From contig NZ_CP019427.1 of assembly GCF_009834545.1 (NCBI RefSeq), positions 3,416,001 to 3,480,000 on the forward strand: a stretch of 64,000 bases of DNA. The letters run 5' to 3'. This stretch comes from Pseudomonas sp. S04. Its GTDB lineage: Bacteria; Pseudomonadota; Gammaproteobacteria; Pseudomonadales; Pseudomonadaceae. The translations under genes and the position numbers were made by a program. Positions 1 to 64,000 of this stretch are shown in pieces. Position 1 is the first letter of the stretch. The number at the start of each line of letters is the position of its first letter. The notes beneath the pieces were generated by a model. The model was not told where the DNA came from, searched no databases, and saw only the letters and a program-made list of their open reading frames with translations.

Positions 1-392
1 TCGCCCCACTCGGGGTTGGCTACCGTGCCGTAGAACTGGCGCACGTCGATGGCGGTGTCGGTGCCGTTGGTTTCGCTGTCGTTGATGGTCACCCAGAACG
101 AAGCCCGGGCGCCGAGTTTCAGATCATCGACTTGCTTGCCCATGTTGAAGCCCAGGTAGTTGGGCAAAAAACCCATCTTCACCCGCGACTGCCGCCGATC
201 GTACTGATCACCCGTGCGGTCGACGTCGCTGTTGACGTAGAACGCGTTGATGTAGCCGTCGGTGGAGAATGTGGTCTGGTCCTTGTCGTAGAGCATGATA
301 TCGGCCTGGGCGAACGAGCTGAGGCCGAGGGTCGACAGACTGGCGATGAAGGCTGGCAAGAAACGGTGCTGGAAGTTCTTATTGTTGTGCAT
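1..392 (-). CDS. Outer-membrane porin, N-terminal part (cut by window edge)
   Basis: Reading leftward from ATG 390-392, an open frame runs off the window start, so only the first 130 or so residues are visible. They begin MHNNKNFQHRFLPAF, a basic then hydrophobic signal peptide ending near SSFAQA, so the product is exported. The mature part starts DIMLYDKDQTTFSTDGYINA and continues with alternating polar and aromatic residues typical of beta strands of Gram-negative trimeric porins (Porin_4 type). A GGAG ribosome site lies about 7 nt before the ATG. Role inferred from family: passive uptake of small solutes across the outer membrane. Substrate cannot be read from this fragment. Confidence 0.72.
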   Translation of the reverse strand, partial: MHNNKNFQHRFLPAFIASLSTLGLSSFAQADIMLYDKDQTTFSTDGYINAFYVNSDVDRTGDQYDRRQSRVKMGFLPNYLGFNMGKQVDDLKLGARASFWVTINDSETNGTDTAIDVRQFYGTVANPEWG

Positions 393-572
393 GGCGCGCT
401 CCGCAACGGGGACTTGATGTCGGAGGCGATTATCGAAAGCCGAACGGAGGCGTCATACGCTGCCTTGGAGGCGGTTGCCAGGTGCTTTGGGTTGGCGGGT
501 GATGCTCAGCTACTACGGTGTAAGACCGGCCCCGGCCAAGGGCCCGCCACTTTCGGCGTACGCCTCTTTACC

Positions 573-659
573 GTGGGAGCGAGCCTGCTCGCGATGGCCG
601 ACACAGCCAACATGGATAGCACCTGACCCACCGCTATCGCGAGCAGGCTCGCTCCCACA
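573..659. repeat. REP doublet (REPIN-like inverted pair)
   Basis: Two REP hairpins face each other: GTGGGAGCGAGCCTGCTCGC on the left and its inverted counterpart ending GCTCCCAC on the right, separated by about 40 bp. It fills the centre of the 331-bp gap between the porin start and the exporter gene end; I see no other feature in that gap. Confidence 0.9.
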
Positions 660-723
660 GGGATTTGCGGTGCTCGTGGGTTTTGCATTGAGCCCGCGAA
701 TTTGTGGAGTTGGGTTCTGGTCG

Positions 724-1530
724 TCAGGCCTGGGCCTTTACCAGCATGTACAGCGCAACCACCACGCACACGCTGGCAAAGCCGACCTGCAACGCGCGAG
801 CCGGGACATGGGCGCAGAGTCTGCGACCGAGCAGCATGCCGAGGATACTGGCGACAATGAACGCCACACCCAAGCGATCGATACGTACGCCGGCATGGAA
901 GGCACCGATCACGCCAATCAGCGAAATCAGGCTGATCACCATCAACGATGTGGCGACGATTCCACGCATCTGCACGTCGGTCAGTTGCTTGAACGCCGGG
1001 ACAATCAGGAACCCACCGCCCACCCCGAGCAACCCCGACACCACCCCGGTCACCGCGCCGAGTGCGGCCAGGGTTGCGGTGCACTTGGCGGTCCAGGAAA
1101 AGCGCCCGGTCTGCTGGTCGAGCATGCAGTTCTTCTGCCCCCAGTTGGCGTGACCGTGATCGCTCGGCCCGGCGTCCTGGCGTTCACGGCGCAGCATGCG
1201 CACGGCCACCATGACCATCAGCAGGCTGAACAGCAGCATGAGGATTTTTTCCGGTAACTGATGGGCGAAATAAATACCCAGAGGGGAAAACACCGCGCCC
1301 AACAACGCAATCAACAGCGCCGCGCGGTAGCGCACCAGGCCGTGGCGCAAACCATCGATGGCACCCACCGCCGCCGCGCTGCCCACCGCGAACAGAGCCA
1401 CCGGGGCCGCCTGGGTCATGCTCCAGCCCAGACCGAGCACCAACGCCGGGACCGCTAGAATGCCACCCCCTGCCCCCGTCAAGCCCAGCACCAGCCCCAT
1501 CACCACGCCAAAAAAACTCGCCAGCAACAT
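724..1530 (-). CDS. TauE/SafE (TSUP) family sulfite/organosulfonate exporter-like membrane protein
   Basis: A 268-residue, strongly hydrophobic protein with about eight membrane segments and two related halves: MLLASFFGVVMGLVLGLTGAGGG at the start and a second glycine-rich copy near residues 145-160 (TGVVSGLLGVGGGFLIVPAF). The duplicated GxGGG(x)LxxPAL signature is the hallmark of the TSUP/TauE-SafE family, which moves sulfite, sulfoacetate or other anions across the inner membrane. It is transcribed divergently from a persulfide dioxygenase-type hydrolase, 162 bp away. Sulfide-oxidation loci often pair such a hydrolase with a TauE exporter, so sulfite export is the likely job. No regulator of the BigR type is adjacent. 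Confidence 0.85.
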   Translation of the reverse strand: MLLASFFGVVMGLVLGLTGAGGGILAVPALVLGLGWSMTQAAPVALFAVGSAAAVGAIDGLRHGLVRYRAALLIALLGAVFSPLGIYFAHQLPEKILMLLFSLLMVMVAVRMLRRERQDAGPSDHGHANWGQKNCMLDQQTGRFSWTAKCTATLAALGAVTGVVSGLLGVGGGFLIVPAFKQLTDVQMRGIVATSLMVISLISLIGVIGAFHAGVRIDRLGVAFIVASILGMLLGRRLCAHVPARALQVGFASVCVVVALYMLVKAQA

Positions 1531-1692
1531 AAAACACTCACGGTCCGCGAAAAAAAGCCGGGAACGCCCGGTATCGATGCCTGACAGGATAGAGCGCGCG
1601 CGGCTTTTTTCATGTATTGATTTGTCCCGGGGCTGGTCAAGCCAGGGAAGATGCCACTACCCTCAAGGCTTGTCCCGACAGAAACGGCCACC

Positions 1693-2556
1693 ATGCCCGC
1701 CTTGATTGAAGCCTTCCTCGACCCCGCCTCGTCGACCTACAGCTACGTGATCTACGAAGCCGATGGCGGCGCCTGCGCGATCGTCGACCCAGTGCTCGAC
1801 TACGCTGCAGCCTCCGGACAAACCTCGACGGTCCAGGCCCAGCGGATTATCCACTTCGTGCGCGAACACCGACTGCAGGTGCAATGGCTGCTGGAAACCC
1901 ACGCCCACGCCGATCACCTGTCCGCCGCGCCCTACCTGCGCGGCGAACTGGGCGGCAAGATCGCCATCGGCCAGGCCATCAGCCAGGTACAGGCGGTGTT
2001 CAAGGGCCTGTTCAACCTGGAAACGGGATTTGCTGTCGACGGTTCGCAGTTCGATCATCTATTTGCGCCGGACGAGGTTTTTGCCATCGGCAACCTGTCG
2101 GCCAAAGCCCTGCATGTGCCTGGGCACACCCCGGCAGACATGGCGTACCTGATCGACGAGCAACTGATCCTGGTGGGCGACACCCTGTTCCTGCCAGACG
2201 TCGGCACGGCCCGCTGCGACTTCCCCGGCGGCAACGCCGCGCAGATGTACGCCTCGATCCAGCGCCTGCTGGCCTACCCCGCCACCACCCGCCTCTACGT
2301 CTGCCACGACTACCCGCCACCCGCCCGCCCGCCACAGTGCCAGAGCACCGTCGGCGAACAGCGCGCGCACAACATCCATGTACACGACGGCATCGACGCC
2401 GCCACATTCATCACCATGCGCACCGAACGTGATGCCGGACTGGACATGCCAACCCTGCTGTTGCCAGCGATCCAGGTCAACGTCCGAGCAGGCCGCCTGC
2501 CGCCGCCGGAAAACAATGGCGTGGTGTACCTGAAAATCCCGATCAACCAGCTCTGA
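1693..2556 (+). CDS. MBL-fold metallo-hydrolase, persulfide dioxygenase (ETHE1/Blh)-like
   Basis: 287 residues from ATG 1693 (an upstream in-frame start at 1651 gives an unlikely leader). The metal-binding signature THAHADHLS sits near residue 70, and further histidine/aspartate positions follow (VPGHTPADM, LILVGDTLFLPDVGTARCDFPGG, YVCHDYPP), matching the order in ETHE1-type non-haem iron hydrolases. Family members oxidise glutathione persulfide to sulfite, in the cytoplasm. Divergent orientation from a TauE exporter fits detoxification of sulfide with sulfite efflux. It lacks a rhodanese domain. It could alternatively be a glyoxalase II-like hydrolase, but the DVGTARCDFPGG segment favours the persulfide group. 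Confidence 0.82.
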   Translation: MPALIEAFLDPASSTYSYVIYEADGGACAIVDPVLDYAAASGQTSTVQAQRIIHFVREHRLQVQWLLETHAHADHLSAAPYLRGELGGKIAIGQAISQVQAVFKGLFNLETGFAVDGSQFDHLFAPDEVFAIGNLSAKALHVPGHTPADMAYLIDEQLILVGDTLFLPDVGTARCDFPGGNAAQMYASIQRLLAYPATTRLYVCHDYPPPARPPQCQSTVGEQRAHNIHVHDGIDAATFITMRTERDAGLDMPTLLLPAIQVNVRAGRLPPPENNGVVYLKIPINQL

Positions 2557-2568
2557 AGCCGAGACGCG

Positions 2569-3057
2569 TCAACCCCCCAACGTCAACCCATTCGCCGGCA
2601 AAGGCAACGCCGTCTTATACCGCACCTGCTTAAGGGCAAAACTGGAGCGAATATTGGCCACCCCCGGCACCTTGGTCAGAAAATCCATCATGAAGCGCTC
2701 CAGCGACTGAATGGTCGGCACCAGCACCCGGATCAGATAGTCCGGATCCCCGGCCATCAGATAACACTCCATCACCTCCGGACGATCGGCAATCGCCTCC
2801 TCGAAATGCTGCAGCGCCTCCTCCACCTGCTTCTCCAGGCTGACGTGAATGAACACATTGACATGCAGCCCCAGCAGATCAGCATCCAGCAGCGTCACCT
2901 GCTCGCGAATCAGCCCCAGCTCCTCCATGGCCTTGACCCGATTGAAACAGGGCGTGGGCGACAGATTCACCGAGCGGGCAAGGTCGGCATTGGTGATGCG
3001 CGCGTTCTCCTGAAGGCTGTTGAGAATGCCGATATCGGTACGGTCCAGTTTGCGCAT
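2569..3057 (-). CDS. bkdR: BkdR, Lrp/AsnC-family activator of the bkd operon
   Basis: 162 residues: N-terminal winged helix ([20 protein letters not shown], then [23 protein letters not shown] as recognition region) and C-terminal RAM/AsnC ligand-binding domain containing [19 protein letters not shown]. It is divergent from bkdA1 across 186 bp, the arrangement established in P. putida, where BkdR binds branched-chain amino acids and activates bkd transcription. The intergenic region is AT-rich compared with the genes, as expected for an Lrp-wrapped control region. Position and family together make the assignment strong. Confidence 0.93.
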
Positions 3058-3198
3058 GAGACAAAACCACCTGTTTTTTATGTTTATGCAGATTTTTTAT
3101 CCTCAAATGATCTCAAGTGCAACGAAACAGAGATAAATATTCTTCTGCGCCGGGCCTATGATTGTTGTAGGACAAGATTCCTTCGACCCGAAGGATGA

Positions 3199-4479
<1,281 letters not shown>

Positions 4480-4480
4480 C

Positions 4481-5539
4481 ATGAACGATCACAACCATAA
4501 AATCGAGTTGGAAACCGCCATGACCACGACCACCATGACCATGATCCAGGCCCTGCGCTCGGCCATGGACGTGATGCTTGAGCGCGACGACAACGTAGTG
4601 GTGTTCGGCCAGGACGTCGGCTACTTCGGTGGCGTGTTCCGTTGCACCGAAGGCCTGCAGAACAAGTACGGCACCTCGCGGGTGTTCGATGCACCGATCT
4701 CGGAAAGCGGGATCGTCGGCGTCGCCGTCGGCATGGGTGCCTATGGCCTGCGCCCGGTGGCCGAGATCCAGTTTGCCGACTACGTCTACCCGGCATCCGA
4801 CCAGATCATTTCCGAAGCCGCCCGCCTGCGTTATCGCTCGGCCGGCGAGTTCACCGCGCCGATGACCCTGCGCATGCCGTGCGGCGGTGGCATCTACGGT
4901 GGCCAGACCCACAGCCAGAGCATCGAAGCGATGTTCACCCAGGTCTGCGGCCTGCGCACCGTCATGCCGTCCAACCCCTACGACGCCAAGGGCCTGCTGA
5001 TCGCCTCCATCGAAAACGATGACCCGGTGATCTTCCTCGAGCCGAAACGCCTGTACAACGGCCCGTTCGACGGCCACCACGACCGCCCGGTGACCCCTTG
5101 GTCGAAACACCCGGCCGCGCAGGTACCGGACGGCTACTACACCGTGCCACTGGACGTCGCGGCAATCACCCGTCCGGGCAAGGACGTGACCATCCTTACC
5201 TACGGCACCACCGTCTATGTCTCCCAGGTGGCGGCTGAAGAAAGTGGGATCGATGCCGAAGTCATCGACCTGCGCAGCCTGTGGCCGCTGGACCTGGAAA
5301 CCATCGTCAACTCGGTGAAGAAGACCGGCCGTTGCGTGGTCGTCCACGAAGCCACCCGCACCTGCGGTTTTGGCGCCGAGCTGGTGTCGCTGGTACAGGA
5401 ACACTGCTTCCACTACCTGGAAGCGCCGATCGAACGTGTGACCGGTTGGGACACCCCCTACCCGCACGCGCAAGAGTGGGCGTATTTCCCAGGGCCGTCC
5501 CGTGTGGGCGCGGCGTTGAAACGGGTCATGGAGGTCTGA
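4481..5539 (+). CDS. bkdA2: Branched-chain 2-oxo acid dehydrogenase E1 beta subunit
   Basis: 352 residues beginning MNDHNHKIELETAMTTTTMT. An internal ATG 13 residues later could also be used; the first ATG sits directly behind the bkdA1 stop, consistent with translational coupling. The body has the E1 beta transketolase-like pyrimidine-binding domain (NVVVFGQDVGYFGGVF, ISESGIVGVAVGMGAYG, EIQFADYVYPASDQI) and the C-terminal transketolase domain (VIDLRSLWPLD, CVVVHEATRTCGFGAEL). It pairs with BkdA1 to form E1. The stop codon abuts the bkdB ATG. Confidence 0.96.
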   Translation: MNDHNHKIELETAMTTTTMTMIQALRSAMDVMLERDDNVVVFGQDVGYFGGVFRCTEGLQNKYGTSRVFDAPISESGIVGVAVGMGAYGLRPVAEIQFADYVYPASDQIISEAARLRYRSAGEFTAPMTLRMPCGGGIYGGQTHSQSIEAMFTQVCGLRTVMPSNPYDAKGLLIASIENDDPVIFLEPKRLYNGPFDGHHDRPVTPWSKHPAAQVPDGYYTVPLDVAAITRPGKDVTILTYGTTVYVSQVAAEESGIDAEVIDLRSLWPLDLETIVNSVKKTGRCVVVHEATRTCGFGAELVSLVQEHCFHYLEAPIERVTGWDTPYPHAQEWAYFPGPSRVGAALKRVMEV

Positions 5540-6823
5540 ATGGGCACGCACGTTATTAAAATGCCGGACATTGGCGAAGGCATTGCAGAAGTAGAACTGT
5601 CGGTGTGGCACGTCAAGGTTGGCGACCTGGTGGTCGAAGACCAGGTACTGGCCGATGTGATGACCGACAAGGCGATGGTCGATATCCCTTCGCCGGTGCA
5701 CGGCAAGGTGATTTCCCTGGGCGGTGTGCCCGGTGAAGTGATGGCCGTGGGCAGCATCCTGATCAGCATCGAAGTCGAAGGCGCGGGCAACTACAAGGAA
5801 TCCGCACAGCCGGCTGCCGTGGCCGAGGTCAAGGCCGAGCCCGCCAAAATGGCGCCGGCACCCGCACCCAAGGTCGAGACCGTGGCGCCGAGCAAACCTG
5901 CAGCAGCCTGCCGACCAGCGCCCCAGGCGCCGGTGGCTCGTACCGCCGACGAACGTCCGCTGGCCTCGCCGGCCGTGCGCAAGCATGCCCTGGACGCTGG
6001 TATCCAGTTGCGTCTGGTCCAGGGCACCGGCCCTGCCGGGCGCATTCTCCACGAAGACCTCGACGCCTACCTGGCACAGGGCCCCGGGACAACCTCCACG
6101 GCCGGCAATGCCTACCGCGAACGACATGACGAAGAGCAGATCCCGGTCATCGGCATGCGCCGCAAGATCGCCCAGCGCATGCAGGACGCTACCCAGCGTG
6201 CGGCGCACTTCAGTTATGTCGAAGAAATCGACGTCACCGCCGTCGAAGAACTGCGCGCACACCTCAACGAAAAACACGGCGCGAGCCGCGGCAAGCTGAC
6301 CTTGCTGCCGTTCCTGGTGCGTGCCCTGGTGGTTGCCCTGCGCGACTTCCCGCAGATCAACGCCCGCTACGATGACGAAGCCCAGGTGATCACCCGCCTT
6401 GGCGCCGTGCACGTGGGTATCGCCACCCAGGCCGACATCGGCCTGATGGTGCCCGTAGTGCGGCACGCCGAAGCCCGCAGCCTGTGGGACAGCGCCGGGG
6501 AAATCGCCCGCCTGGCCACGGCCGCGCGCAACGGCAAGGCCAGCCGCGACGAACTGTCCGGCTCCAGCATCACCCTGACCAGCCTCGGCGCCCTGGGTGG
6601 CATTGTCAGCACCCCGGTGCTGAACCTGCCGGAAGTGGCGATCATCGGCGTCAACAAGATCGTCGAGCGGCCTATGGTGATCAAGGGCCAGATCGTGATC
6701 CGCAAAATGATGAACCTCTCCAGTTCCTTCGATCACCGAGTGGTCGATGGCATGGACGCAGCACAATTCATCCAGGCCCTGCGTGGTTTGCTCGAACAAC
6801 CCGCTACGCTGTTTGTGGAGTAA
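5540..6823 (+). CDS. bkdB: Branched-chain 2-oxo acid dehydrogenase E2 (dihydrolipoyl transacylase)
   Basis: 427 residues in three parts. The lipoyl domain (about 1-80) carries the lipoylated lysine in MTDKAMVDIPSP. A proline/alanine-rich linker leads to a peripheral-subunit-binding domain (ASPAVRKHALDAGIQLRLVQGTG, around residues 140-170). The C-terminal catalytic domain holds the active-site DHRVVDG near residue 400. It forms the core of the complex and transfers the branched acyl group to CoA. The ATG follows the bkdA2 stop with no gap; lpdV begins 3 nt after this gene. Confidence 0.96.
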   Translation: MGTHVIKMPDIGEGIAEVELSVWHVKVGDLVVEDQVLADVMTDKAMVDIPSPVHGKVISLGGVPGEVMAVGSILISIEVEGAGNYKESAQPAAVAEVKAEPAKMAPAPAPKVETVAPSKPAAACRPAPQAPVARTADERPLASPAVRKHALDAGIQLRLVQGTGPAGRILHEDLDAYLAQGPGTTSTAGNAYRERHDEEQIPVIGMRRKIAQRMQDATQRAAHFSYVEEIDVTAVEELRAHLNEKHGASRGKLTLLPFLVRALVVALRDFPQINARYDDEAQVITRLGAVHVGIATQADIGLMVPVVRHAEARSLWDSAGEIARLATAARNGKASRDELSGSSITLTSLGALGGIVSTPVLNLPEVAIIGVNKIVERPMVIKGQIVIRKMMNLSSSFDHRVVDGMDAAQFIQALRGLLEQPATLFVE

Positions 6824-6826
6824 GAC

Positions 6827-8209
6827 ATGCAGACTCTGAACACCACGCTGCTGATCATTGGCGGCGGCCCTGGCGGTTACGTAGCGGCTATTCGTGCCGG
6901 GCAACTGGGCATCAATACCATCCTGGTCGAAGGCCAGGCACTGGGCGGCACCTGCCTGAACATCGGCTGCATTCCGTCCAAGGCGCTGATTCATGTCGCG
7001 GAACAATTTCACCAGACCCGCCAACACAACCAGCACTCGGCCCTGGGGATCACCGTCGCCGCGCCGAGCCTGGACATTGGCAAAAGCGTCGAGTGGAAGG
7101 ATGGCATCGTCGATCGCCTGACCACCGGCGTTGCGGCCCTGCTGAAAAAGCACAAGGTCCAGGTCATCCATGGCTGGGCCAAGGTAGTCGACGGCAAGAC
7201 CGTTGACGTCGGCGACACCCGCATCCAGTGCGAGCACCTGCTGCTGGCCACCGGTTCGAAAAGCGTCAACCTGCCGATGCTGCCGATTGGCGGGCCGATC
7301 ATCTCCTCCACCGAAGCCCTGGCACCCCAAAGCCTGCCGAAACACCTGGTGGTGGTCGGCGGCGGTTACATCGGCCTGGAGCTGGGCATTGCCTACCGCA
7401 AGCTCGGCGCCGAAGTCAGCGTGGTCGAAGCCCAGGAGCGGATCCTGCCAGCCTACGACGCCGAGCTGACCCAGCCGGTGCACGAAGAGCTGAAAAAACT
7501 CGGGATAAAGCTTTACTTGAAACATAGCGTGCAAAGCTTTGATTCTGATGCAAATACTCTGCAAGTCACGGAGCCGGATGGCGGCACCCTGAGCCTTGCG
7601 ACCGATCGGGTGCTGGTGGCCGTCGGACGCAAACCCAACACCCAGGGCTGGAACCTCGAAGCCCTGAACCTGCAGATGAACGGTGCGGCGATCAAGATCG
7701 ACAACCGCTGCGCCACCAGCATGCGCAACGTCTGGGCGATCGGCGACTTGAGTGGCGAGCCGATGCTGGCTCACCGCGCCATGGCCCAGGGTGAGATGGT
7801 CGCGGAGCTGATCAGCGGCAAAACCCGCGAGTTCAACCCCACCGCCATCGCCGCCGTGTGCTTTACCGACCCGGAACTGGTGGTGGTCGGCAAGACCCCG
7901 GACGAAGCCAAGGCGGCGGGCCTGGACTGCATCGTTGCCAGCTTCCCGTTCGCCGCCAACGGCCGGGCGATGACCCTGGAATCGAAAAGCGGCTTCGTGC
8001 GGGTCGTGGCACGTCGCGATAATCACCTGATCCTGGGCTGGCAAGCCGTCGGGGTCGGGGTCTCGGAGTTGTCCGCCGCATTCGGCCAGAGCCTGGAAAT
8101 GGGCGCTCGCCTGGAAGACATCGCCGGCACCATCCACGCCCACCCGACACTGGGTGAGGCGGTACAAGAGGCTGCATTGCGGGCCTTGGGGCATGCGCTG
8201 CACCTGTAA
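6827..8209 (+). CDS. lpdV: Lipoamide dehydrogenase E3 of the branched-chain complex
   Basis: 460 residues. N-terminal FAD motif ([19 protein letters not shown]), redox-active cysteine pair [13 protein letters not shown] near residues 43-52, NAD-binding motif [20 protein letters not shown], a second FAD segment ([17 protein letters not shown]), and the C-terminal dimer-interface active site [15 protein letters not shown]. It reoxidises the lipoyl groups of BkdB with NAD+. It is LPD-Val of pseudomonads because of its place as the last gene of the bkd operon. A stretch near 7500-7570 is clearly AT-richer than the rest of the gene. Confidence 0.96.
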
Positions 8210-8246
8210 TCCAGGGGCGATTGGTGGGCATAGGTGATGGCCTCTT

Positions 8247-8305
8247 CGCGGGCAAGCCCGCTCCCACATGGGTTAGACGTACTGTGGGAGCGGGCTTGCC
8301 CGCGA
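8247..8305. repeat. REP doublet
   Basis: CGCGGGCAAGCCCGCTCCCACA and, 15 bp later, GTGGGAGCGGGCTTGCCCGC form an inverted pair between lpdV and ilvE. It probably marks the end of the bkd transcript; no U-rich terminator is evident. Confidence 0.9.
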
Positions 8306-8451
8306 TTTCTTGAGGCCAACACGATTAATCTGCCTCTCGTCCGATCGTCTGGGCTGCGAAACCGGCCCGGAATGAAGTATTGTTGTGCCCATCCAGAAAA
8401 ACGTCAGAAGCCTTGAACCGTTCAGGCGATTGTTAAGTGATAGAGGGTGTC

Positions 8452-9471
8452 ATGGGTAACGAAAGCATCAATTGGGACAAGCTGGGTTTTGACTACATCA
8501 AGACAGACAAGCGCTATCTGTCGCACTGGCGTAACGGCGAGTGGGACGCAGGCACCCTGACCGAAGATAACGTGCTGCACATCAGTGAAGGCTCCACCGC
8601 CCTGCACTACGGCCAGCAATGCTTCGAAGGCATGAAGGCCTATCGCTGCAAGGACGGCTCGATCAACCTGTTCCGCCCGGACCAGAACGCCCTGCGCATG
8701 CAGCGCAGCTGCGCACGCCTGCTGATGCCGTTCGTCGAAACCGAACAGTTCATCGAAGCCTGCAAGGCCGTGGTCCGTGCCAACGAGCGTTTCATTCCGC
8801 CATACGGCACCGGCGGCGCGCTGTACTTGCGCCCGTTCGTGATCGGCGTGGGTGACAACATCGGCGTACGCACCGCCCCTGAGTTCATCTTCTCGATCTT
8901 CGCTATCCCGGTCGGCGCCTACTTCAAGGGCGGCCTGACCCCGCACAACTTCCTGATCTCCAGCTTCGACCGTGCCGCTCCACAAGGCACCGGCGCGGCC
9001 AAGGTCGGTGGCAACTATGCCGCCAGCCTGATGCCCGGCTCCCAGGCCAAGAAGGCGCACTACGCCGACTGCATCTACCTGGACCCGATGACCCACTCGA
9101 AAATCGAAGAAGTCGGCTCGGCCAACTTCTTTGGGATCACCCACGACAACAAGTTCGTCACGCCGAAGTCGCCTTCGGTGCTGCCGGGCATTACTCGTCT
9201 GTCGTTGATCGAGCTGGCTCAGTCGCGCCTGGGCCTGGAAGTGGTGGAAGGTGACGTGTTCATCGACAAGCTGGCGGACTTCAAGGAAGCCGGCGCCTGC
9301 GGCACTGCCGCAGTGATCACGCCGATCGGTGGCATCAGCTACAACGACCACCTGCACGTGTTCCACAGCGAAACCGAAGTCGGCCCGATCACCCAGAAGC
9401 TCTACAAAGAGCTGACCGGTGTACAGACCGGCGACATCGAAGCGCCAGAAGGCTGGATCGTCAAGGTCTGA
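8452..9471 (+). CDS. ilvE: Branched-chain amino acid aminotransferase
   Basis: 339 residues from ATG 8452, which has AGAGGG 5 nt upstream (an in-frame GTG at 8437 overlaps that ribosome site and is rejected). Fold-type IV PLP enzyme of the longer class-II kind: ALHYGQQCFEGMKAYR near residue 50, and the likely PLP lysine in AAKVGGNYAASL (about Lys184). The reversible reaction links valine, leucine and isoleucine to their 2-oxo acids, the substrates of the upstream Bkd complex. It is separated from lpdV by a REP doublet, so is likely a separate transcription unit. Ends at a strong intrinsic terminator. Confidence 0.93.
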   Translation: MGNESINWDKLGFDYIKTDKRYLSHWRNGEWDAGTLTEDNVLHISEGSTALHYGQQCFEGMKAYRCKDGSINLFRPDQNALRMQRSCARLLMPFVETEQFIEACKAVVRANERFIPPYGTGGALYLRPFVIGVGDNIGVRTAPEFIFSIFAIPVGAYFKGGLTPHNFLISSFDRAAPQGTGAAKVGGNYAASLMPGSQAKKAHYADCIYLDPMTHSKIEEVGSANFFGITHDNKFVTPKSPSVLPGITRLSLIELAQSRLGLEVVEGDVFIDKLADFKEAGACGTAAVITPIGGISYNDHLHVFHSETEVGPITQKLYKELTGVQTGDIEAPEGWIVKV

Positions 9472-9493
9472 TCCAGCGTTCCAGGCACTGAAC

Positions 9494-9533
9494 AGGCCCA
9501 GCCGGCGTTAGCGCGTCGGCTGGGCCTTTTTTG
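9494..9533 (+). terminator. Intrinsic terminator of ilvE
   Basis: GGCCCAGCCGgcgttagcgcgtCGGCTGGGCC followed by TTTTTTG, a 10-bp GC stem with a U tract. It overlaps the last codons and stop (9508-9510) of the convergent LysR gene. Confidence 0.92.
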
Positions 9534-10422
9534 TCGGCGCCGTTGCTGCGGACTGGGCGCGCAACCATGCCACGAAGACTTGCGTCTGCTGTGTCACCTG
9601 CGGGGCCAGCCCGTAGTAGTAACGCGGCAACGGTATGCGCATTGCGGGCAACGGGCAGATCAGTTGACCATTTGACAGATGGCTGCCCAGCAGCGACGTC
9701 GGGCACAAGGCAACACCCTGTCCCTCCACGGCGGCCTCCAGCACCAGATGCATGTGCTCGAACTGGCGTGTCAGTTGGGTGCTCGATTGGGCCTGGCCGA
9801 AGTGCATGGCCCAGTTATGCCAGTCTTCGCGCCGCGCCTTGGCGATCAGCAGTCGGTGCCCAACCAGCGCGTCGAGGTCATCGAGGCCGAGGCGTTCGAT
9901 CAGCGAAGGCGCCGCCACCAGCACCAACTCGTCCTCAAACAACGCCTGCGCCTCAAGGGCCGGCGCCCAGTCGTCACGTCCGCGGCGAATCACCACGTCG
10001 AAGCCATCCCGCGCCTGATCGGGCGCCTGGGTCTGGGTGACCACCTGCAGTTCGATCTGCGGGTACAGGGTGCTGAATTCAGCGAGCCTGGGGTTTAGCC
10101 AGAGCATGGCGAAGGACGGGCGCACGTTGATTTTCACCGCAGGCAGCGAGGCCTGTCGCTTTAGCTCAGCGGCGGCGCTGGCGATCTGTGCCAGGCCAGC
10201 GCTGACCTGTTCATAGAAGCGCTGCCCAGCCGGCGTCAGCACCGACTGACGGATTCGGCGCTCGAACAGCAGTACACCCAGATGCTCTTCAAGCAACTTG
10301 ATGTGCCGGCTGACGGCGCTGTGGCTGACATGGAGCTCCTCGGCCGCCAGGCTGAAGCTCTGGTGGCGGGCAGCAACGGCGAAGGCACGAACAGCATTCA
10401 AGGGCGGGAGTTGAGTGATCAT
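9508..10422 (-). CDS. LysR-family transcriptional regulator (GcvA-like)
   Basis: 304 residues. N-terminal winged helix with LNAVRAFAVAARHQSFSLAA and HVSHSAVSRHIKLLEEHLG, the pattern of the GcvA/AmpR branch; C-terminal substrate-binding domain (residues about 90-295) includes the typical WLNPRLAEF and VVIRRGRDDW segments. Divergent from a LysE-type exporter gene 105 bp away, the classic arrangement where the LysR protein senses the exported compound and activates the exporter. Its 3' end carries the hairpin of the convergent ilvE terminator. Confidence 0.88.
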   Translation of the reverse strand: MITQLPPLNAVRAFAVAARHQSFSLAAEELHVSHSAVSRHIKLLEEHLGVLLFERRIRQSVLTPAGQRFYEQVSAGLAQIASAAAELKRQASLPAVKINVRPSFAMLWLNPRLAEFSTLYPQIELQVVTQTQAPDQARDGFDVVIRRGRDDWAPALEAQALFEDELVLVAAPSLIERLGLDDLDALVGHRLLIAKARREDWHNWAMHFGQAQSSTQLTRQFEHMHLVLEAAVEGQGVALCPTSLLGSHLSNGQLICPLPAMRIPLPRYYYGLAPQVTQQTQVFVAWLRAQSAATAPTKKAQPTR

Positions 10423-10527
10423 GGGTCTAATTTAGTCACATATGCGTGGCAATTAAAGCGTTTGTCACGTGCTCGGCGTCGCGCCAACCTTTGCACACCC
10501 AGCCGACACCTTCTGACGGAGCACGAC

Positions 10528-11136
10528 ATGCACACCTACGGACTGTTTTTACTGTTCGCCACCCTGACCATCCTGAGTCCCGGACCTGGTGTGCTGCTGA
10601 CCCTGTCCAACGCCCTGCGGCACGGCTGGACCGGTGCACTGCCAGGTATTCTGGGCATCGCCTCGGGTGCCTTCCTCGTGGCTTCGATCAGCGCCACCAG
10701 TGTCGGCCTGATTCTCAGTACCTCAGCGCAGGCCTTCAGCGTACTGAAATATGCAGGTGCCGCTTACCTGCTGTACCTGGGGTACAAAAGCTGGCGCTCC
10801 GACCGTTTCAGTGCGCGGCTACACGCCTCACCTACGAGTCCCGGCTATCGTTACCTGGAAGCCGCGTCGATCCAGTTCCTCAACCCCAAGGCAGTGTTTT
10901 TCTTTCTCGCGGTTTTCCCGCAGTTCATCGATCCTTCGGCGCACTTCTACAGCCAGTTCTTCAAGCTGGTCGCGTCCTACGGCGTGGTGGTAATCCTCGT
11001 ACATACCAGCTATGCCCTACTCGCCAACGCCGCCAGAGGCTGGTTGTCGAGCCCGAAAGGTGCCTGGTTGACGGCCAAGATCTCGGGGGCTACCTTCGCC
11101 GGTTTCGGCGTGTTGATGGCTTCCGCCAACCGCTAG
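10528..11136 (+). CDS. LysE/RhtB-family amino acid exporter
   Basis: 202 residues from ATG 10528. Earlier in-frame starts would run through the LysR promoter region. Five to six hydrophobic helices; the family signature LFATLTILSPGPGVLLTLSNALRHG lies at the N-terminus, and QFLNPKAVFFFLAVFPQF in the middle. Members export amino acids or their derivatives by proton exchange through the inner membrane. Divergent from a LysR regulator, presumably its activator. The stop overlaps the stop of the convergent ArsR gene by 4 bp. Confidence 0.88.
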   Translation: MHTYGLFLLFATLTILSPGPGVLLTLSNALRHGWTGALPGILGIASGAFLVASISATSVGLILSTSAQAFSVLKYAGAAYLLYLGYKSWRSDRFSARLHASPTSPGYRYLEAASIQFLNPKAVFFFLAVFPQFIDPSAHFYSQFFKLVASYGVVVILVHTSYALLANAARGWLSSPKGAWLTAKISGATFAGFGVLMASANR

Positions 11137-11897
11137 GGCCCAGGGCTGACGAGCGCTCGGCGTACGGTTTTGCGAGCCCCAGCTGATGCTGGCGGCAACT
11201 GGGCCGGCAACGGGACGCCGAACCGGCTGCCGAGTTCTTTGTGCCCGGTTGCCGTCAGTGCCAACGCCCGGCTGTCCAGGTCCTGGATCAACCACCTGCG
11301 CTTGAGTGCGGTCGCCAACAAGGCTGCCCCCAATGCGCCACCCAGGTGCGGGCGGCGCATGCTCCAGTCCAGGCACGGACAGGCAAAGCGCCGGCGCAGT
11401 GCGCTCAGCTCACTGACCTCAATGCCCAACTGCTGGAATCCCGCCTCGCCGCTGGCACTCAACCGATACGACTGTTGCTCGGTAACCAGCAGCCAGCCGG
11501 TCTCGAGCATCCTGTCGTGCAGCAACACCGCCAGGGTGCCGGCCATGTGGTCGTAGCAGGTACGGGCAAATTGCAGGCGATCCGGGGTACGTGGGGTGAA
11601 GGTCGGCGCGGCGTTCTGGCCGATCACCATCAGTGCTTCCAGGGCCTGGGCGACCTGCTGATTGGCAAGACTGTAATAACGATGGCGGCCCTGTACGTGC
11701 AGGCGCACCAGCGCCAGCTCCTTGAGCCGGGCCAGATGGGCACTGGCGGTCGACGTGCTGACTTCGGCAATGCTCGCCAGCTCGGTGCTGGTACGGGCAT
11801 GGCCATCCATCAACGAACAGAGGATTTTGGTCCGAGCCGGCTCGGCGATCGCTGCCGCCACCTGCGAGACACCAACGTCGTGTTGTTCTGCACTCAT
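11133..11897 (-). CDS. ArsR-family winged-helix regulator with C-terminal extension
   Basis: 254 residues from ATG 11895-11897, which has a GGGAGCG ribosome site; longer in-frame starts are not needed. Residues about 10-90 are an ArsR-type winged helix (AAAIAEPARTKILCSLMDGHARTSTELA, then STSTASAHLARLKELALV, and the wing VQGRHRYYSLA). The ArsR metal motif ELCVCDL is absent, so metal sensing is unlikely. The remaining 160 residues form a second region seen in DUF/ArsR fusions that I cannot name. Divergent from the P450 gene by 80 bp, so it probably represses that gene and itself. Confidence 0.82.
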   Translation of the reverse strand: MSAEQHDVGVSQVAAAIAEPARTKILCSLMDGHARTSTELASIAEVSTSTASAHLARLKELALVRLHVQGRHRYYSLANQQVAQALEALMVIGQNAAPTFTPRTPDRLQFARTCYDHMAGTLAVLLHDRMLETGWLLVTEQQSYRLSASGEAGFQQLGIEVSELSALRRRFACPCLDWSMRRPHLGGALGAALLATALKRRWLIQDLDSRALALTATGHKELGSRFGVPLPAQLPPASAGARKTVRRALVSPGP

Positions 11898-11977
11898 ATT
11901 TCGCTCCCGGACGAATCGTCGTCCTGCCGAACCCCGGATAGTAACAAGACTTACCACTACCCATAAGGCCGCGTCCC

Positions 11978-13084
11978 ATGGACCCGATTATCGCCGCGAC
12001 TCACGCCGATCCCTATCCCTACTACGCCAGTCTGCGCGCTGCGGGCGGGTTCGCCTTCGACCAGGATCTGGGTCTGTGGGTGGCCAGCAGCGCCCGGGCG
12101 GTGGCTGCTGTGCTGGCGCATGCCGACTGCCGGGTGCGCCCGGCACTCGAACCGGTGCCCGCTGCAATTGCCCAGGGTGAAGCCGGCCAGGTGTTCGCGC
12201 GCTTGATGCGGATGAACGACGGCGAACCCCATCGCTGCCCGCGCTCGGCCATGGCGCCGGCGCTGGAGCGGGTCGACACCGAGCAGGTTGGCGAACGGCT
12301 GCGTGCCCGGCTGATCACGGCAGACGCCGCCGGCCTGCACCAGGCCATGTTCCTGGGGCCGGTGGCGGTGCTCGCTGCAATGCTGGGCTTCGCGCCCAGC
12401 GAAGGCAGGACCCTCAGCCAGTTGACCGCGGATTTCGTCGCCTGCCTTTCACCCTTGAGCACTGCCGCGCAACGGGTCGCGGCCCACCAGGCCGCCGAAC
12501 AATTGAAGGGTTATTTCATCGAGCAACTGAGCGCCGAGGACGCAAAGAGCCCGCTACTGGAAAGCCTGTGCCAGGGCCTGACTGATCGCGAAGTCCTGCT
12601 GGCCAACCTGATCGGCCTGCTCTCCCAGACGTACGAAGCCAGTGCCGGGCTGATTGGCAACGCCGTACTGGCGCTGATCCGCGAGCCAGGGCTACTGCCG
12701 GAGCCCGGGCGAGTCGATGGGTTTGTGGCAGAGGTTCAGCGCTTTGACCCGCCAGTGCAAAATACCCGGCGCTTTGTCAGCGCACCCTGCGAGATCGAGG
12801 GCGTGCGCCTGGCACCCGGCGATAGCGTGCTGCTGTTGCTGGCCTCGGCCAACCGCGACCCGCAACTCAACCCAGAGCCCGAGCGCTTTGTACTCGAACG
12901 CCCGGCCCGGCGCAGCTTGAGTTTCGGTGCCGGACGCCACCACTGCCCCGGCCAGGCATTGGCCATGAGCATCGCCAGTGCCACCCTGCGCGAGTTGCTG
13001 GCGCACAGGGAGCACTTCGGCCGACTGGCCTGGCACTACCGCCCCTCGCTGAACGGGCGGATCCCCCTGTTCAGCGAAAAATGA
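11978..13084 (+). CDS. Cytochrome P450 with atypical I-helix
   Basis: 368 residues, short for a bacterial P450 (usually about 400). Haem-binding loop SFGAGRHHCPGQALAMS with the ligand at about Cys323; K-helix ExxR as EVQR; the I-helix reads LLSQTYEASAGLIGN. Aligned with the usual AGxE/D-T, the acid is kept (Glu220) but the threonine position is alanine (Ala221) followed by serine, and the helix-kink glycine is threonine. This may mean altered oxygen activation or peroxide use. No ferredoxin or reductase gene is adjacent. Likely controlled by the divergent ArsR-type gene. Substrate unknown. Confidence 0.88.
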   Translation: MDPIIAATHADPYPYYASLRAAGGFAFDQDLGLWVASSARAVAAVLAHADCRVRPALEPVPAAIAQGEAGQVFARLMRMNDGEPHRCPRSAMAPALERVDTEQVGERLRARLITADAAGLHQAMFLGPVAVLAAMLGFAPSEGRTLSQLTADFVACLSPLSTAAQRVAAHQAAEQLKGYFIEQLSAEDAKSPLLESLCQGLTDREVLLANLIGLLSQTYEASAGLIGNAVLALIREPGLLPEPGRVDGFVAEVQRFDPPVQNTRRFVSAPCEIEGVRLAPGDSVLLLLASANRDPQLNPEPERFVLERPARRSLSFGAGRHHCPGQALAMSIASATLRELLAHREHFGRLAWHYRPSLNGRIPLFSEK

Positions 13085-13091
13085 GCATCGA

Positions 13092-13430
13092 TCAGTCGTC
13101 CCGCGTCAGCACTTCCAGCAGTTCGATCTCGAACACCAGGTTGGAATTGGGCGGGATGCTGCCCATGCTGCGCTCGCCGTAGGCCAGGTGCGCAGGCACC
13201 CGCAGCTGGCGTTTACCACCGACTTGCATGCCAAGGATGCCCTGGTCCCAGCCCTTGATCACGCGCCCGGTGCCGATCACGCACTGGAACGGCTTGCCGC
13301 GGCTCCAGGAAGAGTCGAACTCGGTGCCGTCTTCCAGGCAGCCGCGGTATTGGGTGGTGATCAACGCGCCTTTTACCGCAGCTTTGCCGCTGCCCACCAG
13401 CAGGTCGATGACCTGTAATTCGTCGTTCAT
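13092..13430 (-). CDS. FKBP-type peptidyl-prolyl cis-trans isomerase
   Basis: 112 residues, a single FKBP domain with no signal peptide, hence cytoplasmic. Characteristic segments are YRGCLEDGTEFDSSW, VIGTGRVIKGWDQGILGMQVGGKR and AYGERSMGSIPPNSNLVFEIELLEV, which line the proline-binding pocket. It speeds proline isomerisation in protein folding. Convergent with the P450 gene; upstream is a 231-bp stretch before the antiporter gene in which I see no gene. Confidence 0.93.
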   Translation of the reverse strand: MNDELQVIDLLVGSGKAAVKGALITTQYRGCLEDGTEFDSSWSRGKPFQCVIGTGRVIKGWDQGILGMQVGGKRQLRVPAHLAYGERSMGSIPPNSNLVFEIELLEVLTRDD

Positions 13431-13661
13431 TGCTGCTCTCGTCTGTTCACTGGCCCGACTGGCCAGTGGGCAATCTTAACCCAGACAGCGTGCTGGATTC
13501 GCGACATCACGCCAGGCGCTCCGCGGCGTAACACTCGCTTGTCAGACTGGCCAACGGCTGATCCAGCGATGCAGTCAACGTGCCCCACCGTTACACTGCG
13601 CGTCGAACCAGACGGAGTGTCAGCCCCGTGTTTAATCTTTTTGACTGTCCAGGAGTGACTC

Positions 13662-15473
13662 ATGCCCCATGAAGGCAACCTGTTGCAAGCCGCTGTGGTG
13701 TTTCTGTTTGCGGCGGTGCTCACCGTGCCTTTGGCCAAACGCCTGCAACTGGGGGCCGTGTTGGGCTACCTGCTGGCCGGGGTCCTCATCGGCCCCGCCG
13801 TGCTGGGGCTGATCGGCAACCCGCAAAGCGTGATGCATATTTCCGAGCTGGGCGTGGTCCTGCTGCTGTTCATCATCGGCCTGGAACTGTCGCCGCGCCG
13901 ACTGTGGGTGATGCGCAAGGCGGTGTTCGGCGTCGGCTTGGCCCAGGTGGTCTTGACGGCCTCGGTGATCGGCGTGCTGGCGTTCTATATGTTCGGCCAG
14001 AAACTCAACAGTGCCATCGTGCTCGGCCTCGGCCTGGCCCTTTCATCCACCGCCTTTGGCCTGCAAAGCCTGGCCGAACGCAAGGAGCTGACCAGCCCTC
14101 ACGGGCGCCTGGCGTTTGCCATCCTGCTGTTCCAGGACATCGCCGCGATCCCGTTGATTGCCATGGTGCCGCTGTTGGCCGGGGGCAATGACACCACCAC
14201 CCCTGCCGAAGACCTCAACCATGGGTTGCAGGTACTCGGCAGTATCGCCGTGGTGGTCGTGGGTGGGCGCTATCTGTTGCGCCCGGTATTTCGCATCGTC
14301 GCCAAGTCCGGCCTGCCGGAAGTGGCCACTGCCACGGCGCTGCTGGTGGTGATCGGCACCGCCTGGTTGATGGATGAAGTCGGGGTGTCGATGGCCCTCG
14401 GCGCGTTCCTCGCCGGCCTGCTGCTGGCGGACTCTGAATACCGCCACGAACTGGAAGCGCAGATCGAACCGTTCAAGGGCCTGTTGCTGGGGCTGTTTTT
14501 CATGAGCGTGGGCATGGGCGCCAACATCAGCCTGCTGTTCAGCGCCCCGGTTGCCGTGCTCGGCCTGACCGTGCTGCTGATTTCGCTGAAGCTGCCGCTG
14601 CTGTACCTGGTCGGACGCATGGCCGGTGGCCTCAACCGCGTGAGCGCGGTGCGCCTGGGCATCGTCCTGGCAGCTGGCGGCGAATTTGCCTTCGTGGTGT
14701 TCAAGATTGGCCGCGACCAAGGCTTGTTCGATGCCCGCCTGTATGACCTGCAGGTGCTGACCATTACCCTGTCCATGGCCGTCACCCCGTTGCTGTTGCT
14801 GCTGTGCGCACGCCTGGCCAAACCCAAGGTCGAGCCGGTGGCCGTGCCGCCGCACCTGCGTGAGATCGACACCGACACCCCGCGCGTGGTGATCGCCGGC
14901 ATGGGCCGCATGGGGCAGATCGTGGCGCGGATCCTGCGGGCGCAAAAAATCCGCTTCGTGGCCCTCGACACCTCGGTGGAAACCATCGAACTGTCCCGCA
15001 GTTTTGGCGGTGTGCCGGTGTTCTACGGCGACCCGATGCGCCCGGAAATCCTTAGCGCGGCCAAGGTCGAGCAGGCGGAGTTCTTCGTGATTGCCACCGA
15101 CGACCCGGACACCAACATCAAGACCGCGGAACTGGTGCGCCGGCTCTACCCACACATGAAAATCATCGCCCGTGCCCGTAACCGTCAGCACGTCCATCGC
15201 CTGGTCGACCTGGGCGCCGAGGCGGTGCGGGAAACCTTCCATTCCAGCCTGGAAATGAGCCGCATGACTCTGATCGGCCTGGGACTAAGCAAGGCCCAGG
15301 CCGCAGCGCGCATCGAAACCTTCAAGCAGCACGACGAACAAGTGCTCGAAGCCCAGCGCGCGATCTATGACGATGCCGCCAAAGTCATGCAGACCGCCCA
15401 GGAAGCACGGGAGGAACTGGCCCGGTTGTTCGAGGCCGACCAAACGCAAGAGGACACCCCCAAGCCGGCGTAG
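13662..15473 (+). CDS. Kef-type monovalent cation:proton antiporter (CPA2 family)
   Basis: 603 residues, matching KefB/KefC length. About 12-13 membrane segments occupy residues 5-385 (LQAAVVFLFAAVLTVPLAKRL, GVVLLLFIIGLELSPRRLW, LALSSTAFGLQSLAER). A cytoplasmic RCK/TrkA-N domain follows with a Rossmann motif VVIAGMGRMGQIVARIL and the regulatory segment FGGVPVFYGDPMRPEIL. In enterics such proteins release potassium when glutathione adducts form. No KefF/KefG ancillary gene is adjacent. The C-terminal tail is acidic and glutamine-rich. Confidence 0.9.
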   Translation: MPHEGNLLQAAVVFLFAAVLTVPLAKRLQLGAVLGYLLAGVLIGPAVLGLIGNPQSVMHISELGVVLLLFIIGLELSPRRLWVMRKAVFGVGLAQVVLTASVIGVLAFYMFGQKLNSAIVLGLGLALSSTAFGLQSLAERKELTSPHGRLAFAILLFQDIAAIPLIAMVPLLAGGNDTTTPAEDLNHGLQVLGSIAVVVVGGRYLLRPVFRIVAKSGLPEVATATALLVVIGTAWLMDEVGVSMALGAFLAGLLLADSEYRHELEAQIEPFKGLLLGLFFMSVGMGANISLLFSAPVAVLGLTVLLISLKLPLLYLVGRMAGGLNRVSAVRLGIVLAAGGEFAFVVFKIGRDQGLFDARLYDLQVLTITLSMAVTPLLLLLCARLAKPKVEPVAVPPHLREIDTDTPRVVIAGMGRMGQIVARILRAQKIRFVALDTSVETIELSRSFGGVPVFYGDPMRPEILSAAKVEQAEFFVIATDDPDTNIKTAELVRRLYPHMKIIARARNRQHVHRLVDLGAEAVRETFHSSLEMSRMTLIGLGLSKAQAAARIETFKQHDEQVLEAQRAIYDDAAKVMQTAQEAREELARLFEADQTQEDTPKPA

Positions 15474-15501
15474 AAACCCGCTTTGCGCCCCCTCCACCAC
15501 C

Positions 15502-15673
15502 GTAGGAGCGAGTGCCCGCTTGCGAGCTTGCTCGCGATGGTCGTAAGCACGACGCGTTTATTCAGGTATAACGCGTCATAGTTGACGACCATCGCGAGCA
15601 GGCTCGCTCCCACACGTATCCATAAATTGTGGCGTCCCAGGCAGGCGCCATTGCGAGCAAGCTTTGCTCCAAT
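15502..15673. repeat. REP doublet plus a degenerate third REP
   Basis: A left REP carries an extra 13-bp insertion (GAGTGCCCGCTTGCGAGC), an inverted right REP ends GCTCCCACA at 15614, and a decayed hairpin TTGCGAGCAAGCTTTGCTCC lies at 15650-15670. It fills the 216-bp gap between the antiporter and alkylation-repair genes. Confidence 0.85.
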
Positions 15674-15689
15674 CTTCAAAGGACCCTCA

Positions 15690-16793
15690 ATGAGCACCCC
15701 TGAGCAATCCTCCCCGGCCTTGAAGGAGATCTTCAACGCCGAGCGCTTTGCCCACATCGCCAGTGAACTGCGCGCGGTGTATCCAGCGTTCGATCACCAG
15801 GCGTTCCTGGCCATGGCCTGCGACGGACTCGAACCTCTGTCGGTGATGCAGCGCATGGCCCATACCGCCGAGTGCCTGCATGCAGTGCTGGGCCTGGACT
15901 ACGAGCAGACGCTGGAGGTCCTGCGCCTGTTGGCGCCACGCCTCAACAGCGGCTTCGTCAGCATGTTCCTGGCCCACTACGTCGCCCGCTACGGCAGCCA
16001 CGCGTTCGAATTGTCGATGGACGCGCTGCAGCACTTCACTCGCTTCGGCTCCTCGGAATTTGCGGTACGGCACTTCCTGCGCAGCGACTTCGAACGCACC
16101 CTGGCCCTGATGCACGACTGGTCGCTGGACCCCAACGAACACGTGCGCCGGCTCGCCAGCGAAGGCAGCCGACCCCGCTTGCCCTGGTCGTTCCGCCTGG
16201 AGCAGGTCCAGGCCGACCCGACCCTGGCCGCCGAGATCATCGACAACCTCAAGGCCGACAGCAGCCTGTACGTGCGCAAGTCAGTGGCCAACCACCTCAA
16301 CGACATCACCAAGGACCACCCGGACTGGGTGCTGGACACTCTCGAGGGCTGGTCGCTGGAGGATCCTCGTACCGCCTGGATCGCCCGTCATGCTCTGCGC
16401 AGCCTGATCAAGCAGGGCAATCAACGGGCGCTGACGCTGATTGGCGCAGGGGGCAAGCCTGAAGTCGAGATTCATCAGCTGAGCATTGAACCCGCCGTGA
16501 TCGCCTTGGGGCAAAGCATCAGCCTGTCGTTCGACCTGCAGTCCACCGCCGATGTCGCCCAGCGCCTGGTGGTGGATTACGCCATCGAATACGTCAAGGC
16601 CTCGGGGGCGACGTCAACCAAGGTGTTCAAGCTCAAGGGCCTGACTCTGCCCGCCCGGAACCGGCAGAAAATCAGCCGAGCCCAGCGGATCCGCGACATG
16701 ACCACCCGCAAGCACTACCCCGGCACCCACGCGGTGCACATCATGGTCAACGGCGAGCGACTGGCGAGCACGGCCTTCGAAATCACCCGCTGA
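15690..16793 (+). CDS. DNA alkylation repair glycosylase, AlkC-like with C-terminal Ig-like domain
   Basis: 367 residues from ATG 15690; earlier in-frame starts run through REP sequence. Residues about 1-260 are helical HEAT-like repeats characteristic of the AlkC/AlkD superfamily (RFGSSEFAVRHFLRSDFERTL, VRRLASEGSRPRLPWSFRL, LYVRKSVANHLNDITKDHPDW). The last 100 residues (VEIHQLSIEPAVIALGQSISLSFDLQ...) are beta-rich, as in the AlkC subgroup that bears an immunoglobulin-like domain and is known from P. fluorescens. Family members excise 3-methyladenine and related bases without base flipping. It stands alone. Confidence 0.88.
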   Translation: MSTPEQSSPALKEIFNAERFAHIASELRAVYPAFDHQAFLAMACDGLEPLSVMQRMAHTAECLHAVLGLDYEQTLEVLRLLAPRLNSGFVSMFLAHYVARYGSHAFELSMDALQHFTRFGSSEFAVRHFLRSDFERTLALMHDWSLDPNEHVRRLASEGSRPRLPWSFRLEQVQADPTLAAEIIDNLKADSSLYVRKSVANHLNDITKDHPDWVLDTLEGWSLEDPRTAWIARHALRSLIKQGNQRALTLIGAGGKPEVEIHQLSIEPAVIALGQSISLSFDLQSTADVAQRLVVDYAIEYVKASGATSTKVFKLKGLTLPARNRQKISRAQRIRDMTTRKHYPGTHAVHIMVNGERLASTAFEITR

Positions 16794-16798
16794 AGCGC

Positions 16799-17695
16799 CT
16801 ACGCCAGTTCCGGGCCCAGCAACAGGCCCTGCTCGCGCTCACACAGCTGCACCACATAGTCCCACAGCACCCGCAGCCGCACCGACTTGTGCAGCTCGCG
16901 GCGGGTGCTGATCCAGTAGCTGCGCTGGATGCTTTCGGCCGGCAGCAGCGGCACCAGGTCCGGGGCGCCACTGGCCATGTAGCACGGCAATACGGCGATC
17001 CCCAGGCCCGCGCGCGCCGCCTGTTGCTGGGCGATCACGCTGGTACTGTGGAACACCACCTGGGGGCTGCGGCAGAAGCTGTTGAGGAACATCAGTTCCT
17101 GGCTGAACAACAGGTCGTCGACATAGCCGATCCAGGCGTGATGGCCCAGGTCTTCGCGGCTGCGCAGGGGCGGCGCGCGGTCGAGGTAGTCCTGGCTGGC
17201 ATAGAGCGCCAGGCGGTAATCGGTGAGTTTGCGGGTGACCAGCATGTCCGCCGACGGCCGCTCCAGATGAATGCTGATCTCGGCTTCGCGGTTGAGGATG
17301 CTGACGAACCGCGGCACGGCCACCAACTCCACCTCAAGTCCAGGGTAGCGGTCGAACAGGCCCTTCATGCGGCTGGCGAGAAACATGATGCCCAGCCCTT
17401 CCGTGACCCCCACGCGGATCTTGCCCAGGGGCGCCGTGGACTGGGTGATTTCCTCCTGGGCCAGCAACGCGACATTTTCCATGGCCTCGGCATGTTTAAG
17501 CAGCGCTTCGCCGGCCGGGGTCAACTGGTAGCCCTGCGCCTGCTGGACAAACAACGCGGTGCCCAGGCTCTGTTCGATGGCCTCGATATGCCGCGCCACC
17601 GTGGCATGCGTGGTTTTCAAGCGCTTGGCCGCGGTCAGCAAGCGGCCGCTGCGTTGCAGCTCGAGAAAAAACCGCAGGTCATTCCAGTCGAACAT
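16799..17695 (-). CDS. LysR-family transcriptional regulator
   Basis: 298 residues. Winged-helix start FDWNDLRFFLELQRSGRLLTAAKRL and recognition region THATVARHIEAIEQSLG, then a substrate-binding domain with IRVGVTEGLGIMFLASRM and LVTRKLTDYRLALYASQDYL. It is divergent from the GMC oxidoreductase gene across 133 bp and is the probable regulator of that gene and the downstream symporter. Inducer not readable from sequence. Confidence 0.88.
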   Translation of the reverse strand: MFDWNDLRFFLELQRSGRLLTAAKRLKTTHATVARHIEAIEQSLGTALFVQQAQGYQLTPAGEALLKHAEAMENVALLAQEEITQSTAPLGKIRVGVTEGLGIMFLASRMKGLFDRYPGLEVELVAVPRFVSILNREAEISIHLERPSADMLVTRKLTDYRLALYASQDYLDRAPPLRSREDLGHHAWIGYVDDLLFSQELMFLNSFCRSPQVVFHSTSVIAQQQAARAGLGIAVLPCYMASGAPDLVPLLPAESIQRSYWISTRRELHKSVRLRVLWDYVVQLCEREQGLLLGPELA

Positions 17696-17828
17696 CGGTC
17701 TTCCTTGTTAAACGTGGACTTGGCGCTGTCTATAAACGCACAGCGGCTGAGCAAAAACTAACATTCTTTTGTCGAAAACTAACAACTAGGATGAAGCGCA
17801 ATAAGAACAACACGCTGCGAGGTCATGG

Positions 17829-19481
17829 ATGTCACCTGCCGTTGATGCATACGATTACATCGTGGTCGGCGCCGGGCCCGCCGGATGCCTGCTGGCCAAT
17901 CGGCTGAGCGCCAACCCACAACACCGGGTGCTGCTGCTCGAAGCCGGCGGGCGCGACAACTATCCCTGGATCCACATCCCCGTCGGCTACCTGTTCTGCA
18001 TCGGCAACCCACGCACCGACTGGTGCTACAAGACCCAGGCCCAAGCTGGCCTGCAGGGCCGCAGCCTGAGCTACCCACGGGGCAAAGTGCTCGGTGGCAG
18101 CTCGTCGATCAACGGCATGATCTACATGCGCGGCCAGGCCGGTGACTACGATCGCTGGGCCAGCGAAGGCAATCCCGGTTGGAGCTGGAACGAGGTACTG
18201 CCGCTGTTTCGCCAAAGCGAAAACCATTTTGCCGGCGCCGACGACTTTCACGGCGCCAGCGGCGAATGGCGGGTTGAACGCCAGCGCCTGTCATGGCCGA
18301 TTCTCGACGCCTTTCGCAACGCCGCCGAACAGACCGGCATCGCCAACATCGACGACTTCAACCAGGGCGACAACGAAGGCTGCGGCTATTTCCAGGTCAA
18401 CCAGAAGGCCGGCGTGCGCTGGAACGCCGCCAAGGCGTTTCTCAAGCCCGTCGCCCAGCGGCCTAACCTGACGGTACTGACGGGGGTCGATGTCGACCGC
18501 GTGCTCCTGGAAAACGGCCGGGCCTGCAAGGTCACCGCGCGCTGGCAGGGCCAGGCCAGCACCTTCACCGCACGCCGGGAAATCATCCTCAGCGCCGGCT
18601 CCGTCGGCTCGCCCAGCATCCTCCAGCGCTCCGGCATCGGCCCGGCTGGCCTGCTCAAGCGCCTGGGCATCAACCTGGTGCATGAACTCAATGGCGTGGG
18701 TGGCAACCTGCAGGATCACCTGCAACTGCGCTTGATCTACAAGCTGGAAAACGCCCGCACCCTGAACCAGATTGCCGGCAGCCTGTGGGGCAAGATGGGC
18801 ATGGGCCTGCGCTACCTGTACGACCGCAGCGGCCCGCTGTCGATGGCCCCCAGCCAACTCGGCGCCTTTGCCCGATCAGGGCCCGAGCAGACTTCGGCCA
18901 ACCTTGAGTACCACGTCCAGCCGTTGTCGCTGGAGCGTTTCGGCGAACCGCTGCACCCATTCCCGGCATTCACCGCCTCGGTGTGCGACCTGCGTCCGCA
19001 AAGCCGTGGCCGGATCGAGATCAGTTCGGCCGACCCACAGCAGGCGCCGCTGATCCAGCCCAACTACCTGAGCCACCCCGAAGACCTGCGCGTGGCCGCC
19101 GCCGCCATTCGCCTGACCCGGCGGATTGTCAGCGCCAAAGCCCTGCAACCGTTCAAGCCGGTGGAGTATCTGCCGGGCGCCGAATTGCACACCGAGGAGC
19201 AGTTGCACGAGGCCGCCGCGCGGATCGGCACCACCATCTTCCATCCGGTAGGCACCTGCCGCATGGGCCAGGATGACGATGCGGTCGTCGATGCCCAACT
19301 GCGGGTGCATGGCATTCCCGGCCTGCGCATCGCCGACGCCTCGATCATGCCCCACATCACCTCGGGCAATACCTGTTCACCCACGCTGATGATCGCCGAG
19401 AAAGCGGCGCAACTGATTCTCGCCCCACCGACAAGGAGCAACGCCACACCCACAGAACGGGCAACCGTACCGCACCTGTAG
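17829..19481 (+). CDS. GMC-family FAD-dependent alcohol/choline dehydrogenase
   Basis: 550 residues from ATG 17829 with GAGG upstream. Residues 9-35 hold the FAD Rossmann motif DYIVVGAGPAGCLLANRLS; GMC signature 1 reads PRGKVLGGSSSINGMIYMRG near residue 85; signature 2 (SAGSVGSPSILQRSGIGP) is near residue 258; the catalytic histidine is in TTIFHPVGTCRMG, with a second conserved His/Asn pair in MPHITSGNTCSPTLMIAEKAA. No signal peptide. The family oxidises primary alcohols, including choline, long-chain alkanols and polyethylene glycol. Followed by an MHS symporter and divergent from LysR, this looks like uptake and first oxidation of an alcohol; substrate unknown. A REP-like palindrome begins at its stop codon. 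Confidence 0.86.
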   Translation: MSPAVDAYDYIVVGAGPAGCLLANRLSANPQHRVLLLEAGGRDNYPWIHIPVGYLFCIGNPRTDWCYKTQAQAGLQGRSLSYPRGKVLGGSSSINGMIYMRGQAGDYDRWASEGNPGWSWNEVLPLFRQSENHFAGADDFHGASGEWRVERQRLSWPILDAFRNAAEQTGIANIDDFNQGDNEGCGYFQVNQKAGVRWNAAKAFLKPVAQRPNLTVLTGVDVDRVLLENGRACKVTARWQGQASTFTARREIILSAGSVGSPSILQRSGIGPAGLLKRLGINLVHELNGVGGNLQDHLQLRLIYKLENARTLNQIAGSLWGKMGMGLRYLYDRSGPLSMAPSQLGAFARSGPEQTSANLEYHVQPLSLERFGEPLHPFPAFTASVCDLRPQSRGRIEISSADPQQAPLIQPNYLSHPEDLRVAAAAIRLTRRIVSAKALQPFKPVEYLPGAELHTEEQLHEAAARIGTTIFHPVGTCRMGQDDDAVVDAQLRVHGIPGLRIADASIMPHITSGNTCSPTLMIAEKAAQLILAPPTRSNATPTERATVPHL

Positions 19482-19506
19482 GAGCAAGCTTGCCCCTACA
19501 GGGCAG
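19473..19506. repeat. REP-like palindrome overlapping the GMC stop codon
   Basis: CCTGTAGGAGCAAGC / GCTTGCCCCTACAGG forms a hairpin whose left arm includes the TAG stop of the dehydrogenase gene. No other feature is seen before the next gene. Confidence 0.7.
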
Positions 19507-19589
19507 ATGCATGACAGCAGACGCGCCAGCCCGTAAGGCAGGCGCCGACAGTGGAACAACAATAAATAATCACTGTGAGGGATACCCGT

Positions 19590-21212
19590 ATGTCAGACCA
19601 GGCACCCGCCGTGGCAGGAACGCTGAGCACCGGCACCAGCAAGGACACCCAGAAAGTCATCTTCGCCTCGTCCCTGGGGACGGTTTTCGAATGGTATGAC
19701 TTCTTTCTCTATGGCGCCCTCGCGGCGGTCATCAGCAAGCAGTTCTTCGCCGGGGTCAACGACACCACCGCGTTCATCTTCGCCTTGATGGCGTTCGCCG
19801 CCGGGTTCATCGTGCGGCCGTTCGGCGCGCTGGTGTTCGGCCGGTTGGGGGACATGATCGGGCGCAAATACACCTTCCTCGCCACCATCATCCTGATGGG
19901 TGTGGCGACCTTCTGCGTCGGCCTGCTGCCGACCTACGCCAGTATCGGCATTGCCGCGCCGATCATCCTGGTGGTGCTGCGCATGCTCCAGGGCCTGGCC
20001 CTGGGCGGGGAGTACGGCGGGGCCGCGACCTACGTCGCCGAGCACGCACCGATGGGCAAACGCGGATTCCACACCAGCTGGATTCAATCTACCGCGACCC
20101 TCGGCCTGCTCCTGTCGCTGCTGGTGGTGCTGGGGTGCCGCTACTTCACCGGCGACCAGTTCGAAGTCTGGGGCTGGCGTATTCCGTTCCTGCTGTCGAT
20201 CGTGCTGCTGGGCATCTCCACCTGGATCCGCCTGAGCCTGCATGAATCGCCGGCCTTCCTGAAAATGAAAGAAGAAGGCAAGTCCTGCAAGGCGCCGATC
20301 CGCGAGTCCTTCGGCAACTGGGAAAACCTCAAGGTGGTGCTGATTGCGCTGTTCAGCATCAACGCCGGGCAAGCGGTGACGTTCTACGCCGCGCAGTTCT
20401 ACGTGCTGTTCTTCCTCACCCAGTTCCTCAAGATGGACCCGGCCCTGGCCAACACCCTGCTGATTGTCAGCGTGGTGATCGGCGCGCCGTTCTTCATTTT
20501 CTTCGGCTGGCTGTCGGACCGGGTCGGGCGCAAACCGATCCTGATGCTCGGCCTGCTGCTGGCGACCGTGCTGTACTTCCCGATCTTCAAGACCCTGGCC
20601 CACTACGCCAACCCGGCCATCGACCGCGCCAGCCAACAGGCGCCGATTACCGTACTGGCCGATCCAGCCACCTGCACCTTCCAGTTCGACCCGGTCGGCA
20701 AGGCTCGTTTCGACAGCCCGTGCGACAAGGTCAAGACCTTCCTGGTCAAGCAGGGCCTGCCGTACAGCAGCGCCGCCGCACCGGCCGGCAGTGGCGTGCA
20801 AGTGAGCATTGGCGAGGTGAAAATCGACGGTTACGACGAAGCCGCCCTGCGCGGTGCCGTGACCCTGGCCGGTTATCCGCAGACCGCCGATACCCAGCAG
20901 GTCAACAAACCGATGATCGTCGCCCTGATCGTGGCGCTGATCATCATCTCGGCGATGTGCTACGGGCCGCTGGCGGCCTTGATGGTCGAACTGTTCCCGA
21001 CCCGCATCCGCTACACCTCGATGTCCCTGCCCTACCACATCGGCAACGGCTGGTTCGGCGGCTTCCTGCCAACGGTATCGTTTGCCCTGGTGGTGTACAC
21101 CGGCGATATCTTCTACGGCCTGTGGTACCCGGTGCTGATCACCGGCGTGAGCCTGGTGGTGGGTATGTTGTGCCTGCGGGAAACCAAGGACGTCGACCTG
21201 GAGAAGAACTGA
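19590..21212 (+). CDS. MHS-family metabolite:proton symporter (major facilitator) with large loop
   Basis: 540 residues from ATG 19590 (GAGGGA 10 nt upstream; the in-frame GTG at 19575 overlaps that site). Twelve membrane segments; the MHS motif FEWYDFFLYGALAAVISKQFF is at residues 31-51, the MFS signature GRLGDMIGRKYTF follows, and a second copy (GWLSDRVGRKPILMLG) sits after helix 8. Between later helices lies an unusual soluble insertion of about 100 residues containing two cysteines (ADPATCTFQFDPVG...SPCDKVKTF). It follows the GMC gene and likely imports that enzyme's substrate or a related acid. Confidence 0.86.
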   Translation: MSDQAPAVAGTLSTGTSKDTQKVIFASSLGTVFEWYDFFLYGALAAVISKQFFAGVNDTTAFIFALMAFAAGFIVRPFGALVFGRLGDMIGRKYTFLATIILMGVATFCVGLLPTYASIGIAAPIILVVLRMLQGLALGGEYGGAATYVAEHAPMGKRGFHTSWIQSTATLGLLLSLLVVLGCRYFTGDQFEVWGWRIPFLLSIVLLGISTWIRLSLHESPAFLKMKEEGKSCKAPIRESFGNWENLKVVLIALFSINAGQAVTFYAAQFYVLFFLTQFLKMDPALANTLLIVSVVIGAPFFIFFGWLSDRVGRKPILMLGLLLATVLYFPIFKTLAHYANPAIDRASQQAPITVLADPATCTFQFDPVGKARFDSPCDKVKTFLVKQGLPYSSAAAPAGSGVQVSIGEVKIDGYDEAALRGAVTLAGYPQTADTQQVNKPMIVALIVALIIISAMCYGPLAALMVELFPTRIRYTSMSLPYHIGNGWFGGFLPTVSFALVVYTGDIFYGLWYPVLITGVSLVVGMLCLRETKDVDLEKN

Positions 21213-21271
21213 GCCCGAAGGGCCCCGCTCCTACAGGTCCTGTGTAAATCGGGCCCTGTAGGCACCGCAAA

Positions 21272-21300
21272 CCCTGTGGGAGCGGGCACTCGCTCCCACA
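21272..21300. repeat. Single REP hairpin
   Basis: TGTGGGAGCGggcactCGCTCCCACA, a perfect 10-bp stem between the convergent symporter and TonB-receptor genes; it may act as their shared transcript end. Confidence 0.85.
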
Positions 21301-21316
21301 AGTTCCTGCATTAACT

Positions 21317-23794
21317 TCAGAAGTCGGCTTTTACCGAGACCATGAAATTACGCGGCTCGCCGTAGTAGTTACCAAAGGTCTCGGTGCCGATGGTGCTGTA
21401 GTAGCGCTTGTCGAACAGGTTGTTGCCATTGAGCGCCAGCGACCAGGTGTCGTCGATGCGGTAGCCGACCCGGCCGTTCCACACGGCGTACCCGCCCTGG
21501 CTGATCTTTTCGCCACTCAAGGGTGACACGCGGAAGTTGTCGCTTTGCGCATTGACCCCGGCCCCCAGGGTGAATCGCTCCAGCGCTCCCTCCAGGGCGT
21601 AGTCGCCCCACATACGCAGCACGTGGCGTGGCACATAGCTGTTGAACGCCTCACCGTTGAGACTGGTGTCGATGTCATCGAGGGTCTTGGTCTGGGTGTA
21701 GGTGTAGCCGGCGAGCAACTGCAGACGCTCGATCAGCTCACCGCTGACCTCCGCTTCGAAGCCTTGGGCGCGGACTTTGCCGGCGTTGACGTAGCAATAA
21801 CCGTCCGAGGATGGGCAGGACGAGTTGTAGTCGGTCTGGGCCTGGTCTTTCTGGATGGTGCGGAACAGGTTGAACGAGCTGTTGAGACGGCCACCGTACC
21901 ACTCGCCCTTGATCCCCAATTCATAGCTCTGCCCTACCAGCGGCTTGAGCGCCGCGCCGCTTTCGGAGCGCAGGTTGCCTTGCGGGGTGAAGATTTCCGA
22001 ATAGCTGGTATAGGCCGTGAGGTTTTCATTGAGGTCCAGCAGCAGCCCGGTAAACGGCGTGACCTGCCCGGTTTCCTTGGTCTTGGCCGTCTGTGAAATA
22101 CCCGAGTTGATGAACAGCGAATCGGTTTCGGAGTCGTACCAGCTGACCCGCCCACCGAGGACAAAGGTCAAGGGGTCGGCCAGTTTCAGGCGGGCCGTGG
22201 AGTAAACCCCATACTGCTTGGTGACGCTGTCCACCGGACCACCACGGGTCGAGTTGGCGATGAAATAACTGTCATCGGGTTTCGGCAGGTGCTTGTCGGG
22301 ATTGAATACGTCCTGGGTCTGCGGCAGGAATGCCACCGAGTAGAAGTCGTTCTTGTTCGAGCGACTGCCATTGAGGCCGACGATCAACTCATGCTCGCGC
22401 CCCAACGCCTCGAATTTGCCGTCCAGGTAAGCATCCAGGCCATAGTCGACCTGATCGTAGTCGTACATGCTGCCCAGCATGCGCACGGTGCCGTTGCCTG
22501 GGGTGATCGCGCCGGACGGGAACGCGTATTTGATGTCCTGGGTGTTTTTGCTATAGACCCCGGCCACTTTCAGCGCCCAGTTGTCATTCAACTGGTGCGC
22601 CAGGTCACCGAAGGTGGTGGTGCGCTGGCTGCGCCAGGTATTCCAGGACGGGTCCAGGCAGGTCGAGCGGCTGAGCTTGAGGTCGCTGCCATCGCGGTAG
22701 CGCGGCATGCCACCCCAGCACGGGTTGGCGTCGACATCTTCGTAAGCAATGCCCAAGCCCAGGGTGGTGTCGGCGGACAAGTCGTAATCCAGTGCACCGT
22801 AATAGACCTGGTCCTTGCGACTGGCATCGTCATAGAAGTAATGCTTGCTCTGCTCGGCGATCACCGCACGGCCACGCAACGTTCCGGACTCGTTCAGCGG
22901 GCCGCCGGTATCGACCTGGCCTCGGTAGTTGTCCCAGGTTCCGCCGGACAGGCTCAACTGGGTCTGCGGGGTACTTTGCCCGCGCTTGCGCACAAAGTTG
23001 ACGCCACCGGCGGTGCCGCCCGAGCCCTTCATCATCCCGGCTGCCCCGCGCAGCACCTCGACCCGATCGTAGTAGGCCATGTCACTGCTGAAACTGTCGG
23101 CCTGGACATAGGAGTTGCCCATGTCCAGCGGCACACCGTCGTACTCATACTGCCCGGACATGCGAAAACCCCGGGAGTAGAAGTACTTGCCGCCCATGGT
23201 CGAGTCATAGACGGTAATGCCCGGGGTCTTTTCCATGACCTGGTCGATGGTGTTGAGATTCTGGTCGTCGAGCATCTTGCGGGTGATCACGGTCACCGAT
23301 TGCGGGGTTTCCCTGAGCGAATGGGCCCCCTTGGCGATGGTCACCGCACCGGTGGTGTACGAACCGCTGCCTTCGGTCGTCGCCCCGAGTTCCTGGGCAT
23401 TGACGTTGGTCGCCGCCAACTCCAGGGCCGAGCCTGCGGACGGACGGGGACGCAGCACATAACTGCCGTTGGCCTGGGGTTCGGCTTGCAAGGCGCTGTT
23501 GGCGAGAATCCGCGCAAACCCATCGCCGACGCTATAGGTACCGCGTAAACCCGCTGATTGTTGGCCCGCGGTCTGCCGTGCGTCGAACGAGATGGCCGCG
23601 CCCGCCGCACTGGCGAATCGGCTCAGCACCTCGGTCAGGCTGCCGGCCGCGATATCGTAGGATTGCACCGCCTGCTGCGACGGCGCCGCGGCCTGGGCAG
23701 TCGCCACACCAGCGCCGCTGGCTGCCAGCGCGAACAGGCCAATCCTCACCGCAGTCGCCAACCGACCCGCACCCGGCTTGTACACAAAAGACAT
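21317..23794 (-). CDS. TonB-dependent siderophore receptor with signalling (STN) domain, locus 1
   Basis: 825 residues from ATG 23792-23794, preceded by GGAGGG. A signal peptide ends near ATAQA; the STN signalling domain (SYDIAAGSLTEVLSRFASAAG...GTYSVGDGF) spans about residues 45-120; then the plug (SLRETPQSVTVITRKMLDDQN, RVEVLRGAAGMMKGSGGTAGGVNFV) and a 22-strand barrel ending in phenylalanine (SVKADF). It imports a ferric chelate through the outer membrane and reports occupancy to the FecR encoded just upstream. The chelate cannot be named; the FpvA/FhuE-like siderophore class is likely. Confidence 0.92.
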   Translation of the reverse strand: MSFVYKPGAGRLATAVRIGLFALAASGAGVATAQAAAPSQQAVQSYDIAAGSLTEVLSRFASAAGAAISFDARQTAGQQSAGLRGTYSVGDGFARILANSALQAEPQANGSYVLRPRPSAGSALELAATNVNAQELGATTEGSGSYTTGAVTIAKGAHSLRETPQSVTVITRKMLDDQNLNTIDQVMEKTPGITVYDSTMGGKYFYSRGFRMSGQYEYDGVPLDMGNSYVQADSFSSDMAYYDRVEVLRGAAGMMKGSGGTAGGVNFVRKRGQSTPQTQLSLSGGTWDNYRGQVDTGGPLNESGTLRGRAVIAEQSKHYFYDDASRKDQVYYGALDYDLSADTTLGLGIAYEDVDANPCWGGMPRYRDGSDLKLSRSTCLDPSWNTWRSQRTTTFGDLAHQLNDNWALKVAGVYSKNTQDIKYAFPSGAITPGNGTVRMLGSMYDYDQVDYGLDAYLDGKFEALGREHELIVGLNGSRSNKNDFYSVAFLPQTQDVFNPDKHLPKPDDSYFIANSTRGGPVDSVTKQYGVYSTARLKLADPLTFVLGGRVSWYDSETDSLFINSGISQTAKTKETGQVTPFTGLLLDLNENLTAYTSYSEIFTPQGNLRSESGAALKPLVGQSYELGIKGEWYGGRLNSSFNLFRTIQKDQAQTDYNSSCPSSDGYCYVNAGKVRAQGFEAEVSGELIERLQLLAGYTYTQTKTLDDIDTSLNGEAFNSYVPRHVLRMWGDYALEGALERFTLGAGVNAQSDNFRVSPLSGEKISQGGYAVWNGRVGYRIDDTWSLALNGNNLFDKRYYSTIGTETFGNYYGEPRNFMVSVKADF

Positions 23795-23844
23795 GCTTAC
23801 CCTCCCCCAGAACCATCCAAATGAAATCACTGAGGGATGAGCCG

Positions 23845-23851
23845 AACGACG
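23845..23851 (-). promoter_or_regulatory. Candidate FecI-type promoter element before receptor 1
   Basis: On the minus strand TCGTTCG lies 51 nt before the receptor ATG. The same heptamer lies 56 and 64 nt before two other receptors in this window, fitting the CGTT-type -10 element of iron-responsive ECF sigma factors. No common -35 was found. Confidence 0.35.
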
Positions 23852-23900
23852 TCGATAAAAAGTGCACATGAGAATCAATTAATTTTCTGGCCGCCGCGCT

Positions 23901-24872
23901 TCAGGCCGCTGCAGGCCCGGAAACATTGACCCAATAGCGACTGTAGTGCTGGATCTTCAGACCGAAGCCGCTGTGCAGCGCAGCCAGTGCCCGGTCAGTG
24001 TCATCCACCGGAAAGGCGCCGGAAATCTTCATCCGCGCAATCTGCTGGTCGCAGCGCAGTACCCCGGGACGATAGCGCGAGAGATCGGCGAGCAACTCGC
24101 CCAGCGGTCGGTCGATGGCGATGATGCTGCCCTGCTGCCAGGCGCCGACCGTGGCATCGTTCTGGCGAAGCGTGCCCAAGGTCTGGGAGGTGAAATCCAG
24201 GCGTTGCCCGGCGTCGAGACGAACCGGTTGCCCGCCCCGCGCCAGGCTCACCTGCAAGGTGTTATCCAGCACCGCCACCTCACCGCCAGCGACCTGGGAG
24301 CGCACGATAAAGCGCGAGCCCAGGGCCAATACCTGAGCGTGAGGGGTGCTGACGCGCAGCGGCCGCTTCAGTGAATCCTGCGCGCTGCTGACCAGCATTT
24401 CCCCCCACAGTAATTCCAGCACCCGTTGCGCGCCGTCGAAGCGCACGTTGACCGAAGTGTCGGTGTTGAGCAGCAACGAACTGCCGTCCGCCAGACGCAC
24501 CTCACGCCGCTCGCCCACGGCAGTGCGGTAGTCGGCCAACAGGTTCTGGGTGGTCTCGCTACGCCAGCCCAACCACCCCAGGGAACCGGCCGACGCCAGC
24601 ACCAGCACACTGCGCAATACCTGCCGGCGCGAGTGCTGGACACCGTGCAAGGTCGGCGCCACGAAGTTGCCCGGCACCAGGTCCATCTGCTGGCGTACTG
24701 ACTCGATGCGTTGCCAGGCCTGGCGGTGCAGCTCATCGGCAGCCTGCCAGGCATGCCAATCCTGTCGATCCTGGTCGCTTGCCTGACCGGACTGCAGCCG
24801 TGCATACCACTGCGCGGCCGCACTCAGCGCCTGCAGTTCAGGACCGGACAAGCTGGACTTGAGGTGACTCAT
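23901..24872 (-). CDS. FecR-family anti-sigma factor/sigma regulator, locus 1
   Basis: 323 residues from ATG 24870-24872, overlapping the sigma-factor stop by ATGA. The cytoplasmic N-terminal part (about 1-85) contains the FecR WYARLQSGQASDQDRQDWHAW segment that binds sigma; one membrane segment follows near residue 90-105 (VLRSVLVLASAGSLGWLGW). The periplasmic part has the FecR domain (GERREVRLADGSSLLLNTDTSV) and a C-terminal STN-like fold (ISGAFPVDDTDRALAALHSGF). It transmits the receptor signal through the inner membrane to the adjacent FecI-like factor. Confidence 0.92.
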   Translation of the reverse strand: MSHLKSSLSGPELQALSAAAQWYARLQSGQASDQDRQDWHAWQAADELHRQAWQRIESVRQQMDLVPGNFVAPTLHGVQHSRRQVLRSVLVLASAGSLGWLGWRSETTQNLLADYRTAVGERREVRLADGSSLLLNTDTSVNVRFDGAQRVLELLWGEMLVSSAQDSLKRPLRVSTPHAQVLALGSRFIVRSQVAGGEVAVLDNTLQVSLARGGQPVRLDAGQRLDFTSQTLGTLRQNDATVGAWQQGSIIAIDRPLGELLADLSRYRPGVLRCDQQIARMKISGAFPVDDTDRALAALHSGFGLKIQHYSRYWVNVSGPAAA

Positions 24873-25390
24873 GACAGCTGCAACTGCAGTTGCATCAGGC
24901 AGCAATGCTCCATGGCCTTGGCCATGTGGTTATTCACCGTACGCGTGGAAATGCCCAGGCGCTCGGCGATGCGCGGATACGTCAGGCCTTCGAACTGCGA
25001 CAGGATGAACACCTGCTTGACCTGCTTGCCCAGGCCTTCGAGCATGCGGTCGATGTCCAGCAGCGCCTGCAGCATGATCGCCTGCTCTTCGAGCGACGGT
25101 TGCTGAGATTGCGGGGCGCTGGCCAGGACTTCAAGGTAGGACTGCTCCAGCGAACGCCGGCGAAACAGATCGATCAACAGGCCCTTGGCGACCTGCGACA
25201 GGTACGGCCGCGGCTCACGAATCTCTAGCGCATTACGTGCCTTGAGCACCCGCACGAAAGTGTCCTGCGTCAAGTCTGCCGCATCGCAGGCACTGCCCAG
25301 GCGCTGGCGCAGCCAGCCCTGCAACCAGCCGTGATGCTCGTGGTACAGGTCGTGGACGGCACTGCGCAGGGAAAGATCGTTGGCGGACAT
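24869..25390 (-). CDS. FecI-like ECF sigma factor, locus 1
   Basis: 173 residues from ATG 25388-25390, a start with a weak ribosome site but a good family N-terminus (MSANDLSLRSAVHDLYHEHH). Region 2 is HGWLQGWLRQRLG...DLTQDTFVRVLKARN; region 4 is LSQFEGLTYPRIAERLGISTRTVNNHMAKAM. It directs RNA polymerase to the receptor promoter when released by FecR. A Fur-box-like sequence lies 20-40 nt upstream of the start, so the operon should be iron-repressed. Confidence 0.93.
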   Translation of the reverse strand: MSANDLSLRSAVHDLYHEHHGWLQGWLRQRLGSACDAADLTQDTFVRVLKARNALEIREPRPYLSQVAKGLLIDLFRRRSLEQSYLEVLASAPQSQQPSLEEQAIMLQALLDIDRMLEGLGKQVKQVFILSQFEGLTYPRIAERLGISTRTVNNHMAKAMEHCCLMQLQLQLS

Positions 25391-25410
25391 GACGGCGCAG
25401 GTTCGTGATT

Positions 25411-25429
25411 GATAATGTTTCGCATTGTC
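25411..25429 (-). promoter_or_regulatory. Fur-box-like sequence upstream of FecI locus 1
   Basis: GATAATGTTTCGCATTGTC matches 14 of 19 positions of the classical GATAATGATAATCATTATC, including a complete left arm, 21 nt upstream of the sigma-factor ATG. Confidence 0.6.
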
Positions 25430-25556
25430 ATGTGGCGCGGGTGGGCTTGGCAATAGGCAGTTGCCATTCGTCTGCCGCACCCACCCTTGGTCGCCAGGGA
25501 TTAAATCTGGTCTAGGCTTGAAGCCACCTCTACGTGCATGCAGGAGCTGCCACGTC

Positions 25557-25775
25557 ATGTCATTCCAAGCCTATCTGGACAACATCCAGGCCAAGACCGG
25601 CCAATCACCGGCTGACCTCAAGCAATTGGCCAACGCCAAAGGGTTCGCCGAAGACGGCAAATTGAAAGCCGGAGTCAAGGCCGGCCAGATCATCGAATGG
25701 TTGAAAGCCGACTTCGACTTGGGTCATGGGCATTCCATGGCCATCTATGCATTGCTCAAGGGTAAAGAGTCATAA
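25557..25775 (+). CDS. Small DUF4287-type protein
   Basis: 72 residues from ATG 25557 (AGGAG 14 nt upstream, MSFQAYLDNIQAKTGQSPADL). The sequence, with helix-rich SPADLKQLANAKGF, KAGVKAGQIIEWLKADFDLGHGHSMAIYALLKG, matches the compact DUF4287 domain found as a stand-alone protein or joined to DUF5655. Function unknown. Divergent from the FecI gene of locus 1 and upstream of the magnesium transporter leader. A terminator hairpin at 25912-25936 probably ends its transcript. Confidence 0.82.
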   Translation: MSFQAYLDNIQAKTGQSPADLKQLANAKGFAEDGKLKAGVKAGQIIEWLKADFDLGHGHSMAIYALLKGKES

Positions 25776-25867
25776 TGATAAATTGTCATCTTACTGTCAT
25801 ATACAAACGACAGCTAAACGCTAACTTACACCGATTACGACTGCTTCCTGTCTAATTGCTAAACAAC

Positions 25868-25884
25868 TGTTAATTCACCGTTGA
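25868..25884 (+). promoter_or_regulatory. Possible PhoP box at the mgtA promoter
   Basis: Two half-sites TGTTAA and CGTTGA are separated by 5 nt, the spacing of PhoP direct repeats ((T/G)GTTTA-N5-(T/G)GTTTA). The match is imperfect and the distance to the -10 is longer than in the textbook class, so this is tentative. Confidence 0.35.
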
Positions 25885-25909
25885 CTTAAAACACTCGCCT
25901 GAGTAGATT
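25881..25909 (+). promoter_or_regulatory. Sigma-70 promoter for the mgtA leader
   Basis: TTGACT (25881-25886), a 17-bp spacer and TAGATT (25904-25909) form a near-consensus promoter. Predicted start is about 25916, inside the hairpin at 25912-25936. Confidence 0.6.
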
Positions 25910-25911
25910 GC

Positions 25912-25936
25912 CCCGGGTCGGTAAACCCGGCCCTTT
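25912..25936 (+). terminator. Intrinsic terminator overlapping the mgtA promoter start
   Basis: CCCGGGTcggtaAACCCGG followed by CCCTTTTTT. A transcript starting at the predicted mgtA start would lack the left arm, so the hairpin most likely stops readthrough from the DUF4287 gene. Confidence 0.7.
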
Positions 25937-25958
25937 TTTCAACTCACAAAAGAATTCA

Positions 25959-26063
25959 ATGGACACAGTATCTAGACGCTGCCCGACCGATACGTATACG
26001 CCAGGTCGGGCCACTTACCCAGTCATCGACGGGACTCGACCTCGGTCGGGCATGCTGCGCTAG
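25959..26063 (+). CDS. Candidate leader peptide 1 of mgtA (34 aa)
   Basis: ATG 25959 opens a 34-codon frame, MDTVSRRCPTDTYTPGRA..., ending with TAG at 26061-26063. It is rich in proline, threonine and arginine, recalling the proline-bearing MgtL leader of Salmonella mgtA, but no sequence identity is claimed. The ribosome site is weak (AAAAGAA 4-10 nt upstream). It spans the competing hairpin arms at 25981-26051, so ribosome progress would change folding. Could be chance; comparative data would decide. Confidence 0.4.
   Translation: MDTVSRRCPTDTYTPGRATYPVIDGTRPRSGMLR
25981..26051 (+). promoter_or_regulatory. Mutually exclusive hairpin arms in the mgtA leader
   Basis: GCCCGACC at 25981-25988 can pair with GGTCGGGC at 26004-26011 or equally with an identical GGTCGGGC at 26044-26051. 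The second copy can also form a local hairpin (CTCGAC/GTCGGG, loop CTCG). Such a choice between helices is typical of a leader switch. Confidence 0.55.
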
Positions 26064-26085
26064 AGCCTGAGGCTCCAACGTAACC

Positions 26086-26117
26086 TGCCTCGCCGGCGTC
26101 AGTCCGGTTGCGAGGCA
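26086..26117 (+). promoter_or_regulatory. Hairpin sequestering the ribosome site of the 96-aa ORF
   Basis: TGCCTCGC (26086-26093) pairs with GCGAGGCA (26110-26117), extended by CGG/CCG above a three-base bulge. The right arm contains GAGG (26112-26115), the Shine-Dalgarno site for ATG 26122. A preceding small hairpin GAGCC-TGA-GGCTC lies at 26063-26075. Confidence 0.6.
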
Positions 26118-26121
26118 TGTT

Positions 26122-26412
26122 ATGAACTTCATCTGCACCTACATCCCAGGGGTTCGCCCCCTTGCCACAGCGGCGCGAGCCCTGCTGCGCCGCCCGCCAG
26201 CGGCCCTCCCACGGGCGCTTTTCAACGCCCCGCCTGCACGCCTGCGATCTCACCCGCTGGGGCATTGGCATGTCTGCTCGGCGAGTGGCCAGCTCGAGCA
26301 ACGCTGGAGCCTCGATGACGGCCAGGAACCTCCAAGTCGGGGCTTCGTGCACCTGATGCAACAGGCCATTTTGCTACTCGGCCGGTTGCTCGGGGCGCGC
26401 ACTTTCAGTTGA
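26122..26412 (+). CDS. Leader ORF 2 upstream of mgtA, unknown 96-aa protein
   Basis: ATG 26122 with GAGG 6 nt upstream opens a 96-codon frame. The product begins MNFICTYIPGVRPLATAARA, is rich in proline, arginine and alanine (LLRRPPAALPRALFNAPPARL), and ends with a leucine-rich amphipathic stretch (LMQQAILLLGRLLGARTFS). I do not recognise a family. The strong ribosome site hidden in a hairpin, and its place between promoter and mgtA, suggest regulated translation, either as a functional small protein or as a sensing leader. Overall base composition resembles coding sequence. Confidence 0.55.
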   Translation: MNFICTYIPGVRPLATAARALLRRPPAALPRALFNAPPARLRSHPLGHWHVCSASGQLEQRWSLDDGQEPPSRGFVHLMQQAILLLGRLLGARTFS

Positions 26413-26421
26413 TCTGAAAGT
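26401..26421 (+). promoter_or_regulatory. Hairpin at the end of leader ORF 2
   Basis: ACTTTCAGttgatCTGAAAGT, a perfect 8-bp stem containing the ORF stop in its loop region; no U tract follows, so it is not an ordinary terminator. Confidence 0.5.
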
Positions 26422-26511
26422 TCTCCAGGCACCAATTATCGACGTTTTCCTTATTCAGGAATTCGGCAACTTTCTATTGCCCGTTAAACCATTAATAGAG
26501 CGAGGACAAGC

Positions 26512-26652
26512 ATGGACGACGCCAGTAGACGGTTCGCTGTATGCCTGTGTTCCAGCGGTGTACGGCGAACATTAAAACAGCATAACAACAACTCCCAGAA
26601 TCGATCGCTGCCGGGCGATTCGATGCACTTTCGCTCGCCTTTTATTAGTTGA
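26512..26652 (+). CDS. Candidate leader peptide 3 of mgtA (46 aa)
   Basis: ATG 26512 preceded by GCGAGGA (a strong ribosome site, spacing about 5) opens a 46-codon frame, MDDASRRFAVCLCSSGVRRTLK..., stopping at 26650-26652, 45 nt before the mgtA ATG. It begins MDxxSRR like leader ORF 1. It contains a run of three asparagines after HN-rich sequence. No family recognised. Its stop-to-start distance would allow coupling with mgtA translation. Confidence 0.45.
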   Translation: MDDASRRFAVCLCSSGVRRTLKQHNNNSQNRSLPGDSMHFRSPFIS

Positions 26653-26667
26653 GTGGTTGCTGTGTCG

Positions 26668-26692
26668 TGCCGCCAGCCAGCGGCAGGAGCAT
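26668..26692 (+). promoter_or_regulatory. Hairpin next to the mgtA ribosome site
   Basis: TGCCGC-cagcca-GCGGCA (26668-26685) abuts AGGAG at 26685-26689, the ribosome site of mgtA ATG 26698. Confidence 0.45.
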
Positions 26693-26697
26693 CCAGC

Positions 26698-29412
26698 ATG
26701 AACACAGTAAAAACCGCAAAAAAAGTCCTCAAGGGTAGCCCACGCGACGCCGGCAAACTGTCAATGCGTGCCGCCCGTGAAGCGCAGAACGGCCTGGCCG
26801 TGACCCTAGCCAACCTCAAGACCAGCAGCGTCGGCCTGACCGAACTCGACGCCGAAGGCCGCCTGCTGCGCGACGGCAGCAACGAGGTGGCGCACGACCA
26901 GCCACCCCACGCCCTGGTGCAAGTACTGAAGGCCTTCAACAACCCCTTTATCTATGTGCTGCTGACCCTGACGGTCATCAGCTTCATCACCGACTTCTGG
27001 ATCCCTCTGCGGGACGGCGAAGACACCGACCTGACCGGCGTCATCATCGTCCTGGTGATGGTCCTGGCCAGTGGCCTGATGCGCTTCTGGCAGGAGTACC
27101 GCTCGGGCAAATCCGCCGAAGCCCTGAAGACCATGGTGCGCACCACCGCCAGCGTGCTGCGCCGCGACCAGCCGGGCAGCACGCCGACCCTGCGCGAAGT
27201 ACCCATGCGCGAACTGGTGGCAGGCGACATCGTGCAGCTGTCGGCCGGCGACATGATCCCCGCAGACATCCGCCTGCTCGAATCCCGGGACCTGTTCATC
27301 AGCCAGGCGGTGCTGACCGGTGAAGCCTTGCCGGTGGAGAAATACGACACCCTGGGGGATGTCGCGCAGAAATCCGCGGCGAGCGTGACCAGCGAGCAGA
27401 ACAACCTGCTGGACCTGTCCAACATCTGCTTCATGGGCACCAACGTGGTCAGCGGCACCGCGCGCGCCGTGGTGGTCGCCACCGGCCCACGCACCTACTT
27501 TGGCTCGCTGGCCAAGGCCATCGTCGGCTCGCGCACGCAAACCGCCTTCGACCGGGGCGTCAACAGCGTCAGCTGGCTGCTGATCCGCTTCATGCTGGTG
27601 ATGGTGCCGGTGGTGTTGCTGATCAACGGCTTCACCAAGGGCGACTGGAGCGAAGCCTTCATGTTTGCCCTGGCCGTGGCGGTCGGCCTGACCCCGGAAA
27701 TGCTGCCGATGATCGTCAGTGCCAACCTGGCCAAGGGTGCGGTGGCGATGGCCAAGCGCAAAGTGGTGGTCAAGCGCCTCAATGCGATCCAGAACTTCGG
27801 TTCGATGGACGTGCTGTGCACCGACAAGACCGGCACCCTGACCCAGGACAAAATCATCCTCGAGCATCACCTCGACAGCGCCGGCCAGCGCGACGACGCC
27901 GTGCTGGAACTGGCCTGGCTCAACAGCCACCACCAAAGCGGCATGAAAAACCTGATGGACCAGGCGGTGGTGCAGTTCGCCCGGCAGAACCCACATTTCA
28001 AGCGACCCTTGGCCTACCGCAAGGTCGATGAATTGCCGTTCGACTTCATTCGCCGGCGCCTGTCGATCATCGTCGAAGATAACTGCGCCGATCACCTGCT
28101 GGTGTGCAAGGGTGCGGTCGAGGAAATGCTCGCCATCAGCAGCCACCTGCACGAGGACGGCATAGACGTGCCCCTCGATGACCGGCGCCGTCAAGCCTTG
28201 CTGCGCCTGGCCAACCAATACAACGAAGACGGCTTCCGCGTGTTGGTGCTGGCGACCCGGCACATCCCCAAGGCCCAGAGCAAAGCCCAGTACGCCACTG
28301 GCGACGAGCGCGACCTGGTGATTCGCGGCTTTCTGACCTTCCTCGATCCGCCCAAGGAAACGGCCGGCCCGGCGATTGCTGCGCTGCGGGACATGGGCGT
28401 GACCATCAAGGTGCTGACCGGCGACAACCCCGTGGTGACCTGCAAGATCTGCCGTGAAGTCGGCCTGGAACCCGGCAAGCCGCTGCTCGGCCAGGACATC
28501 GAGCCGATGGACGACGCGACCCTGCAACAACAGGTCGAGACGCGCACGGTGTTTGCCAAGCTAACGCCGCTGCAGAAATCCCGGGTGCTCAAGGCGCTGC
28601 AAGCCAACGGCCACACTGTCGGTTTCCTCGGCGACGGGATCAACGACGCCCCGGCCCTGCGCGATGCCGACGTCGGCATCTCGGTGGACAGCGGCACCGA
28701 CATTGCCAAGGAATCAGCCGACATCATCCTCCTGGAAAAAAGCCTGATGGTGCTCGAGGAAGGTGTGCTCAAGGGCCGCGAGACCTTCGGCAATATCATG
28801 AAGTACCTGAACATGACCGCCAGCTCCAACTTCGGCAACGTGTTCTCGGTGCTGGTGGCCAGCGCGTTCATTCCCTTCCTGCCGATGCTGGCGATCCACC
28901 TGTTGCTGCAGAACCTGATGTACGACATCTCCCAACTGGCCCTGCCGTGGGACAAGATGGACAAGGAATACCTGAGCAAACCGCGCAAATGGGATGCGCA
29001 GAACATCGGGCGGTTCATGCTGTGGATCGGGCCGACTTCGTCGATCTTCGACATCACCACCTTCGCCCTGATGTGGTACGTGTTCGCGGCCAACAGCGTG
29101 GAAATGCAGAGCCTGTTCCAGTCCGGCTGGTTCATCGAAGGGCTGCTGTCCCAGACCCTGGTGGTGCACATGCTGCGCACCCGCAAGATCCCGTTCTTCC
29201 AGAGCACCGCGGCGCTACCGGTAATCCTGATGACCGGCCTGGTCATGGTGCTGGGCATCTACATTCCGTTCTCGCCACTGGGCAACCTGGTCGGCCTGAC
29301 GCCGCTGCCGTGGTCCTACTTCCCGTGGCTGGTGGGCACCCTGCTCAGCTACTGCGTGGTCGCCCAGGTGATGAAGACGCTCTACATCCGCCGTTTCAAG
29401 CAGTGGTTTTGA
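26698..29412 (+). CDS. mgtA: Magnesium-transporting P-type ATPase MgtA
   Basis: 904 residues from ATG 26698 (AGGAG 8 nt before it; the in-frame GTG at 26653 is rejected). Length is close to enteric MgtA. An N-terminal cation-ATPase domain is followed by the actuator loop with TGEALPVEKYD, the phosphorylation motif CTDKTGTLTQD (Asp about 376), the nucleotide-binding domain, the hinge GDGINDAPALRDADVGISVD and six C-terminal helices (NLMYDISQLALPWDKMD is typical of MgtA/MgtB). It drives Mg2+ inward across the inner membrane. A leader of about 780 nt with three small ORFs precedes it. Confidence 0.95.
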   Translation: MNTVKTAKKVLKGSPRDAGKLSMRAAREAQNGLAVTLANLKTSSVGLTELDAEGRLLRDGSNEVAHDQPPHALVQVLKAFNNPFIYVLLTLTVISFITDFWIPLRDGEDTDLTGVIIVLVMVLASGLMRFWQEYRSGKSAEALKTMVRTTASVLRRDQPGSTPTLREVPMRELVAGDIVQLSAGDMIPADIRLLESRDLFISQAVLTGEALPVEKYDTLGDVAQKSAASVTSEQNNLLDLSNICFMGTNVVSGTARAVVVATGPRTYFGSLAKAIVGSRTQTAFDRGVNSVSWLLIRFMLVMVPVVLLINGFTKGDWSEAFMFALAVAVGLTPEMLPMIVSANLAKGAVAMAKRKVVVKRLNAIQNFGSMDVLCTDKTGTLTQDKIILEHHLDSAGQRDDAVLELAWLNSHHQSGMKNLMDQAVVQFARQNPHFKRPLAYRKVDELPFDFIRRRLSIIVEDNCADHLLVCKGAVEEMLAISSHLHEDGIDVPLDDRRRQALLRLANQYNEDGFRVLVLATRHIPKAQSKAQYATGDERDLVIRGFLTFLDPPKETAGPAIAALRDMGVTIKVLTGDNPVVTCKICREVGLEPGKPLLGQDIEPMDDATLQQQVETRTVFAKLTPLQKSRVLKALQANGHTVGFLGDGINDAPALRDADVGISVDSGTDIAKESADIILLEKSLMVLEEGVLKGRETFGNIMKYLNMTASSNFGNVFSVLVASAFIPFLPMLAIHLLLQNLMYDISQLALPWDKMDKEYLSKPRKWDAQNIGRFMLWIGPTSSIFDITTFALMWYVFAANSVEMQSLFQSGWFIEGLLSQTLVVHMLRTRKIPFFQSTAALPVILMTGLVMVLGIYIPFSPLGNLVGLTPLPWSYFPWLVGTLLSYCVVAQVMKTLYIRRFKQWF

Positions 29413-29440
29413 GGGGCTGAGGGGCTGAGGGGCTGAGGGG
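29410..29440. repeat. Tandem 8-bp repeat at the mgtA stop
   Basis: TGAGGGGC is repeated almost four times, starting with the mgtA stop codon. A simple slippage-prone tract; role unknown. Confidence 0.85.
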
Positions 29441-29535
29441 AGTTATTTTGCTGTACATCCATACATATAAAGATTGATCCAGACCGCTGCACCGCGCATG
29501 CTGTGCAGCTTGTTACCTGAAGACTGATGGTCGAT

Positions 29536-31479
29536 ATGCGTCTGTATCTGTGTGAAAAACCTTCCCAGGCCAAAGACATTGCCGCGGTGCTCGGCGCCAG
29601 CCGGCGTGGCGATGGCTGCTGGCTGGGGTCGGGGATCACCGTCACCTGGTGCATCGGCCACTTGCTGGAAACCGCGCCACCGGATGCCTACGACGCCCGT
29701 TATAAACGCTGGGTGCTGGCCGACCTGCCGATCATTCCCGAGAAGTGGAAGATGCTGGTCAAGCCCAAGACCGCCAGCCAGTTCAAGGCGGTCAAGCGCC
29801 TGCTGGGCGAGGCCCAGGAACTGGTGATCGCCACCGACGCCGACCGGGAGGGGGAAATGATTGCCCGCGAACTGGTGGAGCACTGTCGTTATCGCGGGCC
29901 GATCCAGCGGCTGTGGTTGTCGGCGCTCGACGATGCCTCGATCCGCAAGGCCCTGGCGGCCCTCAAGCCGGGAGCGGAAACCTTCAGCCTGTATCACTCG
30001 GCACTGGGTCGCTCGCGGGCCGACTGGTTGATCGGCATGAACATGAGCCGGCTGTTCACCCTGCTCGGGCGCCAGTCCGGTTACCAGGGCGTACTGCCGG
30101 TGGGTCGGGTGCAGACCCCGACCCTGCGCCTGGTGGTGGACCGCGACCGCAGCATCGCCGACTTCGTGCCGGTGCCCTATTGGGCGATCGACGTGCAGTT
30201 GCTGCACGACGGTATGCCGTTTACCGCCCAATGGCGGGCGCCGTCGGACCTGTGCGATGAACAGGACCGTTGCCTCAATCAAGCACTGGCCCAACAAGCG
30301 GCGCACGCCATGCGCAATGCCGCCAGTGCGCGCCTGGTCACACTGCGCACCGAGCGGATGCGGGAGGTCGCACCACTGCCGTTCGACCTCGGCACCCTGC
30401 AGGAAATCTGCTCGAAAAAGCTCGGCCTGGGGGCCCAGGAAACCCTCGACGTGGCGCAGGCGCTGTACGAAACCTACAAAGTCATCACCTACCCGCGCAG
30501 TGACTGCGGCTACCTGCCCGTGAGCCAGCATGGCGAAGCGGCGGCGATTCTCCAGGCCCTGGGCCGCGCGGACCCAAGCCTCGCGCCGTTGCTCCAGCAC
30601 CTGCAACCGCAACGCCGCTCCAGGGCCTGGAACGATGCCAAGGTCAGCGCCCACCACGGCATCATCCCCACTGCCGCCGCCCACAACTTCGAGCGACTGA
30701 GCGGCAAGCACCGGGCGGTCTACACCTTGATTCGTGCGCGCTACCTGGCGCAGTTCCTCCCCAACCATGAGTACGACCGCACCCAGGCCGACTTCGACTG
30801 TGCCGGCCAGGCACTGCGCGCGGTGGGCAAGCAGGTGGTGGAACCGGGTTGGAAACGCGCCATGCCCGAGGCCCTGGCAGCGGCCAAGGGACGCGAACCA
30901 GCCGCCCCGCAAAACCTGCCACCCTTGACCCAGGGCAGCGACTATCCAGTTGCCGGCGTCAACCTCAAGGACCTCTGGACCCAGCCACCCAAGCCGTTTA
31001 CCGAAGGCGACCTGATCAAGGCCATGAAAAACGTGGCCAAGCTGGTACAGGACCCGCTGCTCAAGCAAAAGCTCAAGGACACCACCGGCATCGGCACCGA
31101 AGCCACCCGCGCGGGGATCATCCAGGGGCTGCTGGACCGTGGTTACCTGGTCAAGCACGGCAAGGCGCTGGCTGCCACGCCGGCGGCCTTCAGCCTGATC
31201 GACGCCGTCCCCCGGGCCATCGCCGATCCCGGCACCACGGCCATCTGGGAACAAGCCCTGGACATGGTGCAGAGCGGTGAGATGAGCCTGGAAGAGTTTG
31301 TCGCCAAGCAGGCCGCCTGGATGAGCAAGCAAGTGGGCCGCTGCACCGGCCTGCGCCTGACCATCAGCGGCCCGGCAAGCCCGGCCGGCAAAGGCGCGAC
31401 GCCCTGGAAAGGCAAACGCAAGAGCACTGCGCGCAAAACCGCAACGACCGGCAAACGCAAGGCCAAGCCCAAGGCCTGA
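29536..31479 (+). CDS. topB: DNA topoisomerase III
   Basis: 647 residues from ATG 29536 (MRLYLCEKPSQAKDIAAVLG); an ATG three codons earlier (29527) is possible. TOPRIM domain with ATDADREGEMIARELV near residue 95-110, type IA core with QTPTLRLVVDRD, and the catalytic tyrosine in VITYPRSDCGYLP (about Tyr319). It relaxes and decatenates DNA by single-strand passage. No zinc-ribbon is seen at the C-terminus; instead a lysine/arginine-rich tail (residues about 620-647) likely binds DNA. Stand-alone gene followed by REP repeats. Confidence 0.95.
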   Translation: MRLYLCEKPSQAKDIAAVLGASRRGDGCWLGSGITVTWCIGHLLETAPPDAYDARYKRWVLADLPIIPEKWKMLVKPKTASQFKAVKRLLGEAQELVIATDADREGEMIARELVEHCRYRGPIQRLWLSALDDASIRKALAALKPGAETFSLYHSALGRSRADWLIGMNMSRLFTLLGRQSGYQGVLPVGRVQTPTLRLVVDRDRSIADFVPVPYWAIDVQLLHDGMPFTAQWRAPSDLCDEQDRCLNQALAQQAAHAMRNAASARLVTLRTERMREVAPLPFDLGTLQEICSKKLGLGAQETLDVAQALYETYKVITYPRSDCGYLPVSQHGEAAAILQALGRADPSLAPLLQHLQPQRRSRAWNDAKVSAHHGIIPTAAAHNFERLSGKHRAVYTLIRARYLAQFLPNHEYDRTQADFDCAGQALRAVGKQVVEPGWKRAMPEALAAAKGREPAAPQNLPPLTQGSDYPVAGVNLKDLWTQPPKPFTEGDLIKAMKNVAKLVQDPLLKQKLKDTTGIGTEATRAGIIQGLLDRGYLVKHGKALAATPAAFSLIDAVPRAIADPGTTAIWEQALDMVQSGEMSLEEFVAKQAAWMSKQVGRCTGLRLTISGPASPAGKGATPWKGKRKSTARKTATTGKRKAKPKA

Positions 31480-31495
31480 GGCAACTGCCAAACTT

Positions 31496-31732
31496 GTAGG
31501 AGCGAGCTTGCTCGCGATGGCGGTGCGTCAGGCACCATCGATGTTGAATGTGCTGACCCCATCGCGGGCAAGCCCGCTCCCACAGTGTTTTTGCCTGACC
31601 GCAGATCTCGCATGCACCCAACAAACCTGTGGGAGCGGGCTTGCTCCGGGCGGCGTTCCGACGATGGCGGTGCGTCAGGCACCATCAATGTTGAATGTGC
31701 TGACCCCATCGCGGGCAAGCCCGCTCCCACAG
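31496..31732. repeat. Two tandem REP doublets (147-bp period)
   Basis: The segment from CGATGGCGGTGCGTCAGG to the REP arm ending GCTCCCAC occurs at 31515 and again at 31662. The REP in the middle is damaged: GTGGGAGCGGGCTTGCTCC is followed by about 20 unrelated bases. Lies between convergent topB and cytochrome c genes. Confidence 0.88.
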
Positions 31733-31765
31733 TGTTTTTGCCTGCCCGCAGATCTCGCCTGTCCC

Positions 31766-32344
31766 CTAACTCCCCGCCCCCGGACACGGCCCGCCCGCCT
31801 CGGCCCACAGCTTGAACTGGCTGACAAACACATCATGGGGCACCGGCACCGGCGCTCGGTTACCGCCGGGGTTCCAGCCCCAAAGCACCAGCTTGTCATC
31901 GCTGACATGCTTGATCAGCGCAGCAAAGTCGCGGTCGCCGTTGCTCGAACGGTCCTTGATCATCTGGCACAACTGATCGGCCGGCAGCCCGATCCAGGCC
32001 ATTTTGTGCGCGGCCGGTGGCAGGCTCCAGTGAGGGGCACCGGGTGGCGCGTGGGGGCCATAGCTGGCCGGAGGATTGGACTCGGCATGACAAGTAGCAC
32101 AGGGCAAGCCAGCAGACCCCTTGCCCTCCACCCCGCGCACCACATTCATCCCGTGGGTCAGCCCGGCATCGAACTGCAAAGGCGCATCCCCAGGAATATG
32201 GCAGTTCTGGCAGCGCGGGCTCTGGAACACCTTCTGCACCGTGCCAAATGCGCTCAGCGCTGGCGACTCTTCGGCGAACAGGTCCGAGGTGTAGCCGCCC
32301 ACCCCGAGCAACAGCAACGTGGCCAAAAACAGGTGGCGTCTCAT
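31766..32344 (-). CDS. Periplasmic dihaem cytochrome c of the molybdenum hydroxylase operon
   Basis: 192 residues from ATG 32342-32344. N-terminal signal peptide (MRRHLFLATLLLLGVGGY) and two CxxCH haem sites, CQNCH near residue 45 and CATCH near residue 80. Last gene of a three-gene operon, starting 1 nt after the large molybdopterin subunit. By position it takes electrons from that enzyme in the periplasm and passes them to the respiratory chain. Distal histidine/methionine ligands cannot be assigned with certainty (candidates in HWSLPPAAHKMAW). Confidence 0.85.
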   Translation of the reverse strand: MRRHLFLATLLLLGVGGYTSDLFAEESPALSAFGTVQKVFQSPRCQNCHIPGDAPLQFDAGLTHGMNVVRGVEGKGSAGLPCATCHAESNPPASYGPHAPPGAPHWSLPPAAHKMAWIGLPADQLCQMIKDRSSNGDRDFAALIKHVSDDKLVLWGWNPGGNRAPVPVPHDVFVSQFKLWAEAGGPCPGAGS

Positions 32345-32345
32345 C

Positions 32346-34514
32346 TCACACCCCCTCCAGTTGCAACGGCAACTCACGCAAGCGTTGTCCGGTCAGGGCA
32401 TACACCGCATTGGCCACCGCCGGCGCAGTGGGTGGCACGCCAGCCTCGCCAATACCACCCGGCTTCTCGTTGCTGGGCAGGATGTGCACCTGCACCTCGG
32501 GCATTTCGTTGAGTCGCAGCACCTGGTAGTCGTGGTAGTTGGACTGCACCACCTGGCCGTCCTTGAAGGTCACCTTGCTGTGCAAGGTGAAACCCAGGCC
32601 GAAAGTGATGCAGGACTCCATTTGCGCGGCAATGCTCGCCGGGTTCACCGCAATCCCGCAATCGACGGCGCAGACCACCCGGTGCACGCGGATTTTCAGG
32701 TTGTCCTGGGACACTTCCGTGACTTGCGCGACATAACTGCCAAAGGACTCGTGCACCGCCACACCCAGGGCATGTCCCGCCGGCAAGGGTGCCTGCCAGT
32801 TGGCTTTTTCTACGGCCAGGTTGAGCACCCCTAGATGCCGTGGATGGTCCTTGAGCAAGGTCCGCCGGTAGTCCACCGGGTCCTTGCCCGCCGCTGCGGC
32901 CAGTTCGTCGATCAAGGATTCCATGACAAAGGCGGTGTGGGTGTGCCCCACCGAACGCAGCCACAGCACGCTGATGCCGGTCTTGGGTGAGTGCAGGTCG
33001 ACCCGGTGATTGGCCAGGCCGACCAGGTAGGGACTGTCCGCCACCCCTTCGACCGAAGTCTTGTCGATGCCGTCCTTGACCATGCTTGCCTCCAACATGG
33101 TCCCGGCCATGATCGACTGGCCCACCAGCACATGCTGCCAGGCCAATGGCAAGCCGTCCGGCCCCAGGCCGATCCGCGCGTGATGCAGGAAGGCCGAGCG
33201 GTAATAGCCGCCACGGATGTCATCTTCGCGCGACCACACGGTTTTCACCGGCGCACCGGCGGCGTGGGCCACTTGCACCGCCTCACTGACAAAATCCGAG
33301 GTCGGGTTGGCCCGCCGGCCAAAACCGCCGCCAAGGAATTCGGTATGAATCACCACCTGCTCGGGCTTGAGCCCGGTGATCTTCGCCGCGACCATCTGGT
33401 CCAGGGTCTGGAACTGGGTGCCAGTCCAGATCTCGCATTGCTGGTTGGTAATGCGCACCGTGCAGTTGAGCGGCTCCATCGGCGCATGCGCCAGATACGG
33501 CACGCTGTACTCGACATCCACAGTCTTCGTCGCCTTGGCCAACGCCGCGCTGACATCCCCCGCCTGGCTGGCCGGGGTGCCCGCGGTGGTGGCCAGCTTG
33601 CGAAAGCCCTGCAGCAGGGCAACGCTGTCCAGGCCAGCATTGGGACCCAGGTCCCAGTCGATTTTCAGCGCATCGCGCCCCAGCTTGGCGGCCCAATAAT
33701 GATCGGCCACCACCGCCACGCCCGTGGGCACCTGCAGCACCTTGTGCACTCCGGGCACCGCCAGCGCGGCCTGAGCGTCGAACGAGCGGACGCTGCCGCC
33801 CAGTACCGGTGGACGGGCGACCATGGCGGTGAGCAGGCCCTCGAACTGCACGTCCATGCCGAACTTGGCCTGGCCGGTGATTTTTTCCGGGGAGTCCAGG
33901 CGCTTGGTCGGCTTGCCGATCAGGGTCCAGTCCTTGGCTTGCTTGAGCTTGATTGAAGCCGGATCCGGCACCGGCAGTTGCCCCGCCTCATTGGCCAGTT
34001 CGCCATAGCTGGCCCGCTGCTCGCCGGCAATTACCACTCCCGCCTCAGTGCGCACCTGGGATGGCGCAACGTTGAAGCGCTTGGCGCCAGCCTCGATCAA
34101 CATCAGGCGCGCGGCGGCACCGGCCTGGCGATAGCGGTCGAACTCCATCCAGGTCGAAGTCGAGCCCCCGGTGATCTGCATGCCGCCAAAGGCTGGCAGG
34201 CCGTACAACGCCGCCGATGCCGGGCCGTGTTCGACGCGTATCTTGCTCCAATCCGCGTCCAGTTCCTCGGCGATCAGCATGGTCAGGCCGGTCCAGATGC
34301 CCTGGCCCATTTCCGAGTGCCCCAACAGTATGGTGACGCTGCTGTCCGGGGCGATCCGCAAAAACGCGTTGGGCGCAAAGCCAGGATCGGCGGCTGTGGC
34401 AGCGCGGGCAAAACGGTTGGCCCCGGGGATCACAAACCCCACCACCAGGCCGGCGCCCAGCACGGCGCTGCCTTTGAGAAAGGACCGGCGCGAGCTATCA
34501 ATGAGTACGCTCAT
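32346..34514 (-). CDS. Molybdopterin-binding subunit, isoquinoline 1-oxidoreductase beta-like
   Basis: 722 residues from ATG 34512-34514 (GAGG upstream). A twin-arginine signal SSRRSFLKGSAVLGAGLVVGF marks export in folded form. Molybdopterin contacts are seen as LGHSEMGQGIWTGLTMLIAEELD, EFLGGGFGRRA and the catalytic glutamate in PGGIGEAGVPPTAPAVANA. This is the IorB branch of the xanthine oxidase family, which hydroxylates N-heterocycles or oxidises aldehydes. It pairs with the small [2Fe-2S] subunit 2 nt upstream and the cytochrome c downstream. No FAD subunit is present, consistent with cytochrome as acceptor. True substrate unknown. Confidence 0.9.
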   Translation of the reverse strand: MSVLIDSSRRSFLKGSAVLGAGLVVGFVIPGANRFARAATAADPGFAPNAFLRIAPDSSVTILLGHSEMGQGIWTGLTMLIAEELDADWSKIRVEHGPASAALYGLPAFGGMQITGGSTSTWMEFDRYRQAGAAARLMLIEAGAKRFNVAPSQVRTEAGVVIAGEQRASYGELANEAGQLPVPDPASIKLKQAKDWTLIGKPTKRLDSPEKITGQAKFGMDVQFEGLLTAMVARPPVLGGSVRSFDAQAALAVPGVHKVLQVPTGVAVVADHYWAAKLGRDALKIDWDLGPNAGLDSVALLQGFRKLATTAGTPASQAGDVSAALAKATKTVDVEYSVPYLAHAPMEPLNCTVRITNQQCEIWTGTQFQTLDQMVAAKITGLKPEQVVIHTEFLGGGFGRRANPTSDFVSEAVQVAHAAGAPVKTVWSREDDIRGGYYRSAFLHHARIGLGPDGLPLAWQHVLVGQSIMAGTMLEASMVKDGIDKTSVEGVADSPYLVGLANHRVDLHSPKTGISVLWLRSVGHTHTAFVMESLIDELAAAAGKDPVDYRRTLLKDHPRHLGVLNLAVEKANWQAPLPAGHALGVAVHESFGSYVAQVTEVSQDNLKIRVHRVVCAVDCGIAVNPASIAAQMESCITFGLGFTLHSKVTFKDGQVVQSNYHDYQVLRLNEMPEVQVHILPSNEKPGGIGEAGVPPTAPAVANAVYALTGQRLRELPLQLEGV

Positions 34515-34516
34515 GC

Positions 34517-34978
34517 TCAGGCCTCCCCGATTTGCGCAGCACGCTTGATCGCCGCCCGAATACGCGGGTAGGTGCCACAGCGGCAGATGTTGCCCGACAG
34601 CGCCTGATCGATATCGCTGTCGGTCGGCGCGGGAATTTTCGCCAGCAAGGCCACTGCCGACATGATCTGCCCAGACTGGCAGTAACCGCATTGCACCACG
34701 TCGATCTCGGCCCAGGCCCTCTGCACCGGGTGCGAGCCGTCGCTGGACAAGCCTTCGATGGTGACAATCTTCTGTCCCTTGGCCACCGCCGCAGCCGGGG
34801 TGATACACGAGCGCAAGGGCGCACCGTCGACATGCACGGTGCAGGCCCCGCATTGCGCCATGCCGCAGCCGAATTTGGTCCCGGTCAAGTGCGCGACATC
34901 GCGCAACACCCACAACAGTGGCATGTCGCCGGGCACTTCCAGGGGTTGATCGATGCCATTGATATTGAACGTCAGCAC
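34517..34978 (-). CDS. [2Fe-2S] subunit, isoquinoline 1-oxidoreductase alpha-like
   Basis: 153 residues; the start is GTG (34976-34978) preceded by GGAG. First cluster ligands in [20 protein letters not shown] plus a later cysteine; second cluster in [13 protein letters not shown] and [14 protein letters not shown], the standard two-cluster pattern of molybdenum hydroxylase small subunits. It relays electrons from the molybdenum site. First gene of the operon. It has no signal peptide of its own, so should be exported as a complex with the Tat-bearing large subunit. Confidence 0.92.
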
Positions 34979-35137
34979 GGCAATCTCCTCAGGGACGGTC
35001 AGGACTCACGGTGTCCTGGGTCAGCGTCGCTGTGGCATCGAGTGCCTACGCGCGCTGGTGGTTGTCCCTTGAGCTAAGCGCAATTCCCCCGGCAATTGGG
35101 CTGGCGCGACCACCGGTCAGGCACCGATCTAACCGTC

Positions 35138-36292
35138 CTACACCCTGGGCCCGCTTAAAATCCGCGTGTAACCCTGCAAAAACAGGGCGAACGCCAGGCA
35201 CCAGCACAACGCTGAAATCCCCAGGCCATGGCTGTTGAACGGCACCAGCAACACCCGGGACAGACCGGCCAGCAGCACCAGGGCGAATCCCAGCACCACC
35301 CCTTTGGGCGGCTGCAGCGGGCGCCCGGTATGCCCCAGGCTGACCCGGGCGATCATCGCCAGCACCAGGCCGCCGATGCCGCCGACCGCCAGCGCGTGGG
35401 TGGCCAGGCTCTGTTGCGCCAGCACCCCCAGTTGCCACAGCGCCATGGCCAGCGCGGCCACCAGCAGCCAGGCATAAGCCAGGTACAGCGACCAGAGCAG
35501 TGGTACGCGCCAGATGCCCCGGTCATGCCAACGCCACAGGCGCGCCAGGTGCAGTCCACCGATCAACAAGTACAGCGCCGCCAGCCCGGGCCGCGGCAGG
35601 TCGTTGCTGCCGATGCCGATCAGCACCGCCGCCAGCAGGCTGGTTACCAGCAGCACCCGGGTCGGCAGCGGGCTGGCCGCAGGACCTGGCGCGCGTTGCA
35701 GGCCGCGTTGAATAAAGAAGGGAATCACCCGCCCACCAATGACACTCATCAACCCCGCCACCAACCACAGTGCCGCCAACACCCCACGGCGCTGCCAGGC
35801 CAGGTCCTCGTGGGCCATGCCCCACAGCGTCAGCCACTGACAACCGGCCAACAAGCCGATCATCAACAGGATCGGGTAGTTCTCGGTTTTACCCGCCGCG
35901 ATCAGGTCCCGTCCAAGCAACAGTGCCAGTAACGGCAGGAACGGCAGTTGCAGAACCAGCAAGGCACTCGCGTCGATCGGCAGCAGCCAGGCCAGGCGCG
36001 CCAGCAGCCATACCAGCACCAGGCCCAGCAGCGGCCAGCCGCACACCCCGCGGCGGCCGGTCCAGTTGGGGACCGCCGTCAGCAGGAACCCGGCAATGAT
36101 CGCCGTGGCAAAACCAAAGGGCATTTCGTGCCGATGCCAGGCGACCATGCCGCCCAGGGGCTGGGCCGCCGGCAAGCGCCCGTACAACCACAGACTCCAG
36201 ATCGCCAGCGCGACACAGGCAAACCCGGCGCCGGCAAGAAAAAACGGGCGAAAACCCAAGCTCCACAGGGGAACATCCTTGATCGAAGGCAT
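35138..36292 (-). CDS. nnrS: NnrS-family haem/copper membrane protein
   Basis: 384 residues, about 12 membrane helices. N-terminal LGFRPFFLAGAGFACVALAIWSLW and MVAWHRHEMPFGFATAIIAGFLLTAVPNWTG are diagnostic of NnrS, with conserved histidines (HRHE) that bind haem. NnrS proteins protect against nitric oxide and nitrosative stress. No denitrification gene is adjacent. Upstream are a sigma-54-like promoter and three sites matching the NorR operator, so nitric oxide induction through NorR is likely. The 159 bp to the hydroxylase operon hold nothing I recognise. Confidence 0.92.
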   Translation of the reverse strand: MPSIKDVPLWSLGFRPFFLAGAGFACVALAIWSLWLYGRLPAAQPLGGMVAWHRHEMPFGFATAIIAGFLLTAVPNWTGRRGVCGWPLLGLVLVWLLARLAWLLPIDASALLVLQLPFLPLLALLLGRDLIAAGKTENYPILLMIGLLAGCQWLTLWGMAHEDLAWQRRGVLAALWLVAGLMSVIGGRVIPFFIQRGLQRAPGPAASPLPTRVLLVTSLLAAVLIGIGSNDLPRPGLAALYLLIGGLHLARLWRWHDRGIWRVPLLWSLYLAYAWLLVAALAMALWQLGVLAQQSLATHALAVGGIGGLVLAMIARVSLGHTGRPLQPPKGVVLGFALVLLAGLSRVLLVPFNSHGLGISALCWCLAFALFLQGYTRILSGPRV

Positions 36293-36375
36293 GTCAGGCC
36301 ACCCCGTCTATCAGCCATAGATTGCTGCCGAACATTGTTCGTCACTCCCTAATCCGTCAGTTGTAGCTGATAGCT

Positions 36376-36391
36376 ATCAAGTCCCGTGCCA
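36376..36391 (-). promoter_or_regulatory. Sigma-54-type promoter of nnrS
   Basis: Minus strand TGGCACG-N4-TTGAT matches the -24/-12 consensus TGGCACG-N4-TTGC(A/T) except that the -12 GC reads GA. It sits 84 nt before the nnrS start and 41 nt downstream of the nearest NorR-like site. Confidence 0.5.
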
Positions 36392-36431
36392 GCTTCAACC
36401 TCCGGCAAACCCTGGCCTTGACAGCTTGAGA

Positions 36432-36488
36432 GTCATATTGACTGCACACCATTCAGGTCATAACGACCACACCGCACGTCATAATGAC
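36432..36488. promoter_or_regulatory. Three NorR-type operators upstream of nnrS
   Basis: GTCATATTGAC (36432-36442), GTCATAACGAC (36457-36467) and GTCATAATGAC (36478-36488) each fit the known NorR pattern GT-N7-AC with an AT-rich centre. Three such sites upstream of a sigma-54 promoter is the layout known for norVW. Lies in the 358-bp gap between nnrS and the FecI gene of locus 2, which holds no gene I can see. Confidence 0.62.
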
Positions 36489-36547
36489 TACTTGAACCGG
36501 CTGCCTGGACGAATTTACCGTCGGCCGCAGCAATCAAGTGCCTAAAA

Positions 36548-36566
36548 GCAAACCAATATCATTTGC
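36548..36566 (+). promoter_or_regulatory. Weak Fur-box-like sequence before FecI locus 2
   Basis: GCAAACCAATATCATTTGC is a partial palindrome matching 11 of 19 Fur consensus positions, mostly in the right half. Included only because the same place upstream of the other FecI genes holds better matches. Confidence 0.3.
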
Positions 36567-36650
36567 ACCCTGACACACCTTTTGTTTTAATCGCGACCAA
36601 TTCCCATTTGCACCTCTGGTGCCATCACGCCGTATGGAAATGCGCTCTTT

Positions 36651-37175
36651 ATGATGGTCGTCGAAACCTCACTCGTGCAGAACCTCTACACCAGCCACCA
36701 TCGCTGGTTGTACGAGCTGCTGCGTCGTCGCCTGAGCAACGCCTTCGATGCCGCGGACCTGGCCCACGACACCTTCATCCGAGTCCTCAAGCGCCCGCAG
36801 GAGTTCCAGGGCGAAGTCCATGAGCGCTCCTACCTGGCGACCATCGCCCGTGGCCTGTGCATTGATCACTGGCGCCGCCGACAACTGGAACAGGCCTGGC
36901 TGCAGGCACTGAGCGAACGCCCCCAGGCCGTGCAACCCTCTCCCGAGCAACGGGCGATCATCGTCGAAACCCTGCACGAAGTGGACGCCATGTTGCAGCG
37001 CCTGCCGCAGCGGGTCAGCGACGCGTTCATCCTCGCGCAACTGCACGGCATGCCCTACAAAGCCATTGGCCTGGAGATCGGCGTGTCCGAGCGTATGGTC
37101 AAGAAGTACCTGGCCCAGGCCCTGATGCACTGCGCCATTCTCGAGGCCGAACTCGACGGCCTGCTGATCGAGTAA
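36651..37175 (+). CDS. FecI-like ECF sigma factor, locus 2
   Basis: 174 residues starting MMVVETSLVQNLYTSHHRWL (two adjacent ATGs; either may be used, and the ribosome site is weak). Region 2: LLRRRLSNAFDAADLAHDTFIRVLKRPQ; region 4: LAQLHGMPYKAIGLEIGVSERMVKKYLAQALMHC. It should activate the receptor gene downstream when freed from the FecR encoded 6 nt later. Confidence 0.92.
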   Translation: MMVVETSLVQNLYTSHHRWLYELLRRRLSNAFDAADLAHDTFIRVLKRPQEFQGEVHERSYLATIARGLCIDHWRRRQLEQAWLQALSERPQAVQPSPEQRAIIVETLHEVDAMLQRLPQRVSDAFILAQLHGMPYKAIGLEIGVSERMVKKYLAQALMHCAILEAELDGLLIE

Positions 37176-37181
37176 CCGCCC

Positions 37182-38174
37182 TTGCCCACCCCTGCCTTGA
37201 ACAAACTCAGTCACGCCAGCCTGCAACAAGCGGCCCATTGGTACGTGCAACTCAACGACCAACAGGTCGGCGAGCAGGAGCGCCTGCGCTGGCAAGCCTG
37301 GCTGGCCCAGAGCGGCGAGCATCAGGATGCCTGGCGGTATGTGCAGCGGGTCGGCGAGCGCTTTGCGCCACTGCAGGGCGACACCGATACCCAAGCGGCG
37401 AGCAAGGTCTTGCGCGGTTCCGGACGCACCAGCGTCACGCGGCGCCAGACCCTCAAGTCGTTGTTGATCCTGACCTCGGGCAGCCTGCTGGGCTTCGGTG
37501 CCTGGCGCCAGACCTCGCTGCCCGCCACCCTGGAGCGCTGGACCGCCGACCTCTCCACCGGCACCGGTGAAATACGCGAAACCCGGCTCAGCGATGGCAG
37601 CCAGGTCTGGCTCAACGCCTTGAGCGCGCTGGATGTACGCTTCGACAGCCACCAGCGGCTGCTCAACCTGCGACTCGGCGAAATCCTGATCGACACCGCC
37701 AAGGACGCCCTCAGGCCGTTGCGTGTGCACACCGACCAAGGCCTGCTACACGCCCTGGGTACACGCTTCAGTGTGCGCCAGGGCCAGGGCCAGGATCGGA
37801 CCTTGCTCAGCGTGTTCGAAGGTGCGGTCCAGGTGCGCCTGGCCAACGCCCAGGTGCAGGTGGTGCCCGCTGGCCGACAAATGGCCTTCAGCCAGGATCG
37901 CTTCGAGCCTCAACACCCGGTCTCCCCCGCACGCGAAGCCTGGCGCCGTGGCGTGCTGCTGGCGGACAACCTGCCCCTGGGCCAGTTGCTCGAAGAACTG
38001 AGCCGCTACCGCCACGGCCATCTGGCCTGCGACCCGGCCGTCGCGCAGATGCCGGTGATGGGCTCCTTCCCGCTCAAGGACACCGACCAGGCCCTGCGCC
38101 TGCTGGCCGCCGCGCTGCCAATCGCGGTGGAAAAGCCCATGCCGTGGTGGGTCAACGTCAACGCCAGAAGCTAA
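37182..38174 (+). CDS. FecR-family sigma regulator, locus 2
   Basis: 330 residues read from TTG 37182; there is no ATG or GTG that preserves the family N-terminus, and a second TTG at 37197 is possible. N-terminal HWYVQLNDQQVGEQERLRWQAWL binds sigma; a membrane segment lies near residues 90-105 (LKSLLILTSGSLLGFGAW); the periplasmic FecR domain contains GEIRETRLSDGSQVWLNALSALDV, and the C-terminus is STN-like. Partner of the flanking sigma factor and receptor. Confidence 0.9.
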   Translation: MPTPALNKLSHASLQQAAHWYVQLNDQQVGEQERLRWQAWLAQSGEHQDAWRYVQRVGERFAPLQGDTDTQAASKVLRGSGRTSVTRRQTLKSLLILTSGSLLGFGAWRQTSLPATLERWTADLSTGTGEIRETRLSDGSQVWLNALSALDVRFDSHQRLLNLRLGEILIDTAKDALRPLRVHTDQGLLHALGTRFSVRQGQGQDRTLLSVFEGAVQVRLANAQVQVVPAGRQMAFSQDRFEPQHPVSPAREAWRRGVLLADNLPLGQLLEELSRYRHGHLACDPAVAQMPVMGSFPLKDTDQALRLLAAALPIAVEKPMPWWVNVNARS

Positions 38175-38224
38175 AGATCAATCAATTACGAATTATTTTG
38201 ATTCGCGGTTCCCTTTTGCGTTTT

Positions 38225-38231
38225 TCGTTCG
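38225..38231 (+). promoter_or_regulatory. Candidate FecI-type promoter element before receptor 2
   Basis: TCGTTCG 56 nt upstream of the receptor ATG, the same heptamer at nearly the same place as in receptor loci 1 and 4. The surrounding 112-bp fecR-receptor gap is AT-rich. Confidence 0.35.
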
Positions 38232-38286
38232 GATAACCCTGCACAAGTACTTCAATTGCCGATCGACTCGATCCAAAGGGACCCCC

Positions 38287-40767
38287 ATGCCGCACCACGT
38301 CGCTGCCCGTTTTCGATTTGCCTTGCGCCCCCTGGCGCTGGCCCTGCCGGCCGCTCTGCTGAGCCTTGCCCCGGCAGTCGCCCATGCCGCTGAAACCGCC
38401 GCCAGCGAACAGTCCAGCAGCAAGCGCCAATACAGCATCGCCAGTGGCTCGCTGGTCGCGGCCCTGAACAGCTACGCCGAGCAAAGTGGGGTGTTCCTCG
38501 CCGGGCACAACGACCTGGCCAGCGGCAAGCGCAGCCCGGGCCTCAAAGGTAACTTCAGCGCAACCGAAGCCCTGCAGCGCTTGCTGCAAGGCAGTGGCCT
38601 GCAGGCCCAGGCCCTGGACAATGGCGGCTACATCCTGCAAGCAGCCCCCAAGGGTGACGGCACCCTGGAACTGGGCGCCACCACCATCTCCGGCCAGGGC
38701 CTGGGCGCGACCACCGAAGATACGCACTCCTACACCACCGGCTCGACCGCCACCGCCACCGGACTGCCGCTGTCGCTGCGCGAAACCCCGCAATCGGTGA
38801 CCGTGATCACCCGCCAGCAAATGGACGACCGTGGCGCCCAGAGCGTCGGCGATGTGTTGCGCAATACCCCAGGCATCAGCCAACAGGCCTACGACAGCGA
38901 CCGCATGGAGTTTTCCTCCCGCGGCTTTGCCATCACCAACTACCAGTACGATGGCATCAACCGTCCCTACGACGGCGTCTACGGTGAAGCGGCGACCAAC
39001 GTCGACGCCGCCACCCTGGACCGCATCGAAGTGGTCAAGGGCGCAACCGGCCTGATGACCGGCTCCGGCGACCCCTCCGCCACCGTCAACCTGGTCCGCA
39101 AGAAGCCGACCAAGGAATTCAAGGCCTCGGTCAGCGGCACGGCCGGCTCCTGGGACGCCTACCGCACCGAGGGTGATATCTCCGGCCCGCTGAACGACAG
39201 CGGTAGCGTGCGCGGGCGCTTTGTCGGCGCCTATCAGGACAAGAACTCCTACCTGGACCACTACAGCCAGAAAAAGGACCTGTTCTACGGCATCCTCGAA
39301 GCCGACCTGACCCCCGACACCCTGCTGACCTTCGGCATCGACAAGTCCAGCGTGACCCCGCGTGGCACCTCGTGGACCGGTAACCCGACCTACTTCGCCG
39401 ACGGCGGCCGCACCGACTTCCCACGGCACTTCAACCCGGGTGCCGACTGGAGCCGTCGCGACTTCGACGACATCACCTACTTCACCTCCCTGGAACAGGC
39501 CCTGGCCAACGACTGGACGTTCAAGGTCAGCCTCGACCAGAAAACCACCGACCACGACACCCGCCTGGCCTCGGCCAGCGGCGGCAGCCCGGACCGTGCC
39601 ACCGGTGAAGGCATGTTCCTGTACTGGGGTCGTTGGGAAGGTCACCGCGTGCAGAACACCGCCGACGCCAACGTCTCGGGGCCGTTTACCCTGGGCGGGC
39701 GTGAACACGACCTGGTGGCCGGCGTGATGACCTCGCACTCGCGCCAGACCGGCTCGACCTTCGACACCAGTGCCTTCAGCCAGGTGCCGGGCAGCATTTA
39801 TGACTGGGACGGCGACCTGCCGTACCAGGAGTTCCCGAAAAACGGCAAGTACGAGCGCACCCAAAGCCAGAACGGCATGTACCTGGCTACCCGTCTGCGT
39901 CCTACCGATAACCTGTCGTTCATCCTCGGCAGTCGCGTAAGCACCTTCAAGTACAACGAAGACTATTCCTACACCCAAAGCGCGGGCCTTGACGACACCC
40001 ACGCCAGCTACAAGGAACACGGGGTCGTCACCCCCTACGCCGGGGTCGTGTATGACCTCAACGATACTTACTCGCTCTACGCCAGCTACACCTCGATCTA
40101 CCAACCGCAGACCTACAAGGACATCGACGGCAAGACCCTGGCACCGGTCGAAGGCGACAGCTACGAAACCGGGATCAAGGCCGCCTACCTGGACGGCACG
40201 CTGAACGCCAGCCTGGCCCTGTTCCGCATCGAACAGGACAACGTCGCCGAGTCGATCGGCACCAACCCGGTCACCAACGAAGGCATCTACAAGGCCATCG
40301 ACGGCGCGACCACCCAGGGCATCGAGCTGGAGCTGGCCGGTGAGTTGCAAGAAGGCTGGAACCTGATGGCCGGCTACACCTATGCCCGCACCCGTGACCA
40401 GGATGAGCAACGGATCTTTGGTTATCCGCTGACCACCTCCAAGCCGGAGCACGTGTTCCGCACGTTCACCTCCTACCGTCTGCCGGGCGCACTGGACAAG
40501 GTCACCGTCGGCGGCGGCGTCAGTTGGCAGAGCTCGTTCTACGGCAACATCTACAGCTCAAGCGTGGGTGACTACACCCGGATCAAGCAAGGCGGCTACT
40601 CCCTGGTCGACCTGATGACCCGCTACCAGTTCAACGAGCACCTGAGCTTCACCGCCAATGCCAACAACGTCTTCGACAAGAAGTACCTGTCAGGCCTGGG
40701 TAACTTCGACACCACCTACTACGGCGAGCCACGCAACCTGATGCTCACCACCAAGTGGGACTTCTAA
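38287..40767 (+). CDS. TonB-dependent siderophore receptor with STN domain, locus 2
   Basis: 826 residues. Signal peptide ending near VAHAAE; STN domain (QYSIASGSLVAALNSYAEQSG...KGNFSATEALQRLL, about residues 42-120); plug with SLRETPQSVTVITRQQMDDRG and RIEVVKGATGLMTGSGDPSATVNLVRKK; barrel ending LMLTTKWDF. The plug motif with GSGDPSATVNL is shared by pyoverdine/pseudobactin-type receptors (FpvA, PupB), so a hydroxamate-type ferric siderophore is the best guess. It signals through the FecR encoded upstream. A strong hairpin terminator follows. Confidence 0.93.
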   Translation: MPHHVAARFRFALRPLALALPAALLSLAPAVAHAAETAASEQSSSKRQYSIASGSLVAALNSYAEQSGVFLAGHNDLASGKRSPGLKGNFSATEALQRLLQGSGLQAQALDNGGYILQAAPKGDGTLELGATTISGQGLGATTEDTHSYTTGSTATATGLPLSLRETPQSVTVITRQQMDDRGAQSVGDVLRNTPGISQQAYDSDRMEFSSRGFAITNYQYDGINRPYDGVYGEAATNVDAATLDRIEVVKGATGLMTGSGDPSATVNLVRKKPTKEFKASVSGTAGSWDAYRTEGDISGPLNDSGSVRGRFVGAYQDKNSYLDHYSQKKDLFYGILEADLTPDTLLTFGIDKSSVTPRGTSWTGNPTYFADGGRTDFPRHFNPGADWSRRDFDDITYFTSLEQALANDWTFKVSLDQKTTDHDTRLASASGGSPDRATGEGMFLYWGRWEGHRVQNTADANVSGPFTLGGREHDLVAGVMTSHSRQTGSTFDTSAFSQVPGSIYDWDGDLPYQEFPKNGKYERTQSQNGMYLATRLRPTDNLSFILGSRVSTFKYNEDYSYTQSAGLDDTHASYKEHGVVTPYAGVVYDLNDTYSLYASYTSIYQPQTYKDIDGKTLAPVEGDSYETGIKAAYLDGTLNASLALFRIEQDNVAESIGTNPVTNEGIYKAIDGATTQGIELELAGELQEGWNLMAGYTYARTRDQDEQRIFGYPLTTSKPEHVFRTFTSYRLPGALDKVTVGGGVSWQSSFYGNIYSSSVGDYTRIKQGGYSLVDLMTRYQFNEHLSFTANANNVFDKKYLSGLGNFDTTYYGEPRNLMLTTKWDF

Positions 40768-40778
40768 ACCTGTGACAC

Positions 40779-40816
40779 CCGCACGCTGCCCGCTCCCCGG
40801 GCAGCGTGCGGTTTCC
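40779..40816 (+). terminator. Intrinsic terminator of receptor 2
   Basis: CCGCACGCTGCCCG-ctccc-CGGGCAGCGTGCGG, a perfect 14-bp stem followed by TTTCC. Confidence 0.8.
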
Positions 40817-40916
40817 CCCGCCTGACTACCGACAATCGTCATCCCCCCACAACCACGAGCCTTTGCCGTTGCGAGCCATTACACTGGCCCACCGGACTGT
40901 CAAAGGACGTTGACCG

Positions 40917-41750
40917 ATGAAGCACGCCATCACCAAAGATGCCGACAAAGCCCCGCGCTTCTGGCGTGATGCGGCCCTGCCCTTCATCGAGGCCCGCGCC
41001 ATCGCGAATGGCCGCGAAGTCTGCTACGCCCGCCATTCCCACGAACACTTTTCGATCGGCGCAATCACTGCCGGACGCAGCACCTACGTGCATGAACAGG
41101 GGTCCTGGCAAGTGGCGACCGGCACCGTGGTCCTGATGAATCCTGGCGACGTGCACGCCTGCAATCCCATCGACGATCAACCCTGGTCGTACCTCATGTT
41201 GTATGTCGACACGCCCTGGCTGACTGACCTGCAGCATCAGTTGGGCTTTGCTGCCGAGCTGGATTTTCGTCGGTTCGCCTGCGCCCATACCGCCGACCAC
41301 GCGCTGTTCGATGGCCTTACCCAGCTGTATGAACTGTTGCTCGATGCCCAGGCCTCCACCCTGCAGAAGCACAGCGCCACGGTGGCGTTTTTCACCGAGG
41401 TGCAGATCCGTCTCAACCCGGCCCAGGTCATGCTCGATGAGCCCAACAGCAAGCTCGAACGGGCTGCCGAATACATCCGCGAACACTGCACCCAGGCGCT
41501 CAAGCTCGATGACATCTGCGCGGCCGCCGAGCTTTCGGCCTCGTACCTGATCCGCGCGTTCAAGCAGCAGTACGGCATGACGCCCCATGCGTACCTGGTC
41601 AACCGCCGCATCCAGTTCGCCCGCCAGCAATTGCGCCAGGGTAGGCTGATCGCCGACGTGGCGCTGGACGCCGGGTTTGCCGACCAGGCGCATTTCCAGC
41701 GGGCGTTCAAACAGCACCTGGCCGCGACACCCGGGCAGTATCGCGGCTGA
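40917..41750 (+). CDS. AraC-family transcriptional regulator
   Basis: 277 residues. N-terminal cupin-like ligand-binding region (YARHSHEHFSIGAITAGRSTYVHEQGSW...LMNPGDVHACNPIDD) and two C-terminal helix-turn-helix units (LDDICAAAELSASYLIRAFKQQYGMTPHAYLVNRR and IADVALDAGFADQAHFQRAFKQHL). This subgroup commonly controls a neighbouring LysE exporter, and a LysE gene converges on it 3 bp away, so they probably form a regulator/exporter pair. Confidence 0.9.
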   Translation: MKHAITKDADKAPRFWRDAALPFIEARAIANGREVCYARHSHEHFSIGAITAGRSTYVHEQGSWQVATGTVVLMNPGDVHACNPIDDQPWSYLMLYVDTPWLTDLQHQLGFAAELDFRRFACAHTADHALFDGLTQLYELLLDAQASTLQKHSATVAFFTEVQIRLNPAQVMLDEPNSKLERAAEYIREHCTQALKLDDICAAAELSASYLIRAFKQQYGMTPHAYLVNRRIQFARQQLRQGRLIADVALDAGFADQAHFQRAFKQHLAATPGQYRG

Positions 41751-41753
41751 CCC

Positions 41754-42341
41754 TCAGGGCAACAGCAGGTAGCCGGCACTCACCGCCAACAGCAACGCCA
41801 TCACCCGATTGAACAGGCGCAGGCCTCCAGCGTTGCTCAAGTACTGGCGCAGGAACGTCCCGGCATAGGCCCAACAGGCCACCGACAGATAGCACACCAC
41901 CAGGTACACCGCGGCAAACTGCCAGACCAGTCGCGTATCGCCGTCCGCGACAAACGCCCCCATCCCCGCGACACAGGCCAGCCACGCCTTGGGGTTGAGC
42001 CATTGCATCAAGGCGCCGTAGAACAGGGTTGGCGCCTGTGCGGCATCGGCGGTGCCCAGGCGTCCGTCATCGGTGGCAAGCTTGCAGGCCATGAACAACA
42101 GGAATGCCACCCCGGCCAGTTGCACCACCCGGGTTAACCCCGGCCAGAGTTTGAGCAGCTCATGCAGCCCCAACCCCATCAACACCAGCAACAGCACAAA
42201 GCCCAAAGTGGCACCCAGCACATGCCGCTGACTGGCACGAAAGCCATACTGCGCACCCGAACTCAAGGCCACGATATTCACCGGCCCCGGCGTGATAGAC
42301 GCAGCCAGCGCAAACGCGGCCATGGACATAATCAGACTCAT
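41754..42341 (-). CDS. LysE/RhtB-family exporter
   Basis: 195 residues from ATG 42339-42341, preceded by GGAG. Signature AFALAASITPGPVNIVALSSGAQYG at the N-terminus and LMQWLNPKAWLACVAGMGAF in the middle; six hydrophobic helices. Exports amino acids or related metabolites through the inner membrane. Convergent with an AraC regulator that likely responds to the same compound. Longer in-frame starts extend into sequence with no similarity to the family. Confidence 0.88.
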   Translation of the reverse strand: MSLIMSMAAFALAASITPGPVNIVALSSGAQYGFRASQRHVLGATLGFVLLLVLMGLGLHELLKLWPGLTRVVQLAGVAFLLFMACKLATDDGRLGTADAAQAPTLFYGALMQWLNPKAWLACVAGMGAFVADGDTRLVWQFAAVYLVVCYLSVACWAYAGTFLRQYLSNAGGLRLFNRVMALLLAVSAGYLLLP

Positions 42342-42533
42342 TGCACTTTTCTCCAGCAACTGGGGAACATCCCTGGGTGCAAGGTAAAAGCCCGGCCAAC
42401 GCCTGTATTGAAGAAAAACACCCAACCACTCACCCACCGAGAAATTGGTTGCGGGCCCATAGGGAACAGAACCCGGGTAGCTGCGCGCTGTCACTAACTG
42501 TATGGGGATATGTCACACGAAGGAGGGCCACCC

Positions 42534-42818
42534 ATGGTGACTCACTACAAGACCGCCGGGCACCTTGCCTGCGGTCATCACGGCAAGAACCTGGTTTCCA
42601 CCACCGAGTTCGCCCGGGTCAAATGCCGCAGCTGCCGCAACACCGATGCATTCAAGGACGCCCGCAGAGAAGCGCGCAACGCCGCCCGCCGCGCCGCCCG
42701 CAAGGCCAAGGTGGCCCATGCCGCCCTCGACTGGCGCGCCGCCTGGCTGCAACGCCTGAGCGACCTGCCCGGCCGCCAACGCCTGCCACGGGGATTCAGC
42801 GGCCAGCCGTTCGTTTGA
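42534..42818 (+). CDS. Small basic protein with a cysteine/histidine pair motif, function unknown
   Basis: 94 residues from ATG 42534, which has AAGGAGG 7 nt upstream (a perfect ribosome site); ATG 42510 is less likely. The N-terminal half has HLACGHHGKN...VKCRSCRN, a CxHH...CxxC arrangement that could hold one zinc ion. The C-terminal half is a very basic, alanine-rich helix (ARREARNAARRAARKAKV) and ends LPRGFSGQPFV. The combination suggests nucleic-acid or ribosome binding, but this is inference. No recognised family. Stands alone before the REP array. Confidence 0.72.
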   Translation: MVTHYKTAGHLACGHHGKNLVSTTEFARVKCRSCRNTDAFKDARREARNAARRAARKAKVAHAALDWRAAWLQRLSDLPGRQRLPRGFSGQPFV

Positions 42819-42838
42819 CGCGCTGCGTCATCGTTGAC

Positions 42839-44142
42839 GAGCATCGCGAGCAGGCTCGCTCCTACGGTGATTTCGGCTGCACGCAGATTGCGCATACACC
42901 CACCAAACCTGTGGGAGCGGGCTTGCCCGCGATGGCGGAGTGTCAGGCGCCATATAGGTTGGCTGTACCGGCCTGATCGCGAGCAAGCTCGCTCCTACAG
43001 TGATTTCAACTGCCCGCAGATTGCGCATACACCCACAAAACCTGTGGGAGCGGGCTTGCCCGCGATGGCGGTGTGTCAGGCGCCATATAGGTTGGCCGTA
43101 CCGGCCTGATCGCGGGCAAGCCCGCTCCTACAGTGATTTCGGCTGCACGCAGATCCCGCATACACCCACAAAACCTGTGGGAGCGGGCTTGCCCGCGATG
43201 GCGGTGTGTCAGGCGCCATATAGGTTGGCTGTACCGGCCTGATCGCGAGCAAGCTCGCTCCTACAGTGATTTCGGCTGCTCGCAGATTGCGCATACACCC
43301 ACAAAACCTGTGGGAGCGGGCTTGCCCGCGATGGCGGTGTGTCAGGCGCCATATAGGTTGGCCGTACCGGCCTGATCGCGGGCAAGCCCGCTCCTACAGT
43401 GATTTCGGCTGCACGCAGATCCCGCATACACCCACAAAACCTGTGGGAGCGGGCTTGCCCGCGATGGCGGTGTGTCAGGCGCCATAGATGTCGCCTGTGC
43501 TGGCCTGATCGCGGGCAAGCCCGCTCCTACAGTGATTTCGGCTGCTCGCAGATTGCGCATACACCCACAAAACCTGTGGGAGCGGGCTTGCCCGCGATGG
43601 CGGTGTGTCAGGCGCCATAGATGTCGCCTGTGCTGGCCTGATCGCGGGCAAGCCCGCTCCTACAGTGATTTCGGCTGCACGCAGATCCCGCATACACCCA
43701 CAAAACCTGTGGGAGCGGGCTTGCCCGCGATGGCGGTGTGTCAGGCGCCATATAGGTTGGCTGTACCGGCCTGATCGCGGGCAAGCCCGGTCCTACAGTG
43801 ATTTCGGCTGCACGCAGATTGCGCATTCACCCACAAAACCTGTGGGAGCGGGCTTGCCCGCGATGGCGGTGTGTCAGGCGCCATATAGGTTGGCTGTACC
43901 GGCCTGATCGCGGGCAAGCCCGCTCCTACAGTGATTTCGGCTGCACGCAGATCCCGCATACACCCACAAAACCTGTGGGAGCGGGCTTGCCCGCGATGGC
44001 GGTGTGTCAGGCGCCATATAGGTTGGCTGTACCGGCCTGATCGCGAGCAAGCTCGCTCCTACAGTGATTTCGGCTGCTCGCAGATTGCGCATACACCCAC
44101 AAAGCCTGCTCGCGATGGCGGAGTGTCAGGCGCCACCGTTGT
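42839..44142. repeat. REP array: nine 133-bp tandem units plus flanks
   Basis: Units begin with CCTGTGGGAGCGGGCTTGCC at 42908 and then every 133 bp exactly (43041, 43174, 43307, 43440, 43573, 43706, 43839, 43972), with a truncated tenth at 44105 and a leading half-unit at 42845. Each unit holds two inverted REP hairpins around a spacer of about 50 bp. Adjacent units alternate between two tail types, CAGATTGCGCAT and CAGATCCCGCAT, so the true period is 266 bp. No gene is credible inside; a unit length not divisible by three makes the short frames artefacts. Confidence 0.95.
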
Positions 44143-44278
44143 TGCCAGTACCCTCCCCGTCAAATCCCAGTGCACTGGCTGACAAGCCAGCCACCCGCGC
44201 GTCGGCGTAGCTTGGTGGCGTGGGCGAACGACGCGATATGCGCTCCAACCTCAATAACAACAAGACCCCTGGTGACCC

Positions 44279-46024
44279 ATGAGTACAGTAGATCCGATCA
44301 CCCTGGCGGTGGTGCGCGGCGCGCTCGAGACTGCGCAGCGGGAAATGACCCTGACCCTGGAAAAAACCGGTCGCTCGAGCGTGTTCAACCTCGCTCACGA
44401 CTATTCCAATGCCCTGTTCGATCACCTTCCGGAAATGATCCTGCAAGGCCAGGACATCCCCATCCACCTCGGCTCCCTCATCCCGGCCATGAAATGCGTC
44501 GCCGGCTTCTTCGGCGACGACATCCTCGAAGGCGATGTGATTTACCACAACGACCCGGCCTACAAAGGCAGCCACATCCTCGACTGCTGCATGTACAAAC
44601 CGGTGTTCTACCAAGGCGAACTGGTGTTCTGGGCCGTGTGCAAAGGCCACCTGACCGACATCGGCGGCCCCGTACCCGCCGGCTACAACCCCGACGCCAA
44701 GGAGATCTACGCCGAAGGCCTGCGCATTCCGCCGGTCAAGCTCTGGTCCCAGGGCAAGCGCCGCGAGGACGTGATCAACCTGCTGCTGACCAACATGCGC
44801 GCCCGGGCCTATCAGGAAGGTGACCTCAACGCCCAATACGGCGCCTGCACCGTCGGCGAGCGGCACCTGCTGCAACTGCTCGAGCGCTATGGCGTGGAGC
44901 AGGTGCGGGCCTGTATCGCCGAGCTCAAGGACATGGCCGACCGGCACATGCGCGCGCTGCTGCGTGAAGTCCCCGACGGTTTCTACAGCGGCACCGCGGT
45001 ACTGGAAGACTCCGGCCACGGCCTGGGCGAACTGGCGATCACCGCGCGGGTGGAGATTCGCGGCGACGAGGCCCACGTGCTGATCGAAAGCCCGCCGCAG
45101 GTGCCGTACTTCATCAACTCCTATGCCGGCAACTCGGTGTCGGGGGTGTACCTGGGGCTGATGATGTTTGCCCAGGTACCGCCGCCCTACAACGAAGGCC
45201 TGTACCGCTGCGTGTCGGTCGACCTCGGGCCACCCGGCACCCTGTGCAACGCCTCCGAACCGGCGCCCCACGTCAACAGCACCACCACGCCGATGGAAAC
45301 CCTCGCCGATGCGGTACGCCAGGCCCTGGAGCAAGCCGCGCCAGAGCGAGTCACAGCGTCCTGGGGCCACGCCAGCGGGATCAACATTGCTGGCCACGAC
45401 CCCCGCAACGGCAACGCCGAATACGTGACCATGGTCCTCGCCTCGATCATCTCCGGCGCGGGTGCCAACCAGGCCATGGACGGCTGGCCGGCGTGCGGGC
45501 CGCTGTGCTGCTTCGGCGCGCTGATGTCCGGTGACATCGAGTTGCTCGAGTACTCCTACCCGATCCTGATCCACCGCTACAGCATGATGACCGACAGCGG
45601 TGGCGCCGGTGAATTTCGTGGTGGCTCAGGCACCCGTATCGAAATCGAACCGCTGGACCACGCGATGACGGTGGTCGGCTTCGGTGAAGGCCGGCAACTG
45701 CCCACGGCGGGTGCGGCGGGTGCCAGCAACGTCCTGCTGGAACCGAAACTGGGGCGGCTGATCCACCGCAAGGTCGATGACGCAGAAGACCACTTCACCT
45801 ACAACGCACAACTGACGGCCCAGCCCGGCGAACGGGTGATCAACATCAACCCCGGCGGTGGCGGCTACGGCAACCCGTTGCGCCGACCTGTGAGCAGTGT
45901 GCTGGAGGACGTGCGCAACGGCCTGGTGTCGCTTGAAGGCGCGCGTCGCGAGTACGGCGTGGCCATCGACGGCAACGGCCAGGTCGACGACGCCGCGACC
46001 CATGCCCTGCGCACCGCGCACTGA
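44279..46024 (+). CDS. hyuB: Hydantoinase B/oxoprolinase-family protein
   Basis: 581 residues starting MSTVDPITLAVVRGALETAQREM. The HyuB family features are all present: SSVFNLAHDYSNALFDHLPEMI, HLGSLIPAMKCV, DVIYHNDPAYKGSHILDCCMYKPVF, and GGAGEFRGGSGTRIEIEP. Together with HyuA it forms an ATP-dependent hydrolase opening hydantoin, N-methylhydantoin or 5-oxoproline rings. It is followed 37 nt later by hyuA and then an AraC regulator. No transporter lies beside it. Confidence 0.9.
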   Translation: MSTVDPITLAVVRGALETAQREMTLTLEKTGRSSVFNLAHDYSNALFDHLPEMILQGQDIPIHLGSLIPAMKCVAGFFGDDILEGDVIYHNDPAYKGSHILDCCMYKPVFYQGELVFWAVCKGHLTDIGGPVPAGYNPDAKEIYAEGLRIPPVKLWSQGKRREDVINLLLTNMRARAYQEGDLNAQYGACTVGERHLLQLLERYGVEQVRACIAELKDMADRHMRALLREVPDGFYSGTAVLEDSGHGLGELAITARVEIRGDEAHVLIESPPQVPYFINSYAGNSVSGVYLGLMMFAQVPPPYNEGLYRCVSVDLGPPGTLCNASEPAPHVNSTTTPMETLADAVRQALEQAAPERVTASWGHASGINIAGHDPRNGNAEYVTMVLASIISGAGANQAMDGWPACGPLCCFGALMSGDIELLEYSYPILIHRYSMMTDSGGAGEFRGGSGTRIEIEPLDHAMTVVGFGEGRQLPTAGAAGASNVLLEPKLGRLIHRKVDDAEDHFTYNAQLTAQPGERVININPGGGGYGNPLRRPVSSVLEDVRNGLVSLEGARREYGVAIDGNGQVDDAATHALRTAH

Positions 46025-46061
46025 TCACGCCAGCCCCTTGAGCCATCTGGAATCCGACACC

Positions 46062-48152
46062 ATGAGCCAACCACAATATCGCCTGGGCATCGACGCCGGC
46101 GGCACCTTCACCGACTTCATCCTCGCCGATCGCCAGGGCAACGTGCAGTTGTTCAAAGCGCCCTCCACACCCCAGGACGGCACGCTGGCAATCCGTAACG
46201 GCCTGGCGCAGATCGCCGATGCCATCGGCCGCACCCCGGCCCAGATCATTGCCGACTGTGACCTGTGCATCAACGGCACCACCGTGGCCCTCAACGCCCT
46301 GATCGAAAAGACCGGGGTCAAGGTCGGCCTGCTGTGCACCGAAGGGCATGAGGACAGCCTGGAAATCCGCCTCGGCCACAAGGAGGACGGGCACCGCTAC
46401 GACGCCAGCTACCCGCCCGCCTACATGCTGGTGCCGCGCCACCTGCGCCGGCCGATCAGCGGCCGGATCATCAGCGATGGCCGCGAGCATACGCCGCTGG
46501 ATGAGCAGGCGATCCACGCGGCCATCGAGTACTTTCGCCAAGAACAGGTCAAGGCGGTGGCAATCTCCTTCGTCTGGTCGGTGCGCAATCCCAGCCACGA
46601 ACAACGCGCCGCCGAACTGGTACGCGCGGCGCTGCCGGACGTGTTCGTCTGCACCGGCAATGAAGTGTTCCCGCAGATCCGCGAATACACCCGCACCTCC
46701 ACCACCGTGGTCAACGCCTACCTGAGCCCGGTGATGGGCCGCTACATCGAGCGCATCGACGCGCTGTTCGAGGAACTGGGAGCACGCCAGCCGACTCGCT
46801 ACTTCCAGTCCAACGGTGGCCTGGCCCCCGGCCTCGTGATGCGCGAGCGCGCGGTCAACGCCATCAACTCCGGCCCTGCCTCCGCGCCCCAGGCCGGCCT
46901 GTGCGTGGCCCAACCGTTCGGCATCGACAACGTGATCACCGTCGACATGGGTGGCACCTCGTTCGACATCACCCTGAGCAAGGCCGGGCGTACCAACTTC
47001 AGCAAGGACACCGACTTCCTGCGCTACCGCATCGGCGTGCCGATGATCCAGGTCGAAACCCTCGGCGCCGGTGGCGGCTCGATTGCCTTCCTCGACGACT
47101 TCGGCATGCTCCAGGTCGGCCCACGCAGCGCCGGGGCCAATCCTGGGCCGGTGTGCTACGGCAAGGGCGGCGTCGAGCCAACGGTCACCGACGCCAACCT
47201 GGCCCTCGGTTACCTGGCCGATGGCGCATTGCTTGGCGGCAGCATTCGCTTGAACCGCCAGGCGGCGATCGAGGCGATCCGCAGCAAGATCGCCGAGCCC
47301 TTGGGCATCAGCGTGGAGCGGGCGGCCACTGGCATCATCACCCTGGTCAACCTGAACATGGTCAGCGGCATCCGCCGGGTCTCGGTGGAACGCGGCTACG
47401 ACCCCCGGGATTTCGCCCTGATCGGCGCCGGAGGCGCAGCGGGCATGCACGTCATGCGCCTGGCCGAGGAGATCGGCAGCAACGTGGTGCTGATCCCCAA
47501 AGTTGCCTCGGGGCTGTGTGCCTACGGGCAGATTCTCTCGGACATCCGCTACGACCAGTTGACCACCCTACCCATGCGCCTGGACGACGACCGGGTCGAC
47601 CTGCCCCTGCTCAACCGGACGCTGTGCGCGCTGCGCGAGCGGGGCATGGATAACCTGCGTGAAGACGGCTTCGGCGCCGGCAACAACGTCGAGTGCCAGT
47701 ACCACCTGGAAATCCGCTACCTGGGCCAGATCCACGAATGCAGCGTCGAACTGTCCTGCGACCAACTCGAACCAAGCGCCCTGGCGACCTTGCGCGAGGC
47801 CTTCCACACCCGGCACAAGGCACTGTTCTCCTACAGCGAACCGCAGAGCCCGATCGAACTGGTCAACCTTGAGTGCTCGGTGATCGCGCGCCTACAACGC
47901 CCACCCATGCCCGAGTTGCCGCCAGCCACCAGCGACGCCCCGGCCCAGGCCAGCAGCCACCGCTCGATGCTGTTCGATGCCCAGGCGGCCTGGCAGCAGA
48001 CCCCGGTGTACAACGGCGAGCACCTGCAGTCCGGGCAGACGGTCGAGGGTCCCTGCGTGATCGAGGAAGCGACCACCAACATCGTGGTACCGCCAGGCTG
48101 GCGCGCGACGCTCGCGCCGTCTGCCACCTACCGGCTGACGCGTGGCGGTTGA
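46062..48152 (+). CDS. hyuA: Hydantoinase A/N-methylhydantoinase A-family protein
   Basis: 696 residues from ATG 46062. The N-terminal ATP-binding motif RLGIDAGGTFTDFILAD and the DMGGTSFDITL segment (actin-like phosphate loop) near residue 295 are the HyuA signature; GAGGAAGMHVMRLAEEIG is the adenosine motif near residue 455. Metal-binding positions of the family lie in VETLGAGGGSIAF. It couples ATP hydrolysis to ring opening with HyuB. The exact substrate is not determined by sequence. Confidence 0.9.
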   Translation: MSQPQYRLGIDAGGTFTDFILADRQGNVQLFKAPSTPQDGTLAIRNGLAQIADAIGRTPAQIIADCDLCINGTTVALNALIEKTGVKVGLLCTEGHEDSLEIRLGHKEDGHRYDASYPPAYMLVPRHLRRPISGRIISDGREHTPLDEQAIHAAIEYFRQEQVKAVAISFVWSVRNPSHEQRAAELVRAALPDVFVCTGNEVFPQIREYTRTSTTVVNAYLSPVMGRYIERIDALFEELGARQPTRYFQSNGGLAPGLVMRERAVNAINSGPASAPQAGLCVAQPFGIDNVITVDMGGTSFDITLSKAGRTNFSKDTDFLRYRIGVPMIQVETLGAGGGSIAFLDDFGMLQVGPRSAGANPGPVCYGKGGVEPTVTDANLALGYLADGALLGGSIRLNRQAAIEAIRSKIAEPLGISVERAATGIITLVNLNMVSGIRRVSVERGYDPRDFALIGAGGAAGMHVMRLAEEIGSNVVLIPKVASGLCAYGQILSDIRYDQLTTLPMRLDDDRVDLPLLNRTLCALRERGMDNLREDGFGAGNNVECQYHLEIRYLGQIHECSVELSCDQLEPSALATLREAFHTRHKALFSYSEPQSPIELVNLECSVIARLQRPPMPELPPATSDAPAQASSHRSMLFDAQAAWQQTPVYNGEHLQSGQTVEGPCVIEEATTNIVVPPGWRATLAPSATYRLTRGG

Positions 48153-48186
48153 CCCCCTGTAGACATTGGCAAATGATGGCCTCCCA

Positions 48187-48219
48187 GCGGCGCCGCCAGT
48201 CCTTGACCGGCGGCGCCGC
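48187..48219. promoter_or_regulatory. Strong hairpin between hyuA and the AraC gene
   Basis: GCGGCGCCGCC and GGCGGCGCCGC pair over 11 bp around an 11-nt loop. No U tract follows, so it may stabilise the hyuBA transcript or attenuate readthrough into the AraC gene. Confidence 0.5.
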
Positions 48220-48249
48220 CCTCAGAAAAACAACAACACGAGGGCAGCC

Positions 48250-49236
48250 ATGGCACACACCGTCTCCACCCGCCACTGGTCCGACAGCGAACGCCAGCCC
48301 CGCTGGGCGCAAGCGATCGGCAGTGCCTACTTCCCGTTGTCGCTGGAATTTGCCGCCAGCGACCGTTTCAGCGGCAACCTGCAGATCTGGGAAACCGCCA
48401 GCACCCCCCTGACCCTGTCGCGCCTGCGCTCCAGTCAGCTCGGCTATTCGCGCAGCAAGGCCCAGGTCAGCGAAGACCAGCAAGCCTGCTACCTGGTGAC
48501 CGTGCCCCGGCGCAGTGAAGTGCATTTCGAGCAGGACGGCCGCGCCCTGCATTGCCAGCCCGGCGGGTTCATTTTCGAGCGCGGTGACGCGCCCTATCGC
48601 TTTCACTACGCCAGCGACAACGACCTGTGGGTGTTCAAGCTGCCGGAACAAGCGCTGCACGGCCAGCTGCGCGGCGCCGAACGCTATACACGCTTTTGTT
48701 TCGACGCCCGGCGAGCCCTGGGGCGGATCTTCGTCGATCAGTTGGCCATGTGCGCCGCGCGCTTTGACGAGTGCGCTCCCAGCGCGCGCCACATGTTGCT
48801 GGAACAGGCCCTCTCGACCCTGCTGATGGCCCTGCGCGACGATGAGCGCGTGCTCAGCAGCGAGAGCTCGAACCTCGCCGCCCTGCACCTGCAACGCATC
48901 GAACGCTACGTTGAACAACAGCTGGGCAACCCCGACCTCAACCCGCAGCTGATCGCCGAGGCCTGCGGGGTGTCGGTGCGCTACCTGCACAAACTCTTCA
49001 GCAGCACCCCCTACAGCCTGGGCGAGTGGATTCGCCGGCGCCGGCTCGAGGCCGTGCACCGTGGCCTGCTCGATCCCAACTGCTACTTGTCGATCGGCGC
49101 CCTGGCGATGCGCTGGGGCTTCAACGACCAGGCGCAGTTCACCCGCAGCTTCCGCCAGCATTTCGCCTGCACCGCCAGTGAAGTCCGCGCCAACGCCCGG
49201 CACGGCCGGGATCCAGGGGCACGGTTGATCCAATAG
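48250..49236 (+). CDS. AraC-family regulator of the hydantoinase locus
   Basis: 328 residues from ATG 48250. N-terminal domain of the AraC-binding-like type (FPLSLEFAASDRFSGNLQIWE...CYLVTVPRRSEVHFEQDGR); C-terminal helix-turn-helix pair (LIAEACGVSVRYLHKLFSSTPYSLGEWIRRRRLEA and IGALAMRWGFNDQAQFTRSFRQHF). It is co-directional with hyuBA and is the likely activator of that operon. Convergent with receptor 3. Confidence 0.9.
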   Translation: MAHTVSTRHWSDSERQPRWAQAIGSAYFPLSLEFAASDRFSGNLQIWETASTPLTLSRLRSSQLGYSRSKAQVSEDQQACYLVTVPRRSEVHFEQDGRALHCQPGGFIFERGDAPYRFHYASDNDLWVFKLPEQALHGQLRGAERYTRFCFDARRALGRIFVDQLAMCAARFDECAPSARHMLLEQALSTLLMALRDDERVLSSESSNLAALHLQRIERYVEQQLGNPDLNPQLIAEACGVSVRYLHKLFSSTPYSLGEWIRRRRLEAVHRGLLDPNCYLSIGALAMRWGFNDQAQFTRSFRQHFACTASEVRANARHGRDPGARLIQ

Positions 49237-49245
49237 ACGCCGGCC

Positions 49246-51642
49246 TCAGAACCCCACCGTGGCCGACAGCAGCCAGGTGCGCGGGGTCGACAGGGTCAGG
49301 CCCGCCGCACTGTCGGACGAGGTGGCGGCCGAGGCCCAGTAGGTCTTGTCGAGGACGTTTTCCACGGCGGCGCGCAGCGTCACTGGGCTGTCGCCAACCT
49401 TGAAGGCATAACGGCCGCCCAGGTCGTAGCGTTGCCAGGCATCGATCTCTTGGTCGTTGGCCGGGTCCAGGTACTGGGAACTGGTGTGGATGGCCCGTGC
49501 GGTGAGGGTCAGACCCTGTACCGCAGGAATGTCCCATTCCGCACCGAGGTTGGCGTTGACCTGCGGTGCGCCGGTGCCACGATTACCGTCGTACTGGCCA
49601 TCGGTGGTATCGCTCTGCTTGCTGTCGAGCAGCATTACCCCACCCAGCAGGCGCACACCGTGCAGCGGTTCACCGAAAACGTTGAACTCCAGCCCCTGGT
49701 TGACCAACTGGCCGTTGGGCTTGAAGTTGTTCTGGTCATCGTACTGGTAGGCCGGCTGCTCGATGCGGAACAGGCTGCTGGTCAGGCCGAAGGTGCCATG
49801 GTCGTACTTGATGCCGACCTCGCCCTGCTTGCTGCGGTACGGCGCGAAGACCGTATCGGCATTGTTCGCCGTGCTCGGCGCAGTTTCGCCCTGGGTCAGG
49901 CCTTCAACGTAGTTGGCAAACACCGACAGCCGATCGCTGGCCTTGAACACCACGCCCAGGGCCGGTGAAGTGTCGGTCTCGTCATTCACCGGCTCATCGC
50001 GCACGCCATTGCTCCAGGAGGTGACCTTGACCCGTTGCAGGCGCGCGCCAAGGGTCAGCAGCAGGCGGTCCTCGAACAGTCCCAGGGTGTCGGCCAGGGC
50101 CACACTGGTGAAGCGGTCTTCGGTGTGGGTGCTGGTATCGATGCGATTGGGCTGGCCCGGATAGGCCACCTCCACCGGCTGGTAGATATTGCCGATGCTG
50201 CGCAGGTAGCGCTCACCGGCGTTGTCGAAGTCCATGTCGAAGCGGTTCAGGCTCAGGTTCAGGGTGTGGTTGACCGTGCCGGTGCTGAACCATTGGCGGG
50301 CACCGAGGGTGGCGGTCTGCACGTCTTCATCGCGGCGGAAGGTGCGCGGTACCAGGGTGAAGTTGCCGTTGTCCTGGGTGTTCTGCACGCCATGGCGCAG
50401 GAAATCGTAGTTGCCTTTGCGCGCGCCATAAGCGGCGTAGAGCATCAGTGAGTCGCTGACATCAAACTCGCCACGCAGCGCACCGAAGGAGTCCTTCGAT
50501 TGCGCATAGGTCCAGGGTTGGGCGAAGTTGCGGTCGATGTCTTCGGCCTTCGGCACCTTGGCCCCGGGTGCCAGTTCGACCCGCTCCTGAGGGGCGTCGG
50601 CGCGCCGCTGCTGGTGTCCGATGTCCAACGACAGGCGGACCCGCTCTTCGCGCAGGTCGAGGCCCAGCACCCCGGTTTCCCGCTCGATGGCCTGGTGGTC
50701 CCACTCGGTGTCGCCGGACTGCTGTACACCGTTGAAGCGCACACCAAAACGCTGGTCCTCGCCAAAGCGCCGGCCAATGTCCAGGGCACCGCCGAACTGT
50801 CCGGCAGAGGCATAGTTAGCCGTGATCTCGGTAACCGGTGCATCCGTGGCGCGCTTGGGCACGATGTTGATGCCGCCGCCGATACTGCCACGCGGGGCAA
50901 TGCCAGAGAGCACCGCGCTCGGGCCCTTGAGGATGTCGACGCGCTCGGCGATTTCCATGTCGATGGCGTAGGTCGGGAGGATGCCGTACAGGCCACCGTA
51001 AGCCACGTCACTGTTGAACAGGCTGAACCCACGGATGGTGAACTGCTCGAAACGCCCGCTGGCCGGGTTGGTGGTGCGCACCGACGGGTCGGCGGCCACC
51101 ACGTCGCCGAGGGTCCGGGCTTGCTGGTTCTTGATCGCCTGCTGGGTGTAGGAGGTGACGCTGAACGGGCTGTCCATGAAGTCCTGGTCACCGAGCATGC
51201 CCTGGGAGCCGGCACGATTGACCTGGCCACCGGCATAGGGCACCACGCCCTGCTCCGCCGTGGCGCCCACAATCGCGGTGGCCGGCAATTGCAGGCTGCC
51301 GGCGTCCGGCGCCGGCACCAGGATATAAGCCTGCTCACCCACTGCCTGCAATTGCAGACCGGAACCCTGGAGCAATCGGGCAAAGCCCTCTTGCACCGCG
51401 AATTCGCCGGACAACCCCTGGCTGGTGCGCCCGCCGACCAACGCCGGATCCACCGCAAGGTTGACCCCGGCCTGCCCGGCAAACCGGGTCAAGGTGGCAC
51501 CCAGGCTTCCGGCCGGCACCTGATAGCTGCGCCGGGCGGCGTCTTCGGCCCAACTGCTGGCGATCAATAACGGACTGGCGTTCAGGCTCAGCATGAGGCT
51601 CAGGTGCAACAAAGGACGCATACGGCTTGGCACTGCGGGCAT
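49246..51642 (-). CDS. TonB-dependent siderophore receptor with STN domain, locus 3
   Basis: 798 residues from ATG 51640-51642 (a second ATG seven codons on is possible; both have weak ribosome sites). Signal peptide through ASSWAED; STN domain SYQVPAGSLGATLTRFAGQAG...GEFAVQEGFARLL (about residues 42-120); plug with FSVTSYTQQAIKNQQARTLGD and RVDILKGPSAVLSGIAPRGSIGGGINIVPKRA; barrel ending LLSATVGF. This plug subtype, with SGIAPRGSIGGGIN, is found in the ferrichrome/catecholate-like or FoxA-like group, distinct from receptors 1 and 2. Separated from its fecR by a REP array. Confidence 0.92.
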   Translation of the reverse strand: MPAVPSRMRPLLHLSLMLSLNASPLLIASSWAEDAARRSYQVPAGSLGATLTRFAGQAGVNLAVDPALVGGRTSQGLSGEFAVQEGFARLLQGSGLQLQAVGEQAYILVPAPDAGSLQLPATAIVGATAEQGVVPYAGGQVNRAGSQGMLGDQDFMDSPFSVTSYTQQAIKNQQARTLGDVVAADPSVRTTNPASGRFEQFTIRGFSLFNSDVAYGGLYGILPTYAIDMEIAERVDILKGPSAVLSGIAPRGSIGGGINIVPKRATDAPVTEITANYASAGQFGGALDIGRRFGEDQRFGVRFNGVQQSGDTEWDHQAIERETGVLGLDLREERVRLSLDIGHQQRRADAPQERVELAPGAKVPKAEDIDRNFAQPWTYAQSKDSFGALRGEFDVSDSLMLYAAYGARKGNYDFLRHGVQNTQDNGNFTLVPRTFRRDEDVQTATLGARQWFSTGTVNHTLNLSLNRFDMDFDNAGERYLRSIGNIYQPVEVAYPGQPNRIDTSTHTEDRFTSVALADTLGLFEDRLLLTLGARLQRVKVTSWSNGVRDEPVNDETDTSPALGVVFKASDRLSVFANYVEGLTQGETAPSTANNADTVFAPYRSKQGEVGIKYDHGTFGLTSSLFRIEQPAYQYDDQNNFKPNGQLVNQGLEFNVFGEPLHGVRLLGGVMLLDSKQSDTTDGQYDGNRGTGAPQVNANLGAEWDIPAVQGLTLTARAIHTSSQYLDPANDQEIDAWQRYDLGGRYAFKVGDSPVTLRAAVENVLDKTYWASAATSSDSAAGLTLSTPRTWLLSATVGF

Positions 51643-51802
51643 TGGAAGAGTCTCTGGTTTTTGTTCACTTGCCAGGAATGACCGGCGAGACGCAGAAAAG
51701 GGACAGGCTTGCAGGAAATTCTGGAAAAAATAAATAAATCGCCCTGCCACTGCGCACACCCACCACGGGGGCCCACAGATCCCGCAGCCAGCCGCCAAAC
51801 CT

Positions 51803-52213
51803 GTGGGAGCGAGCTTGCTCGCGATGGTCGTCAACGATGACGCACACTGCCTGGATGTCCGTGTCGCCCTTGAGGTTTTCGCGAGCAAGCCGCAAGCGGG
51901 CACTCGCTCCTACAGTGGTTGCGCGAACCCACAGATCCGGCAGGCAGCCGCCAAACCTGTGGGAGCGAGCCTGCTCGCGATGGTCGTCAACGATGACGCA
52001 CACTGCCTGGATGCACGTGTCGCCCTTGAGGTTTTCGCGAGCAAGCTCGCTCCTACAGTGGTTGCGCAAACCCACAGATCCGGCAGGCAGCCGCCAAACC
52101 TGTGGGAGCGAGCCTGCTCGCGATGGTCATCAACGATGACGCACACTGCCTGGATGTCCGTGTCGCCCTTGAGGTTTTCGCGAGCAAGCCGCAAGCGGGC
52201 ACTCGCTCCTACA
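51803..52213. repeat. Three tandem REP doublets inside the fecR-receptor gap
   Basis: Doublets begin at 51803, 51959 and 52102 (spacing 156 then 143 bp). The first and third carry a 13-bp insertion (CGCAAGCGGGCAC) in the right REP that the second lacks. It lies in the 576-bp gap between fecR and receptor genes of locus 3; I see no gene there. Confidence 0.9.
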
Positions 52214-52218
52214 GTGGT

Positions 52219-53169
52219 TCAGCCCAACTGGTCACGGGGAACCAGGGTCACCCAATAGCGGGTGCGCGTATGCACTTCCAGCGCCAGGCTGGCTGCCAGC
52301 AAGGCCAGTACCCGGTCGGTGTTGTCGAGGCGGAAGCTGCCGGTCACCCGCAGCTTTTCCAGGGCCGGCTCCCAGCGCAGCAGCCCGGGACGGTAGCGGC
52401 TCAGTTCCCGCAGAAAATCCCCCAATGGCTGGTCCTGCGCCGTCAGCACCCCGCTGCGCCAATCCGCCACGGAGGGGTCGAAGGCGCTCACCGGGCCAGC
52501 GCCCGAAGCTTGCAGGTCGACCCGCTGCCCGGCATTGAGCACCAGCAGCGGCCCATGCAAGGGCTGCAACTGCACCGCACCGCTGACCACCGAGACCTGG
52601 CAATGGCCGTCATTGAGGCGCACGCACACTTCGCTGCGGCTGACGTTGATCTGCCCATAGGGCGCTTGCAAGGTCAGGGGCGCCGGGCCAGGAACCTTGA
52701 GCGCCACCTCGCCGCGTACCAGGCTCAAGTGGCGGGTCCCCAGGTCGAGGTTGACCGCGCTGGCGCTGTTCAACTGCAGCGAGCTGCCATCCGCCAGGGG
52801 CAGCCGCCGCTGTTCCCCGGTGCCGGTGTGCAGGTCGGCGCGCCACACGTCCAGCGGCAACTGCCGGCTCAGCAACCAGGCGCTGGGAACCAGCACCGCC
52901 ACCCCCAGGGCACGCTTGAGCACGGCCCGTCGACCCGCATCCGGGCGGTCCAGGGTGGCCAGCGCCAGCGCCGACGGCAAGTCGCAAAAGCGTTGGCGCA
53001 ACGCCTGCGCTCGCTGCCAGGCGCTCTCGTGGCTGCCATGGCTGTTGCGCCACTGCTGCAGGCGCTGATGATCGTCTTCACTGGCACTGCCCGATTCCAT
53101 CAGCGCCAGCCACTGGGCCGCCGCGCGCGCCACTTCGCGGGCTTCGCTGGAAGGCGCGGCACGACTCAC
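52219..53169 (-). CDS. FecR-family sigma regulator, locus 3
   Basis: 316 residues from GTG 53167-53169, overlapping the sigma-factor stop as GTGA. N-terminal QWLALMESGSASEDDHQRLQQWRN contacts sigma; a membrane segment around residues 85-105 (RALGVAVLVPSAWLLS); periplasmic FecR domain GEQRRLPLADGSSLQLNSASAVNL; C-terminal STN-like FRLDNTDRVLALLAASL. Works with the upstream FecI gene and the receptor at 49246-51642. Confidence 0.9.
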   Translation of the reverse strand: MSRAAPSSEAREVARAAAQWLALMESGSASEDDHQRLQQWRNSHGSHESAWQRAQALRQRFCDLPSALALATLDRPDAGRRAVLKRALGVAVLVPSAWLLSRQLPLDVWRADLHTGTGEQRRLPLADGSSLQLNSASAVNLDLGTRHLSLVRGEVALKVPGPAPLTLQAPYGQINVSRSEVCVRLNDGHCQVSVVSGAVQLQPLHGPLLVLNAGQRVDLQASGAGPVSAFDPSVADWRSGVLTAQDQPLGDFLRELSRYRPGLLRWEPALEKLRVTGSFRLDNTDRVLALLAASLALEVHTRTRYWVTLVPRDQLG

Positions 53170-53675
53170 AGTTCCACCAGCAGGCAATGTTCGTAGGCAT
53201 GGGCCATGTAGCGCTTGACCGTACGTTCACTGACTTGCAGGCGTTCGGCGATCTCGCGATAGCCGAGGCCGTCGAGCTGACTCCAGAGAAATGCCCGGCG
53301 CACCAGCACCGGCAGGCCATCGAGCAATTCGTCGAGGGCCTGCAGGGTTTCCAGTAGCAGCCAGCGTTGCTCCGGCGAAGGCACGCTGTCCTCCGGCAAT
53401 CGGGCCAGGGCATCCAGGTAGGCCTGCTCCAGGTGGCGCCGGGTGTAGAAGTTGCTCAGCAGGCGCTTACCCACCGTCAGCAGGTAGGCACGGGGCTCGC
53501 GCATCTCGGCAATCTGCTGCGAGCTGGACAGTACCCGCAGGAAGGTATCCTGACTCAGGTCCGCGGCATCCCAGGCATTGCCCATGCGCCGCCGCAACCA
53601 GCACTCGAGCCAGCTGCGATGGTCACGGTACAAGGCGTGGAGGGCATGCTCCGGAGGCGTCGCTGCGTCAATCAT
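53166..53675 (-). CDS. FecI-like ECF sigma factor, locus 3
   Basis: 169 residues. Region 2: CWLRRRMGNAWDAADLSQDTFLRVLSSSQ; region 4: SQLDGLGYREIAERLQVSERTVKRYMAHAYEHC. First gene of an operon with fecR (4-bp overlap). A Fur-like palindrome lies about 28 nt upstream. Divergent from the thioesterase gene. Confidence 0.92.
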   Translation of the reverse strand: MIDAATPPEHALHALYRDHRSWLECWLRRRMGNAWDAADLSQDTFLRVLSSSQQIAEMREPRAYLLTVGKRLLSNFYTRRHLEQAYLDALARLPEDSVPSPEQRWLLLETLQALDELLDGLPVLVRRAFLWSQLDGLGYREIAERLQVSERTVKRYMAHAYEHCLLVEL

Positions 53676-53702
53676 GTCAAGAGGCCCTGCGCGAAGGATA
53701 TG

Positions 53703-53721
53703 TCAAATGAGAGTGATTCTA
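53703..53721 (-). promoter_or_regulatory. Fur-box-like sequence before FecI locus 3
   Basis: TCAAATGAGAGTGATTCTA matches 11 of 19 Fur positions and shares the core AATGAGAGT with the better box of locus 4. Confidence 0.45.
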
Positions 53722-53851
53722 ATTAATACCTTGTCACTTCACCATGTCCTTTTTGCACATTCAGCGATTACCGCGGCTTGAGTTCGCCCCCGGTTCTGCT
53801 TCAGGAGGAAATCCGCTAGGCTTGGTTTTTCTCTTCAGGATGGACCCAGGA

Positions 53852-54364
53852 ATGCCCGTGCTCGACACCTCCCTGCAAGACACCGCCGCCCCCGAGGGCG
53901 TTTGTTATGGCTGCGGCAGCCGCAACCCCCATGGCTTGCACATCAAGAGCCGCTGGCATGAGGATGGTGTGCACGTGGTGGCCGAGCACCTGCCCGATGC
54001 CAAGTATTGCGGCTGGCCGGACCTGGTCTATGGCGGGCTGATTGCCATGCTGGTGGACTGCCATTCCAACTGGGCAGTGATGGCCTACCACTACCGCGCC
54101 GAACAGCGCGAACCCGGCAGCCTGCCGCGCATCAACTGCGTCACCGGCAACCTGGGCATCAAGTTCATCAAGCCCACCCCCATGGGCGTGCCGCTGACCT
54201 TGCGCGCGCGGGTCGAAGGTGAAGTCGGGCGCAAGAGCCGGGTGATCTGCGAGGTGTATGCCGGCGAGGTGCTCACCGCCGTCGGCGATTCGGTGTTCGT
54301 GCGGGTCGACACCGGACAACTGGCCGCTGCCGCCCACGGCCGCGAGACCACTTCGGACACTTAA
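53852..54364 (+). CDS. PaaI/hotdog-fold acyl-CoA thioesterase-like protein
   Basis: 170 residues from ATG 53852 (AGGATGG 9 nt upstream; ATG 53840 is a possible alternative). A short N-terminal part with CYGCGSRNPHGLHIKSRW is typical of this hotdog subgroup; the core has GWPDLVYGGLIAMLVDCHSNWAVMAY, a helix carrying the acidic catalytic residue (Asp in LVDCH), and NLGIKFIKPTPMGVPLTLRARVEG. Probably hydrolyses an acyl-CoA in the cytoplasm. Not in an operon; substrate unknown. Confidence 0.8.
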   Translation: MPVLDTSLQDTAAPEGVCYGCGSRNPHGLHIKSRWHEDGVHVVAEHLPDAKYCGWPDLVYGGLIAMLVDCHSNWAVMAYHYRAEQREPGSLPRINCVTGNLGIKFIKPTPMGVPLTLRARVEGEVGRKSRVICEVYAGEVLTAVGDSVFVRVDTGQLAAAAHGRETTSDT

Positions 54365-54371
54365 GGATGAT

Positions 54372-54401
54372 GGGCGGACAGCGCCATGACGCTGCCCGCC
54401 C
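54372..54401. terminator. Hairpin between convergent thioesterase and small exported protein genes
   Basis: GGGCGGaCAGCG-ccatga-CGCTGcCCGCCC, an 11-pair stem with one mismatch and no clear U tract; probably a shared transcript end. Confidence 0.45.
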
Positions 54402-54407
54402 CTGGCG

Positions 54408-54737
54408 CTACTTGCGCGCCACCTTATAGCGCAGGCAATCCTTGTAGAAGCTCTCGCGCACCGCCGCCGGCTTGAAGCGCGACGGGCTGTCGTAGGTCTG
54501 CTCGGTAATACCCAGGGCCATCATGCGCATCCACGACTTGTTGAACTTGTAGGTCTGGATCTTCTGCCGTGCGGCATACAGGGAAACCCCCGACAGCTTG
54601 AGCTCCTGGGCCCTGGCCGCAGTACCGGCGCCCCAACTGCAGACATACCGGTCGTTGGCCGGCAACTCCTTGGCCTGTGCAGACGCCACGACGCTGACCA
54701 GGGCAACCGGGATCAGCGCGCTGAGTAGATTTCGCAT
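54408..54737 (-). CDS. Small exported protein, function unknown
   Basis: 109 residues with a clear signal peptide (MRNLLSALIPVALVSVVASAQA). The mature 87 residues contain two cysteines (YVCSWGAG, FYKDCLRYKV) that could form a disulfide in the periplasm, and are basic and tyrosine-rich. I recognise no family. It is monocistronic: the next gene downstream in the same direction (54814) lies upstream of it and encodes a dioxygenase, with 76 bp between. Confidence 0.72.
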   Translation of the reverse strand: MRNLLSALIPVALVSVVASAQAKELPANDRYVCSWGAGTAARAQELKLSGVSLYAARQKIQTYKFNKSWMRMMALGITEQTYDSPSRFKPAAVRESFYKDCLRYKVARK

Positions 54738-54813
54738 TAAATATTCCGTTTAACCACCTGAAATTCCGGCGATTTTGACGACACATCGAATGCTCAGGGG
54801 CCAGCAAATTGCC

Positions 54814-55668
54814 TTATCGCTGCAGCTGGCGCTGCCAAAGGGGCGGAAACAGTTCGTGCTCCATCGGCACATCGGCGGCCAGTGCCTCGCGCAGCCCCGG
54901 AAAATCCGGGGACGTCGCCCAGGGTCGCGGGGCATGGCGCACGTCATCACCGATCACCCGCACCGAAAACGCCCGCCGCCGATTTTTTCCGCCCACCCCT
55001 GAGGACGCATGCAGGGTCAGCATGTTGAAGCACACCATGTCCCCAGGCGCCAGCTCCCAGCCGAGGATCGGGAAATCCTCGCGGTGATTCTCGATGTCGG
55101 GCAATTCGCCCAGGGTGCCCTCGGCAAACCATTTGGCCTGGCTGTCCATGAACGAGCGCGGCATCAGCCACGGGCCCTTGTGCGAGCCGCCGATGAATTC
55201 CAGGGTCGCGGCCCTGGGCACCGGGTCGACCGGAATCCAGAAGCTCACGGTGTCCGAACCGCTGATGTTGTAGTACGGCTGGTCCTGGTGCCAGGGGGTA
55301 CGTTGGCGGGTGTTGGGCTCCTTGACCAGCAAGTGGTCATGGTGCAAGCGCACCTGCTGGCTGCCGAGCAAGGCTCCGGCGATCGGCCCCAGCGCCGAGT
55401 TGAAGATGAAGTCGCGGTAGTCGCGGTTTTCCTGCCAGTTGCAGAAGTCCTCGAAGAACCAGCCCGGGTCGCTGGCACTGCTGGCGACCTTGGCCCGTGG
55501 GCTGGGAGCGGCCAGGTTGGCCTCGATGCCCGCGGTCAACTGGCTGATTTGTTCTGGGGTAAAAGCGTTGCGGATGCACACGGCGCCCTGGCTCTGGTAG
55601 GCCTGCACCGCCTCTGCGCTGATGGGGCAGGTAAAGCCGGCATCGGCAAATCGGGTCATTTCGTTCAT
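54814..55668 (-). CDS. PhyH-type (phytanoyl-CoA) Fe(II)/2-oxoglutarate dioxygenase
   Basis: 284 residues from ATG 55666-55668 (GTGAGG upstream). Iron ligands fit the HxD...H pattern: TPWHQDQPYYN near residue 135 and LTLHASSG near residue 220; the 2-oxoglutarate-binding arginine is in RRAFSVRVIGDD. PhyH enzymes hydroxylate unactivated carbons of small molecules. Third gene of an operon with an M20 amidohydrolase and a periplasmic solute-binding protein, so its substrate is probably the released product or an imported amino acid-like compound. Starts 10 nt after the binding-protein gene. Confidence 0.88.
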   Translation of the reverse strand: MNEMTRFADAGFTCPISAEAVQAYQSQGAVCIRNAFTPEQISQLTAGIEANLAAPSPRAKVASSASDPGWFFEDFCNWQENRDYRDFIFNSALGPIAGALLGSQQVRLHHDHLLVKEPNTRQRTPWHQDQPYYNISGSDTVSFWIPVDPVPRAATLEFIGGSHKGPWLMPRSFMDSQAKWFAEGTLGELPDIENHREDFPILGWELAPGDMVCFNMLTLHASSGVGGKNRRRAFSVRVIGDDVRHAPRPWATSPDFPGLREALAADVPMEHELFPPLWQRQLQR

Positions 55669-55678
55669 GACGTTGGCC

Positions 55679-56458
55679 TCACTCACCGTAAATGTCGAAG
55701 TTGAAGTACTTCTTGGCGATCTGCTCGTATTCGCCGGACTGGCGGATGCTGGCCAGGGCGGTGTTCAGTTGCTGCTTGAGCTCGGGTTCGTTCTTGCGGA
55801 TGCCGATGGCCACGCCGTCGCCAATGATGCTTTTGTCGGTGATCGGCTCGCCGGCAAAGGCAAAGTCCTGGCCTTGGGGTTTTTGCAGCAGCCCGGCATC
55901 GGCCTGCACCGAAGCCTGGAAGGTGGCATCCAGGCGCCCGTTGATCAGGTCGGAAAACACCTGGTCCTGGGTCTGGTAGGTATGGATGTTGACGCCCTGG
56001 TTGCCCCACTGCGCGCGGGCGAAGGCTTCATGCAGGGTGCCTTGCACCACCCCCACGGACTTGCCCTTGAGGGAGGCGGCGGTGGGCAGCAGCCCGCTGT
56101 CTTTCCTGGCCACCAGCGACGACGGTGCGGTGTAGATCTTGTCGCTGAAGTCCACCTGCTGGCGGCGCGCGGCGGTGGCGCTGAAGGCCGACAGGATGGC
56201 GTCGAACTTGCGTGCCTTCAAGGCCGGGACCATGCCGTCGAAATTCTGCTCGACCCAGATGCACTTGACTTGCAATTCGGCACACAGGGCGTTGCCCAGG
56301 TCGATATCAAAACCGCTCAGCGAGCCATCCGGCTGCTTTTGTTCGAACGGAGGGTAACTCGGGTCGACGCCAAATTTGATCACCGGTTGGGCCTGGGCCA
56401 GCGGCGCGAACAGTACGCCGAGCAACAGGGCGCGGTAGCGAAGTTTCAAGAGTTGCAT
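55679..56458 (-). CDS. Periplasmic amino acid-type solute-binding protein
   Basis: 259 residues with a signal peptide (MQLLKLRYRALLLGVLFAPLAQA). Features of the polar amino acid cluster 3 binding proteins: KFGVDPSYPPFEQKQPDGSLSGFDIDLGNALC at the mature N-terminus, then FDAILSAFSATAARRQQVDFSDKIY. Resembles lysine/arginine/ornithine and opine-type binders. No ABC permease or ATPase gene follows, so it must use a transporter encoded elsewhere, or act as a sensor ligand-carrier. Confidence 0.9.
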   Translation of the reverse strand: MQLLKLRYRALLLGVLFAPLAQAQPVIKFGVDPSYPPFEQKQPDGSLSGFDIDLGNALCAELQVKCIWVEQNFDGMVPALKARKFDAILSAFSATAARRQQVDFSDKIYTAPSSLVARKDSGLLPTAASLKGKSVGVVQGTLHEAFARAQWGNQGVNIHTYQTQDQVFSDLINGRLDATFQASVQADAGLLQKPQGQDFAFAGEPITDKSIIGDGVAIGIRKNEPELKQQLNTALASIRQSGEYEQIAKKYFNFDIYGE

Positions 56459-56506
56459 GTAGACCTCGTCTTTTATTGGTTTTCACGGTTGGGCAGGTCG
56501 TCATTC

Positions 56507-57682
56507 TCAAGGGTTGAGCGGTAAAAAGGCCTCGGTCAGCTTGACCCAGAAACCGGCACCCCGAAGCAGGATGTCGTCGTTGAAGTCGTAGCGCGGGTCG
56601 TGGGCCATGCAGCTTTTTTCCCCGTCGCCGTTGCCGATGATCAGGTAACAGCCAGGGACCTGCTGCAGGAAGTAGGCGAAATCCTCGCTGCCGTTGAAGG
56701 GCACTATGTCGTTCAGGACCTCGGCCTCACCCAGCCAGTCGGTGGCTACCTGGCTGGCGAAGCGGGTCATCTGGGGATCATTGACCAGCAGCGGGTAGTC
56801 GGCACTGTAGTGGATATCGGCGGTCGCGCCGAATGCCTGGGCCTGGGCGTGGATCAGTTGCTTGATCTGGCTTTCGAGGCGGTCGCGGACGGTGTTGTTC
56901 AGCGCCCGCACCGAAATCAGCATCTGTGCGCTGTCGGGGATCACGTTGGAGGCCTTGCCGGCGTTGATCGAGCCGACGGTGATCACGCTCATGTCCTGGG
57001 GCGAGACATTGCGCGAGACGATGGTCTGCAAGGCCATGATGATGCTCGCGCAGACCACCACCGGGTCCACGGTCAGATGGGGCATCGCGCCGTGGCCACC
57101 CACGCCGTGGATGGTCACCGTGACCTGGTCGGCGGAGGCCATGAACGGTCCGGCGCGAAAACCCAATTTGCCCACCGGGTAGCCGGGCATGTTGTGCGCC
57201 GCGAACACCGCGTCACAGGGGAACTGTTCCAGCACCCCCTCCTGAATCATCCGCCGGGCACCCGCCAAGCCCTCCTCGGCCGGCTGGAAAATCAAATGCA
57301 CGGTGCCATCGAACGGGTGGTCATGGGCCAGGGCATAGGCCGCCGCCAACAGCATCACTGTGTGCCCGTCGTGCCCACAGGCGTGCATCTTCCCCGGGAT
57401 CCGGCTGGCATACGGCAGGCCGGTCTTCTCCAGGATCGGCAGCGCGTCCATGTCGGCGCGGATGCCGATCACCCGTTTGCTGGTACCTTTTTTCAGGGTG
57501 CCGATCACCCCGGTCTCCGCCAGCCCGCGCGTCACCTGATATCCCCACTGGCGTAGGCGCTCGGCGACCAGGGCGCTGGTCTCGACTTCCTGGTAGCCGA
57601 GTTCGGGGTTGGCGTGGATCTGATGGCGCAGCGCGCGCATCTCCTGTTCGATTTCTTGCAACAGCGGCAGGGACTGGGTCAT
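56507..57682 (-). CDS. M20-family amidohydrolase (N-acyl-amino acid/hippurate hydrolase type)
   Basis: 391 residues from ATG 57680-57682. Zinc ligands as in the M20D amidohydrolases: MHACGHDGHTVMLLAAA (His, Asp), the catalytic glutamate pair FQPAEEGLAGARRM, and later FNGSEDFAYFLQQVPG. These cytoplasmic enzymes cleave N-acyl amino acids, hippurate or indole-acetyl-amino acid conjugates. First gene of the operon with the binding protein and dioxygenase; divergent from a LysR regulator 192 bp away. Confidence 0.9.
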   Translation of the reverse strand: MTQSLPLLQEIEQEMRALRHQIHANPELGYQEVETSALVAERLRQWGYQVTRGLAETGVIGTLKKGTSKRVIGIRADMDALPILEKTGLPYASRIPGKMHACGHDGHTVMLLAAAYALAHDHPFDGTVHLIFQPAEEGLAGARRMIQEGVLEQFPCDAVFAAHNMPGYPVGKLGFRAGPFMASADQVTVTIHGVGGHGAMPHLTVDPVVVCASIIMALQTIVSRNVSPQDMSVITVGSINAGKASNVIPDSAQMLISVRALNNTVRDRLESQIKQLIHAQAQAFGATADIHYSADYPLLVNDPQMTRFASQVATDWLGEAEVLNDIVPFNGSEDFAYFLQQVPGCYLIIGNGDGEKSCMAHDPRYDFNDDILLRGAGFWVKLTEAFLPLNP

Positions 57683-57874
57683 GGTCAGCAATTTCCTTGT
57701 TGAACGTCAGGCCGGGATTGCGCACAGTGCCAAGGCGTTTTCTGCCAGGTCCTGTTGCTCCCTGGCACAGGTGCAGGGCTTGGGCGCTATGGGTCCGAGC
57801 TTAGAGGCAGGGAGCCGGCGCCGACAGGCAATCGAAAGTCAACAGGGCAACCCAGGGTTAACAGCGGTGACACC

Positions 57875-58789
57875 ATGAAGTTCTATCAACTCAATGCACT
57901 GGTGGCCGTGGCCGACGCGGGCAGCATCCGTGGCGCCGCCAAGCGCCTGGACACCTCGCCGGCCGCGGTGACCAAGGCGATCCAGAAGCTTGAAGCCGAC
58001 ACCGCGACCCAGTTGCTGATCCGCAACACCTCGGGGATCGTGTTTACCGAACTGGGCAAGAAGCTGTTGATCCAGGCCCGCCTGCTGGTGGCGCAGATGC
58101 TCAACGCACGCCAGGTGCTGGCCGACAACAACGGCGAACTGGTGGGACGTTTGTCGGTGGCGGTGACCCCCTGGCTGGCGATGACGCTGATGCCCAAGGC
58201 GGTGGTGCGCTTTCGCCAGTTGTTCCCGCAGGTGCAACTGGAACTGTATGAGGGGCTGTCATCGGTGGCCTGCCCGCTGCTGCGCGATGCCAGTGTCGAC
58301 CTGTTCATCGGGCGCCTGGACACGCGTTTCTCCAGCACCGACCTGACCTACCTGCCGCTGTTCACCGCCGACTGTGCGGTGGTGGCCCGCCGGGAACACC
58401 CGCTGGCGGACAGCCGGCGCATGGAGGACCTGGCGGCGGCCGACTGGATCATGGCGTCGCAGCAAGACGGCACGATCTCCACCCAGGGCCATGTGCACTT
58501 CGCCCATTCGCTGTCGATCATCCTCAGCCTGCTGCGCGAAACCGATATGCTCAGCGTCTTTCCCTGGCCGCTGGTGGAGCTCTGCGCACAACGCGAAGGC
58601 CTGTGCGCCCTGCCCTTGCGCGAGCCGGTGGGCAGCGCATCGGTCGGTGCCATCAGCCGCAGCGGACAACCCCTGCGGCCAGCGGCGGAGCGGTTCCTGG
58701 AATGCCTGATCGAAACCATCCACTTCGAGATGGGCCACGCCCACTCGCCGTATCGACGTATGTTGCAGACCGTCGATTTGCTGGTTTGA
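57875..58789 (+). CDS. LysR-family regulator of the amidohydrolase operon
   Basis: 304 residues from ATG 57875. Winged helix MKFYQLNALVAVADAGSIRGAAKRLDTSPAAVTKAIQKLE; substrate-binding domain with LSVAVTPWLAMTLMPKAVVRF and ASVDLFIGRLD. Divergent from the M20 amidohydrolase gene, so it likely senses an N-acylated or amino acid-like inducer and controls that operon. The annotation of the inducer is inference. Confidence 0.9.
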   Translation: MKFYQLNALVAVADAGSIRGAAKRLDTSPAAVTKAIQKLEADTATQLLIRNTSGIVFTELGKKLLIQARLLVAQMLNARQVLADNNGELVGRLSVAVTPWLAMTLMPKAVVRFRQLFPQVQLELYEGLSSVACPLLRDASVDLFIGRLDTRFSSTDLTYLPLFTADCAVVARREHPLADSRRMEDLAAADWIMASQQDGTISTQGHVHFAHSLSIILSLLRETDMLSVFPWPLVELCAQREGLCALPLREPVGSASVGAISRSGQPLRPAAERFLECLIETIHFEMGHAHSPYRRMLQTVDLLV

Positions 58790-58804
58790 GGTGGCTAGCG
58801 GTAG

Positions 58805-59674
58805 TCAGGATCTCGCCGTTGCAGACCTGTACCTCTTGACCCGGTACATCTCACCATCCGCATGGCTGAGCAGCGTATCGGCATCTTGGCCGTCGGCGGG
58901 ATAGCAGGCCACGCCGATGCTGCACGACGGCGTGCTGATCGCACCAAACTCGGCACCCAGCGGCTCAGCCATGGCCGCGAGAATCTGCTCCACCTTGTGC
59001 GCCACCGCGTCCGGCGACTGGATATCGGTCAACAGCACCGTGAACTCATCACCGCCCATCCGCGCCACCGTGTCGGTCTCGCGGACGCACGCTTGCAGTC
59101 GGCGAGCGATCGCACAGAGCACCCGATCGCCGGCGGCGTGGCCATGGATATCGTTGATCTGCTTGAAGTCGTTGATGTCCAGAAACAGCAACGCCAGCGT
59201 GCTCTGGTGCCGGTGGGCGGCGTGCAGCGCTGAGTCCAGCCGATCATTGAACAGCGAACGATTAGTCAGTTGGGTCAGCGGATCATGATGGGCGAGGAAC
59301 CGTAACTCCTCCTCGGCCTGCCACAGGGCCGTCACGTCTCGAGCGACGCCGATCCGCGCGCCCACCTCCTCGGACCAGAACGCCGCCCACAGGATGTGGA
59401 CGATAGCGCCATCCTTGCGCAGATAGCGGTTGCGGAAATCGACATGGGGCCGGCCATTCATGACCCGGACAATCGAAGCCCGGGTGGCCGCCAGGTCGTC
59501 AGGGTGCATATAGTCGGTGATCGGGGTGCCGATCAGCTCATCGGCGCGGTAACCCAGCAGCGTCTCGCAGGCATCGCTGACAAACGCAATCTGGTTATCC
59601 CGGTCGACGACAAACACCGTGTCCAGCATCAGATGGATCAGTTTGGGATAGAGCGCTTGCAGGTCTACGGGCAT
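58805..59674 (-). CDS. PAS-GGDEF diguanylate cyclase
   Basis: 289 residues. Residues about 10-125 are a PAS domain (TVFVVDRDNQIAFVSDACETLLGYRADELIG); residues 130-285 a GGDEF domain with intact active site ARMGGDEFTVLL and the inhibitory RxxD site five residues before it (RETD). It makes cyclic di-GMP in the cytoplasm; no membrane segment or signal peptide. The sensed signal is unknown. Stands alone and converges with the LysR gene. Confidence 0.93.
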   Translation of the reverse strand: MPVDLQALYPKLIHLMLDTVFVVDRDNQIAFVSDACETLLGYRADELIGTPITDYMHPDDLAATRASIVRVMNGRPHVDFRNRYLRKDGAIVHILWAAFWSEEVGARIGVARDVTALWQAEEELRFLAHHDPLTQLTNRSLFNDRLDSALHAAHRHQSTLALLFLDINDFKQINDIHGHAAGDRVLCAIARRLQACVRETDTVARMGGDEFTVLLTDIQSPDAVAHKVEQILAAMAEPLGAEFGAISTPSCSIGVACYPADGQDADTLLSHADGEMYRVKRYRSATARS

Positions 59675-59792
59675 AGGTCAGTGCAATCTGGTTCGAATCG
59701 CCTGATCATGCCCGATCACCCGGGGCGACGGCTAGAATTCCTTGAGCAGACGCAATCAATCGCTGATCCACGAACTACTCGCTCACCCCGCA

Positions 59793-60299
59793 CTAGTACC
59801 CCGCAGGAAACCCCTGCAGCAACAACCACCCCGCCACAAAGAGCCCAACACCGAACGTCAGGTGCGCGATCACACTCCTGCGCCTCGCCACATTCGGCGC
59901 CGCGGTTCGCGAAGCGGCGATGCCCAGGCCGAATGCGGGCTGCAGGATGAAAAACGGCGCAATCACACTGACCAGGCCCGCCACCAATGCGGGCAGCAGC
60001 GTGGGGTTGTGGAGCCAAGCGAGTCCTTGGACACCAACCAGCAGCGTGGCGAAGAAACACCCGGTGAGGTAGTGAAACACCCAACCCAACAGGCGTTCAT
60101 GCCTGACTCGGGGCGCCGTCACAATCGAGGCGTGCCAAAAGCGGCCTCGCACCATGTGCCCCAACCACCGCCCGACGAGCCCGTAGTCCAGCGACGCCAA
60201 GCCCAATAACCGCGCCTGGATAAACGCCGACAAGTCCATGATCAACGTCGCCCCCATGCCAACCAACAGAATGCGCAGTAGCGCCTCCCCTACTCCCAT
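59793..60299 (-). CDS. DUF2938 membrane protein
   Basis: 168 residues, four membrane segments, matching DUF2938 proteins (ILLVGMGATLIMDLSAFIQARLLG, VFHYLTGCFFATLLVGVQGL, APFFILQPAFGLGIAAS). Function unknown. It has a strong ribosome site (GGGGAG) and is divergent from a MerR-type regulator; the operator inside its promoter spacer (60346-60376) indicates that this regulator activates it. Confidence 0.85.
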   Translation of the reverse strand: MGVGEALLRILLVGMGATLIMDLSAFIQARLLGLASLDYGLVGRWLGHMVRGRFWHASIVTAPRVRHERLLGWVFHYLTGCFFATLLVGVQGLAWLHNPTLLPALVAGLVSVIAPFFILQPAFGLGIAASRTAAPNVARRRSVIAHLTFGVGLFVAGWLLLQGFPAGY

Positions 60300-60345
60300 G
60301 TCATCTCCCCTTGCCTTCGGCCTGTTTTAGCGATTTGATCCGGGC

Positions 60346-60376
60346 AGTCTGCAAGTTCAAGTCGACTTGAGGTCAA
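60346..60376 (-). promoter_or_regulatory. MerR-type promoter with operator in a 19-bp spacer
   Basis: Minus strand -35 TTGACC (60371-60376) and -10 CAGACT (60346-60351) are 19 bp apart, the over-long spacing that MerR proteins correct. The spacer contains the perfect palindrome TCAAGTCGACTTGA (60357-60370), close to the SoxR-type operator CCTCAAGTTAACTTGAGG. Confidence 0.65.
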
Positions 60377-60378
60377 GC

Positions 60379-60840
60379 ATGAAAGAGATGGAAATCGGTG
60401 AAGTGGCACGTCGTTCCGGCCTGCCGGCTTCAACCCTGCGCTACTACGAAGAAAAAGGCCTGATCCGCTCGATCGGTCGCCGTGGCTTGAGCCGCGTGTT
60501 CGGCGCGGATGTACTCCAGCAGTTGTCATTGATCGCCCTCGGGCAATCAGCGGCGTTTTCCCTGGACGACATCGCCACCATGCTGGACGCCGAGGGCCAG
60601 CCCGCCATTGATCACCAGCGCCTGGCACAAAAGGCCGACGAACTGGACCGCACCATCGAACGCCTTAGCGCCATACGCGACGAGCTTCGCCGTGCAGCAT
60701 CCTGCCCTGCTCCGCGGCATATTGAATGTCCAAAGTTTCAGGACATGTTGAGTGCTGCTGGGAAACTGGAGACCAGGAATAGAGCAGGTAAAGGAAGGTC
60801 GCTGCCTAACGTTCGCCAACCCGCACTCGGAGAAAATTAA
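60379..60840 (+). CDS. MerR-family transcriptional regulator
   Basis: 153 residues from ATG 60379 (a second ATG three codons later is possible). N-terminal MerR helix-turn-helix IGEVARRSGLPASTLRYYEEKGLI, a coiled-coil dimerisation helix (KADELDRTIERLSAIRDELRRAA), then two cysteines in SCPAPRHIECPKF. The SoxR CxxCxC(x5)C iron-sulfur motif is absent, so this is not classical SoxR, though the operator resembles its box. Inducer unknown. Divergent from DUF2938, its probable target. Confidence 0.9.
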   Translation: MKEMEIGEVARRSGLPASTLRYYEEKGLIRSIGRRGLSRVFGADVLQQLSLIALGQSAAFSLDDIATMLDAEGQPAIDHQRLAQKADELDRTIERLSAIRDELRRAASCPAPRHIECPKFQDMLSAAGKLETRNRAGKGRSLPNVRQPALGEN

Positions 60841-60898
60841 GCTTGAAATAAGGTAGGAACCTTATCTTTTGGTTTTTTTGGATCTGAGCATTTCGAGC

Positions 60899-61705
60899 AT
60901 GGGCACCTTTAACGCGGAGTCGAAACCCCTTTTCAGTATCGTTCTGGTGAATTACAAGACCCTGGATTTGACCAAGGTCTGCCTGGATCTTTTATCTGCA
61001 CATGCACAAAAAGCCGGCATTGCGGTATGGGTAGTCGATAACGGATCTGCGGATGCCAGCACTGAGTATTTGCGCTCACTCGATTGGATCAACTTGATTG
61101 AACGCAAGTCGCTCACCCCAGAGCCAGGCCACATTGCCCACGGCAACGCCCTGGATATGGCGCTGGAAAAGGTTGATACCGATTACGTGTTTCTGCTGCA
61201 TACAGATACATTCGTTTTCGATCCACAGGTATTTACGATGATGCTGGAGCACTGTCGTCAAGATCCGACAGTCGTCGCCGTCGGTTGTACTGAGCAACTC
61301 AATCGAGGAGTGCCCAGGACACTTTGGCGATTCACTTCGCGCCTGGCGAAACATCATTTCAGGCGCCTGAAGCTGTCGCTAGGTTTGCGCTCCAGAGATC
61401 CGAAACCTTACAGGGAAACCCACCTGAAGAGCTTTTGTACGCTTTGGAACAGCAAAATCATCAAGCAGCACGGCTTGCATTTTCAGCTCGATGAGCGAGT
61501 ACCTGGCTATGCATTGCAGGACGGGCTGATCGATATCGGCTACAAGGTTGTGTTTCTTTCACCGCGAAAAATCTTCAAGTATCTGGACCACATCCAGGCG
61601 GGAACGGTCGCTGCCGGCGGTGGTTATGGTCAACATCACCGACGCACAAAGATGTACGAAAATATTCTCAAACGCTTCAATACGTTGAACACGCCCACAG
61701 CCTGA
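60899..61705 (+). CDS. Family 2 glycosyltransferase, likely horizontally acquired
   Basis: 268 residues from ATG 60899 with a weak ribosome site (the TTG at 60869 is an alternative). GT2 nucleotide-sugar fold at the N-terminus: SIVLVNYKTLDLTKVCLDLL, VWVVDNGSADASTEYL, and the metal-binding DXD-like segment in DYVFLLHTDTFVFD. Sugar and acceptor unknown; it may decorate a cell-surface glycan. Codon use is visibly AT-richer than its neighbours and no other glycan gene is nearby, so it looks acquired. Followed by a bidirectional terminator. Confidence 0.85.
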   Translation: MGTFNAESKPLFSIVLVNYKTLDLTKVCLDLLSAHAQKAGIAVWVVDNGSADASTEYLRSLDWINLIERKSLTPEPGHIAHGNALDMALEKVDTDYVFLLHTDTFVFDPQVFTMMLEHCRQDPTVVAVGCTEQLNRGVPRTLWRFTSRLAKHHFRRLKLSLGLRSRDPKPYRETHLKSFCTLWNSKIIKQHGLHFQLDERVPGYALQDGLIDIGYKVVFLSPRKIFKYLDHIQAGTVAAGGGYGQHHRRTKMYENILKRFNTLNTPTA

Positions 61706-61785
61706 ACATGGCTAATGCCGGCCATAGGCTCTGCGGGATCTGAATTCAGTGGCTTGCAAGGCTACGGTAGGAAACCGCAGACAAC

Positions 61786-61813
61786 AAAAAACCCGCGCTA
61801 GGCGGGTTTTTTG
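61786..61813. terminator. Bidirectional intrinsic terminator
   Basis: AAAAAACCCGC-gcta-GGCGGGTTTTTT: a GC stem flanked by A and T tracts, serving the glycosyltransferase gene from the left and the tRNA gene from the right. Confidence 0.92.
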
Positions 61814-61853
61814 GTTGTTTCAGGTGGTATTGCAAGCACCTGAAAACAAAAGG

Positions 61854-61929
61854 TGGTGCCCAGAGACGGAATCGAACCGCCGACACGGGGATTTTCAATC
61901 CCCTGCTCTACCGACTGAGCTATCTGGGC
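61854..61929 (-). tRNA. tRNA-Phe(GAA)
   Basis: 76 nt on the minus strand. Acceptor stem GCCCAGA/TCTGGGC, D arm AGCTCAGTCGGTAGAGC, anticodon loop containing GAA (TTGAAAA), T arm with GGTTCGATTCC, and an encoded CCA end. Monocistronic, ending at the terminator to its left. Confidence 0.97.
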
Positions 61930-62123
61930 CGCGGCGCAATTAAACGTTTTTTACCACCGTGGCGTCAACCACGAAATCAAAAAAAACTAACGAATACCTA
62001 TGCTTACGACTGTCCTTGACGACGAAAAAAGTCAACGGCCGCGGAGTGTCTAGATAAAGGTGGGATTTGGCTGCGACAGGCACTCATTGCGTCAGGGTAT
62101 TGCCAAGTCAGCAAACCTTAGAA

Positions 62124-62142
62124 GAAAATGAGAGTCATTATC
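62124..62142 (+). promoter_or_regulatory. Fur box of FecI locus 4
   Basis: GAAAATGAGAGTCATTATC matches 16 of 19 Fur consensus positions, 27 nt before the sigma-factor ATG. Confidence 0.75.
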
Positions 62143-62168
62143 AAATATCTTCGTTGCGGGCCACCCCC

Positions 62169-62678
62169 ATGTCCTCTGTCGACCACTCTCAACAACATGC
62201 CGTGCAGACGCTCTACGAGAATCACCATCAGTGGCTCTGTGGCTGGTTACGCCAGCGGCTTGGCTGTGTCGACAACGCGGCGGACCTGGCCCAGGACACG
62301 TTCATCCGGGTACTGACGCAACGCAAGGCGCCTGAATTGCGTGAGCCTCGCGCCTACTTGAGCACCATTGCGCGCAGTTTGATGATCGATATGTTCCGCC
62401 GTCGGTCCCTGGAACAGGCGTACCTGGAAACCCTCGCGCTCAGCCCCGAACCGATCGATATCTCGCCTGAAACCCGCACCCTGATCATCGAAACCCTGAT
62501 GGAAATCGACCGCCTGCTCGATGGCCTGGGTGGGCGCACCCGTGAGATTTTCCTGTTGGCACAGCTCGACGGGCTGAGCTACGTGGAGATCGGCCGACGC
62601 CTGAACGTCTCGGTGAACACGGTCAAGAAACACGCGGTGCGCGCCCTCACGCATTGCCTGCTGTTGGCAGACGACTGA
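62169..62678 (+). CDS. FecI-like ECF sigma factor, locus 4
   Basis: 169 residues from ATG 62169. Region 2: GWLRQRLGCVDNAADLAQDTFIRVLTQRK; region 4: LAQLDGLSYVEIGRRLNVSVNTVKKHAVRALTHC. First gene of a locus with fecR (1 nt downstream) and a receptor. A good Fur box lies just upstream, so the locus should be induced by iron limitation. Confidence 0.93.
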   Translation: MSSVDHSQQHAVQTLYENHHQWLCGWLRQRLGCVDNAADLAQDTFIRVLTQRKAPELREPRAYLSTIARSLMIDMFRRRSLEQAYLETLALSPEPIDISPETRTLIIETLMEIDRLLDGLGGRTREIFLLAQLDGLSYVEIGRRLNVSVNTVKKHAVRALTHCLLLADD

Positions 62679-62679
62679 A

Positions 62680-63630
62680 GTGCGCCCGCTCGCCTTGGAT
62701 CACGCGACACTCGAAGCCGCAGCGCGCTGGTACGTCGACTTGCGTACAGAAGTGCCCGACGCCGCCATCCGAGAAGCACACCGACGCTGGCTGGAGTGTG
62801 ACCCTCGCCATGTCCAGGCATGGGAGCGCCTGACCCGCCTGCAGGACAAACTCGGCCAGGTCGCACCGGGTATCGCCCGGCCGACACTGACCAGTGCCCG
62901 GGCCAAACGCCGTGACGTGCTCAAGGTCCTGTCGATTGTCTTGGCGGCTGGCGGGGCTGGTTCGCTGGCCTGGAACACAACACCCTTGCCGACCCTGATG
63001 GCCGACCAGCGGACCGCCACCGGCGAACGGCGTCGGGTGCTCCTGGATGACGGCAGCCTGGTGCGACTCAATACCGCGACCGCAGTGGACATTCGCTACA
63101 GCGCGAGCTTGCGCGAAATCCACCTGCTCAGCGGTGAGATCCAGATCGAGACTGCGCCAGACCAACAGGCACGGCCCTTTATCGTGCATACCCCATCGGG
63201 CAGCATTCGCGCCCTGGGCACCCGCTTCGTGGTGCGCTACGACGCGCAGCGCACGCGGGTCAGCGTGCAGGAACATGCGGTCGAGGTGCGCAGCGCAAAC
63301 AGTCTCGGTCCGGCCGTGCGAGTGGATGCCGGGCAGCAGCTCGACTTCGACAGCAATGATACCGGCACGGCGCAGCGCTCCAGTCCCCAGGTCGACGCCT
63401 GGACCCGCGACATGCTGGTGATCGATGACTGGCGCCTGGAAGATTTCATCACCGAATTGCAGCGTTACCGTCCAGGTCATCTGGGCTGCGCTCCAGCGGT
63501 CGCCGACCTGCGGATTTCCGGCGCGTTTCACCTCGGTAGCAGCGATGCCATCCTCGATAACCTGACCTCGACCCTGCCCGTGCGGCTGCGGCGTTTCAGC
63601 CGTTATTGGACACGCGTCGAAGCCATTTGA
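62680..63630 (+). CDS. FecR-family sigma regulator, locus 4
   Basis: 316 residues from GTG 62680, one base after the sigma-factor stop. Sigma-binding N-terminus RWYVDLRTEVPDAAIREAHRRWLE; membrane segment near residues 85-105 (VLKVLSIVLAAGGAGSLAW); FecR domain GERRRVLLDDGSLVRLNTATAV; C-terminal STN-like FHLGSSDAILDNLTSTL. Passes the receptor signal to the adjacent sigma factor. Confidence 0.92.
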   Translation: MRPLALDHATLEAAARWYVDLRTEVPDAAIREAHRRWLECDPRHVQAWERLTRLQDKLGQVAPGIARPTLTSARAKRRDVLKVLSIVLAAGGAGSLAWNTTPLPTLMADQRTATGERRRVLLDDGSLVRLNTATAVDIRYSASLREIHLLSGEIQIETAPDQQARPFIVHTPSGSIRALGTRFVVRYDAQRTRVSVQEHAVEVRSANSLGPAVRVDAGQQLDFDSNDTGTAQRSSPQVDAWTRDMLVIDDWRLEDFITELQRYRPGHLGCAPAVADLRISGAFHLGSSDAILDNLTSTLPVRLRRFSRYWTRVEAI

Positions 63631-63676
63631 GGGTTTTTGCAGAAAATTTATCGAAGGGGGTTGTTGATTTTGATTC

Positions 63677-63683
63677 TCGTTCG
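63677..63683 (+). promoter_or_regulatory. Candidate FecI-type promoter element before receptor 4
   Basis: TCGTTCG 64 nt before the receptor ATG, matching the heptamers before receptors 1 and 2. Confidence 0.35.
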
Positions 63684-63746
63684 ACTTTGTAGATAGAGGC
63701 GCAAATAGACGCCGCCATTTACTGCCATCGGGCGAAAGGAAACCGC

Positions 63747-64000
63747 ATGATCCCCCGCACCCCCCAGCTGCGCAAAGTCTTCCGCAAGTCTGCCGTCAAA
63801 CCCCTGAACCGCGCGGTGCATATCGCGCTGCTGGGAATGGCGCTCGCCTTGCCACTGGGTACGGTACTGATTGCACAGCCTGCCTGGGCACAGACCAACA
63901 TTGAAACCAGCTTTGATATTCCGGCCGGAGCCCTGGGTTCGGCACTCACCCAGTTCGCCGCGACTGCTGGCGTGACGATCTCGTTCGATCCGGTTCACGC
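63747..64000 (+). CDS. TonB-dependent receptor with STN domain, locus 4, N-terminal part
   Basis: The frame from ATG 63747 (GAAAGGA upstream) runs off the window after about 84 residues. It has a long basic N-region and a hydrophobic core (AVHIALLGMALALPLGTVLIAQPAWA), an extended signal peptide, then the start of an STN domain (SFDIPAGALGSALTQFAATAGVTISFDP). By position it is the receptor served by the FecI/FecR pair just upstream. The plug and barrel lie outside the window. Confidence 0.88.
   Translation, partial: MIPRTPQLRKVFRKSAVKPLNRAVHIALLGMALALPLGTVLIAQPAWAQTNIETSFDIPAGALGSALTQFAATAGVTISFDPVH

Follow-up and report, generated by a model that had tools for sequence, protein, structure and literature searches.

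A conserved leader of mgtA in Pseudomonas with two putative tandem RNA switches

The mgtA gene of Pseudomonas sp. S04 is separated from its promoter by a leader of ~780 nt that carries three short reading frames, and this arrangement raises the question whether the leader controls mgtA and, if so, by which means. In the window (the whole analyzed stretch of 64,000 nucleotides) mgtA starts at 26698, and a profile search of predicted proteins matched its product to TIGR01524 (1400 bits). The promoter, the long leader and the frames of 34, 96 and 46 codons reported in the initial annotation are all present:

25881–25909, + strand: promoter TTGACT-17-TAGATT, with a matching promoter at the equivalent position in 112 of 113 loci (the window being one of them)
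25915–25939, + strand: hairpin with a T run behind it, lying where the transcript is expected to begin (comparison of 113 loci)
25959–26063, + strand: ORF1, 34 codons, with the nearly invariant start CAATGGACACAGTATCTAG; its stop TAG (26061–26063) lies within the open-form hairpin of D1
26122–26412, + strand: ORF2, 96 codons, with a late EPPSR/DPQSR motif (supported by dN/dS, motif and homologues)
26512–26652, + strand: ORF3, 46 codons, starting with MDDAS; its stop (26650–26652) lies in the D2 hairpin
26698–29412, + strand: mgtA, magnesium-translocating P-type ATPase (TIGR01524 and NF011702, far above cut-off)

The promoter is the sole promoter-like site of the + strand within 25700–26720, and its sequence suggests a transcription start at about 25916. 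The hairpin at the expected 5' end has an energy of -4 kcal/mol or better in all 113 loci and is followed by a run of at least 4 T in 89 of them; it may be a terminator of upstream reading or a 5' cap, both being possible. A direct repeat TGTTAA-N5-CGTTGA (25868–25884) overlaps the -35 element in the window and resembles the PhoP consensus. It is a weak candidate for a PhoP box, as the pattern is present in just 2 of 113 loci, with CTGAAC repeats or a palindrome at that site elsewhere.

Among 398 Pseudomonas genomes, 113 carry the 5' part of the leader according to a DNA search (single loci are designated by L numbers). In 110 of these 113 loci it lies 632–824 nt upstream of mgtA on the same strand, the distance being counted to the first mgtA codon from the base that corresponds to 25896, after removal of the duplicate loci L009, L010 and L023. 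The exceptions are L115, with 136 nt before an mgtA remnant, L041, which is situated at a contig end, and L022, which has no mgtA. The genome of L115/L273 has a leader copy before the decayed mgtA as well as an intact paralogue elsewhere. Conservation of the arms and frames in related species, proposed as a check together with the initial annotation, is thus borne out by the occurrence of the leader, by covariation of hairpin P2 and by the coding character of ORF2 (see below).

A scan with CAATGGACACAGTATCTAG over a collection of 84,980 species gave 113 stretches. The name attached to them is Pseudomonas in 111 cases, Pantoea sp. in one and Longirhabdus in one; the last match is probably due to chance. 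In 104 of these 113 named stretches mgtA is located 536–761 nt downstream of the AUG, and the remaining nine comprise six that end within 725 nt, two without mgtA (L189 and L197) and the Longirhabdus one. Among 298 genomes of the family, representing 19 genera, models of the two putative switch domains D1 and D2 match 25 and 21 genomes, respectively (E 0.001), all within one genus, in searches whose stricter filters may lose weak matches. No second copy of D1 was found elsewhere in the genome to which the window belongs.

The ORF1 AUG is kept in all 113 loci (112 parsed, L056 by eye), and the 5' part of the leader contains a nearly invariant stretch of 19 bases. In nearly all of the 112 parsed loci ORF1 begins with MDTVS[SR]RC, after which the frame drifts, giving a length of 25–37 and stops TGA, TAA and TAG in 62, 37 and 13 loci. 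Judging from the sequences compared, the peptide is conserved no further than about 8 codons. Within these codons third positions are frozen and the rare variants include several amino-acid changes, which indicates that the constraint on the ORF1 start acts mostly on RNA; the dN/dS of ORF1 is 0.68 over 54 pairs. No clear ribosome site was found before ORF1 in the loci compared. Of 111 loci, 103 have the ORF1 stop within the open-form hairpin and the other 8 have it 7–10 nt before the hairpin, which is weak evidence of translation because all three frames stop there in most loci. ORF1 had been described as proline-rich and likened to MgtL. In the window 4 of its 34 residues are indeed prolines; in 83 of 112 loci there are 0–2, and the likeness is lost in relatives, where the peptide drifts. 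With so few prolines and a drifting frame, ORF1 was rejected as a conserved proline-rich peptide.

The first putative switch, D1, spans 25971–26124 and consists of the following elements:

25971–25979, + strand: D1 segment 1, UCUAGACGC, nearly invariant, pairing with 26057–26064 in 96.0% of cells
25980–26012, + strand: D1 hairpin P2, with GCCCGACC and the first GGTCGGGC (arm 25980–25987 with 26005–26012, covariation)
26049–26064, + strand: D1 segment 2, GGCAUGCUGCGCUAGA, overlapping the second GGTCGGGC (pairing analyses across loci)
26079–26091, + strand: D1 segment 3, CGUAACCUGCCUC, common to open and closed forms (folding and shuffle control)
26112–26124, + strand: D1 segment 4, the ORF2 ribosome site GAGG with the AUG (folding and shuffle control)

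In the predicted open form the strand CGUAAC..GCCUC (26079–26091) pairs with GGCAUGCUGCG (26049–26059), and in the predicted closed form the same strand pairs with the ORF2 start region, ribosome site and AUG together (26112–26124). Folding gives the two forms side by side in all 112 loci examined, compared with 12.6% of shuffles; a closed form in which every base of the ORF2 AUG is paired is predicted for 109 of the 112, compared with 14.7% of shuffles. The mean energies are -15.2 kcal/mol for the open form and -21.2 kcal/mol for the closed one (111 loci, L088 absent), the latter value coming partly from shortened stretches (17 of the 111 loci, the window included, were cut at an earlier ATG). 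Covariation of the two forms is slight, since most bases there are invariant: the open form has 3 double-changed pairs, no more than shuffled alignments, and 9 double-changed cells versus 4.6 (2/500 shuffles), and the closed form does not rise above shuffles (the alignment is offset in one clade).

Hairpin P2 is supported by covariation. GCCCGACC is located at 25981–25988 and the two identical copies of GGTCGGGC at 26004–26011 and 26044–26051; the initial annotation had proposed that the arm switches between these copies. Both pairings are possible in the window, where the predicted fold joins the 5' arm to the second copy, stacked on CUAG.CGC/GCGCUAG (z -3.33). Across 59 aligned loci the first pairing is formed in 94.1% of cells, with 69 double-changed cells (0/500 shuffles) and 4 pairs with a double change (reached by 42/500). 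The second pairing is formed in 86.9% of cells, no better than shuffled (243/500), so the identity of the two copies is local and their exchange was rejected as a conserved switch; the conserved putative switches are instead those of the strand 26079–26091 and of 26601–26697. The alignment used (A1, 59 rows) excludes the decayed L115 and 53 near-duplicates; RNAalifold gave a poor consensus on these 59 mixed sequences, with the clades offset by indels.

The second putative switch, D2, covers 26601–26697 and is situated at the ribosome site of mgtA:

26601–26608, + strand: D2 segment 1, UCGAUCGC, almost without variation across 24 loci, where it is 98.2% paired, and 79.0% paired across 30 loci
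26615–26628, + strand: D2 segment 2, GCGAUUCGAUGCAC, forming a covarying helix with segment 3
26659–26673, + strand: D2 segment 3, GCUGUGUCGUGCCGC (pairing analyses of open and closed forms)
26680–26697, + strand: D2 segment 4, the mgtA ribosome site GCGGCAGGAGCAUCCAGC (closed-form pairing, folding)

Its open form is a long hairpin that joins a GCGGCUCGACAUAC-like strand to a GUGUGUCGUGCCGC-like one. In 30 loci 14 of 26 pairs of this hairpin are double-changed versus 7.5 in shuffles (0/500), slid versions giving at most 6; in another clade (24 loci) 93.4% of cells are paired and 11 cells are double-changed versus 2.6 (0/500). The closed form has 7 double-changed pairs in the 30 loci (0/500), with 85.6% of cells paired versus 85.0% in shuffles (133/500); in the other clade the pairing is 79.1% versus 78.5% shuffled, and nothing exceeds the shuffles. 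Both forms of D2 are predicted in 100 of 110 loci, and 45% of shuffles also allow both. The 6-nt complementarity count was uninformative for D2, with 30 full matches in 107 loci against a shuffled mean of 20.3 and maximum of 28, or in a second comparison a mean of 23.1 and maximum of 30. The alignments A2 (30 rows) and A3 (24 rows) were derived from those 57 of the 59 A1 rows that had a mapped mgtA, leaving out L054, L056 and L058, whose ribosome site was missed by the pattern.

A D2 model built from the 30 loci recovers 53 of 60 held-out leader loci with E of 0.004 or better and gives no match in 7 paralogue loci or in 3 loci without mgtA. The seven leader loci missed by the model are also devoid of the ORF3 AUG, and both losses probably represent one event; L032 and L049 have lost this AUG and kept D2. 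In the ORF3 survey (n=107, without L054, L056 and L058) all 49 long ORF3s stop within the D2 hairpin and all 35 short ones stop before D2; one clade has an ORF3 of 11–12 codons that ends before D2. The ORF3 motif is absent in 23 of 107 loci, some of these being pattern misses (L038 has an ATG). The starts of ORF1 and ORF3 coincide at 13 of 20 bases, a weak likeness: among the 1697 other 20-mers of the window that begin with ATG, 5 reach this value, ORF3 included. Assignment of ORF3 as TimP-like is weak, for this sole NCBIfam hit among the three short frames (E 0.027) scores 14.7 bits where the cut-off is 45. An additional hairpin is possible in several clades in the gap between ORF2 and ORF3 (26413–26511).

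ORF2 is open in all 112 loci examined and is preceded in each of them by a GAGG/GGAG/AGGA site; as the frame was sought by an ATG at the aligned place, its presence in 112 is partly by construction. The dN/dS of 0.36 over 50 independent pairs indicates that ORF2 is coding. Its late [DEKN]P[PQ] motif is found in 110 of 112 loci compared with 5.6% of shuffled peptides, and the two ORF2s devoid of it (L043 and L081) look frameshifted. Length and middle part are very variable, and the putida-type clade keeps the ends only; the late motif survives even where ORF2 is 36–75 codons long (the clade of P. entomophila, P. soli and P. mosselii). A profile search gave 191 homologues, and those named among the best 120 are hypothetical proteins from Pseudomonas except for one Rhodococcus record. 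Pfam has no match for ORF1, ORF2 or ORF3, nor did a further domain search find a known domain in ORF2. On these sequence grounds ORF2 represents a conserved family without a known domain, either a small protein or a leader peptide. The C excess peaks within ORF2 in 106 of 110 loci; mgtA itself is C-rich too, and a Rho site is therefore not specifically indicated by composition.

Taken together, the comparison shows conservation of the leader, coding of ORF2, covariation of P2 and of the D2 open hairpin, and a potential for both forms of each domain. The region is very probably a regulatory leader with two switch domains. The best explanation, which we regard as reasonably probable, is that two tandem RNA switches gate ORF2 and then mgtA. 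Mg2+ is probably the signal, as judged by the downstream gene.

In each domain segment 3 would have two alternative partners, an upstream strand in the open form and the ribosome site in the closed form, and the input would be translation of the short upstream frame. At low Mg2+ early elongation would be slowed and the ribosome held on the invariant first codons of ORF1, thereby covering D1 segment 1; segments 2 and 3 would then pair and the ORF2 start would open. Translation of ORF2 across the C-rich message, perhaps excluding Rho, would allow transcription to reach mgtA, where D2 at the ribosome site would act as a further checkpoint. When Mg2+ is plentiful, D1 would adopt its closed form, the more stable of the two, and so keep down ORF2 and hence mgtA. 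This direction of switching and the role of the ribosome are tentative. In equilibrium folding of 111 loci with a ribosome placed on the ORF1 start, the predicted accessibility of the ORF2 start rises by over 0.1 in 48% and falls in no locus; the figures are 24% up and 4% down for a ribosome at codons 6–8 and 33% up and 7% down at the ORF1 stop. On this basis a slow ribosome on the first codons is tentatively taken as the open signal. The same calculation gives no clear sign either way for D2, and as a whole this modelling is equivocal.

Alternatively, D1 may be a true riboswitch. Its invariant 5' part, together with P2 and P4, would then form an aptamer that binds Mg2+ or some different ligand, ORF1 would be untranslated, and ligand binding would stabilize the pairing of segments 1 and 2 and hence the closed form at ORF2. 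We consider this rather unlikely, although the base-level constraint on CAATGGACACAGTATCTAG (frozen third positions, drifting frame, rare variants that alter amino acids) and the lack of a clear ribosome site before ORF1 speak for it; it has to face the ORF1 AUG kept in every locus, the stop placed in the open-form hairpin (where in most loci all three frames end in any case) and the failure of Rfam riboswitches to match. Chance resemblance in ordinary unconstrained upstream DNA, where small ORFs and short inverted repeats are frequent given a GC-rich genome, is extremely improbable in view of the 19-base near-invariant stretch, the promoter shared by 112 of 113 loci, the coding ORF2 and the covarying hairpins.

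Two other readings assign the central role to ORF2, and both appear improbable to us. ORF2 might itself be the sensor, with stalling or slow translation at the late [DE]P[PQ] motif setting mgtA expression, for example via Rho or D2. The near-universal presence of this motif, its retention in the shortest ORF2s and the C-richness of ORF2 would fit such a role. Of interest here are L022, L189 and L197, in which mgtA and D2 are gone and the retained D1 and ORF2 now precede a Na/Pi symporter gene: the motif is lost in L189, as the sensor reading would predict, but it reads EPHSR in L197 and is retained in L022. In the window, moreover, the motif (at about 26326–26340) is distant from D2, which begins at 26601. 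Alternatively, ORF2 might be a gene for a small protein in the mgtA operon, with D1 closing its start and with a product that matters, e.g. as an MgtA modulator; protein-level selection along ORF2 and its 191 homologues agree with this, while the very variable length and middle part, of which the putida-type clade keeps only the ends, and the lack of a known domain do not.

Control of mgtA by leader RNA in response to Mg2+ has been worked out in enterobacteria. The mgtL leader of E. coli and Salmonella likewise precedes mgtA and has a short frame overlapping alternative helices, and in 110 of 113 Pseudomonas loci mgtA also follows directly on the same strand. In E. coli, mgtA is reported to stay off when mgtL is translated to its end and to come on when ribosomes drop off early at low Mg2+; EPDP is the defining motif of MgtL, and a Rho-dependent terminator is exposed (PMC11282234). 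The proposed open signal, a ribosome on early codons, parallels this drop-off. In contrast, the Pseudomonas ORF1 has MDTVS[SR]RC in place of EPDP or another acidic/proline start, there are two putative switch domains instead of one as well as a long ORF2, and the predicted switches close ribosome sites where the enterobacterial leader exposes a Rho-dependent terminator. By this analogy the Pseudomonas leader would work like mgtL leaders without being a member of them, since both the defining peptide motif and Rfam fail.

The M-box is a family in Rfam, and with it and other Mg2+ riboswitches the leader shares the position of a cis-acting RNA before a Mg2+ transporter gene. Neither the M-box nor any other Rfam family is matched in the leader or in the loci of two relatives: no family reaches the gathering score, and even at E up to 10 there are four poor matches, magnesium families absent among them. 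The suggestion of a distinct pseudomonad system made in the initial annotation agrees with this result and with the occurrence of the leader in pseudomonads only. In design the two domains resemble translational attenuators of the erm type, in which a small upstream frame precedes four segments, the last one containing the ribosome site, that pair as 1:2 plus 3:4 or as 2:3. Both D1 (112/112) and D2 (100/110) have the predicted potential to exchange partners in this way, their fourth segment likewise containing a ribosome site, and the upstream frame overlaps segments 1–2, namely ORF1 for D1 (103/111 stops in the hairpin); for D2, ORF3 overlaps in 49 of 107 loci and ends before the domain in 35. 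Unlike the erm-type attenuators, the putative ones of Pseudomonas stand two in series per transcript, are not drug-induced and have an ORF1 peptide that is not conserved. It is conceivable, though we hold this with some doubt, that they constitute a new family of Mg2+ sensors, an independent invention of translation-based Mg2+ sensing in which tandem attenuators of the same design gate ORF2 first and mgtA second as a two-step check, each being read by ribosomes that translate a small frame, with an MD..S[RS] start common to the two frames.

If the leader does what mgtL leaders do but by means of unrelated parts, early translation became coupled to Mg2+ uptake on at least two occasions, and the Pseudomonas species of plants and soil (P. 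fluorescens, P. protegens, putida-type) would be a test system for such coupling. Two serial switches per transcript would be unusual, and ORF2 adds a conserved family without a known domain. A literature search by title and abstract, with subscription journals mostly outside its coverage, found no description of a Pseudomonas mgtA leader. P. aeruginosa PA4824–PA4826, which include mgtA, respond to Mg2+, and the sensor used in that study is the Salmonella leader; insertions in the mgtA neighbor PA4826 affected fitness and a clean deletion did not (PMC11218974). This is a similar case of Mg2+-regulated mgtA with a neighboring gene. No P. aeruginosa record occurs among the 113 CAATGGACACAGTATCTAG stretches or the best 120 of 191 ORF2 homologues.

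The leader follows a particular kind of MgtA. By TIGR01524, MgtA is present in 216 of the 398 genomes of the genus. All 19 leaderless mgtA genes examined encode a paralogue 51–55% identical to the MgtA of the window, whereas leader-borne MgtAs are 69–100% identical to it; in this sample, therefore, the leader accompanies one MgtA subfamily. Upstream of these 19 paralogues no match to the leader was found. The paralogue loci (L255–L272 and L274) share a recurring upstream sequence of their own, CTCTCATCGACGCTGA with CGCCTGCC further on, which is seen in many of the 19 and is possibly another leader; the four loci of this kind that were scanned gave no Rfam match.

The Na/Pi symporter gene mentioned above occurs in 29 of the 113 named stretches, in 27 of them beyond mgtA at 3.4–3.9 kb from the search motif, whereas the distance is 0.7 kb for L189 and L197; that of L197 matches NF037997 above cut-off. 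In the window the leader is preceded by a DUF4287 gene (25557–25775), which is matched in only 2 of the 113 named stretches. Further upstream, on the - strand (21317–25558), lies what by eye we take to be a cluster of TonB-receptor, FecR-like and sigma-factor genes, and mgtA is followed at 29527–31479 by a gene that is presumably topoisomerase III-like, likewise judged by eye.
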